52,178 bases of DNA, taken from assembly GCA_005772955.1 (NCBI GenBank), contig SXID01000028.1, positions 1 to 52,178 on the forward strand, written 5' to 3'. The position numbers and the translations under genes are program-made. A model generated the notes under the pieces. It saw nothing but the letters and a program-made list of their open reading frames with translations, was not told where the DNA came from and searched no databases. Positions 1-52,178 of the stretch are shown piece by piece (positions within the stretch are counted from its first letter, which is position 1; the number at the start of each line of letters is the position of its first letter). Source of the DNA: Planctomycetia bacterium. GTDB taxonomy: Bacteria > Planctomycetota > Planctomycetia > Gemmatales > Gemmataceae.

Positions 1-1
1 G

Positions 2-1141
2 AACGGCAAGCGGTATCTCTCATGGGAATCGCACATCCGCATGCTGGCCGCGGCGCAGCCGTACATCAGCGGCGCGATCTCAAAGACCATCAACATGCCC
101 TCCGATGCGACCATTGAGGACGTGAAGAAGGCGTACTTGCTGTCGTGTCAACTGATGACGAAGGCCAACGCGCTGGACCGCGTCGTCTCGAAGCTCAGTC
201 AACCGCTGAACTCGGTCGCGGACTCGCCGGAGGCGGCGCTGCTCGCGTCGGTCACGCCGGAAGCGGAGCGGGTCGAAGTGAAGGCAACTCCGGTGCAGGT
301 TGCGGAGCGCATTACGGAGCGCATTGTTCACCGGTACATCGCGAAGCGGCGGCGCCTCCCGGACCGCCGCGCGGGCTACACGCAGAAGGCCCGCATCGGC
401 TCCCACAAGATGTACATTCGCACGGGCGAGTACGAGGACGGCACGCTCGGCGAAATCTTCATCGATATGCACAAGGAAGGCGCCGCGTTCCGCAGCATGA
501 CCAACTGCTTCGCCATCGCGGTCAGCCTCGGCTTGCAACATGGAGTGCCGCTCGAAGAGTACATCGACGCGTTCCTGTTCACGCGATTCGAGCCGAACGG
601 TATCGTGCAGGGGAACCCGTACATCAAGATGTCCACGTCGATCATCGACTACATCTTCCGCGAGTTGGCGATCACCTACCTGGACCGAAAAGACCTCGCG
701 CACGTGCTGCCGGAAGACCTTCGCGGTGACGCGATGCACGACGACGAGGAGGGTCCGGACTTCGACACGGAAGAGGTGATCAGCACGCGTACGGTCGATC
801 CGAAGACACCGCCGAAGTCGGTGATTGCACACCCGCGTTCGGCGCACGCGAAGCCGAACAGTGGCACGAAGCCCGGTAGCGATGTGGTGCCAACTCCCGC
901 GCCTCGCGATACCGGGAGCAACGGGCACGGTGAGGCGATGGCGACGAACGGCACCGCGGTCGCGCTTCCGCCGCGCAACGGTTACACGCCGGTTGCGGGC
1001 ACGCAATTGGACAAGATCCGCACAGCGCGCATGAAGGGCTACGAGGGCGACCCGTGCTCGAATTGCCAGCAGTTGACGCTGGTACGTAGCGGCGCGTGTA
1101 TGAAGTGCGACACCTGCGGTGAAACCACCGGCTGCGGGTGA
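2..1141 (+). CDS. nrdJ: Adenosylcobalamin-dependent (class II) ribonucleotide reductase, C-terminal part
   Basis: The reading frame is open from base 2, so the gene begins before the window; 379 codons are visible. Class II reductases make deoxyribonucleotides from ribonucleotides using coenzyme B12 and need neither oxygen nor a second subunit. The stretch with [36 protein letters not shown] and the segment from [11 protein letters not shown] to [20 protein letters not shown] is characteristic of the C-terminal part of bacterial NrdJ. A low-complexity Pro/Gly/Thr linker follows, and the end is cysteine rich (CSNC, then CMKC and CGETTGCG), fitting a zinc-ribbon or redox tail that re-reduces the active site. 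The catalytic barrel lies outside the window. A strong hairpin follows 28 bp after the stop. Family assignment is confident. Confidence 0.93.
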
Positions 1142-1168
1142 TCGGGTCAGCACGAAGCGATAAAAGCG

Positions 1169-1194
1169 AAGGCCCCGGCGAGAGCCGGGGCCTT
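1169..1194 (+). terminator. Stem-loop terminator after nrdJ
   Basis: A perfect 11-bp GC-rich stem (AAGGCCCCGGC and its complement) closes on a GAGA tetraloop of the GNRA type, 28 bp after the nrdJ stop. The T-run after it is weak (CTTCTG), as is common in high-GC genomes. The A-run before the stem would give a U-tract on the other strand, so it could also stop minus-strand transcripts. Confidence 0.8.
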
Positions 1195-1643
1195 CTGCGT
1201 TGGGTCGAACCGGTCGCTGCACCTGACCCGGCTGCGTTGGCACTTTCCCGTTGCTGGCCTGCTTGTGGGTGTCGTGATTGGTATCGCGGCCGGGCAGGTG
1301 AGCTTGATGTTCGGCGTGTCTTGCCAGTCCCAATACTGCCACCACGGCCGACGGCTACGGCTCCGCGCCCTGCGCGACTCGGTGGCGAACCTTACCTGCT
1401 CGAACTCCTCGACCGCCCGCTCGAGCTCCGGAGTCCCGTCGCCCCAGTCCTGCCAAGATGAGGGGCGGAGTGTGGTGGTCGGCCTGCTTCTTCAGTTGCT
1501 TAAAACTGCTTGCGTACACCGAAACGTCGGTGTGGCACCTCTGCCCCGACGGCGCGGCCGTGCAAACGTGAGTCGAGGCGCATCGTCGGTTCCTCCGGAT
1601 CACTCGCCGCGACGCCGCGAGCGGCGGCAAACGCGAACCGGTG
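1195..1643. other. Open stretch between nrdJ and the RND gene, no convincing gene
   Basis: About 450 bp with no open frame that looks clearly coding. On the minus strand two frames have protein-like composition: one around 1440-1630 (containing SSFKQLKKQADHHT) and, one frame over, one around 1150-1470 (containing PELERAVEEFEQVR and PWWQYWDWQDTPN). The second has no start codon and runs through the nrdJ terminator. At best this is a decayed, frameshifted gene. I see no promoter or RNA gene. Confidence 0.4.
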
Positions 1644-4600
1644 TTACTTATCGAACAGTTTCACCTTGTTCTCGTCGTAGCGCCCGCTGTTCGGGTCGTC
1701 CGGGTCCATCGACGCGCCCACCACACTCGCGCGTCGTTGCGCCACCGCGAACACCGCGGGCAGAACCAGCAGCGTCGCGAACGTGGACGCGGCCAATCCG
1801 CCCACGACCGCGCGGCCCAGCGGGGCCACCTGGTCGCCGCCCACGGACAACCCGATCGCCATCGGGAGCATACCCGCGATCATGGCGCAACTTGTCATGA
1901 GGATCGGTCGGAGACGCGACCGGCCGCCTTCCACAGCGGCGCGCACCGCGCCACCGTGAACGGTTCGCGCGCGTTCGGCGAACGTGACGAGCAGAATGGC
2001 GTTCGCGACCGACACGCCCAGCGCCATGATCGCCCCCATGAACGACTGGAGGTTAAGCGTGGTGTTCGTCGCCCACAGCGTGAGGCCGACACCGCAGAGC
2101 GTCGCGGGGACCGCGGCCACCGAGACGAGCGCGAGCTTGATCGACTGGAAGTATGCAGTCAGGAGAAGCGCGATCGCGAGCACCGCGAGCAGCAACCCGC
2201 GACCGAGGCTCTTCTGCACCACACCGAGCGTGTTCAACTGCCCGCGAACGTCCACACGAACCCCGCGCGGCGGTTCGCCCGATTCCGCGATGGCGCGCTG
2301 CACCGCCCGCCGCACCTTCCCCAAGTCCCGCGTCGCGACGTTCGCGGTGATGCTCGCGGCGCGACGCATGTCGTAGCGGTACACTTCCTCCGGCGTGACT
2401 GTGAACCGCATTCCGCCGCTGGGTGCGAGCACGTCCTGAAGGTAGATTGAGCCGTTCGTGGTGCCGTTGCCATTCGCGTGCTTCTGCCCCACCGGGACAT
2501 TGCCGAGCGCGCCCGCGGAGCTGATCTGCGGCGGCGGGATTTGCACCTGGACCAGGTACGCCTGCCCGCTCTTCGGGTCACGCCAGTTGATCGGCTGCAT
2601 GAAGCGGCTCGACGCGGTCGCGGGGATCAGTGACATCGCGATGTCACGCACGGTGAGCATCATCGTTCCGGCCCGGGTGCGGTCGATGCTCAGGTCGAGC
2701 GTCGGGTAGTCCTGTGCCGGGTTGAGTTGCACGTCGCGCAACTCCGGGATTGCCGCGAGTCGGTCGCGCAGTCCGCGCGCGTAGGCGAGGTTCACCGCCA
2801 TGTCGGACCCGCTCACCTGCACCTCGACCGGCGTCGGCGAACCGAAGCTCATCACGTCGCTCACCAGGTCGCCCGGCTCGAACGAGAGCCGCAGACCGGG
2901 AAGCCGCGCGTCGATCGCCGCTTGCGTCAACCCGTCCTCCTTCCAGCGGTCCGCGAGCCACTTCTTCAACCCGGCGTCCAGCTTCGCGCGCAGCGCGTCT
3001 TTTCGCTCGTCGAGGCGCACCCCGGTGTTCTCCTTGAGTGCGACTTTGAGCAGACACTCACCCGGTCCGCTCGTCCACTGGAACACGCCCTGCACCGGGT
3101 AGCTCGTCGGGATCGTACCGACGTAGCCGACGGTCGCGTCCACGTTCTCCGCACCGAGTTCCTCCTTGATGAGTCGCGTCGCTTCCTGCGCGAGTTCTTC
3201 GGTGCGCTCGACCCGAGTACCGGTCGGCGCCTTCAACCGGAGCATGAACTGCCCCTTGTCAGTCGGCGGGAAGATCGCGGTGCCGGTGTTGAAGTAGAGC
3301 AATGCGGTGAGCGCGAGCGCAGCGAGCAGGTACAGCGGTACGACCGCGTAGCGGAAGTGAACGACGCGTGTGACGACCGCTTCGTAGTGGCCCATGAACT
3401 TCGCGAACAGCCCCGGCTTCGGTGCCGCGTTTGCCGGATGGCGCTTCAGTAGCCATACGCACAGCACCGGGACGAATGTGCTGGAAAGCACGTACGACGC
3501 GATCATCGCATAGCCGACCGCGAGCGACAGCGGTACGAACAGGTCGCGCGCCGTACTTTCCATGAAGAACGACGGGATGAACACCGCGAGGATGCACAGC
3601 ATCGCGAGCAGTCGCGGCACGGCGGTTTCGAGGTTGCCCTGCCGCACGGCCCGCGCGACGCCGTCGTAGCGCAGGAGTTGCGTGTGGATGTTCTCCACCT
3701 CCACCGTGGCCTCGTCCACCAGGATGCCGACCGCGAGCGCCCACCCGCCTAGCGTCATGAGGTTGAGCGTCTGCCCACTGGCCCACAACGCGAGCATCGC
3801 AGCGCATAGCGCAAGCGGGATGTTCAGCACGACGACGATCACCGATCGCCAGTCGCGGAGGAAGATCAGCACCATCAATCCCGTGAGCAGCGCGCCGACG
3901 ATTGCTTCGGTGCCCACGCCCCACATCGCGTCGGTCACGATGGGCGACTGGTCGAACGCGAACTTGATGTCGATCCCTTCGGGCACGGCCTTTTCCATCG
4001 CGGGCAGCGCGCCTTTCAGTTCGTTCACCACACTCACGGTCGAATCGCCGGCCCGCTTCGTGACGAGCAGGTAAACGGACCGGCGGCCGTTGACCAGCGC
4101 GTACCCGGCGGTCAGGTCGGCCGAGTCTTCGATGGTCGCCACGTCGCCCAGCAGCACGGGGTGTTCGCCGAGCTTCACCGGCACCTGCGCGAGTTCCTTG
4201 ACGGGGTTGGCGCCGACCATCGCGTTGTTCGTGACGAGGAACTGTTGGTCGCCGATCTTGACCGTGCCGGACGGGGCGACCACGTTCCCGGCGGAGATTG
4301 CCTCCGTGACCTGCCAGAGCGTTAAGCCCTGCTTCGCGACCGCGTCCGGGTTCACGTTTACGAGGATCGCGCGCTGGTTGCCGCCGAACGGTGGCGGGGC
4401 CGACACGCCGGGCAGCGCCGCGAACATCGGGCGGACCTTGAACAGCGCCTGGTCCTGAATCTCGGCGATGCTCTTCGTCTCGCTCGACAGCACGAGATAC
4501 CCGACTGGTACGGTGCCGGTATCGACTCGCGTGACGAACGGCGGGTGTGTGCCGTGTGGCATGAACGCGCGCGACCGGTTCACGTAGCCGATCGTCTCGG

Positions 4601-4916
4601 ACAGCGCTTGCGCCATGTCCGTACCGGGGTGGAAGTAGATCTTGATGAGGGCCATGCCCTGAATGTTGCGGCTCTCGATGTGCTGAACGCCGTTGATGTA
4701 GAGGAAGTGGTACTCGTAGTAGTTGGTGACCAGCCCTTCCATCTGGGCCGGCGTGAGTCCGCCATAGGGTTGACAGATGTAGATGACCGGTTGGTTGAGT
4801 GCCGGGAACACGTCGGCCCGCGTACGGGTCGCGGCGAGCGTGCTACCGATGAGAACGGCGACCACGCCGACCATGATGGTGACGGGGTTCCGCAGTGCGA
4901 AGACGATGGGGTTCAT
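1644..4916 (-). CDS. RND family efflux transporter permease (AcrB/CzcA-like)
   Basis: This 1090-residue inner-membrane protein has the size and plan of RND proton-driven efflux pumps. It has an N-terminal membrane helix (about 9-30), a periplasmic porter region, a central membrane block from about 335, a second porter region and a C-terminal membrane block ending near 1060. The helix-4 proton-relay motif reads GGWALAVGILVDEATVEVEN (about 390-409), with an Asp-Glu pair where AcrB has Asp-Asp. The start ATGAACCCCATC fits the usual N-terminus. No membrane-fusion protein or TolC-like gene lies beside it, so its partners must be elsewhere or upstream of the divergent genes. Drug or metal specificity cannot be read from the sequence; the lack of CzcA-type hallmarks slightly favours the HAE/organic-substrate group. 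Confidence 0.88.
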   Translation of the reverse strand: MNPIVFALRNPVTIMVGVVAVLIGSTLAATRTRADVFPALNQPVIYICQPYGGLTPAQMEGLVTNYYEYHFLYINGVQHIESRNIQGMALIKIYFHPGTDMAQALSETIGYVNRSRAFMPHGTHPPFVTRVDTGTVPVGYLVLSSETKSIAEIQDQALFKVRPMFAALPGVSAPPPFGGNQRAILVNVNPDAVAKQGLTLWQVTEAISAGNVVAPSGTVKIGDQQFLVTNNAMVGANPVKELAQVPVKLGEHPVLLGDVATIEDSADLTAGYALVNGRRSVYLLVTKRAGDSTVSVVNELKGALPAMEKAVPEGIDIKFAFDQSPIVTDAMWGVGTEAIVGALLTGLMVLIFLRDWRSVIVVVLNIPLALCAAMLALWASGQTLNLMTLGGWALAVGILVDEATVEVENIHTQLLRYDGVARAVRQGNLETAVPRLLAMLCILAVFIPSFFMESTARDLFVPLSLAVGYAMIASYVLSSTFVPVLCVWLLKRHPANAAPKPGLFAKFMGHYEAVVTRVVHFRYAVVPLYLLAALALTALLYFNTGTAIFPPTDKGQFMLRLKAPTGTRVERTEELAQEATRLIKEELGAENVDATVGYVGTIPTSYPVQGVFQWTSGPGECLLKVALKENTGVRLDERKDALRAKLDAGLKKWLADRWKEDGLTQAAIDARLPGLRLSFEPGDLVSDVMSFGSPTPVEVQVSGSDMAVNLAYARGLRDRLAAIPELRDVQLNPAQDYPTLDLSIDRTRAGTMMLTVRDIAMSLIPATASSRFMQPINWRDPKSGQAYLVQVQIPPPQISSAGALGNVPVGQKHANGNGTTNGSIYLQDVLAPSGGMRFTVTPEEVYRYDMRRAASITANVATRDLGKVRRAVQRAIAESGEPPRGVRVDVRGQLNTLGVVQKSLGRGLLLAVLAIALLLTAYFQSIKLALVSVAAVPATLCGVGLTLWATNTTLNLQSFMGAIMALGVSVANAILLVTFAERARTVHGGAVRAAVEGGRSRLRPILMTSCAMIAGMLPMAIGLSVGGDQVAPLGRAVVGGLAASTFATLLVLPAVFAVAQRRASVVGASMDPDDPNSGRYDENKVKLFDK

Positions 4917-5010
4917 GTGGAACAGTATGCGCGAAGAGGGGCGTCGCCGCTACTCCGTTGAGCCCGCGGTTGGTAAGGGTAGGATCGCGCTTGGAAACGG
5001 AGGGGTGTCG

Positions 5011-5241
5011 ATGAAGCAGTTCGTCCAGAACGGCTCCAATGTGTGGGTCGCCCTCCTCCCGAAACTGGGCGTCGTGGTGTACGACCCCCAATCTCAGGTC
5101 GATGTTCCGGCCAACCGAGTCCGTTTGTACATCCGCGATCCGGAGCGAATGGCAACCTTCGTGAAGGACTTCGTCCGAGATCGGCTTGCCGAGTCCAACG
5201 ACGAGGACAGCGAGCAATTCGCGGAACCGGTCGAGTTCTAG
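5011..5241 (+). CDS. Small hypothetical protein, 76 residues
   Basis: I do not recognise the family. The start at 5011 is chosen because a purine-rich GGAAACGGAGGGG lies just before it. The product is a soluble, acidic 76-residue protein with the pattern NVWVALLPKLGVVVYDPQ, then DPERMATFVKDFVRDRL and an acidic tail. It is divergent from the RND gene (94 bp between starts). Its TAG stop is followed directly, in the same frame, by the zinc-ribbon gene at 5242, so the two are either coupled genes or one gene split by a nonsense codon. There is no signal peptide or membrane segment. Confidence 0.6.
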   Translation: MKQFVQNGSNVWVALLPKLGVVVYDPQSQVDVPANRVRLYIRDPERMATFVKDFVRDRLAESNDEDSEQFAEPVEF

Positions 5242-5376
5242 TTGTCCCTCCGTCGTCGGTACACGAACTGCTTCAGTTGCAAGAAGAGTCGCAACAGCCT
5301 TGACTTCGAGGTGTGCAGCAAGTGCCGTTGGATCAGATGTGCGTGCGGTGCGTGTGGGTGCAACTTCCACGGGTGA
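5242..5376 (+). CDS. Cysteine-rich zinc-ribbon-like micro-protein, 44 residues
   Basis: This very short frame starts with TTG immediately after the TAG of the previous gene and in the same frame. It encodes 44 residues with CFSC, CSKC and a tail CRWIRCACGACGC, eight or more cysteines in CxxC-type spacing, typical of zinc ribbons. Such a regular cysteine pattern is unlikely by chance. Either it is translated by coupling to the upstream gene, or both are one protein of about 121 residues whose TAG is read through or is a recent mutation. The function is unknown; similar CxCGxCGC tails are, as I recall, found in small conserved bacterial proteins. Confidence 0.5.
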   Translation: MSLRRRYTNCFSCKKSRNSLDFEVCSKCRWIRCACGACGCNFHG

Positions 5377-5400
5377 CGCGAGGTTTGACGGAGGCCTAAC

Positions 5401-6255
5401 TCACGCGGTGAGCAACTCCTCCACGAGCGTGACCTCGTCCGACTCCAAGCGGAAATCAAACACATCGAGATCGGACTGCATGTGCTTCGGGTCGGTGGTG
5501 CCCGTGAGGACCATCATTCCCACTTCAATCGCGAACCGGAACACGATCTGTTCAACTGTGCGGTTGTAGCGTTTCGCGATGCGGAGTAACTCGCGGTGGG
5601 CGAGCGCGTCGCGGTTCCCGGTCAGCAGCGAGAACCCCTGATAGGTGATTTCGTTCGCCGTGCAAAACTGCCTGATCGCGCGGTCCCAGCCGCGGATCGC
5701 GTAGCATCGGTTCTGCACGAACCGCGGCTTCACGTGCGCGCTCGCGCAGAGCAACTGAAGTTGTTCGAGCGTGACGTTGCTGATTCCGAGCAACCGGGCG
5801 CGACCGCTGTCGTGAATCAACTCCATTGCGCGCCACGCTTCCCAGTCGGCCGCAGCCAGACCGGTGCGCCTCGTCGGGCCGTGCAGCACGTAGGAGTCGA
5901 TGACGGCGGTATCGAAGTGGTCGAGCGAACTCGCGAACGACTGCGACACCTGCTCCGGAGCCGGTGCGGAGGGGTCGTAGGGCAAGCGGTGATCTTGCCC
6001 GCCGCGGGAGGTGAACTTGGTTTGCAGAAACAGTTCATCACGCGTCACCGAACCGGACGCGATCACGGCCTTCACCGCCGCACCGACCGCGGCTTCGTGA
6101 TAGTGTTTGCGCTGGTTCGCGGTGTCGATGCCGCGGAATCCGTGTCGCAACGCGAGCGCCGTTAATGTCTGTGTCGCGTCTTCCTTCCACGCGGTCCCGT
6201 ACAGGAACCGTGGCACCGGAACGCCGTCAATCACGAGAGTACGCGCGTCGCGCAT
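5401..6255 (-). CDS. Aldo/keto reductase
   Basis: NADPH-dependent reductase of carbonyl compounds with the TIM-barrel fold, about 284 residues. The family tetrad is visible: Asp in GFRGIDTANQ, Tyr in KHYHEAAVG, Lys in LFLQTKFT and His in SYVLHGPTR. The cofactor-side segments GISNVTLEQL and VQNRCYAIRGWD are also present. The usual Y-G-N-E of many members is HYHEAA here, so this is a divergent subgroup. I take the ATG at 6255, which has GGTGG six bases upstream; an in-frame GTG at 6264 is an alternative. It lies a few bases after the dipeptidase stop and is surely co-transcribed with it. The substrate is unknown. Confidence 0.85.
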   Translation of the reverse strand: MRDARTLVIDGVPVPRFLYGTAWKEDATQTLTALALRHGFRGIDTANQRKHYHEAAVGAAVKAVIASGSVTRDELFLQTKFTSRGGQDHRLPYDPSAPAPEQVSQSFASSLDHFDTAVIDSYVLHGPTRRTGLAAADWEAWRAMELIHDSGRARLLGISNVTLEQLQLLCASAHVKPRFVQNRCYAIRGWDRAIRQFCTANEITYQGFSLLTGNRDALAHRELLRIAKRYNRTVEQIVFRFAIEVGMMVLTGTTDPKHMQSDLDVFDFRLESDEVTLVEELLTA

Positions 6256-6267
6256 GGCAGCCACCGG

Positions 6268-7353
6268 TTACGCGGGCAGCGCGGAGCCGAAGAACCGTAG
6301 CCAGTTGCCGTAGAAGATGCCGTCGATGTCCGCGGAGCTATACCCGCGGCGCGAGAGGATATCTTCCAGTTTGTGGATGTCGGTGATCGTGTCGAGGTCA
6401 CGCGGCGTCTGCTCGGTGCCGAAGCCGCCGTCGAGGTCCGTTCCGAACGCGATGTGTTTCGCATTGCCCGCGAACTGACAGATGCGGTCCATGTGATCGA
6501 CGATCGCTTCGAGACCCACCACGTCGGGCTTGGTCTGCCCGCGAACCCAGCCGGGGTACATCATCCACGCGTCGAACGCGGAACCGATCACGGCGTTGCG
6601 CTTGATGAGTTCCTTCGCCATCTCGTCGGTCATCTGCCGGTCGTTGGGCACCAGCGACCGCAGGTTGTGGTGACTCGCGAGCATTGGGCCGTCGTACACG
6701 TCCATCGCCTGCCAGAACGACTGGTCCGCGAGGTGCGTCACGTCGAGGATCATTCCCACTTTCATGAACTCCTTGAGCAACTGCACGCCGGCTGGGGAGA
6801 GCGGGCCGTCGGTCGCGGTGCCGTAGGCGTACTGGCCGCGCCCGTAGTGCGCCGGCCCGACCGCGCGAAGACCCAGCCCGAACCAGTGGGCCACTTGCTC
6901 CGGGTTCACGATCGGGTCGGCACCCTCCATGCTCAAGATGATGCCCAGCGGCGTGCCGTTCGGGTTCGCTTCCCATGCTTTCCAGTGGGCCGACAACTCG
7001 CCACGCGTGTGGATGAACCTCAGGTGCCCTTGCGATTCGAGGAGCCGGTAGTAGCCGAGCGAGCCGGCGCAGTGCGCGTAGGCGATGTGGCGGCTCGCGT
7101 AGTCGATGTCGCCGCGTAAGAAGCCCCATCGCTGCGCCGCATCTGGGCCGCTGCGGGCCAGGACCGTCGCGACGCACACCGGGATGCGGCACCGCTTCAG
7201 TTCGGGGAACGTGACCGTGCAGCGCGACCGGCACTTGATGTCGGTGAAGTCCTTCTCAATGGCCCGCAACTCCGCGACCGACAGGAACAGGTCGCGGTTG
7301 TAGTTGAGCGCGTTGAGCGCGAGGTCCAGGTGTGCGTCAATCATCGGGCGCAT
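6268..7353 (-). CDS. Membrane dipeptidase family M19 zinc peptidase
   Basis: A 361-residue member of the renal-dipeptidase/M19 family in the amidohydrolase superfamily, which hydrolyses dipeptides with two zinc ions. The metal ligands are in expected contexts: HxD in MIDAHLDLALN, Glu in GIILSMEGADPI, His in LDVTHLADQSFW, His in MLASHHNLRSL and Asp in FGTDLDGGFG. No signal peptide is visible, so it is probably cytoplasmic. The start has CTCCTCGGAGC just upstream. It is the first gene of a two-gene operon with the aldo/keto reductase, three bases apart. D-amino-acid dipeptide turnover is a common role of the bacterial members, but this is inference. Confidence 0.9.
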   Translation of the reverse strand: MRPMIDAHLDLALNALNYNRDLFLSVAELRAIEKDFTDIKCRSRCTVTFPELKRCRIPVCVATVLARSGPDAAQRWGFLRGDIDYASRHIAYAHCAGSLGYYRLLESQGHLRFIHTRGELSAHWKAWEANPNGTPLGIILSMEGADPIVNPEQVAHWFGLGLRAVGPAHYGRGQYAYGTATDGPLSPAGVQLLKEFMKVGMILDVTHLADQSFWQAMDVYDGPMLASHHNLRSLVPNDRQMTDEMAKELIKRNAVIGSAFDAWMMYPGWVRGQTKPDVVGLEAIVDHMDRICQFAGNAKHIAFGTDLDGGFGTEQTPRDLDTITDIHKLEDILSRRGYSSADIDGIFYGNWLRFFGSALPA

Positions 7354-7465
7354 GAGTTAGCTCCGAGGAGGTAGTTGCAGGTGGGATAGTGTTGAATTGT
7401 ATTGGTTGGCCGCTGCACGCGGCGGGAAGTGATCGTCGCTTGCGGTGTCGCGGGCGGACCCCCGC

Positions 7466-8743
7466 TCACGAATCGTCGGCGGCGTTCGCGTAGCCGTTTT
7501 CGTTGAGCGTGCGGCGGGCCAATACGTCCGCGCGCTGACGCGAACGGTCCACACCAGTCGCGGCTTCGAGTTTGTTCCAGTACCCGACCGCGCGGTCGTA
7601 CATCTCCGCGTGCGATCGCCCCAGACGCTCGCAAAGTTTTGCTAACGACTCGAGCACCCACTCGTCCGGCGTGCCTCGCGCCTGCGCCAGCTTCTCGATG
7701 TGGCGCAGCGGGCGGTAGCACAACTCGAACAGGCCGACCGACTCGTAGAGCCGGTATAGTTCGCGGAGCAGTTCGGGACCGTCGGGCCGGGCGCGGATCG
7801 CGTGATCGAGAATCACGAACGCTTCCTCCGTGCGGCCGGCGGTGCGCAAACCGCGTGCTGTAGTTGTTTCGGGTGTGTCGAGCCAGAACCGCTTGAGCTT
7901 GTCACGCTGCGCACCGAACCACCCACCCACACTGGTCTTCGCGCGAGGCGAGGTAGGGTTCTGCTTCCTGAGCCAATTCTCCAGTTGTTGCCCACGCGAG
8001 TGGAACGCGATCAGGGTGGGATCGGGGTAGGGCCCGGGGGTGTCAGTGATGTCCGGCCTGTCGTCAGTCGCTAACGCCGGCTCGCGCGAGGGCGAGCCAG
8101 AATTGACTACCGGAACGAGTTCCGCGCGTTCCGCAGTCGTGGTCCGGATTTCAATCCGGACCACGAGCGGACCGATCAACAACTCGTCCCCGTCCTCGAC
8201 ACACGTGAAGTGGGTTACCGCTTTCCGGTTTCGGCCGAGGGGTTTCTTCGAGAGGGTGTGTATGTACCAGTGCCCGGCGTGCGAAGCTAACAACGCGCTG
8301 AGACGCGAAAGCCGGGCGTCGGCCAATTGAACATGACAGAACGGAAGCCGGCCGAACAGCAGGTCGTGATCGACCGCGCGGCACTCTTCCATCCCGTCCG
8401 GGTTCGTGATGTACGCGAAGCAGTCCGGTGGCGCATCGTCGGGCACGGCACTGGCGATGCCCGGGGTCAGGAACGTGTACCGATCCTCACCGACGATGAG
8501 CAAGTCGCCCCGCTTCGGCGTCACTCGCTGGGCCGCGTGGAGCGGCTGGCGGTTGAATGTCACGCCCTCGTCGCAAAGCCCGAACAGCACCCACCCGGTG
8601 GGGTAGCGTACCACGAGCGCGGCCAAGTATGGGCCGTCTGACGCCGTTTGAATGGTGGCGTAATCGGCGCTGCCAATCAACGTGCGGTCTGGGGGCAACT
8701 TGACGGTTACCCCGGTTGTCAGATTCTGGAGGTGAAAGTCCAT
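7466..8743 (-). CDS. Tandem FHA-domain protein with TPR-like C-terminus
   Basis: The 425-residue protein has two forkhead-associated-type domains, modules that bind phosphothreonine. The first (about 1-95) is divergent, with TLIGSADYATIQ and a GDLLIVGEDRYTFL end. The second (about 110-205) shows FGRLPFCHVQL, SALLASHAGHWYIHTLS and EDGDELLIGPLVVRIEI. A Ser/Thr/Pro-rich linker follows, then a helical TPR-like region (about 300-410, e.g. ARGLRTAGRTEEAFVILDHAIRARPDGPELLRELYRLYESVG). No membrane segment is seen. A Ser/Thr kinase gene lies directly upstream on the same strand, so this may be its phospho-dependent partner. A small hairpin (7450-7465) touches the stop codon. Domain calls are good; the biological role is inferred. 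Confidence 0.82.
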   Translation of the reverse strand: MDFHLQNLTTGVTVKLPPDRTLIGSADYATIQTASDGPYLAALVVRYPTGWVLFGLCDEGVTFNRQPLHAAQRVTPKRGDLLIVGEDRYTFLTPGIASAVPDDAPPDCFAYITNPDGMEECRAVDHDLLFGRLPFCHVQLADARLSRLSALLASHAGHWYIHTLSKKPLGRNRKAVTHFTCVEDGDELLIGPLVVRIEIRTTTAERAELVPVVNSGSPSREPALATDDRPDITDTPGPYPDPTLIAFHSRGQQLENWLRKQNPTSPRAKTSVGGWFGAQRDKLKRFWLDTPETTTARGLRTAGRTEEAFVILDHAIRARPDGPELLRELYRLYESVGLFELCYRPLRHIEKLAQARGTPDEWVLESLAKLCERLGRSHAEMYDRAVGYWNKLEAATGVDRSRQRADVLARRTLNENGYANAADDS

Positions 8744-8808
8744 CCCGTCGGTCCGCAGGCGAAATGGGAGAGCGAGTGTGGGTTGTTGTGGGCGAAACAG
8801 CCCACATC

Positions 8809-8838
8809 AGTATAGCCCACGCCCGGCCGAAGGTGCAA
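8809..8838 (-). promoter_or_regulatory. Sigma-70-type promoter for the FHA gene, with a hairpin at the start of the transcript
   Basis: Reading on the minus strand, TTGCAC (8838-8833) and TATACT (8814-8809) are 18 bp apart; TATACT matches the -10 consensus at five of six bases. The predicted transcript start falls on a 7-bp stem (TGTGGGC, loop GAAACA, GCCCACA; 8787-8806), which could be an operator or a 5' stabilising hairpin. Nothing else is evident in the 281 bp between the FHA and kinase genes. Confidence 0.45.
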
Positions 8839-9024
8839 ATATCACCCAGGCGGGGAAACAGTTGTCCGTTTACGGCAGGCGCAGAGTGTACAGGGCTGCT
8901 GCCCTGTGCGATCGGAGTTGGGGGTATTTGCGTCGAAATCTGCGTGTTCGACCGCGTGCTCTCCACCGACGAACGGAAGCGGCTCACCAGTCGCGGCAAG
9001 AGAACGATGCAACGACGGCCTGCC

Positions 9025-10434
9025 CTACAGCATGGCCCAGACGACCAGCAGAACCACCATGGCGAGGAGCAGGAAGAGTACGAAGGGGCGACGGAGCAGG
9101 GCCACCAACCGCTCATTGATCGGCGGTTCGTGACCGGGAGACGCACGCAACCGGTCGGGAAGGAAGACACGCTCGAGGCCGGAGAGAACCGAATCCAGCG
9201 CGCGATCGAGTTTGCCACGCGATTCCACCTCGGCGGTGCGCGCTGACCGATAGGGCAAAGGTGGTGAGGCAGGTTGGGATGGCTTTACCGTTTGCACCGG
9301 TTGTGCGATCGTCATTGGAACGCTGCCATCCGAGGGGAGGAGTTGCCGGAACTCCGCCAATAGTTCGTCTGCGGAGCCTCGGGCGTCGGGGCGTTTCGCC
9401 AACATCCGTTGGAGAAGGCGGCTCAGTTCCTTGGGCACCTCGAGGTTGTGTTCGGAAGCGTCAGGTATCGGGGCTCGCATGTGGGCCTTCATGAACGCGA
9501 TAGCGTCCCGGCCCTCGATCTCGAACGGGGGCCGACCCGTGATCGCGTAGAACAGCGTGCCGCCGAGAGCGTACAGGTCGGAGGCGGGGTAGATACGCTC
9601 CTCCCACTGCTCGGGGGGCGCGTACTCGCGTGTGCCAACGAAGATCCGGCGGTTGGCGTCGGTGGGACCGCGCTGCTCGACCTTTCGGACCGCGCCGAAG
9701 TCGAGCAGTTTGGCCGCAGTCGCGCCCGGCGCTGTTCCCGGTTCCGGTGGCGGGCCGAGCGCGATCACGTTTGCCGGCTTCACGTCGCGGTGAATGAACC
9801 CGTTCTGGTGAATGATCGCGAGACCGCCGAGCAGGTCGATCGCCCACTTCACAGCGAACGACCAGGGGACCGGTCCGGACCATCGGATCAATCGGTGTAG
9901 GTCGGTGCCGTCCGCGAACTCCATCGCAATCAGGTATTCGTCGGTTGGCTTGTTGGCCGCGTCGCGAACTCGCTCGTAGAGGTAGAACCGAGCGATACCG
10001 GGGTGCTGCACTTTCATCATCGCGCGGGCTTCTAGCTCGAACCGCGCCCGGTCGCTCTCGGTGTCGCGCCGCAACGTTTTCACCGCGACGAACCGGGGCG
10101 GATTAAGCTGTCGGCTGCGGTACACGTCGCCCTGTCCCCCGGCGCCAAGTTTCTCCAGAAGGATGAATTGGTTGATCGCGAGTTGACGCTCAAGCGGAGT
10201 GTCGTCACCGTTGAGCCACAAATCGATGGCGTCGCGCTGGTAGTCGGTGAGACCGTGCGGGATGTCGGATGTGTCTGCGGCGCTGGGTGTGAACCACGCG
10301 GGCGGGTCGTTCGTGAGCGCGTCGAGGGTCATGGTCGGGTCGCCACGGCCAATGCGCGCGGCACGCTCCCACCGTGCGCGGGTAACGACCCGGCACCCGA
10401 TCAGCACGTTCGCAAGGTCTGTGAGCGTTCGCAT
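9025..10434 (-). CDS. Pkn-type serine/threonine protein kinase with C-terminal membrane anchor
   Basis: The 469-residue protein carries a complete eukaryotic-like kinase domain (about 90-370): glycine loop GAGGQG (97-102), ATP lysine in FVAVKT (119), HRDVKPAN (215-222), DFG (245-247) and GTREYAPPEQ (267-276). The N-terminal 88 residues, with TDYQRDAIDLWLNGDDTPLE, resemble the pre-kinase segment common in planctomycete kinases. A proline-rich linker leads to one strongly hydrophobic segment at the extreme C-terminus (about 448-468), so the catalytic domain faces the cytoplasm and the tail is anchored without an extracellular sensor. It lies upstream of the FHA gene and downstream of the cytochrome gene, all on the minus strand. 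Its substrates are unknown; the FHA protein is an obvious candidate partner. Confidence 0.93.
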   Translation of the reverse strand: MRTLTDLANVLIGCRVVTRARWERAARIGRGDPTMTLDALTNDPPAWFTPSAADTSDIPHGLTDYQRDAIDLWLNGDDTPLERQLAINQFILLEKLGAGGQGDVYRSRQLNPPRFVAVKTLRRDTESDRARFELEARAMMKVQHPGIARFYLYERVRDAANKPTDEYLIAMEFADGTDLHRLIRWSGPVPWSFAVKWAIDLLGGLAIIHQNGFIHRDVKPANVIALGPPPEPGTAPGATAAKLLDFGAVRKVEQRGPTDANRRIFVGTREYAPPEQWEERIYPASDLYALGGTLFYAITGRPPFEIEGRDAIAFMKAHMRAPIPDASEHNLEVPKELSRLLQRMLAKRPDARGSADELLAEFRQLLPSDGSVPMTIAQPVQTVKPSQPASPPLPYRSARTAEVESRGKLDRALDSVLSGLERVFLPDRLRASPGHEPPINERLVALLRRPFVLFLLLAMVVLLVVWAML

Positions 10435-10471
10435 CCTTAGACCGATCGGGATCGATATGGGCCGTGTGTTT

Positions 10472-10504
10472 CGGGTGGCTGGCTCACCGAGAGCCGGCTA
10501 CCCG
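10472..10504 (-). terminator. Strong stem-loop after the diheme cytochrome gene
   Basis: Arms of 14 nt (10472-10485 and 10491-10504) pair with two mismatches around a 5-nt loop, starting 11 bp after the cytochrome stop and ending about 38 bp before the kinase start. There is no U-tract, so it is either a high-GC terminator or an mRNA 3'-end protector. On plus-strand RNA the two mismatches would become G-U pairs. Confidence 0.5.
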
Positions 10505-10514
10505 AATTCAGAAG

Positions 10515-11867
10515 TCATTTCTTGACCTTGCTCGCGTCTACGACAGTCATCGATCCGTACCCCTCGAGCCAGCGCCCCTGGAACTCGACCTGTCCGACGT
10601 ACTCCTCCGCGCCGAGCGGCACTTTCCAGTCCTTTTTCACCTTGCCCGTTGAATCGACGTAGACCTTCACGAGGTACTTGCCCGCAGGGAGCGAGGGCTT
10701 GCCTTTCGCCCACGCTTTTGCGCGATCCGACCCCGGAACCGCGAGCAGCGTGACCGTGTGCTGCCACAACTTCCCCTTACCGAACACGATGCGGTCACTA
10801 GTCGCGATCGGGTCGCGCTCCCACGAGTTGGCTTTCGCGTCCCACGCATACACGTCGGCTTGCAACAGTTTGTCGCCCCACGCGTCAGGGGTCTTCTCCA
10901 ACTTGAACCACGCCTCGGTGCCGAACTGCTTTGGCCCGGTGCCATTCGGCGGCAGGTCCGCGGGCTTCGCGTACTTGCCGGTCTTGATGGCGGCGACGTC
11001 TTCAATCCACGCGCGGAACGCCTTGTACCCTTGGTCCCCGACCACGATCTTCACCCCGCCCCCGTGTTTCACCTCGTTCAGCGGCTTCGTTAGAAGCAGA
11101 CTCTTTTCCGGCGTGTCGATATCGATCAGTTTACTCGCGATGAGGAAATCCATTGTCGCTTCAGGTCCCCCTTTCTTGAACCACGCGACCCGTGCGCCGT
11201 GTTCCTTTACGAGTTTGTCATTCTGTGGCGTGCCCTCGGTGTGGCAGTTCATGCACCGAAACCGCATCGACCAGACGTTCGCCTCGAACGACTCCAACAT
11301 CCGGTCCTTGCGGGCGTGCCGCACCACTTCGACCGGTTTCGTCGCGAGCGTGGGTGCCTTCTCGGGCTTGGCCGCGTTGCGCAGCGCGGGGTCGGCGGCG
11401 CATGCCTTGATCCACGCCGCGAACGCTTCGTACTCGGACTTCTGGCGCTTCGCGGAGATTAAGCCGGCGGCCTTCGGGTCGTCCGCACCGCGGTTGATCA
11501 GCGCGAGGATTTTCGAGTTCTCCGGCTTGTCGAGGTCGATCAAACCCTGATCGCGGAGCGCGAGGAACGTGTCCTTCGCGGACGGCAGGATGTACTGCTT
11601 GATGTCCACGGTGGCGAGGTGGCACCGCGCGCAACTCGATGGGTCGGGCGACTTGAAGATGGGCGCGATTCGCTGCTCAAACACCTTCGCGGCCTCACCG
11701 TCGTCCGCGACGAGCGTGGTCGCCACCGGATCAGGCCCGCGGCCTGCGGGAGGAGTGTCGGTCGCGAGTGTGGACGGCTCGTTACAACCGGAGAGAGCAG
11801 CGATAACGAACGCCGTGAGGAGTGCAACTCGCACAGGTACTCCGAATAGAGGTATCGCGTGTTTCAC
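10515..11867 (-). CDS. Exported lipoprotein with two c-type heme motifs
   Basis: I choose the GTG at 11867, giving 450 residues, because a lipoprotein signal follows directly (hydrophobic core, then AALSGC at about 23-28). That GTG overlaps the rny stop codon as GTGA, so translation is probably coupled to rny. The mature part has two CxxCH heme-attachment sites: CARCH (79-83) and CMNCH (205-209), each in a region like the cytochrome-c domains common in planctomycete surface proteins. The C-terminal half is a beta-rich region with no recognised family. It is likely a membrane-tethered periplasmic electron carrier or heme protein. Pairing with an RNase gene is odd and may only reflect shared transcription. 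A longer frame extends upstream to 12071, but lies entirely within rny. Confidence 0.75.
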
Positions 11868-13468
11868 TTTGCGGTGTCCGTGGCGCGGCTTTCGCGGATT
11901 ACCGTCACCTTGATTTCGCCAGGGTAATCGAGTTGCTGCTCGATAGCGCGGGCGATGTCGCGACAAATACGCACCGCGTCCGCATCGGTGGCGCGGTGTG
12001 CATTTGCGATCACACGCAACTCGCGCCCGGCCTGGATCGCGAACGCCTGTTCCACCTCCGGGAACCCACATGCGACCGCCTCCAGGTCTGCGAGCCGCTT
12101 CACGTACTTCTCAAGCGTTTCGCGTCGTGCTCCTGGGCGGCTCGCGCTGATCGCGTCCGCGGACGCCACCAACACCGTGTAGATGTTATCGATTGTGATG
12201 TCGTCGTGGTGCCCTGCGATCGCGTGGAGTACCTCCTTACTCGTTTCGCCGTAGCGTTTCGCCAACTCCGCACCGACTTTGGGGTGCCCGCCTTCCATCT
12301 CGTGGTCCGCGGCCTTGCCCACGTCGTGGAGCAACCCGCACCGCCGCGCGAGTTGCGCGTTCAGCCCCATTTCCGACGCCATGACTCCGCACAGGTGCGC
12401 GACTTCGACCGAGTGCGAGAGTACGTTTTGGCTGTAACTCGTGCGGAACCGGAGCCTTCCCAGGAGGTAGACCAACTTTTCATGCGGCATCTGCACGTCC
12501 GCGTCGATCACGGCTGTCGTGCCGAGTTCCTGGATGTGTTTCTCCATCTCGGTCTGTGTCTCCGCAACCACCTCCTCGATGCGGGTGGGGTGGATGCGGC
12601 CGTCCTGGATGAGTTTCGTGAGCGCGAGGCGCGCGATCTCGCGCCGGACGTTGTCGAACGCGGACACGATGACCACACCGGGCGTGTCGTCCACGATTAC
12701 GTCCACACCGGTGAGCTTCTCGAAGGTGCGGATGTTGCGTCCCTCACGCCCGATAATGCGGCCCTTCATGTCGTCCGACGGGATGTCCACCGTGCTGACT
12801 GTCATGCCGGCCGTCTGGTGTGCCGCGTACCGTTGGATGGCGATGGTGACGATCTCTCGCGCGACGGTTTCGGCCTGCTGTTTCATCCGCTCGTCATGCT
12901 GACGAATTTTCTTCGCGATTTCGTCGGAGAGTTCGCGTTCCAGTCGCTCAAGCAACATCTTCTGGGCGGTCTCGCGCGACAGTCCGCTGATCTCGTGGAG
13001 TCGTTTCGTCTGCTTGTCGAGGGCGTCGTCGATTTGCTTGCCTTTCTTGTCGAGCGACTCTTCGCGCTCGGCTACCTTCTCCTTGAGGCTGTCGAGGTGC
13101 TTCTCCTTGCGCGTGAGTTCGCGCTGTTGGTGCTCGACCGCGTCCTCGCGTTTCTCGACGCGCCGCTCCAGTTCGCGCACTTCAGTCCGGGCGATTTCGA
13201 GTTCCTTGCTCAGTTCCTCGCGGCGCCGGACGGCCTCGTCGCGGGCTTTCAGTTCGGCGTCGCGGACGATGCGCTCGGCGTTGCGCCGGGATAGTTCGAC
13301 GAGTTCGTCACCGCGTGCCTGGGCGTGGCGCAGCTCTTCGGGGTTGGGCGGGGCCGGGTCGCGGGTGGCGACTGGCGGGGGTGTTCGGCGCACGACGAGG
13401 TATGTGCCGCCGATGCCCAGAAGGACAGCAGCGACGACAAGCCCGCCGGCTAACAGCGGGTCGATCAT
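11864..13468 (-). CDS. rny: Ribonuclease Y
   Basis: Membrane-anchored endoribonuclease that starts decay of many mRNAs. The 534-residue protein shows the canonical order: one N-terminal membrane helix (about 5-26), a long charged coiled coil (about 40-205), a KH RNA-binding domain with [16 protein letters not shown] (236-250) and an HD domain with [13 protein letters not shown] and [12 protein letters not shown] (379-390), the metal-binding hydrolase centre. I take the ATG at 13468 because TGGAGTGG lies about 10 bases upstream and the helix then starts at residue 3; the frame is open to 13525. The 3' end overlaps the next gene as GTGA. A possible -10 element TAAAAT lies at 13564-13559 on this strand. 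Confidence 0.96.
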
Positions 13469-13850
13469 GAAAGGGCCACTCCAGACCGGCGGCCCGTCGA
13501 AACTCGGCGGAGACGGGGCGAACAAGCGCAGGCGCAGTGTGAGTGAGGCAGAAGACCGATTTTAGCTCAGTTCTACTGTTATCCATCCACACGCACGCTC
13601 TCACATACTCTCCATATCTAGCCCCCGCCTTTAGCGCGGGTCCGAGGTGCGACGGGCGAACCGGTGTCAATATTGAGGAAACTCGGGGCGCGTGCCGTCC
13701 GTGGCGGACCGGTGGCGGTACAACCGCGGCCGGGATGATCCCGCACAGTCCATCCTGACCGCGCGAGGCTTGACGGTATTATTACGGGCGCGAAGTTCGT
13801 CTGCAACAGTCATTGTCTGTGGGCCGCGAAGTGAGCGGCCCCGGCCCCAC
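13469..13850. other. Leader and spacer region between rtcB and rny
   Basis: About 380 bp without a credible gene. It contains the presumed rny promoter region (TAAAAT at 13564-13559 on the minus strand, with no good -35) and, near 13825, the hairpin after rtcB. Short GC-rich inverted pieces near 13625 (CCCGCCTTTAGCGCGGG) are seen, but no known RNA element is recognisable. Confidence 0.4.
13821..13841 (-). terminator. Stem-loop after rtcB
   Basis: A perfect 7-bp stem GGGCCGC/GCGGCCC with a 7-nt loop, 10 bp past the rtcB stop. No U-run follows, so a function in termination is plausible but not proven. Confidence 0.45.
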
Positions 13851-15314
13851 TCACCCCTTGATCACACCCAGCGGGCGCATTCTGGCAACGCGGCGCGACA
13901 GATCTGCTTCGTGAACGACTTCAACCACGTCGTCCACGTTCTTGTACGCTTTGGGCTGCTCTTCCGCCAAACCGTTGCGGCTCGACGCCATCGCGATCAC
14001 GCCCTTGTGTTCCAGTTCCTTGTCGATGCGCCGGCCCACGCCGTCCTTGAGCGCTGCGGTGCGGCTCATCGCGCGCCCGGCTCCGTGACACGTCGTGCCG
14101 AATGTCTTGTCCATCGCGCCCTGCGAGCCGACCAGAATCCACGACGCGCGGCCCATGTCGCCCGGGATGATGACCGGTTGGCCCACTGCGCGGAACGCTT
14201 CCGGCACTTCCGGGTGCCCGGCCGGGAACGCGCGTGTCGCGCCTTTGCGATGCACCCATACCTTCTTCTTCTTTCCCTCGACCGTGTGTTCTTCGAGCTT
14301 CGCGATGTTGTGTGCCACGTCGTAGAGTTGCTCCATGCCGAGGTCTTCCCACGACCGGCCGAACACCTCCGCGAACACCTCGCGCGCCTGGTGCATGAGC
14401 AGTTGGCGGTTGCAGAAGCCGTAGTTCGCGGCGGAGCGCATTGCGGCGATATACTTGCGGCCTTCGGGCGAATCGGCCGGTGCGCACGCGAGCTGCCGGT
14501 CCGGTAGCTCGAACCCGTACTTCGCGGGGCAGTTGCGGAACGCGGCAAGCGCGTCGTCGCACACTTGGTAGCCGAGTCCGCGGCTCCCGCTGTGGATCAT
14601 CACGCACACCTGATTGAGTTCCAACCCGAACGCTTTCGCGACCTCGGCGTCGAAGACGCTGTCAACGACTTGCACTTCCATGAAGTGGTTGCCGCTGCCG
14701 AGCGTGCCGCACTGTTCGGCGCCGCGCTTCACCGCGTGGTCGGAAACCTGCTCTGGGTCGGCGTCGTCGATCTTGCCGTTCGCTTCGGTGTGGTCGAGGT
14801 CGCGCGCCACGCCCAGCCCGCGATCAATCACAAAATGCGGCCCTTCAGCCATGAGGCGCCGCGTCTCGACGGCGTTGAACTTGTAGCGCCCGGTGCGCCC
14901 TGCCCCGCTTGGAACGGTGTGGAACAGTGCCTTCACCAGCTCCCGCATATGGTGCTTCACGTCGTCCAGATACAGGTTCGTCTTGATGAACCGGACGCCG
15001 CAGTTGATGTCGTAGCCGACGCCGCCGGGGGAGATGACGCCGCCTTCTTCGGGGTCGGTGGCGCAGACGCCGCCGATGCAGAACCCGTAGCCCCAGTGGA
15101 TGTCCGGCATCGCGATGCTCGCGACCTGTATGCCGGGCAGCATCGCCACGTTCGCGACCTGATCCGGCGCCTGATCCTTGCGGATGGCTTCGATCAGCTT
15201 GTCGTTCGCGTAGATGTGCCCGGGCACGCGCATCCCGGGCTTGTAGCTTGTCGGGATCCGGTGACAGCAACAGCCGATGTTTTCCAGCGGTCCGCTAAAA
15301 GCTTCCTTCGCCAT
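13851..15314 (-). CDS. rtcB: RNA-splicing ligase RtcB
   Basis: GTP- and Mn2+-dependent RNA ligase that joins 3'-phosphate or 2',3'-cyclic-phosphate ends to 5'-OH ends in RNA repair. The 487-residue protein has the metal-binding GGVGYDINCGVR (about 98-108), LGSGNHFMEVQ, HSGSRGLGYQV and, near the end, SQGAMDKTFGTTCHGAGR followed by MSR, containing the histidine that carries GMP. The N-terminus has an unusual GCCCHR. The start at 15314 is preceded by GAGGAAG. The archease gene lies seven bases upstream, the classic cofactor pairing. No RtcR-type sigma-54 regulator or RtcA gene is adjacent, unlike the E. coli rtc operon. Confidence 0.96.
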   Translation of the reverse strand: MAKEAFSGPLENIGCCCHRIPTSYKPGMRVPGHIYANDKLIEAIRKDQAPDQVANVAMLPGIQVASIAMPDIHWGYGFCIGGVCATDPEEGGVISPGGVGYDINCGVRFIKTNLYLDDVKHHMRELVKALFHTVPSGAGRTGRYKFNAVETRRLMAEGPHFVIDRGLGVARDLDHTEANGKIDDADPEQVSDHAVKRGAEQCGTLGSGNHFMEVQVVDSVFDAEVAKAFGLELNQVCVMIHSGSRGLGYQVCDDALAAFRNCPAKYGFELPDRQLACAPADSPEGRKYIAAMRSAANYGFCNRQLLMHQAREVFAEVFGRSWEDLGMEQLYDVAHNIAKLEEHTVEGKKKKVWVHRKGATRAFPAGHPEVPEAFRAVGQPVIIPGDMGRASWILVGSQGAMDKTFGTTCHGAGRAMSRTAALKDGVGRRIDKELEHKGVIAMASSRNGLAEEQPKAYKNVDDVVEVVHEADLSRRVARMRPLGVIKG

Positions 15315-15321
15315 GACTTCC

Positions 15322-15732
15322 TCAGATATCGACGATGACTTCGGCCAACCACACACCGGCGTCTTGAACCACCTTCAACTCGTGGTACGTGATCGCCTTC
15401 ACTTCGTGCGCGAAGGTGTGGCGATCCGGGTCGAACGCTTCACCGCGAACGGTCGCCGTCAGCCCCGACTCGCTCACCTGAACCTCGAACGACGCGAACA
15501 CGACGCGATCCGTGTCGAACCGCGAGAGCAGTTCCTTGAGCCAGTCGAAGAGAAGGAACTCGCGATCGGTGCCGACGAGTTCGATTCGCGTCTCTTCGAG
15601 CGGTTGCACGCTTGCTGGATCTTCGACCATCGCGGAGACGAGGCAGTGGGCCATCTCCACGAAGAGCGCGTCGAGGCTCGGTGCGGTGGCCCGCAGTCCG
15701 AGGTCGGCCGTGTGTTCAAACAGCTCGTGCAT
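15322..15732 (-). CDS. Archease, RtcB activator
   Basis: A 136-residue protein of the archease family, which speeds RtcB guanylylation and turnover. The family signs are the N-terminal FEHTADLGLRATA, the central acidic LFDWLKELLSRFDTD and the C-terminal FAHEVKAITYHELKVV followed by EVIVDI. Length and order match typical archeases. It is first in a two-gene operon and ends seven bases before the rtcB start, so translation is likely coupled. The ATG at 15732 gives an N-terminus that matches the family directly. Confidence 0.92.
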   Translation of the reverse strand: MHELFEHTADLGLRATAPSLDALFVEMAHCLVSAMVEDPASVQPLEETRIELVGTDREFLLFDWLKELLSRFDTDRVVFASFEVQVSESGLTATVRGEAFDPDRHTFAHEVKAITYHELKVVQDAGVWLAEVIVDI

Positions 15733-15795
15733 CGCTTAACCACGGACACGGAGGTCAGGGCAGGGGTTCACGCCGGACAGAGATAGGGGTGGCGC

Positions 15796-15921
15796 CTACC
15801 GACATCGCGGGCGGACACGGCACGCACGCCGCCCGTCGAGCCAGTCGGCGAATACGAGCCGTACGGTGTCGTCGGCGGGGTTGTCGAGAATCGCGGAAAT
15901 GAATGCGGCGAGCTTGGACAT
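15796..15921 (-). pseudogene. Remnant of a TIGR02996 (planctomycete repeat-companion) domain
   Basis: A 41-codon frame encodes FISAILDNPADDTVRLVFADWLDGR, the core of the TIGR02996 domain abundant in Gemmata proteins, where it normally begins a longer leucine-rich-repeat or similar protein. Here it ends after the core and is followed by the archease start. Nothing resembling the rest of such a protein is present, so I read it as a decayed fragment. A family-A palindrome lies just upstream of it. Confidence 0.6.
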
Positions 15922-15937
15922 GATGGGCCTCCGTTTC

Positions 15938-15986
15938 GGCCGCTTCCGGCTTCGCGGGCGCGGCTCCCGCGAAGCCGCAAGCGGCC
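15938..15986. repeat. Palindromic intergenic element, family A, copy 1
   Basis: Arms of 21 nt (15938-15958 and 15966-15986) pair with one mismatch around a 7-nt loop. The arm contains the family core GCCGCTTGCGGCTTCGCG (one change in the left arm). It sits 15 bp downstream of the fabH stop, where it could act as a terminator or 3'-end hairpin. Confidence 0.75.
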
Positions 15987-16000
15987 AAAGAAACGACGCA

Positions 16001-17017
16001 CTACCACCGGATGACGGCGGTGCCCCACGCGAGACCGGCACCGAAGCCGCTTAGCACCACGAGATCGCCTTCTTTGAAGCGGCCCTCCGCGGCGGCTTCG
16101 TCCAGCGCGATTGGGATGCTACCCGCCGACGTGTTCCCGTATCGGTCGAGGTTGTTGAACACTTTCGACCGCGGGATGTTCAGTGAGTCTATCGCGGCGT
16201 TGATGATGCGGATGTTCGCCTGATGCGCCACGAAAAGCGTGATGTCTTCGACCGTGAGATTTGCGGCCGTGAGCACTTCGCGGATCGTGTCGCACAGGAT
16301 GTTCACGGCCCACTTGAACACCGCGTAGCCGTCCATGTACATGAAGTGCTTGCCCGCCGTGATTAGCTCAGGCGTGGGCGGGGTGCGACTGCCACACGCG
16401 ACACGCTGCAACAGCGGTCCGCCCGAGCCTTCCGACCCCATGCTGTACGCGATGATGCCGCGATCCGGTCCCGCGGGTTCGACAAACACCGCGCCCGCGC
16501 CGTCACCAAACAGCGGGTACGTTTTGATGTCGGTAGGGTCCAGTACGCGGCTGTTCGTGTCGCCGCCGATAACGAGGGCGCGGTCGCTGACGCCGGACTT
16601 CACGTAGGCCGCGGCGGTGAGCAACGCGTACATGAAGCCCGCACACGCGGCTTCGACTTCGATCGCTGGGCCGATCAAGCCGAGCCGGTCCTGTACGAGA
16701 CACGCGGTCGAGGGGAACGACATGTCTGGCGTGAACGTGCCGAGTACGAGGAGATCGCAGTCCTTCGCGGTGTGCCCCGTCTTTGCGAAGAGGTCGTTGG
16801 CGGCTTCGACGCACAGGTCGGAGGTGGCTTGATGTGGGGCTGCGTGGCGGCGCTCCAGGATGCCGGTGCGTTTCACGATCCAGTCGGAATCGAAGCCGAG
16901 TTTGGCGTGGAGGTGATCGTTACCCACGACCATGTCCGGCACGTATTTGCCCGTACCGACGACTCGCAGGCCCATCATGGAGCGGCACTTCGGCCGCGTT
17001 TGAGTTCGGTCGCTCAT
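16001..17017 (-). CDS. fabH: 3-oxoacyl-ACP synthase III (KAS III)
   Basis: Starts fatty-acid synthesis by condensing acyl-CoA with malonyl-ACP. The 338-residue protein has the catalytic triad in order: Cys125 in EAACAGFMYAL, His265 in FVAHQANIRI and Asn295 in RYGNTSAGS, plus the GDGAGAVFVEP segment and the C-terminal SGFGAGLAWGTAVIRW. I take the ATG at 17017 (MSDRTQ) as giving near-normal length; an internal MMGLRVVGTG start at 16978 is possible and would match the family's usual N-terminus more closely. It stands apart from other fatty-acid genes in this window. FabH paralogues exist that act in other pathways, so the exact acyl substrate is open. Confidence 0.93.
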   Translation of the reverse strand: MSDRTQTRPKCRSMMGLRVVGTGKYVPDMVVGNDHLHAKLGFDSDWIVKRTGILERRHAAPHQATSDLCVEAANDLFAKTGHTAKDCDLLVLGTFTPDMSFPSTACLVQDRLGLIGPAIEVEAACAGFMYALLTAAAYVKSGVSDRALVIGGDTNSRVLDPTDIKTYPLFGDGAGAVFVEPAGPDRGIIAYSMGSEGSGGPLLQRVACGSRTPPTPELITAGKHFMYMDGYAVFKWAVNILCDTIREVLTAANLTVEDITLFVAHQANIRIINAAIDSLNIPRSKVFNNLDRYGNTSAGSIPIALDEAAAEGRFKEGDLVVLSGFGAGLAWGTAVIRW

Positions 17018-17096
17018 CGGTTCAACATCCACGCGGTGTTCGGGCCGTGTTGCCCGCGGTGACCGTGAACGGGGATTATATGGAGGGGAGTCAAAG

Positions 17097-17131
17097 AAGG
17101 GGGAAGGCGGGTGGCGGAAGGGGGAAGGCGG
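17097..17131. repeat. Short tandem repeat upstream of fabH
   Basis: The 14-mer AAGGGGGAAGGCGG occurs twice (17097-17110 and 17118-17131) with a 7-bp spacer, GTGGCGG, that resembles the unit's end. It is a purine-rich strand-biased tract in the 230-bp gap upstream of fabH. No function is evident. Confidence 0.6.
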
Positions 17132-17247
17132 AGAAACGCAATACCCGGGGGTAGGGATGCGCACACGGACGCGACGAGGCCGAATTCACTTGGTGACGCC
17201 AGCAGAGTAAAGGCTTTGTCGTGTCCCTGCGCTTGCCGGCACCCGAT

Positions 17248-18627
17248 TCACCGGGATTCGGCGCCGCACGAGAGATACCGCAGCAGCCCCGTTACGGCGC
17301 ATGCGGTTGCGTCGATTCGTAGGTTTCCGTCGGTCGGTGTCAGGTAGAACGCGCCCAGCAGCATCTTGGCGCGGAAGTTGTCCTCGAAATGGCGTGTGTT
17401 CGTTTCGAGGAACTGCAACCCGCAGAGGAACTGCACCGCGTCTCCCAAAGCCGGGCGGTACTTCGCCTCGCGCGTGAGATCGCCGGTGACGCGTGTGAGG
17501 TGGTACGCGCACGCGAGGCTCTGCACGTGGCGTCCGGTATCGGCCGCGCCAGGCGGCGCGTCGGTCGTGCGGCCGTCCGCCACGGCGCGGAACCCGCCGG
17601 CCCACTGCGGCGTTCGCTGGTCGTTCGCGCCGATCTGAAGGGCGCAGAGCCAGTCGTTCATCTCGAACGCCGCGGTCGCGGCCTCGGGCAGTTTGGTCTG
17701 GAAGTAGAGTTCGGTCGCGGCCGGCGTCAGTGTGACGGCGAGCGTCGGGTGCGGCTTCGCGCGGAAAATCGCGTGATAGTGGGCGACGCCCTTCTTCACT
17801 GCGTCCTTCTTCCACTCGGCCGGGCGCACACGGTTACTCATTGCGAGTGCGTGTAGCGCGACGCCAGGGTATTCGTTCACGCCGGTCGGGTCGATCTTCG
17901 CGGGGTCGTCAACGGGGTCGTCGATGTAATGCACGGATCCGTCGATACGGCACTGGTTGCGGAGGAACGTACAGAGACGCTCCGCGTCGTCGAGGAGTTT
18001 GTCGCTTGCATTCGGGAGTTCGTAGATCGCGAGCGCGACGAGTGACGCGAACCCGACGCGGTTGCATACGAACGACATCTGTACTGGTAGGCGGCAGTTC
18101 GGGTCGTTCGCGTCGAGTTTCGTGGACGCGAGCAACGTGAGAACTGCCTGACTCGCGACGGCTGCGTGCTTCTGGTCGCCGCTGAACTTCGCTGCCTGCG
18201 CGAGAGCGCGCACGGCTTGTGCCTGCCGAAGGTCGTGGTCGCCACTCATTGGTTGGCGGAGTGCGGGCAGGTAGCCGTACAGGAACCGGCCGTGTGGCTG
18301 GTTCATTGCGGTCATCCAGTTGGCCCCCATCAGCGACGCACGCACCGCGAACTGCGTGACCTGCGGATACACTTCGAGTCGATCGAACTTGCTGAGCGGT
18401 GTTTCGCCCGGCGCGGCCGGTATCGCAATGGCGCCCGTCGCGGTGGGGAAGGGGAGCGGCTTCGGCGGTGAAGGTGGTGCCGGTTCGCCCGGCGCGATCG
18501 GTGGGATTACTGGGAGTGTGACCGGCGGTGCGGGTGGTGTGAGTGGAGGTGCGATCGGCGGCTGTGCGGCGACCACGACCACGACGAGAAGAACCAGTAT
18601 CCCGGACGCGAAAAGTACCCGCTGCAT
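17248..18627 (-). CDS. Secreted hypothetical protein with a proline-rich linker and alpha-toroid-like domain
   Basis: 459 residues from the ATG at 18627, chosen because AGGAGGG lies upstream and a signal peptide follows at once (residues 1-21, ending VVVVAAQ). A Pro-rich segment (about 22-65) leads to a helical domain with repeated motifs such as RQAQAVRALAQAAKFSG, YIDDPVDDPAKIDPTGVNEYPGVALHALAMS and AYHLTRVTGD. This looks like the alpha/alpha-barrel or toroid folds of glycoside hydrolases, lyases and terpene-cyclase relatives, but I recognise no catalytic motif. The family is common in planctomycetes as unknown exported proteins. Its upstream neighbour on the same strand is rplU, with a palindrome between. 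Confidence 0.7.
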   Translation of the reverse strand: MQRVLFASGILVLLVVVVVAAQPPIAPPLTPPAPPVTLPVIPPIAPGEPAPPSPPKPLPFPTATGAIAIPAAPGETPLSKFDRLEVYPQVTQFAVRASLMGANWMTAMNQPHGRFLYGYLPALRQPMSGDHDLRQAQAVRALAQAAKFSGDQKHAAVASQAVLTLLASTKLDANDPNCRLPVQMSFVCNRVGFASLVALAIYELPNASDKLLDDAERLCTFLRNQCRIDGSVHYIDDPVDDPAKIDPTGVNEYPGVALHALAMSNRVRPAEWKKDAVKKGVAHYHAIFRAKPHPTLAVTLTPAATELYFQTKLPEAATAAFEMNDWLCALQIGANDQRTPQWAGGFRAVADGRTTDAPPGAADTGRHVQSLACAYHLTRVTGDLTREAKYRPALGDAVQFLCGLQFLETNTRHFEDNFRAKMLLGAFYLTPTDGNLRIDATACAVTGLLRYLSCGAESR

Positions 18628-18700
18628 GGCTGTGCCCTCCTGGCAACGACCCACGAAAGCGGTACTGTAAACGAACCCGCCGCCAGCACGCAATGCGAAA

Positions 18701-18760
18701 GAAGCCGCTCGCAACTTCGCAAGCCGGCGCATTGCGCCGCGCGAAGCCGCGAGCGGCTTC
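18701..18760. repeat. Palindromic intergenic element, family A, copy 2
   Basis: Outer arms of 20 nt (18701-18720 and 18741-18760) pair with two mismatches, and an inner hairpin GGCGC-ATT-GCGCC fills the centre. The right arm carries a variant of the family core (GAAGCCGC then GAGCGGCTTC). The element begins 23 bp past the rplU stop. Confidence 0.7.
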
Positions 18761-18782
18761 AAGCATCGACACCTTCAGGTGT

Positions 18783-19145
18783 TCAACTCGTCGGGGCCGT
18801 CGCGGGCTTCGGTGTTTCCGGCGGCGTGGCCTCGCCCGCACCCAGGATGTGCGTGATTTTCACTCGCACGTGCGGCTGGGTGTGGCCCTTCAGCCGGCGC
18901 GACGCCTTGCGGCGGCGGAACTTCTGCGTGATCGTCTTGACTCGCGGGAAGTCCACGACCTCGGCCAGAACCCGCGCGCCCTCGACGAGGGGCCGCCCGA
19001 TCAGCGTGTCGGTTCCGGTCGAGAGGAGCAACACCTTGCTCAGTTCGAGCCGCGCACCGAGTTCGATCTCGCGGTGATCGATCACGACCGTGGCGCCCGT
19101 CTCGACGCGGTATTGCCGCGAGCCGTCTGTGAAAATCGCGTACAT
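18783..19145 (-). CDS. rplU: 50S ribosomal protein L21
   Basis: A 120-residue L21 homologue, which binds 23S rRNA in the large subunit. It starts MYAIFTDGSRQYRV, close to the family norm, and has GRPLVEGARVLAEVVDFPRV and KFRRRKASRRLKGHTQPHVRVKI, the basic rRNA-contact tail. A Pro/Thr/Ala-rich extension follows (EATPPETPKPATAPTS), longer than in E. coli. The usual partner rpmA (L27) is not beside it: the next gene downstream is the secreted protein. There is no strong Shine-Dalgarno sequence. Confidence 0.96.
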   Translation of the reverse strand: MYAIFTDGSRQYRVETGATVVIDHREIELGARLELSKVLLLSTGTDTLIGRPLVEGARVLAEVVDFPRVKTITQKFRRRKASRRLKGHTQPHVRVKITHILGAGEATPPETPKPATAPTS

Positions 19146-19265
19146 GAGAACTCAACCCAATGCGGAATGCGGAACGCACAAGCTGAAGAAATTCATGATA
19201 TGGGAGCGGCAATTGCGCGACCACCCCAGGGCGGTCCGTGTTTCGCATTGCGTAGTCGCATTGTT

Positions 19266-19347
19266 GAAGCACCCAGCCTGCTGACGCAGGCGGTTCGACG
19301 GGATGGGCTTTCGGTCGAACCGCCTGCGTCAGCAGGCTGGGTGCTTC
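19266..19347. repeat. Long perfect palindrome, 34-bp arms (family C)
   Basis: Arms 19266-19299 and 19314-19347 are exact reverse complements over 34 bp, separated by 14 bp. The arms contain CAGCCTGCTGACGCAGG and CGGTTCGAC. It lies between the divergent rplU and lipoprotein genes, about 120 and 155 bp from their starts, unlike the other palindromes here, which follow stop codons. Perfect arms suggest recent insertion or strong selection. Confidence 0.85.
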
Positions 19348-19415
19348 CCAACCCAAATTGCCAACCGTGAAACACGCAACGGCCCTGGTGATCACCCGGC
19401 TTCGCGAAACTCGTC

Positions 19416-19443
19416 TCGACACGTGGGTGCCTTCTGTTATACC
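19416..19443 (+). promoter_or_regulatory. Promoter for the lipoprotein gene
   Basis: TCGACA (19416-19421, five of six to TTGACA), a 16-bp spacer and TATACC (19438-19443) preceded by TGT, an extended -10. The predicted start is near 19450, leaving about a 50-nt leader to the ATG at 19502. Confidence 0.45.
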
Positions 19444-19501
19444 CCGCAAGGTTCCGACGACTTCGGGGGAAGGCGCGCGCGAACACTTTGGGGGAACAAT
19501 C

Positions 19502-20044
19502 ATGCAGCGGTTCGGGGCGTTCGCATTAGTAGCGGCGATGACCGCGGCGGGCGGGTGCGCGTCGTCGGCCAGGTACATCGAGAAGAAGGACGATTCGGGC
19601 ATCGTCGCGGTGCGAGACAACTCTGGCGATTCGTGGAGCAACCGCCGCGCGGCGATTGAACTGATCGAGAAGCACGTTGGGCCCGGTTACGAAATCCTCG
19701 ACGAGCGAACGGTCGCGATCGGGCGCACGGCGCGGAATTCGCTGCCCGAAACCAACGAGACGCTGAACCCGCGGAACGCGGCGTCGCCCGCCAAGCGCCC
19801 GATAGGTCCCGCCGCGACCGTGCAACATGACGCCACGGAATACCGCATCACGTACCGGAAGAACGCGGCCTGGCCGGCTCCCCGCGAGCTTGGCTCACAG
19901 GAGGAACCCGGACTGGCGCCGGTCGGCGGCACGACGGAGCAGACGCAGTACCCGGCGGTTGTGCAACCGGCGGGGGGCACGACATCGGTGTTCAACCGTA
20001 ACTCCGTGCGTCCCGCGAGTGGCGGTGCCGACTGCAATCACTGA
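19502..20044 (+). CDS. Predicted lipoprotein, 180 residues
   Basis: The ATG at 19502 follows TTTGGGGGAAC and opens on a lipoprotein signal ending AAGGCASS. The mature part has a conserved-looking first half (GIVAVRDNSGDSWSNRRAAI then ELIEKHVGPGYEILDE) and a low-complexity Pro/Gly/Thr tail. The pattern near GPGYEILDER resembles small planctomycete envelope proteins, but I cannot name a family. It is the first gene of the plus-strand run leading to galT, with 56 bp to the galT ATG; the shared strand suggests co-transcription. Confidence 0.72.
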   Translation: MQRFGAFALVAAMTAAGGCASSARYIEKKDDSGIVAVRDNSGDSWSNRRAAIELIEKHVGPGYEILDERTVAIGRTARNSLPETNETLNPRNAASPAKRPIGPAATVQHDATEYRITYRKNAAWPAPRELGSQEEPGLAPVGGTTEQTQYPAVVQPAGGTTSVFNRNSVRPASGGADCNH

Positions 20045-20100
20045 CAATTCAAGTGACGGGTGCGGTCGCGCCCGAATCGGATGCTGAACAGGATCGCCTC

Positions 20101-21210
20101 ATGAGTGATGAACCCGAACTGCGCCGCGACCCGGTAAGCGGTCGGTGGGTGGTGATCGCGCCGGAGCGAGCGCGGCGGCCAATTGCCTTCAGCGACCACG
20201 CGCCGAGGCACAGGACGAGTGGCGACAGCCGCCCGTGCCCGTTCTGTGCTGGTGCGGAGGCCGAGACGCCCAACGAGGTCTACGCAATTCGTGATCCTGG
20301 CAGCCTCCCAAATGGCCCGGGGTGGCAACTCCGCGTAGTGCCGAACATGTACCCAGCCATGCGGCCCAACGCGACTGCCGCGTCGCCGGTCCACACTCCC
20401 GGGCTGATGAGCGGAACGGTTCGCGCCGCAATCGAAGAGATTGGGAAAGGCCAATACCTGCTACGTGGTGCGCCGGACGAGTTCCCGCTTTTTAACAGTG
20501 CGCCCGCGGCCGGATTCGCGGAAGTGCTGATTGACTGCCCCGACCACATCGACGACCCCACCAAACTAACCGACGACCAGTTCGCGGACGTGCTGCTTTC
20601 ATACCGCGAACGGCTGCTCACGCTGTCCGCCGACCCTCGGCTGGCGCACGTCGCGGTCTTCAAGAACGTCGGCGCGGAGGCGGGCGCGTCGCTTGCGCAC
20701 ACACATTCGCAGATCATCGCCACGCCGATCGTGCCCATACTGATGCACGCGGAACTGACGTGTGCGGAAGCATATACCGCGAGGTGCGGCCGGTGCGTGT
20801 TCTGCGACTTGATCGAGAAAGACCTGGCGGAGAGTTTGCGCGTCGTGGCGCGGTCCGAGAACTTCGTCGCCGTGATGGCGTTCGCGCCGCGTTTTGCCTA
20901 CGAGATGTGGGTGCTTCCCATCGCGCACGAAGCACGCTACGAGTCCCTGAGCGAGACCGCCGCGACGGAACTCGCGATCCTTCTGAAGCGTGTGCTTCGC
21001 GCGCTCGATGTGGTGCAGAACGCGCCAGCGTACAACTGGTTCCTACACACGACGCCACTGCACGCGGGCGTACCGGCGCATTACCACTGGCACCTCGAAA
21101 TCCTCCCGCGAACGGCGCGCCCGGCCGGTCTGGAGTGGGGCTACGGGTGCCACATCACCACTGTCGTGCCCGAACACGCGGCGAGTCAGTTGCGTGCCGC
21201 TATCATGTAA
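20101..21210 (+). CDS. galT: Galactose-1-phosphate uridylyltransferase
   Basis: HIT-superfamily enzyme of the Leloir pathway that swaps UMP between UDP-glucose and galactose-1-phosphate. With the ATG at 20101 the protein has 369 residues and begins SDEPELRRDPVSGRWVVIAPERA, the typical family N-terminus; a GTG at 20053 would add 16 residues. It shows CPFC (46-49), CGRCVFC, both likely zinc ligands, and HTHSQ (200-204) with the nucleophilic histidine. A second histidine cluster, HYHWHLEILPR, lies near the end. No galK or galE is adjacent, and nadD follows. Some bacterial members act on ADP-glucose or in capsule synthesis, so the sugar is not certain. Confidence 0.9.
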   Translation: MSDEPELRRDPVSGRWVVIAPERARRPIAFSDHAPRHRTSGDSRPCPFCAGAEAETPNEVYAIRDPGSLPNGPGWQLRVVPNMYPAMRPNATAASPVHTPGLMSGTVRAAIEEIGKGQYLLRGAPDEFPLFNSAPAAGFAEVLIDCPDHIDDPTKLTDDQFADVLLSYRERLLTLSADPRLAHVAVFKNVGAEAGASLAHTHSQIIATPIVPILMHAELTCAEAYTARCGRCVFCDLIEKDLAESLRVVARSENFVAVMAFAPRFAYEMWVLPIAHEARYESLSETAATELAILLKRVLRALDVVQNAPAYNWFLHTTPLHAGVPAHYHWHLEILPRTARPAGLEWGYGCHITTVVPEHAASQLRAAIM

Positions 21211-21222
21211 TCTGCCTCTTGC

Positions 21223-21266
21223 GCCGTTTGCGGCTTCGCGTATTTCCCCGCGAGTCCGCAATTGGC
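21223..21266. repeat. Palindromic intergenic element, family A, degenerate copy 4
   Basis: Arms of 18 nt (21223-21240 and 21249-21266) pair at 14 of 18 positions around an 8-nt loop. The left arm GCCGTTTGCGGCTTCGCG differs from the family core by one base. It begins 12 bp after the galT stop. Confidence 0.6.
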
Positions 21267-21296
21267 GGAATCCTTTGTTCTTTGTGGCCCCACGTC

Positions 21297-21905
21297 ATGC
21301 GTATCGGCATCTTTGGCGGCACATTCGACCCGGTTCACATCGGGCACCTGATCCTCGCGGAGCAGTGCCGCGTGCAGGCGAATCTCGATGAAGTGTGGTT
21401 CGTGCCGAGCTACACACCGCCGCACAAGGATAAGGGCGTGACGCGATTCGAGTCTCGCTGCGACATGCTCGAACTCGCCGTCGCCGGGCACGGTGCGTTC
21501 AAGATCGACCGCATCGAGAAGGAATTGCCGGAGCCGAGCTACACGGCTCGCACGCTCGGCGAACTTCACACGCGACACCCCGGTAACGAGTTCTTCCTGC
21601 TCCTCGGTTCGGACTGCCTCCCGGACTTGCCAGGGTGGTACGAACCGCGTCTCGTGCTTGAGCGTGCCGGATTGGTGGTGGCCCCGCGACCCGGCGTGAT
21701 GCTGTGGACCGCGGCTCGGCTCGCGAAGGCGCTCGGTGTGGCGGAAGACGCAGTGCGCGTGCGGTTCGTCGCGTGCCCGCCGATCGACCTCGCGAGCCGG
21801 GAGATTCGGCGCTCGGTCGCCGACGGTCTGAGCATCCGGTACATGGTTCCGCGTGCGGTGGAGGAGTATCTCCGCGAGCGCAAGCTCTACGCCCCGGGGA
21901 CGTGA
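21297..21905 (+). CDS. nadD: Nicotinate-nucleotide adenylyltransferase
   Basis: Makes deamido-NAD from nicotinate mononucleotide and ATP. The 202-residue protein opens with MRIGIFGGTFDPVHIGHLILA, the nucleotidyltransferase GGTFDPxHxGH signature, and ends with IDLASREIRRSVADG, corresponding to the ISSTxIR motif. VWFVPSYTPPHKD is the usual nicotinate-pocket segment. The start is confident from the motif position, although the ribosome-binding site is weak. It follows galT by 86 bp with a degenerate palindrome between. No rsfS or obg gene is beside it. Confidence 0.95.
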   Translation: MRIGIFGGTFDPVHIGHLILAEQCRVQANLDEVWFVPSYTPPHKDKGVTRFESRCDMLELAVAGHGAFKIDRIEKELPEPSYTARTLGELHTRHPGNEFFLLLGSDCLPDLPGWYEPRLVLERAGLVVAPRPGVMLWTAARLAKALGVAEDAVRVRFVACPPIDLASREIRRSVADGLSIRYMVPRAVEEYLRERKLYAPGT

Positions 21906-21906
21906 C

Positions 21907-22440
21907 GTGACGGAAGAAGAGTGGCTGACGTGCGACAAGCCTGAATTGATGGCGAACGAGGCGCTGAAATCGCTGCGGGCTAGCGACCGGACTTGTCGCT
22001 TGTTTGTCGCCGCATTCAGGGTGTGGCAGGCGAGCTGACTCCCCGTCGTCGAACGGGGACAACGTAGTGTTCTTCAACCGGGACGCTCAGCGCGCCGTTC
22101 GTGTGACAGTTGGCGGGTCAGCACCCGAGGGGCCGCTGCGACTTCACATCCGTCTCGGCAGCAATTGCAGCCGCACGTCAGCGTGCGTGCGAGCGCAAGA
22201 TCAAGCTCAAGGCGGAACTTGAATCGGCTTCCGCAATTCTTGCCGCGCGCTTTCGCGAGGTCTTCGGCAAGCCGTTCCGCCCGGTCGCGTTCTCACCGGA
22301 GTGGCGTAGTGACACCGCGGTGTCACTCACTCGCGGGATGTACGAGTCGCGCGACTTCGGCGTGATGCCCGTTCTGGCCGACGCGCGACAAGATGCTAGA
22401 TGCGATAACGAAGACGTGCCGAGCCACTACCGCGATACGA
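21907..22440 (+). pseudogene. Frameshifted Gemmata-family hypothetical gene
   Basis: Three pieces of one recalled Gemmata protein family lie in order but in different frames. The N-terminus TEEEWLTCDKPELM ... LRASDRTCRLF starts with GTG at 21907. A short middle part, FNRDAQRAVRV, is near 22070. The C-terminus REVFGKPFRPVAFSPEWRSD ... MYESRDFGVMPVLADA spans about 22255-22430. At least two frameshifts and some loss separate them, and the last piece stops next to the opposing gene's end. The intact family (TExEWLxCxDPxxML ... RLFAxACCRRIW ... FSPEWRTDTAV) is of unknown function and numerous in Gemmata genomes, so decay of one copy is unsurprising. Confidence 0.65.
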
Positions 22441-22447
22441 ACCAGGT

Positions 22448-24838
22448 TCACTTCGCCGGGAATTCGACCGTCACGCTCGCCTCGGATATGACCGCGTACT
22501 TGCCGTCTTGTAGCGCCGTGCCGCGAACCGTGACGGTTACCTCGCCGTCGAACTTTGCGTCTTTCGTGCAGGTGATTTTGAACACCGCGCTCGTCTGCCC
22601 AGGGGCGACGGTCACAGGCTCCGCCTTGAACATCCCGGCCAGTTCGTCCGGCAGTTTCAGTTCCAACTGAACCGGGACCGCAAGTTTCGCTGACCGCAGC
22701 ACCGCGACCGGAATCGCGCCGCTCTCTCCGGGCTTGATTGTCAACTCCGCGGGCGTGGACACCTTCAGAATTGACCCCTCGATCGACATCGTGATGCGCC
22801 CGCTCATCGGGGTAACGAGGTAACGCGTCCTGCCCTTCGCGTCGGGCACCTTTACGACCCCGATCAGTTCCATGCGTGAGGTTCGGGTGGTTTCGAGCCA
22901 TTCGGGCATGAAGCACGGATAAAACGCCCGGTCCACACCGGCTGGAACGATCATGTCCGGTCCGGTGATTCCCTGCCTCTGGTAGGATTGCGCCGCGGAC
23001 ATCTGGAGGCTGACTTCGCCCGCGAAGTCGTTGATGCGTTCCAGCGTGACTTCGGCAGGGTGTGTGCTCCCGCGGTGCACCTTCCGCCCGCCGTCGGCTT
23101 CGACCGCGACCAGCTTCAACCGCGGCGTCAGAGTAACTGCGAGAAGAATCGAAGCGGTTCGTTCTTCATCCGGGAATCGCACCGCTTGGTTGCCCACTAT
23201 TGGTGCGATCGCCTGCCGCGTGACGCCCTCGGCCGTGCCGGTGACGGCCAGGATAGTGGCGATGGCCGGGGCGGTTTCGGCGCCCGTGAGCGTGATCTTC
23301 AGTTCCGCTGCGGTCGCGGGGATGACGAGGTTCGGCGGCGCGGTCACGCCTTCGGGAAGCCCTGATATGGTCAGTGCGATTGGCTCCTTCATTCCGCCTT
23401 TGCGGACGACCCGAACCACCAAATCGGCCGTCCCGCCGAGCGGCACGTTCAGCCGAGCAACGGTAGACAGTGCGAAGCCGGGGACAACTTTCTCCGCAGT
23501 CAGTCGGTACACCGCGGCGCGTGTGCCGGCTTTACCAGATAGATCGGTCACGATCACAGTGAACACGCCATCGGCGGGCAGCGTGAACGTGAGACCTGCG
23601 TCGGTGGTGCCGGGTAGGTCGTCGTTGCGAATGAGTTCCTTGCCGGTCGCGTCGGCTACGGCGATCGACAGGTCGAGCGGCGAACCGAACCGCCGCGCCT
23701 CCGCCATCAGGTTCCACACGTCTCCCTTCTTGCCTTCACACGTGAAGCGTGCATCCGTCGTCTGAGCGAGCACGCCGGTGACCGCGGCCGGCAGCATGAA
23801 TGAACCCGGTTTCGCGGGTGCGACCGTCTCGGTGGCGTCGCTGAGCTGAATGTCGAACGCGGGAGTCGTGCCGAATGGGGTGTCGAGGCGGTACGCGAGA
23901 TCGTACTTCTTGGGGTCGGCCGGGAACGTGACCTTGCGCGTCACGGATTCGAGCATCGGCTTTCCAGTCGTCAAGCCATAACCAACGAACTCGACGTCGC
24001 GCGTTTCGCCGCGTTTGCCGACCGCAGGAACGGTCGCCACCACGCGCGGCCCGGCGGTGAGTGCGAGCCGGTAGACGAACGAGCGGTCGCCACGGAAATC
24101 GAGGTCGTGGACGTTCACCGTGTACTCGGTGTTCGCGGTCGCCCAGAAGGTGACGGCGAGGTCGTGGCCGTCGGTATCGACAGCGTCCGCGACTACCTGT
24201 CCGCGGGGGTCGCGGACTGCGATCGCGGCGTTCATGTTCACGCCGAGGCGTCGGGCGAATACGTCGAGCGTGACTGGCCCGTCCTTCGCGACCGAGAACC
24301 GGTAGCGGTCCACTTCTTCGATGCGCGATAGCCGGCCGTTGACCGTGACCGGCAGCGCCGGGAGCTTCTGCGGCACTTTCGCCGCGCGATCCTCGGTTAC
24401 CTCTGGTTCGGTGCCGACCCAAAAGATGCCGGTCTTGAGGCCGGCACCGCTCGCACCGGCCACGGCCCACCGTACCGGTCCGGGCGGGAGGTCTGCGGGG
24501 AGCGTGAGTTTCGCGGGCTGTTCGCGTGGGAGTAGCAGCGCGTTCTGGGTGCTCTTCGCGCCGAACCAGTACGGCGGCGGCGGAACCATGACCGGCCCCG
24601 GCTCACCGGTGGTCTTCAGCGTGGCGCGTGAGTCGAGGACGAAGAACTGCAAGTCCGGGGTCCAGTCGTATCCGCCGAGGTGGACATCGACTGTCGAACC
24701 GGCCTTGCCGCCAGAGGGGTAGACATAGCCCGGTTCGGGCGCCTTCAGGTCGCCGTTCTTCTTCTTCTTTTGTGCGTGGGCAGGTGAAGGGGCGAAAAAC
24801 GTGAGTGCGAGAACCACGGGGACGATGGGAAGGCGCAT
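22448..24838 (-). CDS. Large secreted protein with prepeptidase-type (PPC-like) beta domains
   Basis: A 796-residue exported protein with a signal peptide (residues 1-22, ending SPAHAQ) and a KKKK stretch. It is almost entirely beta-sandwich-like. It has a GGKAGSTVDVHLGGYDW start, a segment VDRYRFSVAKDGPVTLDVFA typical of bacterial prepeptidase C-terminal (PPC) domains, a second such segment near FTCEGKKGDVWNLMAEARRF and a C-terminal region with LTIKPGESGAIPVAV. No protease catalytic motif is seen. It lies downstream of a PSD1-type cytochrome gene and a DUF1501 gene on the same strand, a three-gene arrangement common in planctomycetes. A carbohydrate-binding or surface role is possible, but no function is known to me. 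Confidence 0.8.
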   Translation of the reverse strand: MRLPIVPVVLALTFFAPSPAHAQKKKKNGDLKAPEPGYVYPSGGKAGSTVDVHLGGYDWTPDLQFFVLDSRATLKTTGEPGPVMVPPPPYWFGAKSTQNALLLPREQPAKLTLPADLPPGPVRWAVAGASGAGLKTGIFWVGTEPEVTEDRAAKVPQKLPALPVTVNGRLSRIEEVDRYRFSVAKDGPVTLDVFARRLGVNMNAAIAVRDPRGQVVADAVDTDGHDLAVTFWATANTEYTVNVHDLDFRGDRSFVYRLALTAGPRVVATVPAVGKRGETRDVEFVGYGLTTGKPMLESVTRKVTFPADPKKYDLAYRLDTPFGTTPAFDIQLSDATETVAPAKPGSFMLPAAVTGVLAQTTDARFTCEGKKGDVWNLMAEARRFGSPLDLSIAVADATGKELIRNDDLPGTTDAGLTFTLPADGVFTVIVTDLSGKAGTRAAVYRLTAEKVVPGFALSTVARLNVPLGGTADLVVRVVRKGGMKEPIALTISGLPEGVTAPPNLVIPATAAELKITLTGAETAPAIATILAVTGTAEGVTRQAIAPIVGNQAVRFPDEERTASILLAVTLTPRLKLVAVEADGGRKVHRGSTHPAEVTLERINDFAGEVSLQMSAAQSYQRQGITGPDMIVPAGVDRAFYPCFMPEWLETTRTSRMELIGVVKVPDAKGRTRYLVTPMSGRITMSIEGSILKVSTPAELTIKPGESGAIPVAVLRSAKLAVPVQLELKLPDELAGMFKAEPVTVAPGQTSAVFKITCTKDAKFDGEVTVTVRGTALQDGKYAVISEASVTVEFPAK

Positions 24839-24888
24839 GGCAGTAGTGTTCTCTTGAAGTGCTTTGATGGCCCACGTCTGGCACGGTT

Positions 24889-24945
24889 AGCGTCGGCCCC
24901 GGAGGGGCCAGCGGCGAAATGCGTGGCCCCTCCGGGGCCGACGCT
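24889..24945. repeat. Palindromic intergenic element, family B, copy 1
   Basis: Arms of 22 nt (24889-24910 and 24924-24945) are perfect reverse complements around 13 bp. The arm begins AGCGTCGGCCCCG. It lies 19 bp after the stop of the DUF1501 gene. Confidence 0.8.
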
Positions 24946-24963
24946 TAGCCTGTTCTGGGCGCC

Positions 24964-26286
24964 TCATCCCACCAGATCTGTGAGTACGCGCCCGCCGTTG
25001 ACGATCGGCACCGGGCGGCCGAGCGGCGTGTTGTAAATCTTCGTGCTGTCGATGCCCATCTGGTGGAACAACGTGCAGAGGATGTCTTCCACGCTCACCG
25101 GATCCGCGAGTGGTGCGACCGAGTTCTTATCGGTCGCGCCAATCACGAGGCCCGGCTTGATCCCACCGCCTGCGAACAGCACGCTTTGCGTCATCGACCA
25201 GTGGTCGCGCCCGGCCTGTGCATTCACCTTCGGCGTGCGGCCCATCTCGCCCATCATGACCACGAGCGTGCTGTCGAGCAACCCGCGATCCGCGAGGTCG
25301 GTCACCAGGGCGCTGAATGCTTTGTCCACGCTCGGGATCAGGTCTTTTTCGAGGCTCGGGAAGCAGGTAAAGTGCGTGTCCCAACCGCTGTGATCGGTGC
25401 CCACGAACCGGCACCCCGCTTCCACCAATCTGCGCGACAGCAGCGCACACTGACCGAGTGTGGTGTGCCCGTAGGCTTCGCGCAACTTCGCGGGCTCGCT
25501 CTTGATGTCGAACGCTTTGCGCGCGGCCGCCGAAGTCATCAGGTCGTGGGCCTTCTCGTAGTACGTCGCCATCGTCCCGGCCTTGCCGGTCGGCGCCGCG
25601 GCGGAAGAGGCCGGTGTGTCCAGGCCGCTCAACAGCCTCTTGCGCCGGTCCTGGCGCTTGCTGTCGATCCCCTCTACGGGAACAAGATCGCGGACCTCGA
25701 AGTCCGGGGACACCGGGTCGCCCTCGATGACGAACGGAGCGTGCTCCGCGCCGTGGAACCCCGGACCGCCGGCAGTGAGCGGGTGCGGCAGATTGATGTA
25801 CGGCGGGAGCGTGTCTGTGTGCCCCAACTCCTTCGATACGACGGACCCAATCGACGGGTAGAGGACGTTGTTCGGCTTGCGACTGTTGGTGCCGTCGGCG
25901 AAGTCGGCCTTCACGCCGGTCATCACGTAGTGGTAGCCGGTGGTATGGCCGTTGTCGTTGTGACTGTGGTTGCGCAGGATGGTGTACTTGTCGGCGATCT
26001 TGGCGCAGTTCGGCAGGTGCTCGCAGATAAACGTACCGTTGACGTTCGTCTTGACGGGCTTGTATGGCCCGCGAACTTCTGCCGCCGCGTCGGGCTTCAT
26101 GTCCCACATGTCGATGGTGCTCGGCCCACCTTCGAGGAACAGGAAGATGCACGACTTCGCCTTCGCGCCCTTCGCGCCGGCGGCCTGCGCCTGGAACTGG
26201 AGCAGTCGCGGCAGCGACAGCCCGCCGAGCAAACCGACGGTGCCGACACGAATCGCTTGGCGGCGGGACATGCGGAAGGAAGGCAT
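24964..26286 (-). CDS. DUF1501 family exported protein (sulfatase-like fold)
   Basis: A 440-residue member of the DUF1501 family, predicted to have an alkaline-phosphatase/sulfatase-like fold and almost always encoded beside PSD1 cytochromes in planctomycetes. The start at 26286 is chosen because GAGGTG precedes it and a twin-arginine signal follows (MSRRQAIRVGTVGLLGGLSL), so export of a folded protein by Tat is likely. Family segments include KAKSCIFLFLEGGPSTIDMW, LRNHSHNDNGHTTGYHYVMTG, GTDHSGWDTH and LVVMMGEMGRTPKVN. It is second in the run Gfo/Idh-type gene, PSD1, DUF1501, PPC-like gene. Substrate unknown; polysaccharide use is the usual guess. Confidence 0.9.
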   Translation of the reverse strand: MPSFRMSRRQAIRVGTVGLLGGLSLPRLLQFQAQAAGAKGAKAKSCIFLFLEGGPSTIDMWDMKPDAAAEVRGPYKPVKTNVNGTFICEHLPNCAKIADKYTILRNHSHNDNGHTTGYHYVMTGVKADFADGTNSRKPNNVLYPSIGSVVSKELGHTDTLPPYINLPHPLTAGGPGFHGAEHAPFVIEGDPVSPDFEVRDLVPVEGIDSKRQDRRKRLLSGLDTPASSAAAPTGKAGTMATYYEKAHDLMTSAAARKAFDIKSEPAKLREAYGHTTLGQCALLSRRLVEAGCRFVGTDHSGWDTHFTCFPSLEKDLIPSVDKAFSALVTDLADRGLLDSTLVVMMGEMGRTPKVNAQAGRDHWSMTQSVLFAGGGIKPGLVIGATDKNSVAPLADPVSVEDILCTLFHQMGIDSTKIYNTPLGRPVPIVNGGRVLTDLVG

Positions 26287-26315
26287 CGCAACACCTCGAA
26301 GGTTGATCCAGACCA

Positions 26316-26393
26316 CGTTTAGCGTCGGCCCCGCCGGGGCCACGCTTTATCCTGCTGAGTACAGCGCGGCCCCGGCGGGACCAACGCTAAACG
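26316..26393. repeat. Palindromic intergenic element, family B, copy 2
   Basis: Arms of 26 nt (26316-26341 and 26368-26393) pair with two C/T differences around a 26-bp spacer. It shares TTTAGCGTCGGCCCCG with copy 1. It starts 15 bp past the stop of the PSD1-type gene. Confidence 0.75.
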
Positions 26394-26407
26394 TTTTCGT
26401 TAGCGCG

Positions 26408-28834
26408 TCACCGGTTGTACAGGAACTCTTTGCTGTTCAGGATCGCCCACATCACGTCCTCGACGGCTGCGCGGCGGTCGCCGTCGGTGAACGCTTCCAA
26501 GAACTTCGCTCGCTCGGCGTCAGTCGGGCGGCGGCTGAGCGCGGCGAGGAACAGATCATCGACGATCGCGGCCGGCTTCTTGTCCGAATCGGCCAGTTTG
26601 CGCGCCGCACCGCTGCGGGCCTGAACCTTCGCCGCGATCTCGGGCGAGTTCATCAGGTGCAGCGCTTGCGCGATGCTCGGGTCGGTGCCGCGTTCGCACT
26701 CGCACACGCTGTACCGCACCGGACGGCCGAAGATGCGGAAGAAGTACGACGGCATCCGGTTGTCCCACACCTGAATCGCGCGATAGCCTTCCGGCCAACC
26801 GTTGAACTTCTCCGGCGCGCCCGTGAGTTGCGACACCGAGTCGAGGAGCACTTCGGCCGCCATCGGCTTCACTGAGGCGTGCGAGAAGTTCTGCTCGTCG
26901 GTTGCGTTCCCGTCCTTCGCGGTGCTGCTGAGTTGGTACGTGCGCGACATCAGGATCGTCTTTGTGAGCGCCCGCAGGTCGTACTTCCGCTCGCGCAGGT
27001 GTGCGGTCAGCGCGGCCAGCAGCGGCTCGTTCGACGCCGGGTTGGTGGCGCGGATGTCGTCGATCGGTTCGACCAGTCCGCGACCGAGGTAGTGCGCCCA
27101 GAGCCGGTTCGCGATCGCGGTCGCGAAGTACGGGTTGTCCGGTGCGGTCATCCAGTCGGCGAGCACCTTGCGCCGGTCGTCGGACGGGGCGAACTCCTTC
27201 GGTTCCGCGCCGAGCGGCGCGGCGGGCACGCCGTTCACGGGAATCGGCGTCACGCCCTTCTTGGGCTTCGCCTTCCCTTTGGGGACGGGGCCGAGGTCGG
27301 CGCCCACGGTCCAGACGACCGCTTCCGCGCCGCCGGGGAGCGGCTTGCGGTTCACCCCGGAGAACATCCCGGCCAGCGCCCAGTAATCGTCCTGCGCCCA
27401 CTTTTCGGACGGGTGGTGATGGCACTGGGCGCACTCGATGCGCACGCCCAGAAACACCTGACTCATCGACCGGGCCGCGATCTCCGGCGTGGAGAGCGAC
27501 TTGTAGATCGCCGCCGGGCCGTCGGCCGCGGTGCTGCCGCGAGCCGTCACGATGTCGCGCACAAACTGGTCGTACGGGCGGTTCTCGGCAATCTGCCGGC
27601 GCACCCAGCGCGTCATCGCGACCGCGCCTTGAGGCGTCACCGCGTCCTTGTCAACTTTCAGAATGTCCGACCACTTCAGCGCCCACAGATCGGCGTACTC
27701 GGGTCGGGCGAGCAGCGCGTCGATCAACTTCTCTCGCTTGTTGGGCGCAGCGTCAGCGAGGAACGCACTCGCTTCGGCGGCGGTGGGAAGCGTGCCGATG
27801 GTGTCGAGGAACACGCGGCGCATGAAAGTAGCGTCGTCCGCGAGATCGCTGGGCGGGATACCGAGCCGTTCGAGTTTGTCCCAGACGTGCTTGTCAACGA
27901 AGTTCGCTTCGGCCGGTCGCGGGAACTTCACCCCCGGCCGCGGAAGAGTAATTCGGCACACGGTGACGTTCCCCATGTACCGCACGAGGATCGCGGCTTC
28001 GCCGGGCTTGTCGCCAGCGCTCACCAAACCGCGACCGTCCGCGCCGGCGATGGTCGCAGCGTTGGAGTCGTATTCGGATTCCGCGGTCACGCAGCGGCGC
28101 GTTCCATCCGCGTAAATGGCGGTCACTCGCAACTGCTGGGTTCCATTAAGCGCGAGCGTTTTCTGCGTCGGTTCGACTTCGAGCGCCGTCACCGCCGGAG
28201 CTTTCGCCGTCGCGAACTGAGTCCCTTCCTGAATCCAGCGGAGCAACCGCTGGTAGCGGTGGCCGTCCTGGTCGATCTTCTTCCCGCCGCCGTGCGGTGT
28301 ACGCCCCGCCGCTTTCAGAAGGAACAGACTGTTCTGCGGTGCCGCGGGGAAGACTCGCCGACCGCGGCCCTCGGTCACGAGTGCCTGGAAGTCGGCCGCG
28401 GGGTCGAACCCGAACACGCTGAGCTTCAGCCCACCCTGCCCTTCGGCCTTCCCGTGGCACCCGCCGCTGTTGCACGACGCTTTCGTCAAGATGGGGATCA
28501 CTTCTTGCTCGAACGACACCGGTCGCGGGGACTTCAGGCCGGTTACTTCGACGGATACACGGACCGTGTCGGTGCCGTGCTTCACGACGACCTCGGTCTT
28601 ACCCTCGCCCTTCGGAGTGATCCGCCCGGAGGCATCGACCGCGGCGATTGCAGGGTTCGCGACCTCGTATTTCGCGGTGCGGGTGCCGTCTGCGGTGTCG
28701 AGTGTGACGAGCAGTTGCTGCGACGCTTCGGGGCTGTCGAGAGTGACTGCGGTCGGGGTCACCCGCACGGCGGCGTGCGCCGGGGCCGACCCGAACAGGA
28801 GCGTCAGCAGGAGGGCCACCGTCGGCTTGGTCAT
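26408..28834 (-). CDS. PSD1-type exported protein: Ig-like, cytochrome-c-like, DUF1549 and DUF1553 domains
   Basis: 808 residues with a signal peptide (1-21, ending APAHA). The order is a bacterial Ig-like domain (about 23-100), a cytochrome-c-like segment with CNSGGCH (121-127), a second Ig-like part (about 205-300), DUF1549 (from about 310, FVDKHVWDKLERLGIPPSDL) containing CAQCHHHP, and DUF1553 (about 560-800, FATAIANRLWAHYLGRGLVEP). The heme motif is CX4CH rather than CX2CH. Such proteins are planctomycete hallmarks with no established biochemistry; they are expected in the periplasm or on the surface. It is transcribed with the DUF1501 gene downstream, with a family-B palindrome between. 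Confidence 0.9.
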   Translation of the reverse strand: MTKPTVALLLTLLFGSAPAHAAVRVTPTAVTLDSPEASQQLLVTLDTADGTRTAKYEVANPAIAAVDASGRITPKGEGKTEVVVKHGTDTVRVSVEVTGLKSPRPVSFEQEVIPILTKASCNSGGCHGKAEGQGGLKLSVFGFDPAADFQALVTEGRGRRVFPAAPQNSLFLLKAAGRTPHGGGKKIDQDGHRYQRLLRWIQEGTQFATAKAPAVTALEVEPTQKTLALNGTQQLRVTAIYADGTRRCVTAESEYDSNAATIAGADGRGLVSAGDKPGEAAILVRYMGNVTVCRITLPRPGVKFPRPAEANFVDKHVWDKLERLGIPPSDLADDATFMRRVFLDTIGTLPTAAEASAFLADAAPNKREKLIDALLARPEYADLWALKWSDILKVDKDAVTPQGAVAMTRWVRRQIAENRPYDQFVRDIVTARGSTAADGPAAIYKSLSTPEIAARSMSQVFLGVRIECAQCHHHPSEKWAQDDYWALAGMFSGVNRKPLPGGAEAVVWTVGADLGPVPKGKAKPKKGVTPIPVNGVPAAPLGAEPKEFAPSDDRRKVLADWMTAPDNPYFATAIANRLWAHYLGRGLVEPIDDIRATNPASNEPLLAALTAHLRERKYDLRALTKTILMSRTYQLSSTAKDGNATDEQNFSHASVKPMAAEVLLDSVSQLTGAPEKFNGWPEGYRAIQVWDNRMPSYFFRIFGRPVRYSVCECERGTDPSIAQALHLMNSPEIAAKVQARSGAARKLADSDKKPAAIVDDLFLAALSRRPTDAERAKFLEAFTDGDRRAAVEDVMWAILNSKEFLYNR

Positions 28835-28901
28835 GAGGAACTACCAGGCGGGCGAACGAGCGGGCAGGAAGGTTGGGCGGCCCGGTGCGGAAGGTGTAAT
28901 G

Positions 28902-28931
28902 ACTATACCCCAGCGCCGGGGTGAGAACCAA
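28902..28931 (-). promoter_or_regulatory. Candidate promoter for the PSD1 gene
   Basis: On the minus strand TTGGTT (28931-28926) and TATAGT (28907-28902, five of six to TATAAT) lie 18 bp apart, about 70 bp before the ATG. The -35 box is poor, so confidence is low. Confidence 0.35.
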
Positions 28932-28950
28932 CAGGAATCCGCGCGCCTTT

Positions 28951-28991
28951 GCCGCTTGCGGCTTCGCGTGTGTCGCAAAGCCGCAAGCGGC
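28951..28991. repeat. Palindromic intergenic element, family A, copy 3
   Basis: Arms of 18 nt (28951-28968 and 28974-28991) pair with one mismatch around a 5-nt loop. The left arm is exactly the core GCCGCTTGCGGCTTCGCG. It sits 6 bp after the stop of the Gfo/Idh-type gene. Confidence 0.8.
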
Positions 28992-28996
28992 TGGCC

Positions 28997-30067
28997 TCAC
29001 TTCTTGCGCGCCTTCGCGAGTACCGTCTCCAGCTTTACTGGTGCGCCTTTCTGGCGTTTGCTCTCCTCGGCTGCTTCCATGAATGCGAATAGTTCGATCG
29101 TCTCCTCGGCCGTCACCGGCGGGGTGCGGGTCTTAAAGAACTTTACGATCTCGATTGCGACCCCTTCGTAACCCATGTACTTGTCATTCGTGGGAACAAC
29201 GCCCTTCACCGGGACGCCGTGCCCGTAGACGCCGGCCGTCGAAACGCCCTTGCTGCCGAACACCGTGGCGCTGTACTTCGGCTGGCCCTTCCGAATCCCG
29301 CGATACGTCCCGACTCGCCCGTCCTTCCACTCACCGGTTACCTGGTCGGCGATCTCGGTGCTGGCGCGCGTCACCGACACGCAGCCCGACCCCATGATCG
29401 TGTAGAGCGTTTCCACGCCGTGAACCCCGTGCCAGAACAGGTCGGGGTGGTGTGGCTCGCGGGGGCACCCGCCGTACACGTCGGCCCCGAGCACGTCCCC
29501 GACCTCCGGGTGGTTGCGCATCCCGATGAACCCTGGGCTGAACCGGTGCTGCGAGCAGGAGAAGATCGGCGTCTTGTGTTCCGCGGCGAGCCGGAAGATT
29601 TCCACCACGTCGGCCAGTGACGCCGCGAGTGGGCGCCCGATGTACACCGGCTTGCCGGCCTTCAGGATCGGCTTGAGCTGTTCCAGGTGCGCGCGGCCAT
29701 CCACGCTCATCAGCAGAATCGCGTCACACTGCTTGATGACCTCTTCCGGCGTCTTGACGATCTCCACGCCGAACTTCTTGATCTGCTCTTCCCATTTGGG
29801 AAGTTCGCGCACGCTCTCCTCGATGTCGGGGCTTCCAGCCGGGAACGCCGCGACCACCTTCAGCCCACTGAGATTCTCGGCGGCCTTCGGGCCGTGGAAG
29901 AGTTGCGTGAACGCGACCGCCTGATAGTTGTCGAGGCCGATGATGCCGACCTTGATCGGTGCATCGGCCGCGCGGACCGGCGTGACCGGTTCGGCAACTG
30001 GTTTGGGGCTGTCGGCGAGGAGGAACGCTGTGGGCAGCAGAGCGAACAGAAGTGCGACGCGGGTCAT
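28997..30067 (-). CDS. Exported Gfo/Idh/MocA-type oxidoreductase homologue
   Basis: 356 residues with a signal peptide (1-19), then a Rossmann domain (KVGIIGLDNYQAVAFTQLF) and the C-terminal alpha/beta domain of the family (FSPGFIGMRNHPEVGDVLGA, HGVHGVETLYTIMG). Two key features are altered: the dinucleotide glycine motif is GIIGLD, lacking the third glycine, and the catalytic EKP is GRP (144-146), with Arg in place of the catalytic Lys. It may therefore bind rather than oxidise its ligand. AGAGG lies before the ATG. Planctomycetes have many exported members, often next to PSD1/DUF1501 genes as here. Confidence 0.85.
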   Translation of the reverse strand: MTRVALLFALLPTAFLLADSPKPVAEPVTPVRAADAPIKVGIIGLDNYQAVAFTQLFHGPKAAENLSGLKVVAAFPAGSPDIEESVRELPKWEEQIKKFGVEIVKTPEEVIKQCDAILLMSVDGRAHLEQLKPILKAGKPVYIGRPLAASLADVVEIFRLAAEHKTPIFSCSQHRFSPGFIGMRNHPEVGDVLGADVYGGCPREPHHPDLFWHGVHGVETLYTIMGSGCVSVTRASTEIADQVTGEWKDGRVGTYRGIRKGQPKYSATVFGSKGVSTAGVYGHGVPVKGVVPTNDKYMGYEGVAIEIVKFFKTRTPPVTAEETIELFAFMEAAEESKRQKGAPVKLETVLAKARKK

Positions 30068-30152
30068 GGCGAGAGCCTCTTTTGGTCAGAGGGTGGCGAG
30101 TTCTTGGCAGGAACAGTGTATACGCCGGCCACCGGTGGCGGTGCGGCTTCAG

Positions 30153-30167
30153 CACACCGGCGGTGTG
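30153..30167. promoter_or_regulatory. Candidate activator site upstream of the TraR-like gene
   Basis: Perfect palindrome CACACCG-G-CGGTGTG, about 120-135 bp upstream of the sigma-54-type promoter at 30286-30301. It shares CACACCGG and GTGTGTC with the dyad at 34150-34183, so it is a possible site for the adjacent NtrC-type regulator. Confidence 0.4.
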
Positions 30168-30285
30168 TCGCGGTTGCACGCGCGGGCCACATTCGCACAG
30201 CGCTGCGGGCGCTTGCAATAGACGCTCACATCGACCCGGCTCATTTCCCTGCACTTCGCGCATCTCCTCCTAATTCCCTCGGATA

Positions 30286-30301
30286 CGGTACGCACGTTGC
30301 T
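30286..30301 (+). promoter_or_regulatory. Sigma-54-type promoter for the TraR-like gene
   Basis: CGGTAC-GCACG-TTGCT matches TGGCAC-N5-TTGCA at 8 of 11 positions and has the essential GG and GC 12 bp apart. The predicted start is near 30312, 32 nt before the GTG of the zinc-finger gene. A sigma-54 response regulator is encoded 700 bp away. Confidence 0.45.
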
Positions 30302-30343
30302 TGGATTCTGGTACCGCCAACTGATTTCCCGTGGAGGTCTGAC

Positions 30344-30733
30344 GTGAGCGCGAAGCCGCAGGGCGGGGAGAACCGGAACTCGTACCGCGACCAACTCTGG
30401 GCACTCGCTGTCCGGTTAACCGCTGGCGTGGCAGTTCTGACCGAGGAAGTGTTGCGACCCACGGGAGCCGACGGAACCGCGGCTGAAGGACCGGCACGCC
30501 AGGAGATTGTCTCGAGCAGCGAGGGCGATGAGGAGGTGGCCCGCTCTGTTCTGTTGTCGGAGGCGAACACACTGGAAGAAGTCTATGCCGCGCTCGCGCG
30601 GCTTGACGCGGGCATGTTCGGGAAGTGCGAACAGTGCGGCCGGGCGATCACCAAAACCCGGCTCGACGCGATCCCGTACGCCCGTTACTGCATCAGCTGT
30701 GCCGGGGTAGCCCAGAGTTGTGAAACGCACTGA
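30344..30733 (+). CDS. DksA/TraR-type zinc-finger protein
   Basis: 129 residues from the GTG at 30344, fixed by GTGGAGG eight bases upstream. The C-terminal third holds the four-cysteine zinc finger FGKCEQCGRAITKTRLDAIP then YCISCAG, the DksA/TraR signature, preceded by a helical part (NTLEEVYAALARLDAGM). The first 75 residues are unlike E. coli DksA, and no coiled-coil Asp pair is obvious, so it may not work in the RNA polymerase channel exactly as DksA does. Proteins of this type tune transcription under stress. A sigma-54-type promoter precedes it, and a small membrane protein gene follows 83 bp later. Confidence 0.85.
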   Translation: MSAKPQGGENRNSYRDQLWALAVRLTAGVAVLTEEVLRPTGADGTAAEGPARQEIVSSSEGDEEVARSVLLSEANTLEEVYAALARLDAGMFGKCEQCGRAITKTRLDAIPYARYCISCAGVAQSCETH

Positions 30734-30816
30734 CGGTGTGATCGAACCGAGTCACCGACCGCACGCCACCCACGGCCGGTTGCTCCCAACATCGTGGGGT
30801 AGCGGGAGGATTCGTC

Positions 30817-31020
30817 GTGATTCCAAGTGGTCTGGAAACATGGGAAGTCGTCACCATCTCCGCGTTGGCGGCGGCGTGCACCTTGAGCATCGCGACGACA
30901 ATCGGGGCGACCGTTGCTTACTTTGCGACGCGGGAGCCGCGTGCGGCCGAACAATCAGTGACCAGCAGTCCGCGAGCGACCGAACCGGCCTACGCCGCTC
31001 GGCCCGCCGTGTCTCACTGA
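30817..31020 (+). CDS. Small single-span membrane protein, 67 residues
   Basis: Starts with GTG at 30817 after GGGAGG. It has one hydrophobic segment (about 9-37, TWEVVTISALAAACTLSIAT then TIGATVAYFAT) and a polar C-tail. It lies after the TraR-like gene on the same strand, and its stop overlaps the 3' end of the convergent response-regulator gene by seven bases. No family is recognised. The good ribosome-binding site and helix support a real gene. Confidence 0.5.
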   Translation: MIPSGLETWEVVTISALAAACTLSIATTIGATVAYFATREPRAAEQSVTSSPRATEPAYAARPAVSH

Positions 31021-32432
31021 ACTGGCGTTTCAGTCGGCGCGTGGTCAGTCGATGCGATTGGGCCGAGATTGTGCTTATCGATGAGCCGGTAGAGCGTGCG
31101 GCGGCTGATACCCAGCGATTTGGCCGCCCGCGCCTTGTTTCCGCCGTTGCGGTGCAACACGTCCTCAACGTGCCGCCGTTCGACCACGTCCAGGTCGTCG
31201 GGTTCGGGTACGGCAGCCAGCGATCCCACGACCGGGGCCGGTTTGCTCGCGTGGAGCAGGGTCTCGGGCAAGTCGTCGGTTGTGATCGTCTGCCCTTCCG
31301 CGAGAATCTGCGCACGCTCCAACACATTGGCCAGTTCGCGCACGTTACCCGGCCAGTCGTATCCGCACAGGGCGCTCAGCGCTCGCTCGTCCACGCGAAA
31401 CGGTCTCTTTCCCGTTGGTCGGGTGCGGAGCAGGTGTTCAATCAGTGCGGGGATGTCTTCGCGGCGGTCCTTCAGCGCGGGCAAACTGATTGCGATGACG
31501 TCGAGCCGGAAGAACAGGTCTTCGCGGAATCGCTTGGCCGTGACCTCGTCTTCCAGCGACTTGTTCGTGGCCGCGATCACTCGCACGTTGGCGCGTTTTT
31601 CCTGCGTGCTGCCGACCCGACGGTAGTGGCCGTCTTCCAGTACGCGAAGCAACTTTGCTTGCAGCCCTGGGGCCATTTCGGCCACCTCATCAACGAACAT
31701 CGTCCCGCCCTCGGCCACCTCGAACAGACCCGGTTTGCTCTTGTCGGCGCCCGTGAACGCGCCCTTTTCGTGGCCGAACAGTTCACTCTCCAGCAGGCTC
31801 TCTTGAAGGGTCGCGCAATTAATCGTGACTAACGGTTTTCCGCGCCGCGGGCTGTTGCCGTGAATTGCGCGTGCGACCAACTCTTTGCCAGTCCCACTCA
31901 GCCCGCGGACAAGGACGGTGGCGTCCGTCGGTGCCACCTTCTCGATCATCGACACAATCTTCCGAACCGCTGCACTCTGACCGACGATCCGGTATCGGTC
32001 GGACTCGAACACCAAGCTCTCGACGTAGCGCCGGAGTCTGAGGTTCTCGACGCGTAACCGGCGAACCTCCATCGCGCGGTCGAGTACGGCGAGTACCTGC
32101 TGGAGGCGGAACGGCTTGAGGACGTAGTCAAACGCGCCGGACTTCATTGCCTCGACCGCCGTCTGGATCGATCCCTGCCCGGTCATGATGAGCCCGACCA
32201 GATTCGGGTCCAACTGGAAGCCCTGTCGGAGAATCTGAATGCCGTCGGTGCCGGGCATCATCAAATCGGAGATGAGAATGTCGAAATCGCCGTGTTGAAG
32301 AGCGGCGAGACCGGCAGCGGGTTCGGCGACCCCAGTCGCGTCGAACCCTACTTCCCGGAGTGATTCGCACAGCGCGGTCATCAACTCGACCTCGTCGTCG
32401 ATCACTAACAGGCGACCAGACCGCGGGGACAT
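31014..32432 (-). CDS. NtrC-family sigma-54-dependent response regulator
   Basis: 472 residues in the classic order. The receiver domain has the acidic pair at 12-13, phospho-acceptor Asp56 in [11 protein letters not shown], Thr84 and Lys106 in YVLKPF. The AAA+ domain has Walker A GLSGTGKE (177-184), the sigma-54-contact loop GAFTGA (224-229) and [10 protein letters not shown] Fis-type helix-turn-helix is at the end ([20 protein letters not shown]). The intact GAFTGA loop shows it should activate sigma-54 RNA polymerase from upstream sites. The kinase gene lies 35 bp upstream on the same strand. Nearby sigma-54-type promoters and a 12-bp dyad suggest local targets. The ATG has GAGG five bases before it. 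Confidence 0.96.
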
Positions 32433-32467
32433 GAGAACCTCGTGTTTGGATAGCGTCCGGGCCGGCG

Positions 32468-33799
32468 TTATTCGGCGTGGAGGCTGGCGACGTTTGTGTC
32501 GGGGCGCACTGGTAGGGTGATCCGCACCGTGGTCCCGACACCAACGCGGCTCTCGACTTCAAGCGTGCCGTGGTGCTGCTGGACGATTCGCCGGCAGATG
32601 GCGAGACCAAGCCCCGTTCCCTTCCCCTCGTCCTTGGTGGTGAAGAACGGTTCGAAAACGCGGGTCAGGAGTTCCGGCTGGATTCCGGTTCCAGTGTCGG
32701 TCACCTCGATCACCACCGCGGGTTGGCAGGGCGGCAGCACCCCGGGCCGAACGTGCGGAGCAAGACGACCGCCGCTGGGCATCGCGTCCGCGGCGTTGGT
32801 GAAAAGGTTCAGGAACACCTGCCGGAGTTGCTGCCGGTCGGCGTGGATCAGCGGGACGCCGGGGGCGAACACTAGCTCGACCCGCACCTGCGACTGCATG
32901 AAGTGATGGGCGACGAGTTCGGCAGTCTTCATCACCTCCACACACACGTCGACAGTGGACACCTGGTCGCGGCTGGCGCGGCTGAACTGGAGCAGGTTGG
33001 ACACCAACCCGGCCATCCGCTCCGCCTCCTGCTGTACGATCTCCAACGACCTGTAGCGCGGGTCGTCCGGCGGTGTCTTCGCCAACACCCCCTCAATCCG
33101 GAGGCTGACCGTCGCGAGTGGGTTGTTCAGTTCGTGGGCGATGCTTGCGGCCAGTTCCCCGACTCCGGCCAGCCGCGCCGCTTGCCACAACTGTTGAGTC
33201 GTCGTCCGCAGTTCGTCGGATCGGGCTTGAAGCTCGGAGATCGCCTGCTCGCGCTGTTGGGCCGTGGCGTGGAGTTGGTCGTCGGCGCGCAATTGCGCTT
33301 CGGTGAGTTGAGCCTTTGTCCGGAGTTGGTCGAGTTCTCGTTGTGCGATCTCGTAGCGTTTCCGCTCGGTCACGTCCCGGATGATGGCGGTAAACAGTAC
33401 CCCTGCACCGGTGCCGAACTTCGAGATGGAGATTTCCGCGGGGAACTCGGAGCCGTCCTTGCGCCGGCCGGACACCTCGCGCCGCTCACCAATGAGCCGG
33501 GCCGGCGCGGGTGCCTGTTCGAACCGCTCCACCCCGGCGGGATATGCGTTTCGGAACCGCTCGGGGATGAGCACATCGAGTGCCTGGCCGACGATCTCCT
33601 CTGGGGCATACCCGAATAGTTTGGTCGCGCCGCGGTTGAACAGGACGATCACTCGCTGCGAATTGACAGTGACGATCCCGTCCTCGGCGAGGTCGATGAT
33701 CTCGATCAACTGTTTGGGAGTGATGTGCGAGAGCACGACGCTCCTGAGTGATGGTTCCCAGCTCTCTTGGCTGTCCTGCTGGGTTGGCGCGTACAACAT
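32468..33799 (-). CDS. Soluble PAS-domain sensor histidine kinase
   Basis: 443 residues without membrane segments. A PAS domain (about 25-150, IIDLAEDGIVTVNSQRVIVLF, LFGYAPEEIVGQ, ERKRYE) is followed by a coiled coil (about 150-205), the HisKA box with His222 in SIAHELNNPLATVSLRIEG, and the ATPase domain with Asn335 (NLFTNAADAM), DTGTGIQPE and GTGLGLAICR. This is the NtrB/FixL group that phosphorylates NtrC-type regulators, and the regulator is the next gene. No heme or flavin ligand residue in the PAS domain is identifiable by eye, so the signal is unknown; a cytosolic redox or oxygen signal is possible. A TTGACA promoter precedes the pair. Confidence 0.94.
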   Translation of the reverse strand: MLYAPTQQDSQESWEPSLRSVVLSHITPKQLIEIIDLAEDGIVTVNSQRVIVLFNRGATKLFGYAPEEIVGQALDVLIPERFRNAYPAGVERFEQAPAPARLIGERREVSGRRKDGSEFPAEISISKFGTGAGVLFTAIIRDVTERKRYEIAQRELDQLRTKAQLTEAQLRADDQLHATAQQREQAISELQARSDELRTTTQQLWQAARLAGVGELAASIAHELNNPLATVSLRIEGVLAKTPPDDPRYRSLEIVQQEAERMAGLVSNLLQFSRASRDQVSTVDVCVEVMKTAELVAHHFMQSQVRVELVFAPGVPLIHADRQQLRQVFLNLFTNAADAMPSGGRLAPHVRPGVLPPCQPAVVIEVTDTGTGIQPELLTRVFEPFFTTKDEGKGTGLGLAICRRIVQQHHGTLEVESRVGVGTTVRITLPVRPDTNVASLHAE

Positions 33800-33821
33800 T
33801 TCGGACTCGCGTTAACGGAAG

Positions 33822-33850
33822 ATGGTTTTCGATCGGGCGCTGTCTGTCAA
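33822..33850 (-). promoter_or_regulatory. Sigma-70-type promoter for the kinase-regulator operon
   Basis: On the minus strand a perfect TTGACA (33850-33845) is followed 17 bp later by AACCAT (33827-33822), a weak -10. The kinase ATG is at 33799. It implies low, sigma-70-dependent expression of the two-component pair. Confidence 0.45.
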
Positions 33851-33925
33851 CACCCAAATCCGCATTCGTGCATTTCTGAAGCACCGGGTCCATCGTGTGT
33901 AACCACGAACGCCCGACGTTGCGGG

Positions 33926-34021
33926 TTATCGCTCCCGCGGTCGGCGGAAGAGCAGGTGCGTAAAGCCGAAGAGGATTGTGAGCAACACACCACAAAGCCC
34001 CAGCATCGTCACGGTTTGCAC
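33926..34021 (-). CDS. 31-residue membrane peptide under a sigma-54-type promoter
   Basis: The frame from GTG (34021) to TAA (33926) encodes 31 residues: one hydrophobic helix (TVTMLGLCGVLLTILFGFTH) and a basic end RRPRER, which should stay in the cytoplasm. GGAG lies six bases before the GTG. An exact sigma-54 consensus lies 35 bp upstream and points at it, with the predicted start near 34045. The leader is therefore about 24 nt. This makes a real small-protein gene likely despite its size. Small one-helix proteins often act as subunits or modulators of membrane enzymes; nothing here says which. A longer frame upstream exists but starts before the promoter. Confidence 0.5.
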   Translation of the reverse strand: MQTVTMLGLCGVLLTILFGFTHLLFRRPRER

Positions 34022-34055
34022 GACAGACTCCGTGTCCTTGGCTCTCCTCCGCCAT

Positions 34056-34071
34056 TGCAACCCCGGTGCCA
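34056..34071 (-). promoter_or_regulatory. Exact-consensus sigma-54 promoter (minus strand)
   Basis: Reading on the minus strand, TGGCAC-CGGGG-TTGCA is an 11-of-11 match to TGGCAC-N5-TTGCA, with GG and GC 12 bp apart. The predicted start near 34045 serves the 31-residue membrane peptide. The dyad at 34150-34183 lies about 120 bp upstream. Confidence 0.7.
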
Positions 34072-34143
34072 GTGAATTTCGGGACTGAATACGCCAATTG
34101 TCGTGGGTTCCCTCCGTCGTGGTCGTTGTAGCCAGCGTTCGGG

Positions 34144-34190
34144 TGCGCGGTTCTGGCACACCGGTGTGTCCGTGTGCCAGAACTTCGCAC
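34144..34190. promoter_or_regulatory. Dyad between two divergent sigma-54 promoters, probable enhancer site
   Basis: Perfect 12-bp arms GTTCTGGCACAC (34150-34161) and its complement (34172-34183) with a 10-bp centre. A further five bases pair on each side (34144-34148 and 34186-34190). The centre itself contains CACACCGGTGTG, a second nested palindrome. Its centre is about 105 bp from the plus-strand start and about 120 bp from the minus-strand start, the usual distance for NtrC-type activator sites. Confidence 0.55.
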
Positions 34191-34244
34191 GCTCTGCGTC
34201 TCCTAACTCGCGGGTTAGCGCGGATATTTGGGTCGTATCGTTGT

Positions 34245-34260
34245 TGGCATGTTCATTGCT
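34245..34260 (+). promoter_or_regulatory. Sigma-54-type promoter (plus strand)
   Basis: TGGCAT-GTTCA-TTGCT matches the consensus at 9 of 11 positions with correct GG/GC spacing. The predicted start is near 34271, 35 nt before the ATG at 34306. It faces away from the minus-strand promoter at 34056-34071. Confidence 0.6.
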
Positions 34261-34305
34261 CCGCTGAAAACGGAACGTCGATGCCAAACACCAGCGGGAG
34301 AGGAC

Positions 34306-34581
34306 ATGGGTACCGCGATCGCGTGCGTCAGCAAACTGGATTGTGCGCTCTTGACGCTCGCCAACGAGATTCGCAACCGCCATCGTGCTCACCTGCGCGA
34401 GTTGCGGTTTGATGTCGTACTGGACGAGGTGGTTATCCGCGGCGTGTCGACCTCCTACTACGGCAAATCACTGGCCCTGTCCGAACTACACAAGTGTGGT
34501 CTGCGGGTGACGGCGAATCTGATCGAGGTTGAGGGCGCGGCTTCAGAGCCAGTCACGGGAACAATTCAGGTTGGAGGTTGA
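34306..34581 (+). CDS. BON-like small domain protein
   Basis: 91 residues from the ATG at 34306, which has GGGAGAGGAC before it and fits the predicted sigma-54 transcript. The segment LRELRFDVVLDEVVIRGVST then YYGKSLALSELHKCG then LIEVE follows the alternating beta-alpha pattern of BON-like domains common in planctomycete small proteins (typically VxLxGxxxTYYAKQLA). BON domains often bind membranes or phospholipid, but no signal peptide is present here. It is followed after four bases by the DUF2007 gene, so the two form an operon. An upstream in-frame ATG at 34249 would lie inside the promoter and is rejected. Confidence 0.65.
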   Translation: MGTAIACVSKLDCALLTLANEIRNRHRAHLRELRFDVVLDEVVIRGVSTSYYGKSLALSELHKCGLRVTANLIEVEGAASEPVTGTIQVGG

Positions 34582-34585
34582 CCAC

Positions 34586-34903
34586 ATGACGTGCGACAAG
34601 GATGATGTTGTGAGGGTGTACGCCGGTCCTCTGGTGCTTGTAGAAACGTATCGGAGGGTGTTGGTCGAAGCCGGGATCGAGTGCCGAGTAGTCGGGACTG
34701 AACTTGCTAGCGGCCTCGGCTCGGCGCTCCCCGAGTCAATCGAACTGTGGGTTCATCAGAGCGATTTGGCGAGGGCTACCGAAGTGCTCGAGCGCGAGTC
34801 GCTACAGAAGGATGAGCGGAGTCACTACCGGCCCCGTCACCACTTGCCGCAAACAGCGACCCGAAGTTCGCACAGGCAGCGTACCGGAAGGAACCGTCCT
34901 TGA
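34586..34903 (+). CDS. DUF2007-type putative signal-transducing protein
   Basis: 105 residues. The first 70 show the DUF2007 pattern: VRVYAGPLVLVETYRRVLVE, AGIECRVVGTELASGLGSAL and ELWVHQSDLARATEVLERE, a small ferredoxin-like fold related to GlnB-type signalling proteins by annotation. The last 30 residues are basic and unstructured. GGAGG lies in the end of the preceding gene, and the gap is four bases, so both genes share one transcript. Its partner is unknown. Confidence 0.72.
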   Translation: MTCDKDDVVRVYAGPLVLVETYRRVLVEAGIECRVVGTELASGLGSALPESIELWVHQSDLARATEVLERESLQKDERSHYRPRHHLPQTATRSSHRQRTGRNRP

Positions 34904-34992
34904 ACCCCAAACCGGGCGTCTGAGACGCGAACTTCCGATCGACCCTCGCGGGTTTCTTTTCTCCACGGGCAGATTCAGGTTGTGTACGTGCA

Positions 34993-36441
34993 ATGAAGAG
35001 GTTCAGTACGCAACAACGGGCATCTCTGACCCTGGACGAACTCGAATCACGGTGGTGTCCCGCAATCGCCGATCTCGCCGTCACGAACTCCGACGGCTTC
35101 ATCGAAGTTCTCGATGGCACCACTTTCACACCCATCATCACGGTAACGAACAACGGCCCGGAAGCGGCGAATGCCGTTGCCATTGTCGATTATTTCCCAA
35201 CGATTCCGTTCACGAACATTACCTGGACAGCGACCGCAGCGGGCGGTGCGTTCCTCCCGCTCGCGAGTGGGTTCGGAAGTATCTCGGTAGTCGCAACTCT
35301 TCCGGTTGGGGGGAGCGTCACGTTTACTGTCCGGGTGTCGACGCTCGTGAGGGGCAACGGGGAGTTCGTCCACACGGCGGTTGCCGCGCACGCCGCAGTT
35401 CCGCCGACCGGTACAAGCGACGCGGACCCAAACCCAGCGAACAACTCGGCCACGGACGCAACGCTTATCGGACACCGATTCGTCCCCGACTCCAGTATCG
35501 CAAGCCGGCTTTACGCGACCGGGTCGGACGCGGGCACCCCGGGAGATGTGAGGGTGTACGACTCCGCGACCGGTCAACTGAAATACAGTTTCCAGCCGTT
35601 CGGAGCGACGTTCCACGGTGGGGTGCGGGTTTCGACGGGTGATGTGACTGGGGACGGAAGAGACGACGTCGTCGTTGGTGCGGGCCCGGGGGCAGGCCCG
35701 CACGTGAAGGTGTACGAGGGCTTCGACCTTCGCGAGTTGGCCAGTTTCTTCGCGTTCGATCCCGGTTTCACGGGCGGAGTGTACGTCGCGGCCGCGCGGT
35801 TCAATGTGCCTGGTCCCGGTTTCAGCCGGCTGATCCCCGGCCACGTGGTCGTGGGTGCGGGGGCGGGCGCGGACCCCCACGTAACGGTCTTCCGGGTCGA
35901 GAACGGTCACGCGTCGTCGGACACCTTCCTGGCGAGTTTCCTGGCCTACGACGCGGGCTTCCGCGGCGGGGTGCGGGTTGGGGCGGGCAACGTGGACGGG
36001 CAACCAGGCGACGAGCTCATCACGGGTGCTGGGCCCGGCGGATTACCGCACGTGAAGGTGTTCAACCGCGACGGTGCGATGACCGCGAGTTTCCTGGCTT
36101 ACGCCGCGAGGTTCGCGGGTGGCGTGTACGTCACAGCGGGCAACACCGACGGGGTCGCGGGTAACGAGATCGTCACCGGTGCCGGCGCTGGCAGTCACGT
36201 GAAAATCTTCACGACCGGAGACGGAACTGAGAAAGCGAGTTTCTTCGCGATTCCCGGCTTTAATGGCGAAGCACGCGTTGCGGTCACGGACCGTGACGGC
36301 GACGGCAGTGACGACCTCGTTCTGGGTGTCGGACCCGGCGCCGGACCGCACGTGCGGATCGTCTCCGGCCTCTCCCTGTTGTCGCTCGACAGCTTCTTCG
36401 CGTACGACGCGGCCTTCGCTGGCGGAGTTTTCGTCGGGTAG
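34993..36441 (+). CDS. FG-GAP/VCBS repeat surface protein with DUF11-like domain
   Basis: 482 residues. The N-terminus LTLDELESRWCPA is the type of leader common on large planctomycete extracellular proteins. A beta-sandwich of the DUF11/CARDB kind (about 22-155, NGPEAANAVAIVDYFPTIPF, ANNSATDATLIG) is followed by six degenerate FG-GAP-like repeats (about 170-482). Typical signs are GGVRVSTGDVTGDGRDDVVV with GAGPGAGPHV, and aspartates in DVTGDGRDD and DRDGDGSDD that would bind calcium. Repeats of this kind build beta-propellers in adhesins. It stops after half of the sixth repeat, which is usual for circularly closed propellers. It is downstream of the DUF2007 gene by 90 bp. Confidence 0.85.
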   Translation: MKRFSTQQRASLTLDELESRWCPAIADLAVTNSDGFIEVLDGTTFTPIITVTNNGPEAANAVAIVDYFPTIPFTNITWTATAAGGAFLPLASGFGSISVVATLPVGGSVTFTVRVSTLVRGNGEFVHTAVAAHAAVPPTGTSDADPNPANNSATDATLIGHRFVPDSSIASRLYATGSDAGTPGDVRVYDSATGQLKYSFQPFGATFHGGVRVSTGDVTGDGRDDVVVGAGPGAGPHVKVYEGFDLRELASFFAFDPGFTGGVYVAAARFNVPGPGFSRLIPGHVVVGAGAGADPHVTVFRVENGHASSDTFLASFLAYDAGFRGGVRVGAGNVDGQPGDELITGAGPGGLPHVKVFNRDGAMTASFLAYAARFAGGVYVTAGNTDGVAGNEIVTGAGAGSHVKIFTTGDGTEKASFFAIPGFNGEARVAVTDRDGDGSDDLVLGVGPGAGPHVRIVSGLSLLSLDSFFAYDAAFAGGVFVG

Positions 36442-37013
36442 AGCAACGGTTCGGCGCAAGTCGCTGAGAAGACTGTGCGCGAGAGCCGTTGCCCGGTTCT
36501 AACCACCAAGGGTGACGCGGAGTACCACCCCCGCGACTTGCTGGGCAACTGGAATAACTCCCACACCGGCTTTTCAGGGGCCGAACCAGTGAGTACGCGA
36601 ATGGCCGTTGACACGCTCGGTGTCGGACCGGTGTCGAAGGCTGACCGTATCCTCGCGATCAACGCCGGTTGGGAGTGGGGGGCACAAAATCCGCGTGCCC
36701 GGCGATTCGGCGGACACAGCAGCGGCCCACAGGTAATCGTAAACGCGGCCGTCCGCGTCCGCGCACCAGGATGTGCGGCAACGACGTAGTTGGCGTTGCT
36801 CGCGCCGAAATCGCACCACGCTAGTGGAACACCAGAAAGTCATCTCCCAGACGCTGCGTCGTGACAACACCGCACATCTTCGCAGGTCACGAATCGGACG
36901 TTCTCGCCCGCGATTGGCCCCCGAATTGCTCTTCGAATGCTTTATCGAACTCACCACTTGTTCAAGGATCGTCCCCCAGTTCGCGGCGAGAGTCCTTTGC
37001 ATTGGAGAGACCA
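36442..37013. other. Intergenic region with a sigma-54 promoter but no clear gene
   Basis: About 570 bp. Open frames on both strands exist (36475-36789 plus; 36574-37014 minus) but none has recognisable protein character or a good start. GACAC-GCTCG-GTGTC near 36610 and CACACCGGC near 36562 resemble parts of the dyads upstream of the other sigma-54-type promoters. The promoter itself is listed separately. Confidence 0.5.
36915..36930 (+). promoter_or_regulatory. Sigma-54-type promoter for the cytochrome c'-like gene
   Basis: TGGCCC-CCGAA-TTGCT matches TGGCAC-N5-TTGCA at 9 of 11 positions with correct GG/GC spacing. The predicted start is near 36941, about 73 nt before the ATG at 37014. Confidence 0.6.
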
Positions 37014-37472
37014 ATGAAGCTGTTCATACGTTCGGGGATGTGCTTCCTGGTCACCGCTCTGACCGTAGTGTTCGTCGGTTTCGGTCGCGCGGACGACAAG
37101 CCGAATCCGAAGGACGAGCCGAAGAAGCCAACGGTGATGCAGCGGAAGTTGACTCACTCGCAGAAGATATTGGAAGGGCTTGTGATGAATGACTTCAAGA
37201 AAATCGACACCGGCGCGGACGGCTTGATTGAGTGCGTCAAGGACGCGACTTGGAAGATCAACAACACCGACAAGTACCTGTTGTATAGCAACGAGTTCAT
37301 GCGTCGGGCCGATGGGCTCAAGAAGGCTGCGAAGGAGAATAACACCGACGCCGCGGCGCTGACCTACGCTGAACTGACTCTGACCTGCGTCCGGTGCCAC
37401 CAACACCTTCGCGAGACTCGCATTAGCGCGATCCCCGTCGCACCCCCACCCGTCGTTGCGGGCCGCCGGTGA
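37014..37472 (+). CDS. Exported cytochrome c'-like protein
   Basis: 152 residues with a signal peptide (about 1-26, ending GFGRADD) and a helical mature part. One heme-attachment motif, CVRCH (125-129), lies near the C-terminus, the layout of cytochrome c' four-helix proteins. These bind NO or O2 or act as electron carriers in the periplasm. GGAGA precedes the ATG. A sigma-54-type promoter is found upstream, and the universal stress protein gene follows 75 bp later. Sequence identity to known cytochromes c' cannot be judged by eye. Confidence 0.75.
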   Translation: MKLFIRSGMCFLVTALTVVFVGFGRADDKPNPKDEPKKPTVMQRKLTHSQKILEGLVMNDFKKIDTGADGLIECVKDATWKINNTDKYLLYSNEFMRRADGLKKAAKENNTDAAALTYAELTLTCVRCHQHLRETRISAIPVAPPPVVAGRR

Positions 37473-37547
37473 CCGCGTCGAGTGACTCAAGGGCGTTGCC
37501 GTTGGTTGGGCGCGAACCATTCGCCTCCCGCTCACCCGGAGTATTTC

Positions 37548-38030
37548 ATGCTTCCGATTCACACCGTGCTGCACGCGACCGACTTCTCCGACTCGGCGCG
37601 GCCGGCGTTTCAACTGGCCTGTGCCTTGGCCCGCGACTACGGGGCGGCTCTCGTTCTGGTACACGTTGTTCCACCGGCCCGTGCCTTCTTCGCGCCGGAT
37701 GGGATCGCGGCACCGTTCTTCGTCGGGGACATGTACGACGCCCAAGTCCGTCTGTCGCGACTCCACCCAGGCGACCCGAGCGTGAAGACCGATCCTCGCG
37801 TCCTCGAAGGCGAACCGGCCGAACAGATTCTCCGTGCCGCACGGGACACACACGCGGATGTGATCGTGATGGGAACGCACGGCGCGAGCGGGTTAACGCG
37901 ACTCCTGGTGGGCAGCGTGGCCGAGAGCGTGATGCGCAAGTCGCCGTGCCCCGTCCTCACTGTTCGCGCCCCATTTTCGCTTTCGCCGGATCAGGCGCCG
38001 CTCGTCGAACAGCACGCGGAAACGGCTTGA
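37548..38030 (+). CDS. Universal stress protein (UspA family)
   Basis: 160 residues with the UspA fold: MLPIHTVLHATDFSDSARPA at the start, then AALVLVHVV, ADVIVMGTHGASGLTRLLVG and SVAESVMRKSPCPVLTVR. The G-x2-G-x9-G-S motif (GTHGASGLTRLLVGS) marks the ATP-binding subgroup. The start at 37548 has CGGAG seven bases before it. It probably shares a transcript with the cytochrome c'-like gene. It is convergent with the flavoprotein gene, the two stops being only 17 bp apart. Confidence 0.92.
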   Translation: MLPIHTVLHATDFSDSARPAFQLACALARDYGAALVLVHVVPPARAFFAPDGIAAPFFVGDMYDAQVRLSRLHPGDPSVKTDPRVLEGEPAEQILRAARDTHADVIVMGTHGASGLTRLLVGSVAESVMRKSPCPVLTVRAPFSLSPDQAPLVEQHAETA

Positions 38031-38047
38031 GCGAACTGCTGTATTCC

Positions 38048-39538
38048 TCACACCGCGGCGCGGCGGCCGGGCTTCGTTTGCGCGACGAAACTCGACGGCT
38101 CGGAACACCCGCCCGCTGTCGGGAGCATCTTGCCGGGGCTACACCGGCCGTCGGGGTTGAACGCGGTTCGCAGTCGCACCATGTAATGCAGGTCGTTCGC
38201 GGTGAACATCAGCGGCATAAAGTCGATTTTCTCGACGCCGATCCCATGTTCGCCGGTGACGCTGCCACCTAGCGCGATGCACTCCGACAAAATCTCGTGG
38301 CTCGCGTCGAGTACATTCTTCACCTGAACCGGGTCTCGCTCGTCGAACATCAGGATCGGGTGAACGTTGCCGTCGCCCGCGTGAAACACGTTGCAGATGC
38401 CGAGGTTGTACTTCTTCGCGGTGGCTTGAATGTGGCGCATGATTTCGGGCAACTTCGTCCGCGGTACGACACCGTCCTGCGTGCAGTAGCTTGGATAGCC
38501 CAGTCGGCCGATGGTGCCGAAGGCTTGCTTCCGAGCCTTCCACAGCGCCATGCGTTCGGTTTCGGTGTTCGCCTTGCGCACTTCGCGTGCCCGGTTCTTC
38601 TTCGCGATGCCCTCGATTCGATCCGCCTCTTCCTGAAGCCCCGCGACCAGTCCGTCCACTTCCATGATGACGACCGCTTCCGCGTCGAGCGGGAACCCGA
38701 ACTTGAACGCGGCTTCAACTGCTGAAAGCATCGTCTTGTCGAGCAACTCCAACGCGGCGGGGACGATGCCGGCGCCAATGATGTCGCTGATGGTGTTGGT
38801 GGCGTCGTCGATGGTCTCGAATACGCCAAGCAGCGTGCGGTACGATTCCGGGTTCTTCGTGAGCCGCACCCACACCTTCGACACCACACCGAATGTGCCC
38901 TCGCTTCCGACGATCGTGCCGGTGAGGTCGTAACCTGGCGTGTCCTCTGTTGGTCCACCGCACACGACAAGGCGGCCGTCCGGCAGGACGAGTTCGACGC
39001 CGAGAATGTGATTGACCGTGACACCGTACTTGAGCGTGTGCGGCCCGCCGGAGTTGGTCGCTACGTTCCCGCCGATGGTGCAAGCGCCCTGGCTGCTTGG
39101 ATCGGGAGCGTAGTGCAACCCGTGCGGTTTGAGCGCGTTGGTCAACCACACATTCACAACGCCAGGCTCGACGACCGCGTACCGGTCACGCACATTCACT
39201 TCGAGGATGCGTTTCATACGTGCGAGCGCGATCATGACGCCGCCGCCGACGAGCACGCATCCGCCCGCAAGACTGGTGCCGGCTCCACGTGCGAGGAACG
39301 ACACACCGAGTTCGTTGCACGCGGTGACGATGCCGACGATGTGTTCCGTGGAGGTCGGGAAGACGACAACATTGGGTTTGGTCTTGGCGATGGTGAAGCC
39401 GTCGCACTCATACGCGGCCATGTCTGCAGCGGCGGTGAGAACGTTGTCGTTCCCGACAACAGCTTTCATCCGTGCGACGAGCGCCGCGTGGTCGGTCGCG
39501 CTAACGATCTTGGCGTGAGCGGTGGGGGTCGAGATCAT
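38048..39538 (-). CDS. FAD-linked oxidase, glycolate oxidase GlcD-like
   Basis: 496 residues from the ATG at 39538. It has the FAD-binding PCMH fold (TKPNVVVFPTSTEHIVGIVT, ARGAGTSLAGGCV, YAPDPSSQGACTIGGNVATN, TLKYGVTVNHILGVELVLPDG) and the C-terminal oxidase domain ending HGIGVEKIDFMP and FNPDGRCSPGKML. This is the glycolate/D-lactate dehydrogenase group that oxidises 2-hydroxy acids. GlcE and GlcF partners are not in the window, so it may act alone or with an unlinked iron-sulfur protein. A 2-hydroxyacid dehydrogenase gene lies 700 bp upstream. The stop codon of the preceding frame overlaps this ATG as ATGA. The exact substrate is not defined. Confidence 0.9.
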   Translation of the reverse strand: MISTPTAHAKIVSATDHAALVARMKAVVGNDNVLTAAADMAAYECDGFTIAKTKPNVVVFPTSTEHIVGIVTACNELGVSFLARGAGTSLAGGCVLVGGGVMIALARMKRILEVNVRDRYAVVEPGVVNVWLTNALKPHGLHYAPDPSSQGACTIGGNVATNSGGPHTLKYGVTVNHILGVELVLPDGRLVVCGGPTEDTPGYDLTGTIVGSEGTFGVVSKVWVRLTKNPESYRTLLGVFETIDDATNTISDIIGAGIVPAALELLDKTMLSAVEAAFKFGFPLDAEAVVIMEVDGLVAGLQEEADRIEGIAKKNRAREVRKANTETERMALWKARKQAFGTIGRLGYPSYCTQDGVVPRTKLPEIMRHIQATAKKYNLGICNVFHAGDGNVHPILMFDERDPVQVKNVLDASHEILSECIALGGSVTGEHGIGVEKIDFMPLMFTANDLHYMVRLRTAFNPDGRCSPGKMLPTAGGCSEPSSFVAQTKPGRRAAV

Positions 39539-39903
39539 TTTTTCAGAACACGTTCGAGGGGGGCGTGTTGTAAGTAGAGGTGATTGTACCGGAACAGATG
39601 CGAGGTCGCCTGTGTCCACTGCCCTTTCCCAGGACGATCGCAAAGTAGTAAGCACTCGGCGTGTGCTGTTGCTTCGTGTGGGGAAATCGCCTGCGTTTCC
39701 GACCAGCCCAAGAACGGCACGCGGAGTGTGCCGTCTACTTTGCAATCGTCCTGAAGTGCCGCGAGGATTCGCTTACGGACGCCGATGGTTCGGGTCACAT
39801 CAACGTGCGCACCGGCACCTTTCGCACTTCGAGGATCAGCCGTGTCCCGGTCAACACGCGACGGATTGAGCCTGATCGGAGTTCTGGTTATCGTCGCCAT
39901 CAT
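39535..39903 (-). CDS. Hypothetical 122-residue protein, uncertain
   Basis: Its TGA overlaps the flavoprotein ATG as ATGA, which favours a real coupled gene. The C-terminal half (GWSETQAISPHEATAHAECL, then HLFRYNHLYLQHAPLERVLKK) has natural-looking composition. Against this, codon use is less GC-rich at third positions than neighbours (TTA, CTA, CTT), there is no Shine-Dalgarno sequence, and the 5' end overlaps an opposing prepilin-like remnant. It is either an acquired gene or decaying sequence. No family is recognised. Confidence 0.35.
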   Translation of the reverse strand: MMATITRTPIRLNPSRVDRDTADPRSAKGAGAHVDVTRTIGVRKRILAALQDDCKVDGTLRVPFLGWSETQAISPHEATAHAECLLLCDRPGKGQWTQATSHLFRYNHLYLQHAPLERVLKK

Positions 39904-39913
39904 TGCGATTTAA
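39842..39913 (+). pseudogene. Prepilin-like N-terminal remnant or tiny hydrophobic peptide
   Basis: A 23-codon frame from GTG, preceded by GAGGATCA, encodes RDGLSLIGVLVIVAIIAI and stops. It resembles the start of DUF1559 prepilin-like proteins (RxGFTLIELLVVIAIIAI), which are very numerous in Gemmata. The glutamate at position +5 is Gly here and the rest is missing, so it is probably a relic. Confidence 0.45.
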
Positions 39914-40233
39914 TCGGCCCTCTGACGCCAGCGACACGTCGCGTTCGCGGGGCCGCTGCACGTATGTAGTGTTCAAACAATCTCAAACAACAGACGCGGG
40001 CGTTCCGCTCGTTTGCGTCAACGGTCGGACCGGCCGCGGTTCCCTCAACAGATTCCCCGGAGTGCCGAGTCCCGAGGCGGCGTATGTCGTCGCGGCCCGG
40101 AGCAGTTGGCTGTTCCCGCGGGCGGCCTACGACCCCTGGATCGCATCCCGGCGCGTCGGTTGACACCCGCGCCCCCAGGGCGACAGCCGCGGAGGTGCAG
40201 CGCGGGGGGATGGGCTGCGTTTGGCTCACCGAA
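39914..40233. other. Spacer without a recognisable gene
   Basis: About 320 bp. One plus-strand frame (39903-40163) includes SPEAAYVVAARSSWLFPRAA, but no family, start signal or stable hairpin is evident. The region may hold the rest of the decayed prepilin-like gene. Confidence 0.35.
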
Positions 40234-41238
40234 TCAGTACCACTTTTCCTTGTCCACGACGTTGCTCAACGGCACGCCGCGCACGAATCGCCTAATGTTG
40301 CCGAGAAGTGTTTCCAGGTGGCGACCGGCGATGCGGGGCGAGTAACCGGCGACGTGTGGCGTGAGTATGACCCGCCCCGGCATTCGCCACAGCGCGTGAT
40401 CGGGCGGCAACGGCTCGGTCTCGAACACGTCCAGAGCCGCGCCCGCGATCTCGCCCGCCTCCAGTGCCGCGACGAGGTCATCCAGCACGACGATGGCCCC
40501 GCGGCCGATGTTGATGAGGTATGCGTCGCGCTTCATCTTCTGGAATTGCGGCCGGCGGAACATCGCCGCTGACTGCGGTGTGTGCGGCGCCGCGATCACG
40601 ACGAAGTCACTCTGCCCCAGCAATTGCGGCAACTCCTCGAGGGACCAGAGCGCCGCGACCTCCGGCGGTCTGTCCACCGCTTGTGGGTCAACAGCTATGA
40701 CTCGCATCCCGAACGCGGCGGCACGGCGCGCGACCTCACGGCCGATCGCACCGAGGCCGATGACGCCCAGCGTGGCGTCAGCGAGGTGGCGGTGCGCGCG
40801 GTCCATGTCGCTAACGAACGCCGGCCCCGAGGCGAAGTTGACCCGCGCGGCCTCCCCGCCGACCGGTGCCCACCGACCGGCCGCCGCTTGCAAAACGTAG
40901 ACGTGCAGATTGCGGGCGAAGCAAATGACGTAGCCCATCACCTGGTCTGCGATGACGTCGGAGAACAGGCCGCGCATGTTGGTCAGCACGCACGGGTGGG
41001 CCGCAAGATCGGGGAACACGTAGTGTTCGAGGCTGGCCGTAGGCGACTGCACCCAGCGCAGCCCCGGTGCGCTCGCGAGTAACCGCAGCGTGATCTTGCC
41101 GAAGAACGCGTCGGCGTCGGGCATGTGGCGGAGGGCATGTTCTTCGTCGTCGGCGTTCACCACCGCCATCGGGCCGGCGACGGCGGTGATTTGGCGGAGG
41201 CGTTCAGGTTCGACGGGCGGGTGAATGACGAGTTTCAT
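40234..41238 (-). CDS. D-2-hydroxyacid dehydrogenase
   Basis: 334 residues of the D-isomer 2-hydroxyacid dehydrogenase family (NAD-dependent reduction of 2-oxo acids). The NAD motif GVIGLGAIGREVARRAAAFG and the catalytic triad are visible: Arg in INIGRGAIVVLDD, Glu in ALDVFETEPLPPDHALW and His in ILTPHVAGYS. The start at 41238 gives an N-terminus MKLVIHPPVEPERL typical of the family. Substrate (hydroxypyruvate, glyoxylate or other) is undefined. It is the last gene of a minus-strand run of metabolic and exported proteins starting at the second PSD1 gene. Confidence 0.9.
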   Translation of the reverse strand: MKLVIHPPVEPERLRQITAVAGPMAVVNADDEEHALRHMPDADAFFGKITLRLLASAPGLRWVQSPTASLEHYVFPDLAAHPCVLTNMRGLFSDVIADQVMGYVICFARNLHVYVLQAAAGRWAPVGGEAARVNFASGPAFVSDMDRAHRHLADATLGVIGLGAIGREVARRAAAFGMRVIAVDPQAVDRPPEVAALWSLEELPQLLGQSDFVVIAAPHTPQSAAMFRRPQFQKMKRDAYLINIGRGAIVVLDDLVAALEAGEIAGAALDVFETEPLPPDHALWRMPGRVILTPHVAGYSPRIAGRHLETLLGNIRRFVRGVPLSNVVDKEKWY

Positions 41239-41291
41239 CGGTTGGTCCGCGGTGGTACGTCCTGGAGTGGCGGATGCGGGAGCGGCCCCGC

Positions 41292-42194
41292 CTACTTTTT
41301 CTCCCCGGCTACTGGGACGAATTTCAACTCGCGCAGCCACGTCAGCGACTGCGTTTGCCAGGCGTCCCACATCGGTCCCTTGTACCCGTTGAGACCGTGC
41401 CCGCCGGAAGCCAGTTCTAGATACTTGGCCGGCACCTTCTGGGTGAGCAGGGCGTCGTAGAACGCCTTACTGTTCTCCAGCACGACTACCTTGTCGTCCT
41501 TTGCGTGGGCCAAGAACGCGGGTGGAGTCTTCGCCGTCACCTGCGTTTCGTTCGAGAACAATTTCACCAGCTTCTCATCTGGCTGCTTGCCCAGGAGGTT
41601 GGTGCGAGAGCCTCCGTGGCCCTTCTCGCCCATCGTGATGACGGGATACACCAGGATCATGAAGTCAGGTCGGCTGCTCTGCTTCCCTACTGCGTCATCT
41701 GACTTCGGGTCGCCGTCGTCGAAGTGCGTGCCAGCGGTCGAGGCCAGATGCCCACCGGCCGAGAATCCGATGATCCCGACCTTCGCGGGATCGACGCCCC
41801 AAGTTGTGGCGCTGGCGCGGACCGTGCGAATCGCCCGCTGGGCGTCGAGCAGCGGCACAGACGACCGGCCCTTGGGCAGTCGGTACTCCAGCACCACCCC
41901 GGTGATTCCGTGGGTGTTCAGCCAGGCCGCGATCCCGTGCCCCTCGGCCCCAGTCACCAACCCGCCGTAGCCGCCGCCGGGACAGATGACGACCGCGGTG
42001 CCGTTCGGCTTCTCCGGCTTGTGAACGGTGATCCACGTCTCGGCCTTCTCGAACGTGCCGTCGCCGTTGGGGGCGCGCATGTTCCAGAGCTTCAGGCGCT
42101 CGGGTTCGGCTTTCTTGGGCGGGTCGGCAGCCTGGGTCGCCGACACACAAAGGAAGCAACAACTGGCAAGCGTAAGTAGTCGCGTGGCGAGCAT
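41292..42194 (-). CDS. Exported alpha/beta-hydrolase (esterase/lipase-like)
   Basis: 300 residues with a signal peptide (1-22, ending SATQAAD). The hydrolase core has an oxyanion region VICPGGGYGGLV, nucleophile Ser in IGFSAGGHLAS, acidic residue in AHAKDDKVV and His in GGHGLNGYKGP. This is the acetyl-esterase/xylanase-associated group (DUF-type BD-FAE). It could remove acetyl or aryl groups from plant polysaccharides; this is inference from the group. GGAG lies before the ATG. The next gene upstream is the BNR-repeat protein, 58 bp away, so an operon is likely. Confidence 0.87.
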   Translation of the reverse strand: MLATRLLTLASCCFLCVSATQAADPPKKAEPERLKLWNMRAPNGDGTFEKAETWITVHKPEKPNGTAVVICPGGGYGGLVTGAEGHGIAAWLNTHGITGVVLEYRLPKGRSSVPLLDAQRAIRTVRASATTWGVDPAKVGIIGFSAGGHLASTAGTHFDDGDPKSDDAVGKQSSRPDFMILVYPVITMGEKGHGGSRTNLLGKQPDEKLVKLFSNETQVTAKTPPAFLAHAKDDKVVVLENSKAFYDALLTQKVPAKYLELASGGHGLNGYKGPMWDAWQTQSLTWLRELKFVPVAGEKK

Positions 42195-42252
42195 GATTTC
42201 ACTCCGTTTGGGAGAGGTCGAGGGTCATCTTCAATCTGAACAGGAACACCGG

Positions 42253-43275
42253 CTACTTGTCTGCATTAACGAACTTCGCGATTCGGCCTTTCGGGCCAGC
42301 AGCCCAGCCTTCTCCGGTCGCGGTGAAGGCGACGGCGTTGTACTTCTCCTGATCGAGCGGCGTCCAGGTCACGCCGTTGTCCACAGAAACGTCGGACCCC
42401 GACGTGCCGACGGCCACCCACCGGTCCTTCGCCCAGGCGACCCCGGAACGGAACGGCAACGGCTTCTCGATAAGCCTCCACGTCTTTCCGCCGTCGGTGG
42501 TGACCGCCCCCGTTGCTTCCGTAGCGTCGGGCTTGCGGTAGTCGCCGCCGCCGATCACGCCGTGTTTGCCGTCCCGAAAGGCGATCGAGAACACGCCGGC
42601 CGACTCGATACCGGCAAGGAGCGGCGTCTCGCTGACGCTCCAGGTCTTCCCGCGATCGACCGAATGGAACACCCGCGCTGACTTGGCCCCGCCAGTGCAG
42701 AACCAGACATCGTTCTCGCCGCGAGTGACGAGGCAGGTGCCGCTGGCCGCGAATGCGCCTTCCTTCGGCAGCGCCGCGGGCCGGCTCTTCTCCAGCAACG
42801 GGGTCCACTTTTCGCCGCCGTCGTCGGTGACGATCAAGAGAAACTTCCCGTCCACGGGGTCGCTGAGTGCGATCCCGTGCTTCTCGTCCCAGAACGCGAG
42901 GGCGTCGAAGAACGCTTTCGGCTCGGCGTTCTTGAACTGGAGCTTCCAGGTCTTGCCGCCGTTCGTTGTCTTGTAGATTCGAGAATCTTCGCCGAGGCCG
43001 GCGCTTATCAGGTAGGCCGTCTCTTCGCCGAACGCCTCGACGTCGCGGAAGTCGAGTTTGTCCGCGTCCGGCACCGTGCCGACGGCCCACGTCTTCCCGC
43101 CGTCGGTGGTGCGGCCGAAGGTTCCCTTCGTGCCGCTGACCCACGCCACTTTCGGATTGACCGCGCACAGACCGCGGAAGTCCGCATCGGTCTTGATGGC
43201 TTGCACCTGCCACTGCCCGAAGGCCGCGGTGTTACCGAACCCGCAGAGCAGTGCGGCGATGAAGAACGGTTTCAT
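42253..43275 (-). CDS. Exported BNR/YCF48-like beta-propeller protein
   Basis: 340 residues from the ATG at 43275, with GGAG six bases before it and a signal peptide (about 1-20, ending AAFGQ). The repeated TTDGGKTW, TTNGGKTWKL, TDDGGEKWTPL, SVDRGKTWSV and SVDNGVTWTPL are Asp-box (BNR) motifs found in sialidases and photosystem assembly factors, so a six- or seven-bladed propeller is expected. No catalytic Tyr/Glu of sialidases is evident. It lies between two esterase genes. Function unknown. Confidence 0.88.
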   Translation of the reverse strand: MKPFFIAALLCGFGNTAAFGQWQVQAIKTDADFRGLCAVNPKVAWVSGTKGTFGRTTDGGKTWAVGTVPDADKLDFRDVEAFGEETAYLISAGLGEDSRIYKTTNGGKTWKLQFKNAEPKAFFDALAFWDEKHGIALSDPVDGKFLLIVTDDGGEKWTPLLEKSRPAALPKEGAFAASGTCLVTRGENDVWFCTGGAKSARVFHSVDRGKTWSVSETPLLAGIESAGVFSIAFRDGKHGVIGGGDYRKPDATEATGAVTTDGGKTWRLIEKPLPFRSGVAWAKDRWVAVGTSGSDVSVDNGVTWTPLDQEKYNAVAFTATGEGWAAGPKGRIAKFVNADK

Positions 43276-43313
43276 GCGGTACTCCAGTTCCGACACGGCG
43301 TTCCCGCGCCCGT

Positions 43314-44555
43314 CTACTTCGCGGTTCGGACGCTCAGCGTAGTCGGCTCCGCGGTGATCTTCAGCCCGGGGATGGTTACGCACCCCTGAGCGTCGGCCTT
43401 GACCTCACCTTTCGCCGTGCCGAATGTCCAGCTCACGGTCACACCGGCGGCCACCTTCAGCTTCTGTACCCGGCGCAGGCTGACAGCCGCGGTCGCTTCG
43501 GTTGGGATCGTGAACGACGTCTTGAGGTCCGCGGCCTTGACCAGAAACAGTTTCGTCTCGAGCGCGTCCGCCGTGTCGCTCACGTTCGTCCAGCGGAAGT
43601 ACGCGTTCACCTGCCCCGACTTCTTGCTGGTGAGTTGATCCGGCCAGGGAAGCGGGTCGTTGGTGGAGGCGTTGGTGAACACCGGGTACGACTCGTTCTT
43701 CTTGACGCTCAGCCAGTCGAAGGAGTTGATGAGGTCGTTGACCTTCAGGATGTTTTCGTGGTTGTTCGCGTGCCCGAACGGTCCCCAGTACATGAACAGT
43801 GGGTACTTCCGATCGTTCATGGCCTTGATGAACGTCTCGTGGCCCTTCGCCCAGGTGTCGTTCTGGGCGGAGTAGTCCACCACGATCGGCGGTTCGGGTA
43901 GGGTCACGTCCGCCGGCACGGTCTTCGCGCCGAAGTACATCCGGCTGTTGACGTGTTCGACCTTCGCGGGCACGTTCGCCTTGACCGCGGCGAACACGTC
44001 GCCGTGGCGCACGCCGATCCCGAGGGCGCCGCTACCGCCCATGGAATTCCCACACAGGTAGACGCGGTTCTCGTCGAGGCCGTACTCCTTGACCACCCAC
44101 TTCACCGTGTCGATCACGCGCTTCTCGGTGGGGCACACGTCGGGGCCTTTGTGTTTCTCGCTCCCCCACCACCAGTCCCCCTTGTTCGCCCTGCAATCGA
44201 GGTACAGAGCATAGAAGTCCTGGGGCGCGTGGTAGATGTCGTGGTTGCCGACCTTGGTCGTGCATGCCAGACACGAGTTCACGTCGTGCCCCGCGGAATG
44301 CAAGACCACGTAGAGCGGGGCGTTGGCCTTCGCTTGCTTCGGATGGAGGATCAGGAACGTGTCCCGTTGCGGTTCGGCGTACCCCCACTCCTTCTTGACC
44401 CCATGCTGGAACGTGTGTAATTTCCGCCCGGTGAACTCCGAATCCTTGGTCTTCTCTGGCGCCCACTTCGCCTCTTGCGCCCGTGCCGACGTTGAAGCCG
44501 CCACGGTCAGCCACATCACGATGAGCAGAGATGCGATCCGGGAACGTGGGTTCAT
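43314..44555 (-). CDS. Exported esterase of the PHB-depolymerase-like group
   Basis: 413 residues from the ATG at 44555, with AGGAG upstream and a signal peptide (about 1-26, ending STSARAQ). The hydrolase part has YVVLHSAGHDVNSCLACTTK, the nucleophile in VYLCGNSMGGSGALGIG, an acidic residue in VVDYSAQNDTW and a His in WGPFGHANNHEN, the usual order. The C-terminal 130 residues form a beta-rich tail. It belongs to a run with the BNR protein (38 bp downstream), suggesting joint expression. The ester substrate cannot be told. Confidence 0.82.
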   Translation of the reverse strand: MNPRSRIASLLIVMWLTVAASTSARAQEAKWAPEKTKDSEFTGRKLHTFQHGVKKEWGYAEPQRDTFLILHPKQAKANAPLYVVLHSAGHDVNSCLACTTKVGNHDIYHAPQDFYALYLDCRANKGDWWWGSEKHKGPDVCPTEKRVIDTVKWVVKEYGLDENRVYLCGNSMGGSGALGIGVRHGDVFAAVKANVPAKVEHVNSRMYFGAKTVPADVTLPEPPIVVDYSAQNDTWAKGHETFIKAMNDRKYPLFMYWGPFGHANNHENILKVNDLINSFDWLSVKKNESYPVFTNASTNDPLPWPDQLTSKKSGQVNAYFRWTNVSDTADALETKLFLVKAADLKTSFTIPTEATAAVSLRRVQKLKVAAGVTVSWTFGTAKGEVKADAQGCVTIPGLKITAEPTTLSVRTAK

Positions 44556-44707
44556 GTTGAAGCTCCTTGTTAAATTCGTGGGAGAACGGGCGGGATTACT
44601 GTGACCTTCCTGACAGGATACGTTTCCACGACCCACGGCGGTCACGCCTTTGCCGACTCGTGCGGGCTTGCTCCGGGCTTGTCTCGTTCACTTTGCGACA
44701 CGGCGCG

Positions 44708-46150
44708 TCACGTGCAAATCTCTTTGATCGCGCTGCCGTGGTCGATGTCGAGTCGCTTGCGGCCGGGCACCACCAAGCGGCGGCCGTCGAGGCCGAGGCG
44801 GTCGAGTACGGTCGCGTGGATGTCGGTGATGTAGTGTGGTGACTCGACCGCGTGAAAGCCGAGTTCGTCCGTCGCGCCGTGGACGACTCCGCGCTTGATC
44901 CCGGCCCCGTAGAACCAGATTGTGAACCCGTGAGGGTGGTGGTCGCGGCCGGTTGGCATTTTGTAGGCGTCGCGCGTCTCCAGACCCGGCGTGCGCCCGA
45001 ACTCCGTGCAGCATACCACCATCACGTCCTTGTCCAATCCGGTGCGCTTCAGATCCTGAATCAACCCCGCGAGCGGCTTGTCCACCCGCGCGGCGCTCTT
45101 CGCGTGCAACTCCTTGAGGTTGTTGTGCGAGTCCCATTCACCGTAGTCGCTCAGATACACCAGGGAGAACCGCACGCCTTTCTCCGCGAGTCTCCGGGCC
45201 GCGAGTAACCGCCGCCCGTAGATCTCTGTCGCGGGAGAATCGATGCCGTAGAGTTTCTTCGTCTCCGCGGTCTCTTTGTTCAGGTCGAGCACTTCGGGCA
45301 CGGCCTTCTGCATCCGGTACGCGAGTTCGTAAGCCTTGATGCGTGCCTTCGCCTGCTCGTCGTCCGGGTACTCCGCGGCAGCGAGACCGTTCAACTCGTT
45401 GGCGAAGTCGAACACGCCCGCTTGCTCCTTTTCGAGCACGCCCTTACCGCGGGCCGCGAACGGCAGCGGGTTCTTCGGGTCGAGCGATAACTCTACTCCG
45501 GCGTGACGCGGGCCGAGGTAGTCGGGGGCGAAGTCCTTCTTCACCCGCACGTCCTTGTACTGACCGAGGAACACGAAGCTCGGCAGGTTCTCGTTGAGCG
45601 TGCCCAGACCGTAACTCGCCCACGCGCCGATGGTCGGTTGTTGCTCGTCGAGCGTGTGCCGCCCGGTGTGCATCTGGAACTCGGCCCCGTGGTCGTTGTC
45701 GGTTGTGTACATCGACCGCACGAACGCGAGGTCATCGGCACAGCCCGCGAGATTAGGGAACCAGTCGCTGATCTCGACGCCGAGTTTGCCGTGCTTCTTG
45801 AACCCGACCTGGAGCGGGAAGATTTTGGGATACGGTCGCGTGCCGCCGACCACGTCGCGCGAGTGTTTTGCGAACAGCGGCGACTTGAGCGGGTCGTCGA
45901 ACGGCGTATCCGCGAACGTCTTGCCCGCGTACTTCGTGAGTGCCGGCTTCGGGTCGAAGCTCTCCAGTTGCGAGACGCCACCGGAGAGGAACACCCAAAT
46001 GATTGACTTGGCCTTCGGCGCGTGGTGCGGCTTGCCGTCAGGCGGCGCCCACTTCGCTTCTGAGCCGATGCCGTCGCGGTGGAGCATGGCCCCGAGCGCG
46101 AGGCCGGTGAAGCCCATCCCGACATCGGCGAGGAACGCGCGGCGGTGCAT
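44708..46150 (-). CDS. DUF1501 family exported protein, second copy
   Basis: 480 residues with a twin-arginine leader (MHRRAFLADVGMGFTGLALG). Family segments are KAKSIIWVFLSGGVSQLESF, ATEIYGRRLLAARRLAEKGV, LVYLSDYGEWDSHNNLKE, MVVCCTEFGRTPGLETRDA and GRDHHPHGFTIWFYGAGIKR. The last 30 residues (DIHATVLDRLGLDGRRLVVPG) are typical too. It pairs with the PSD1-type gene directly upstream, as in the first module at 24.9-28.8 kb, but the two copies are clearly different in sequence. GAGG lies six bases before the ATG, beside a palindrome. A sulfatase-like activity is suspected for the family. Confidence 0.92.
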   Translation of the reverse strand: MHRRAFLADVGMGFTGLALGAMLHRDGIGSEAKWAPPDGKPHHAPKAKSIIWVFLSGGVSQLESFDPKPALTKYAGKTFADTPFDDPLKSPLFAKHSRDVVGGTRPYPKIFPLQVGFKKHGKLGVEISDWFPNLAGCADDLAFVRSMYTTDNDHGAEFQMHTGRHTLDEQQPTIGAWASYGLGTLNENLPSFVFLGQYKDVRVKKDFAPDYLGPRHAGVELSLDPKNPLPFAARGKGVLEKEQAGVFDFANELNGLAAAEYPDDEQAKARIKAYELAYRMQKAVPEVLDLNKETAETKKLYGIDSPATEIYGRRLLAARRLAEKGVRFSLVYLSDYGEWDSHNNLKELHAKSAARVDKPLAGLIQDLKRTGLDKDVMVVCCTEFGRTPGLETRDAYKMPTGRDHHPHGFTIWFYGAGIKRGVVHGATDELGFHAVESPHYITDIHATVLDRLGLDGRRLVVPGRKRLDIDHGSAIKEICT

Positions 46151-46163
46151 GGTTGGCCTCGAT

Positions 46164-46250
46164 GGTAGGCGACTCGCTCCGCGAGTCGCGCCTTTCGCAA
46201 CACAGTACTTCGAGCGCGACCAGTGTCACTCGCGGAGCGAGTGACCTACC
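46164..46250. repeat. Palindromic intergenic element, family D
   Basis: Arms of 23 nt (46164-46186 and 46228-46250) pair with two mismatches, and each arm contains its own palindrome ACTCGCTCCGCGAGT. The element touches the stop codon of the PSD1-type gene on one side, and its other side reaches to 14 bp before the DUF1501 start. Confidence 0.7.
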
Positions 46251-48914
46251 TTACCGCACCGTAACGAAGTCGGTGTGGTTGAACAGCGCGAGGATCAGGT
46301 TCTCGCGCGCTCGCTGTGCGGGGTCAGTTGACGGCCCGCCGACTGCCTTCGGCGCGGCCTTCAACTCGGCCGCGTTCGCTTCAAAGAGTTCACGCTGCTT
46401 CGCGAGGAACTTCGCTGTCGCGGTCGCTTCGCCCTTCTGCGGCGGGCGGGACAACACCTGCTCGAACGCGATACGAATGAAGTCGGCTTCCTCCTTCGCG
46501 GATGCCGAGAGCTTGCCAGCGAGGACGCGGCTCAACCGCTGTGCGAGGTCGCTGTTGGTCAGCGCGAGCGCTTGCTGCGGCAGCACGGACGTGGTGCGAC
46601 GGTACGCGTCGCACGGGTTGGCCGCGTCGAAGATGTCGAGGAACTCCATTCGCGCTTCGCCGTGGTGCGCGAAGTACAGGCTCCGGCGGCGGGAGATCAT
46701 CCCCTGATCCTGGGGAATCTCCAGTCCGCCCGCGGTGGCGTCGAGTTCACCCGCGGAGGCGAGCAGGCTGTCGCGGACCGCTTCCGCCTCGAGCCGGTTG
46801 GTCGGGAACCGCCACAGGTAGACGTTGTCCGAGTCGCGTTTCGCGCTCTCCGCGTCCGCGCCTTTCGATTGCATGCGGTAGGCGCGGCTGGTCACGATCA
46901 GCCGGTGTAAGTGCTTCGTCTTCCAACCCGTCGCGAGTAGCTCGGACGCGAGCCAGTCGAGTAACTCTGGGTGGCTCGGTGCTTTGCCGCTGCGGCCGAA
47001 GTTGTTCGTCGTTTCGACGAGCGGGCGGCCGAAGTGCCCGGCCCAGATGTGGTTCACCGCGACGCGAGCCGTCAGCGGATTGTCCTTCGACGTGATCCAG
47101 TTCGCGAGAGCCGCACGGCGCCCGCTGCTCGTCTTCGGATACATCGGCGAAAGCGACGCGTAAGTCGTGGAGGTCGCGTCGAACGCCTTGCGGGCGGTTT
47201 CCAGCTTTGCCTTCGTGTCGGCGAGTTGCTTCTCGGCTGCTGCCACCTTCGCGGCGTCCTTACCCTGCTTCGCCACTGGCAGCGACGCTTCCGCTTGCGC
47301 AAGCAGCACGTGGGCCGCGTCGAACGCGGCTTTTCGTTCGGCCTTGCTCGCGGTCTCCGCGACGGTTTTCTCGTCGCCAGGTGCGGCGAGGTAACGCACG
47401 TCGTCTGCGGCAATGCGTGCCTTGAGGGACGCGAGATCCGATCGCGCGGCCGCGAGTTTCATTTCGGCCACACGCACTGCGGGCATATCACCGTTCTTCG
47501 TCGCCTGCTCGAGTGCTGTCTCGGTGGCCTTCACCGCGGCCTCGCGCTTCTCGGTCTCCTCCTTCCGCACGAACGCTTTCAGCCCCGGATACCACGATTC
47601 CGGCGGAAGGTTCATCGCTTCAACTACGAACTTTCCGCCGAGCGCGGCCGGCACGCCGGGCGGTACTGGTGCGCGGCCCTTCGTCACGTTTCGCTCGTCG
47701 CCGCCGGTGTAGAAGAACGTCTTCGCGTCGGGCCGCTCGTCCATCACGCGTACCATGCCGGACGCGATCGGCTTGTACGAACCGCCGTAGCTGTACTTCG
47801 GGTACACGCCGGGGTCCGGTTCGCCCTGCCAGCGGTCGTGACGGATCTCGATTGGCTCGAAGATCGCGCGGAACTTGAAGTACTCCTCCTGCGTGAGCGG
47901 GTCGTACTTGTGGTCGTGGCAGTGGCAGCAGTTGAACGTGAGGCCGAGGAACGCCTTCCCCGTGTGCTCGACGCTGTCGCGCATCCAGTTGTTGTAATTC
48001 CACCGGAAGAAGTTCCGCACGACGAACCCGGTCGCGACGAGGTCTTCGTCTTTCGTCGGCGCGAGTTCGTCGGCCGCGAGCATGAGCCGCACCATCTCGT
48101 CGTAGCCGCGATCGTTGTTCAACGAGCGGACGATCCAGTCGCGCCACCGCCACACCTGTCCGTAGCTGTTGAGCACGTCGGGCACGGAGCGCCGCCCGTA
48201 CCAGTCGGAGTAACGCCACACGTCCATCCATCGGCGGCCCCACCGCTCGCCGTACTGCGGCGACGCGAGGAGTTTCTCGACCACTTTCTCGTATGCATCC
48301 GGCGCGTCGTCCTTGAGGAACGTGTTGAGTTCGTCGCGTGTTGGCGGTAGCCCAGTGAGGTCGAGGTACATGCGGCGCAGGAGCGTTGCCTTGTCTGCTT
48401 CTCCGACCGGCTTCAGCCCGCGTTTCTCCCACCCCGTTGCGAGGAACGCATCGATGGGGTTAGCACTGGCCTTTGGTTCACGGCTAACGGGCACAGGTGG
48501 GCTTTTCACCGGTTGGAAGGCCCAGTGCTTCGCGGGGTCGGCTTCGGGCTGTTCGTCCTTCGGCGCCTTCGCGCCCTGCTCGATCCATGCCTTGAGCAGG
48601 GCGAGTTGCGCGGCGGTTAGCGGCTTCCCCTCCGGCGGCATTCGGGCCTGATCGTTGGTGTCGCTCACGCGCTCCAGCAGCAAACTCGCGGCCGTCTTGC
48701 CCGGCTCGATCGCGGCACCGGACTTCCCCCCAGTGGTCGCGAGCGCCGCGGTGTCGAGGCGCAGTTTCGCTTTCTGCTTGAGCGCGCCGTGGCACGCGTA
48801 ACACCGCTCACGCAGGATCGGTTTGATGTCGCGTAGGTAATCGACCGGTTCCGCGGCGCGAACGGGGGCGAGAGTACAACAGAGGACCGCGAGTATGGGG
48901 AACCACCTGGTCAT
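46251..48914 (-). CDS. PSD1-type exported protein: cytochrome c, DUF1549 and DUF1553, second copy
   Basis: 887 residues from the ATG at 48914. A signal peptide (1-20) leads to a cytochrome-c domain with canonical CYACH (38-42) and a possible distal Met (DQARMPPEGKPL). DUF1549 follows (about 150-400, IDAFLATGWEKRGLKPVGEA, FNCCHCHDHKYDPLT). A long charged coiled coil is inserted (about 485-620, KREAAVKATETALEQATKNG). Then comes DUF1553 (about 640-880, ARVAVNHIWAGHFGRPLVET). It differs from the first PSD1 gene by its normal heme motif, the coiled coil and the lack of Ig domains. It begins the minus-strand run of DUF1501, esterase, BNR, hydrolase and dehydrogenase genes. Confidence 0.92.
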   Translation of the reverse strand: MTRWFPILAVLCCTLAPVRAAEPVDYLRDIKPILRERCYACHGALKQKAKLRLDTAALATTGGKSGAAIEPGKTAASLLLERVSDTNDQARMPPEGKPLTAAQLALLKAWIEQGAKAPKDEQPEADPAKHWAFQPVKSPPVPVSREPKASANPIDAFLATGWEKRGLKPVGEADKATLLRRMYLDLTGLPPTRDELNTFLKDDAPDAYEKVVEKLLASPQYGERWGRRWMDVWRYSDWYGRRSVPDVLNSYGQVWRWRDWIVRSLNNDRGYDEMVRLMLAADELAPTKDEDLVATGFVVRNFFRWNYNNWMRDSVEHTGKAFLGLTFNCCHCHDHKYDPLTQEEYFKFRAIFEPIEIRHDRWQGEPDPGVYPKYSYGGSYKPIASGMVRVMDERPDAKTFFYTGGDERNVTKGRAPVPPGVPAALGGKFVVEAMNLPPESWYPGLKAFVRKEETEKREAAVKATETALEQATKNGDMPAVRVAEMKLAAARSDLASLKARIAADDVRYLAAPGDEKTVAETASKAERKAAFDAAHVLLAQAEASLPVAKQGKDAAKVAAAEKQLADTKAKLETARKAFDATSTTYASLSPMYPKTSSGRRAALANWITSKDNPLTARVAVNHIWAGHFGRPLVETTNNFGRSGKAPSHPELLDWLASELLATGWKTKHLHRLIVTSRAYRMQSKGADAESAKRDSDNVYLWRFPTNRLEAEAVRDSLLASAGELDATAGGLEIPQDQGMISRRRSLYFAHHGEARMEFLDIFDAANPCDAYRRTTSVLPQQALALTNSDLAQRLSRVLAGKLSASAKEEADFIRIAFEQVLSRPPQKGEATATAKFLAKQRELFEANAAELKAAPKAVGGPSTDPAQRARENLILALFNHTDFVTVR

Positions 48915-49125
48915 TACGCTGGCCTGTGAGGGATGGACGAGCGGTTGATCATCACGACCTACGTGTTCCCGCGGTGACTGTGGGTGGGTTCGGGTTCGGC
49001 TCAGACGCGGAGTTTTTCGTTGCAAACTCGCTCAAGATTACACGGCATGGTGTGGGATGTGCAACTACTCAGTTCTACCGTGACACAGGAGAGAAGAGAA
49101 CGAGATTGGCCACAAAGTTACCCAC

Positions 49126-49364
49126 ATGAACGTGATCCTCCAGGTGGTCGCCCTGACGGTACTCCTGTTCGTCGCGCAGAAAGTCCTTCGTCACGCGGGC
49201 AAATTGATCCTGTGGAGCCTGTTCTTGGTGGCGCCGTTCATGCTCACACCGGAAGGGTTGATCGTCAACGAATTTGGACTGTTCGTGTGGCTCAAACTGT
49301 TCAATACGTTGTTTTGCACTTCCTGGGCGTTCTGCTCCGGTTCACCTCTGTCGGTCAACGGTAA
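49126..49364 (+). CDS. Small membrane protein, apparently frameshifted
   Basis: From the ATG at 49126 the protein has two hydrophobic stretches (NVILQVVALTVLLFVA and LILWSLFLVAPFMLTPEG) followed by VNEFGLFVWLKLF. In that frame it then loses its character and runs to 49647 inside pheT. One frame over, VVLHFLGVLLRFTSVGQR continues with natural composition and stops at 49364. The small planctomycete proteins I recall of this type end in a similar short LLRFT segment. So a frameshift near 49305, in the sequence or in the organism, is likely. It is convergent with pheT, 14 bp away. Confidence 0.45.
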
Positions 49365-49378
49365 TGGGTGTCTCCCAC

Positions 49379-51940
49379 TCACGCCAAGTCCTTGCCGCGA
49401 ATCTGCGCTTGCAGCACGCGCCGCAATTGTCCTTCGACCTTCTCGTGCGCCTTTGCGATCTCCTTGTCGCCGAGCGTGCGGTCGGGCGCCTGATAGGTCA
49501 GCGCGAACGCGAGGCTTTTCGTGCCGTCCGGCAAGCCAGTGCCGCGGTACACGTCGAAGAGCGTCGCGTCAGTTAACAGGTCGCCACCTGCGGCGCGTAT
49601 CTCGGCCAACACCGCTTCCGCGGTCGTCGCCTCGGACACCACGATAGCCACGTCGCGCTTCGCGGGCGGGAACGTGCTGAACGGCTTGTACCCGTACCGG
49701 TCTGGCACGGTTGCGAACACCGATTCGAGATCGAGTTCCGCGACCTGAACGGCACGATCACCGAGCAGGAAGTTCGCCGCGACCTTCGGGTGCAGTTCGC
49801 CGAACACGCCGACCGCAGTCCCGTCCACGCGAAGCTCCGACGCGCGCATCGGGTGCAGCCACGGCACCGCTCGCGTCGCGGCGAACGTCACGTTGGGCAG
49901 GTGCAAATCGGCGGCGAGCGATTCCACCACACCCTTCAAGTCGAAGAAGTCGTGCTTCGTGGGGGTCGCGCCTTGCGGGTCGTCCCACGCGGCGCCGGCA
50001 CGCCGACCGCACAGCACGATCGCGAGCCGTCGCGGTTCGTCGGGCAGCGTCGCGCTGGCGTTCGGGAGGTACACGAAACCGAGTTCGTACATCGCGACGC
50101 TGTCCGCCGCTTCAAGGTTCCGCTGTACCACCGTGAGCAAACCGGGAAGCAGCGTCCTTCTCATCACCGATCGCTCAGGCGATAGTGGATTCAACAGGCA
50201 CACAACTTCAGCCGGATTCGGTTCGACCGCGAGCCGCTCCTTCTCAGTCAGTTTCGGATCGAGGTTCAACTCGCTGCAAAGCGAAGTCAGCGAGTACGTG
50301 ATCGTCTCCTGCAAGCCCTGATCGGCGAGTAGGTCGCGGGCACGGTTTTCGAGTTCGAGCGAGCGGTTGCCCTTTGGCTCCGGCAGTTCGAACGGCAGCA
50401 ACCGCTCGCTCAGGTTGTCGTAACCGTGAACGCGCGCCAGTTCTTCGATGAGGTCCGCGGCACCGGCTTGAATGTCGAGCCGCGTTTGCGGAGTCGTCAC
50501 GGTCCACGCGTCGTCGCCATCAGGTTCTACCTGGAACTGGAGCGCCGTCAGTACACGAACGACTTCTTCACCGGGAATGTCGAAACCCAGCAACCGCCGG
50601 ATTTCGGCCGCGTCGAGGTCGATCACCTGCGGTGAGAGCGGCGCGGGATGATCATCCACTACGCCCGCGAGCACTTCGCCGCCCGCGTGGTCGTGGAACA
50701 GTTGCGCCGCGCGCACCGCAGCGGTGCCCGCCTGTTCCGGGTGAACGCCGCGCGCGAACCGGGTACTCGCTTCACTGAACAGGTTGAACTGCCGCGCGGT
50801 TTTGCGGACGCTCACGAAATCGAAGCACGCGCTTTCGAGCAGGATGTTCTTGGTGTCGCCGCTCACTTCGGTTTCGGCACCGCCCATCACGCCCGCGAGC
50901 GCGATGGCTCCACCCGTGTCCGCAATCACGAGGTTGTCGGGCGAGAGTTCGCGGTCCTGACCGTCGAGTGTTTTGAGCTTCTCGCCTGACTTCGCGGGGC
51001 GCACGATAATCGCCGGGGCTTTGCCACCGGCTCGTTTCACGAGTACATCGTAGTCGAACGCGTGCAGCGGTTGACCGTGTTCAAGCATCACGTAGTTGGT
51101 GATGTCCACGATGTTGTTAATTGGGCGCATTCCGGCGTAATGAAGCCGCGACCGCATCCATCGTGGCGAGGCTCCGATGGTCACGTTGCGAATGATGGTT
51201 GCGGTGTACCGGGCGCACAACTTCGGGTCCGCGATCTCGACGCTCACTTTGCCGTCGATCTTCTCGGAACTCACGGGCACCGCCGGCACGGCGATGGTCG
51301 CGTCCACGCCAGTGATCGCCGCCACTTCGCGTGCGATGCCGATCATCGACAGACACCGCGCCATGTTCGGCAAGATGTCGAGTTCGACGACGATCTCGCT
51401 AAGCACGTCTTGCACGGGTGTGCCCGGTTCCGCGTCGGCATCATCCAGGATGATGATGCCTTCGCTCTCCTCCGCGATGCCGAGTTCGTAGTCGGACATG
51501 CACATCGCGTCGTTGTCGATGCCGCGAAGTGCACGCGGTTCGAGCGTCATCACGGTCTTCTTGCCGTCCTTGCCCTTGAAGTAGTATCGCGACCCGCGAA
51601 GGCCGAGAACGATCTTCATTCCACTTTGACCGGGACTAATATTCTCCGCCCCGGTGATGACCGTCTTCGGCTCGCTCCTACCCAGGTCGAGCTTCACCAG
51701 TTTCAGTTTCTCCGCGTCGGGGTGCTTGGTGATCTCAAGCACTTGCGCGACGACGAGTTTGTCGCGTTCCCAGACGATTCCCGCGTCGTCGGGCTTGACC
51801 CGAAGAGTGCCTGTCGCGGGCAGCCCGAAGAGTTTCATGCCGGACGACTCCAGCCCCGCGATGGTTAGCCGTTCGACGAGCGCCCCGGGATCGGCCGGGA
51901 GCGGGACGTAATCCTTGAGCCAAGAGAGCGGAACGAGCAT
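49379..51940 (-). CDS. pheT: Phenylalanine--tRNA ligase beta subunit
   Basis: 853 residues from the ATG at 51940 (MLVPLSWLKDYVPLPADPGA), the family N-terminus; AAGG lies upstream. Domains in order are: B1/OB-fold tRNA-binding domain (about 40-160, AQVLEITKHPDAEKLKLVKL), B3/B4 editing domain (about 215-405, RYTATIIRNVTIGASPRWMR, NIVDITNYVMLEHGQPLHAF), B5 DNA-binding-like domain (about 425-500), catalytic-core-like domain, and the C-terminal FDX-ACB anticodon-binding domain (about 760-853, YKPFSTFPPAKRDVAIVVSE). The alpha subunit pheS is not adjacent in this window: the next upstream feature is a divergent tRNA. Confidence 0.96.
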   Translation of the reverse strand: MLVPLSWLKDYVPLPADPGALVERLTIAGLESSGMKLFGLPATGTLRVKPDDAGIVWERDKLVVAQVLEITKHPDAEKLKLVKLDLGRSEPKTVITGAENISPGQSGMKIVLGLRGSRYYFKGKDGKKTVMTLEPRALRGIDNDAMCMSDYELGIAEESEGIIILDDADAEPGTPVQDVLSEIVVELDILPNMARCLSMIGIAREVAAITGVDATIAVPAVPVSSEKIDGKVSVEIADPKLCARYTATIIRNVTIGASPRWMRSRLHYAGMRPINNIVDITNYVMLEHGQPLHAFDYDVLVKRAGGKAPAIIVRPAKSGEKLKTLDGQDRELSPDNLVIADTGGAIALAGVMGGAETEVSGDTKNILLESACFDFVSVRKTARQFNLFSEASTRFARGVHPEQAGTAAVRAAQLFHDHAGGEVLAGVVDDHPAPLSPQVIDLDAAEIRRLLGFDIPGEEVVRVLTALQFQVEPDGDDAWTVTTPQTRLDIQAGAADLIEELARVHGYDNLSERLLPFELPEPKGNRSLELENRARDLLADQGLQETITYSLTSLCSELNLDPKLTEKERLAVEPNPAEVVCLLNPLSPERSVMRRTLLPGLLTVVQRNLEAADSVAMYELGFVYLPNASATLPDEPRRLAIVLCGRRAGAAWDDPQGATPTKHDFFDLKGVVESLAADLHLPNVTFAATRAVPWLHPMRASELRVDGTAVGVFGELHPKVAANFLLGDRAVQVAELDLESVFATVPDRYGYKPFSTFPPAKRDVAIVVSEATTAEAVLAEIRAAGGDLLTDATLFDVYRGTGLPDGTKSLAFALTYQAPDRTLGDKEIAKAHEKVEGQLRRVLQAQIRGKDLA

Positions 51941-52103
51941 GGCGGAGCCTTGTGTTTCGCGAAGATCGAATGCGGACATGGTAGGACACGGGCGCGCCCG
52001 CGGCAGTGGTTCGCACTCCGACGATGCTTGTGGCTTCGCGAGTCTGGCGCGAACCCGCGGGCGGCGCTAGTGTCTGCAAGGTGAAGATTTCGACGAACCC
52101 CCC

Positions 52104-52132
52104 TTGAAGGGCGCGTGCGAACCTCGCAAAAT
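52104..52132 (+). promoter_or_regulatory. Promoter for the tRNA gene
   Basis: TTGAAG (52104-52109), a 17-bp spacer and CAAAAT (52127-52132), four of six matches in each box. The tRNA begins at 52145, 12 bp downstream. Confidence 0.5.
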
Positions 52133-52144
52133 GCTCTGTGGTTA

Positions 52145-52178
52145 GCCCCTTTAGCTCAGTTGGTAGAGCAGCTGACTC
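52145..52178 (+). tRNA. tRNA, 5' part only, cut by window end (Lys-CTT or Met-CAT likely)
   Basis: The 34 bases give acceptor GCCCCTT, T8-A9, D-stem GCTC/GAGC with loop AGTTGGTA, A26, anticodon stem GCTGA, then C32-T33-C34. The anticodon therefore begins with C. The body closely resembles bacterial tRNA-Lys (CTT), and elongator Met (CAT) is the next candidate. The rest lies outside the window. Confidence 0.85.

Follow-up and report, generated by a model that had tools for sequence, protein, structure and literature searches.

Divergent sigma-54 promoters with tandem enhancer-like sites beside an NtrC-type two-component pair in a Gemmataceae bacterium

Introduction

Can one short intergenic region serve both a two-component operon and the genes transcribed away from it? 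This question is raised by a locus in a Planctomycetia bacterium of the Gemmataceae (assembly GCA_005772955.1, contig SXID01000028.1), of which a stretch of 52,178 nucleotides, here called the window, was analysed. Positions 34022-34305 of the window are intergenic and separate leftward genes for a small peptide, a PAS kinase and an NtrC-type regulator from rightward genes for a BON-like and a DUF2007 protein. A sequence-only reading had proposed that a central dyad in this region is one enhancer site serving two divergent sigma-54 promoters under the control of the neighbouring pair. To our knowledge, NtrC-type regulators of planctomycetes are numerous but little studied; Studholme is said to have worked on enhancer-binding proteins of Pirellula. 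The locus also provides a regulatory context for a conserved membrane micropeptide and for small proteins of the DUF2007 and BON-like types.

Results

Genes of the divergent locus and its neighbourhood

The genes considered in the window are the following.

31014..32432, minus strand: NtrC-type response regulator (Pfam: REC, Sigma54_activat AAA+ with GAFTGA, Fis HTH)
32468..33799, minus strand: PAS-HisKA-HATPase sensor kinase (Pfam)
33926..34021, minus strand: 31-residue membrane peptide, encoded at the head of the kinase operon (predicted GTG start; kept in relatives)
34306..34581, plus strand: BON-like protein, fold unproven (predicted fold, conservation)
34586..34903, plus strand: DUF2007 protein (Pfam PF09413, 36.2 bits against a cut-off of 25.7)
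30344..30733, plus strand: DksA/TraR-type zinc-finger protein (Pfam, NCBIfam; predicted GTG start)
37014..37472, plus strand: cytochrome c'-like protein (Pfam PF01322, E 0.0022, under the cut-off; predicted ATG start; neighbour conserved)
37548..38030, plus strand: universal stress protein, USP (Pfam PF00582; predicted ATG start; neighbour conserved)

The Pfam analysis confirmed the earlier description of the neighbouring genes as a PAS kinase (PAS/HisKA/HATPase) and a response regulator with a GAFTGA loop (REC-AAA-Fis). The protein thus has the make-up of an NtrC-type regulator, namely a REC domain, a Sigma54_activat AAA+ domain with GAFTGA and a Fis-type HTH, with a kinase alongside, and the cognate histidine kinase gene adjoins the regulator gene in the window as well as in the loci of relatives. 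The phospho-acceptor Asp, the GAFTGA loop and the recognition helix were aligned in 27 orthologues. Four of the 27 copies have GSFTGA and the others GAFTGA, and the recognition helix reads SRR(T/S/A)LYR in all copies but that of locus L181, which is apparently frame-shifted. With 17 candidates scored per genome, at least 49 of the 95 genomes of the family have a regulator match of E 1e-140 or better, and 46 of these 49 have one each. Against the 25 best NCBIfam models listed, which include AtoC, NtrC and ZraR, the regulator stayed under the curated cut-off every time. For the ZraR equivalog it reached 385.2 bits against a cut-off of 760, and the kinase reached 163.9 bits against 479 for the ZraS equivalog; the score for the FixL oxygen-sensor equivalog was 183.3 bits against 850. 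The 5.9-Mb genome carries a single copy of rpoN (PF04552, 204.6 bits).

Two sigma-54 promoters point away from each other

Four sigma-54-like sites in the window were considered.

34072-34056, minus strand: sigma-54 promoter of the peptide-kinase-regulator operon, CTGGCACCGGGGTTGCA (sequence; also in L023, L024 and L026)
34244-34260, plus strand: sigma-54 promoter of the BON-like/DUF2007 genes, TTGGCATGTTCATTGCT (sequence; conserved in four genomes)
36914..36930, plus strand: third sigma-54-like site TTGGCCCCCGAATTGCT, preceding the genes of the cytochrome c'-like protein and the USP (score of at least 11)
30285..30301, plus strand: weak sigma-54-like site ACGGTACGCACGTTGCT before the DksA/TraR gene (score 9.5)

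Both promoters of the divergent region, which the sequence-only reading had described as pointing away from each other, were recovered at these positions. At each of them GG and GC lie ten bases apart, as in the -24/-12 spacing, and this spacing is kept in close relatives together with the TGGCAC-N5-TTGCA-like context, as expected of sigma-54 promoters. A sigma-54 transcription start lies 12 bases past the GC; reckoned in this way, the predicted starts are near 34045 on the minus strand and 34271 on the plus strand.

On a simple sigma-54 score, three sites reaching at least 11 were found in the whole window, where 40 dinucleotide shuffles had 1.1 on average, and these three are the two divergent promoters and the one upstream of the cytochrome c'-like gene. 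Back-to-back sites (score of at least 11, 100-250 bp apart) occurred once in the window and in none of the 40 dinucleotide shuffles. The exact TGGCAC-N5-TTGCA is by itself not special, with 2 matches in the genome against 4 for a reversed control pattern. The single parts are weak, but their combination is not readily put down to chance, and on sequence comparison it is conservation in relatives that lifts the region above chance.

The dyad consists of parts of two tandem enhancer-like sites

Between the promoters, three overlapping elements were recognised.

34143-34161: enhancer-like site A, GTGCGCGGTTCTGGCACAC (1 mismatch to GTGTGC-N7-GCACAC)
34172-34190: enhancer-like site B, reverse complement GTGCGAAGTTCTGGCACAC (2 mismatches to GTGTGC-N7-GCACAC)
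34150-34183: dyad GTTCTGGCACAC-N10-GTGTGCCAGAAC (exact 12-bp arms, formed by the inner parts of A and B, which mirror each other)

The 12-bp-arm dyad had been reported at exactly this place. A perfect dyad is by itself not rare. The window has seven distinct perfect inverted repeats whose arms are at least 12 bp long; 37 of 40 shuffles had none, but hairpins of the terminator and REP type are a normal component of real genomes. The six others (at 1168, 8137, 15947, 19285, 24896 and 28951) appeared terminator- or REP-like by eye. The dyad was rejected as one operator because relatives keep two 19-bp sites and do not keep the 12-bp arms. Of the proposed central enhancer, the shared enhancer-like DNA was therefore retained and the single operator was replaced by two 19-bp palindromes in tandem, A and B, which lie 29 bp apart from centre to centre. 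The centre of this pair is separated from the -24 elements of the promoters by about 80 and 97 bp.

The divergent region is conserved in close relatives

A search with the BON-like protein in 59 genomes, including its own, gave matches in 13. In three of them, the Gemmata relatives G009 (locus L023), G007 (L024) and G012 (L026), the best match belongs to the same divergent locus; L023 is near-identical to L024, so the two together represent about one independent case. Compared with the window, the regulators of these loci are 73-75% identical, the kinases 71-73% (69-71% in another comparison), the membrane peptides 55-59% and the BON-like proteins 47-54%. L023 and L024 also have the DUF2007 gene, which was not detected in L026 at the threshold used. 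The distance from the plus-strand site to the ATG of the BON-like gene is 61 bp in the window and 63 or 64 bp in the three relatives, and that from the minus-strand site to the same ATG is 233 bp and 236-246 bp, respectively. The minus-strand sites score only 10.0 each in L023 and L024 and 11.0 in L026. In all three relatives the motif pair lies between both promoters, with a spacing of 32 bp in L023 and L024 and 34 bp in L026.

When the window is aligned with L023 and L026, the sigma-54 cores are invariant at 17 of 22 positions and the remainder of the intergenic region at 59 of 238. The half-sites are invariant at 14 of 24 positions, site B being poorly conserved by column (5 of 12). Both promoters with the pair between them are therefore clear in four genomes. 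The expectation that the dyad and both promoters would be conserved together was borne out for the promoters and the shared motif pair, and not for the perfect 12-bp arms.

Several loci showed variants of this arrangement. In G002 (L175), the peptide gene is divergent from the DUF2007 gene, without a BON-like match, and a pair is accompanied by weaker promoters (scores of 11.0 and 9.5 on the two sides). In G008 (L029), the kinase gene is divergent from the BON-like gene, without a peptide match, and in G025 (L030) the BON-like gene is divergent from a more distant kinase (38%). The divergent partner of the peptide in G016 (L173, about 12720-13000) is not BON-like, being instead a small basic protein with KQAIAIGLSEARKAGAKVP; there the enhancer pair is kept and no sigma-54 site scoring at least 9.5 was seen. 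By these comparisons, two promoters with a pair are not established beyond close relatives. An alignment of the kinase against GTDB contigs gave at least 80 loci, most of those listed being PAS kinases of other phyla with 30-38% identity; L061-L064 alone were used further.

The paired motif is enriched upstream of the locus genes

Likenesses to GTGTG/CACAC were first spotted by eye in alignments of relatives. In an exhaustive count of half-sites and spacers, TGTG-N9-CACA was top-ranked, occurring in 8 of 21 upstream regions against 0.05 expected from base composition, an expectation uncorrected for the 4,608 four-base combinations tried and for the five-base ones. Upstream regions were taken as up to 450 bp before the kinase, peptide, BON-like, DUF2007 and DksA genes, and a pair was defined as two GTGTGC-N7-GCACAC sites at a distance of 19-36 bp that together have no more than five mismatches. 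Such pairs were present in 19 of 34 upstream regions; 59 permuted half-sites reached at most 5 regions, and the best of these was a one-base shift of the same repeat. No pair was found in the other 15 of the 34 regions, which counts against a shared enhancer. In the 18 regions from loci outside motif discovery, 8 had a pair and permutations reached at most 1; this set is a hold-out for the choice of motif, not for the mismatch limit, and its loci had earlier been viewed with the fixed template. When the spacer was varied over the 34 regions, a spacer of 7 gave 19 regions, 6 and 8 gave none, 5 gave 8 and 9 gave 4, the latter two counts probably arising from the half-site's own GT repeat.

In the 426,238 bases of 27 loci, the window included, 27 distinct pairs were found. 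A sigma-54-like site scoring at least 9.5 lay in the right orientation 40-190 bp away from 19 of 27 pairs and from the remaining 8 no such site was seen, a count made without a shuffle control. The 8 pairs without a recognisable sigma-54 site are mostly outside the close relatives and include the kinase-side pairs of L030, L173, L179 and L181.

Over the whole genome, single motif sites are at chance level (385 matches, and 418 for a reversed pattern used as control), so a genome-wide regulon could not be derived from single sites. A strict pair pattern, searched in 59 genomes, matched before the DksA gene of G009, in the divergent region of G012 and before the peptide gene of G016, with none for the control; further matches were at one place in G056 and at nine repeat-array places in G015. 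A relaxed pattern gave 21 rows in 10 genomes, 10 of them at the kinase locus or a pair-bearing DksA gene, against 6 for the control; the remaining 11 rows were unusable as new targets. Sites A and B have three mismatches when summed, and neither pattern recovers the pair of the window.

Two of these 11 places, in G002 and G013, and the strict match in G056 were inspected by eye and showed a hairpin-like stretch, an AraC-type gene and a transporter-like frame. The strict pair in G056 (L210, G056:C38:263221), a genome of another family of the class, lies near a frame resembling a ZIP-type transporter and may be due to chance. The enhancer pattern is also mimicked by REP-like TGGCACAGACATTCCTGTCTGTGCCA palindromes in the window's own genome (C5:20831, C51:16527 and C189:19336) and by related REP-like arrays in G015 (contigs 14, 139, 210, 271, 401 and 657).

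The DksA/TraR gene is a candidate further target

Upstream of the DksA/TraR gene of the window, the motif matched as follows.

30139-30157: enhancer-like site
30163-30181: enhancer-like site
30182-30200: weak enhancer-like site

The weak sigma-54-like site of the window before this gene aligns with better sites in L023, L024 and L026. In these three loci and in L025 and L029, a pair lies 102-104 bp from the better sigma-54 site before DksA. The spacing within the pair is 19-21 bp in L023, L024, L026, L025, L029 and L172 and 31 bp in L176. The best DksA match bears a pair in 8 of the 18 genomes of the genus that have a match, and no pair was found at the 12 lower-scoring DksA matches tested, which were those with a supplied locus. 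On this sequence evidence, the neighbouring DksA/TraR gene is probably a further target of the same regulator. In L252 (G001:C1), a sigma-54 site scoring 12.5 precedes a DksA-type gene, and neither the regulator nor a pair was detected.

The third sigma-54-like site is conserved in four genomes as TTGGCCCCYGARTTGCW and precedes the cytochrome c'-like gene by about 100 bp. No recognisable enhancer pair was found at this cytochrome c'/USP promoter in the window.

The small proteins of the locus

The 31-residue peptide is 50-59% identical in the loci L023, L024, L026, L173 and L175 of five relatives and, judged by this conservation, looks like a real gene. Relatives of it also occur away from the kinase, in L241 (G025:C2), L242 (G099:C193) and L247 (G004:C105), the last being divergent from a cytochrome c'-like gene. 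None of these three, in G025, G099 and G004, was found to carry an enhancer pair. The peptide and its relatives form a small conserved membrane-peptide family.

The labels that the sequence-only reading gave to the rightward genes fared differently: DUF2007 holds, with PF09413 over its cut-off, and the BON-like fold was left unproven by Pfam and by fold searches. The BON-like protein of the window is conserved in relatives and had no Pfam match, and among 11 of its relatives three matched Pfam BON weakly (best E 0.053). Its structure model has an alpha-beta-beta-alpha-beta order (pLDDT 80). With VIA, the BON protein DolP came first (Z 7.9, rmsd 2.4, 68 aligned), unrelated chains following from 6.8. 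With Foldseek, ribosomal chains (30S S3-type) came first and OsmY fifth (E 0.027), none reaching 0.001. DUF2007 is listed among the domains occurring in USP proteins in PMC3673472.

Discussion

The promoters, the paired motif, their conservation in close relatives, the gene order and the rpoN gene are all seen in the sequence. We consider it probable that the two divergent sigma-54 promoters share this region as their enhancer, through which the adjacent NtrC-type regulator drives its own operon and its targets. The proposal of one enhancer site for two divergent promoters under an NtrC-type pair thus stands with regard to the promoters and the shared DNA, and not with regard to the single site. 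As members of this regulator class do, the adjacent regulator would be the binder and would act upon phosphorylation. The PAS kinase would phosphorylate it; its dimers would bind the tandem 19-bp palindromes A and B, about three helical turns apart, and the bound dimers would hexamerise and remodel sigma-54 polymerase at both promoters via DNA looping. The leftward output would be a raised peptide-kinase-regulator operon, that is positive autoregulation, and the rightward output would be induction of the genes for the BON-like and DUF2007 proteins. Probably the neighbouring DksA/TraR gene is driven by this regulator as well.

That the palindrome pair is bound by another enhancer-binding protein, with the adjacent regulator being its target, we regard as unlikely. 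The genome has many enhancer-binding proteins, with 59 candidate places in the regulator search, and a pair precedes the DksA gene of G018, an assembly of 65% completeness in which the regulator was not detected. Against this, the pairs adjoin this regulator and kinase across differing gene orders, and autoregulation is common among NtrC-class regulators. Moreover, G001 and G005, the two genomes of the genus that are more than 90% complete and without a regulator at E 1e-140, have no pair before their closest DksA, and in G001 the pair is absent although a strong sigma-54 site remains before DksA.

It is improbable that only the minus-strand promoter is a sigma-54 promoter and that the BON-like gene uses another promoter, the plus-strand match being fortuitous. 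The plus-strand site does have 2 mismatches among 11 positions of the strict consensus, and sites scoring at least 10.5 come about 3.4 times per shuffled window; yet all four genomes have it, 61-64 bp ahead of the BON-like ATG, and 8 of its 11 core positions are invariant. Hardly any weight was given to the dyad being a terminator or REP-like hairpin with an incidental likeness to the motif. Its perfect 12-bp arms, the six other such repeats in the window and the REP-like TGGCACAGACA palindromes of the same genome would fit a hairpin. However, the dyad lies between divergent genes, where no terminator is needed, and has no T-run; no second copy was found in the window within 3 mismatches and no exact copy of the inner dyad elsewhere in the genome, so that a terminator or REP element was judged unlikely. 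In relatives, furthermore, the hairpin dissolves and the two 19-bp sites stay.

For the shared enhancer served by the adjacent regulator, low oxygen or energy stress may be the signal, which is a tentative guess. It comes from the company of USP, cytochrome c'-like, DksA-type and BON-like genes, which resembles the NmpR regulon and the lxa locus of Burkholderia. A broader picture, rather doubtful in our view, is a Gemmataceae-wide stress regulon in which the kinase is tuned by the co-transcribed membrane peptide that opens its own feedback operon and the pair sets the ratio of signalling to effector proteins. The effectors would then be the BON-like, DUF2007 and DksA-type proteins, with low oxygen or energy stress as a possible signal.

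In the open-licence literature, no paper was found on this regulator, motif or locus, and none joining Gemmata, sigma-54 and enhancer-binding. A statistical prediction of sigma-54 regulons in Planctomycetia has USP (COG0589) and NtrC-type (COG2204) genes enriched among the predicted targets in this class or phylum (PMC12316311). Its main text has 0 mentions of Gemmata and, unlike the present analysis, its available text describes no enhancer motif or divergent locus. The low-oxygen lxa locus of Burkholderia cenocepacia contains USPs, a BON-domain protein and a cytochrome c (PMC6127331); the gene company is similar, but according to the available account lxa is much larger and has no sigma-54 divergent region.

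NmpR of Myxococcus xanthus is an NtrC-like regulator with autoregulation, sigma-54 dependence and a USP target, and its enhancers are tandem GCGCA-N5-TGCGC palindromes, mostly 14-15 bp apart (PMC11841059). By our arithmetic on that account this corresponds to about 29 bp from centre to centre, against 29 bp for A and B, and two tandem enhancer palindromes appear to lie upstream of a sigma-54 site in both systems. However, the palindromes of the window are of the form GTGTGC-N7-GCACAC, not the NmpR form GCGCA-N5-TGCGC. NmpR further differs by its input, a haem-binding protoglobin kinase as first sensor feeding a hybrid kinase, and by targets that include cbb3 oxidase, hemN and hemerythrin genes.

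The closest known layout is that of ZraSR/zraP in E. coli and Salmonella, where an NtrC-type regulator binds between divergent promoters, one for the kinase-regulator operon and one for a small accessory gene, which are sigma-54-dependent according to a Salmonella review (PMC4987338, PMC8249747). Judged from sequence and conservation, the present locus shares with it the sites between divergent sigma-54 promoters, one of them for a kinase-regulator operon. It differs in that its regulator and kinase are far under the ZraR and ZraS cut-offs, in that the divergent genes encode BON-like and DUF2007 proteins, and in that a DksA-type gene is likely a further target. To call the locus an undescribed signalling system was thus too much: this fits the regulator, the motif and the target set, which appear uncharacterised in the literature searched, and not the architecture, which is known from ZraSR/zraP. 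Within this known architecture, a defined DNA motif, a candidate regulator and a short list of targets are now available for planctomycetes.
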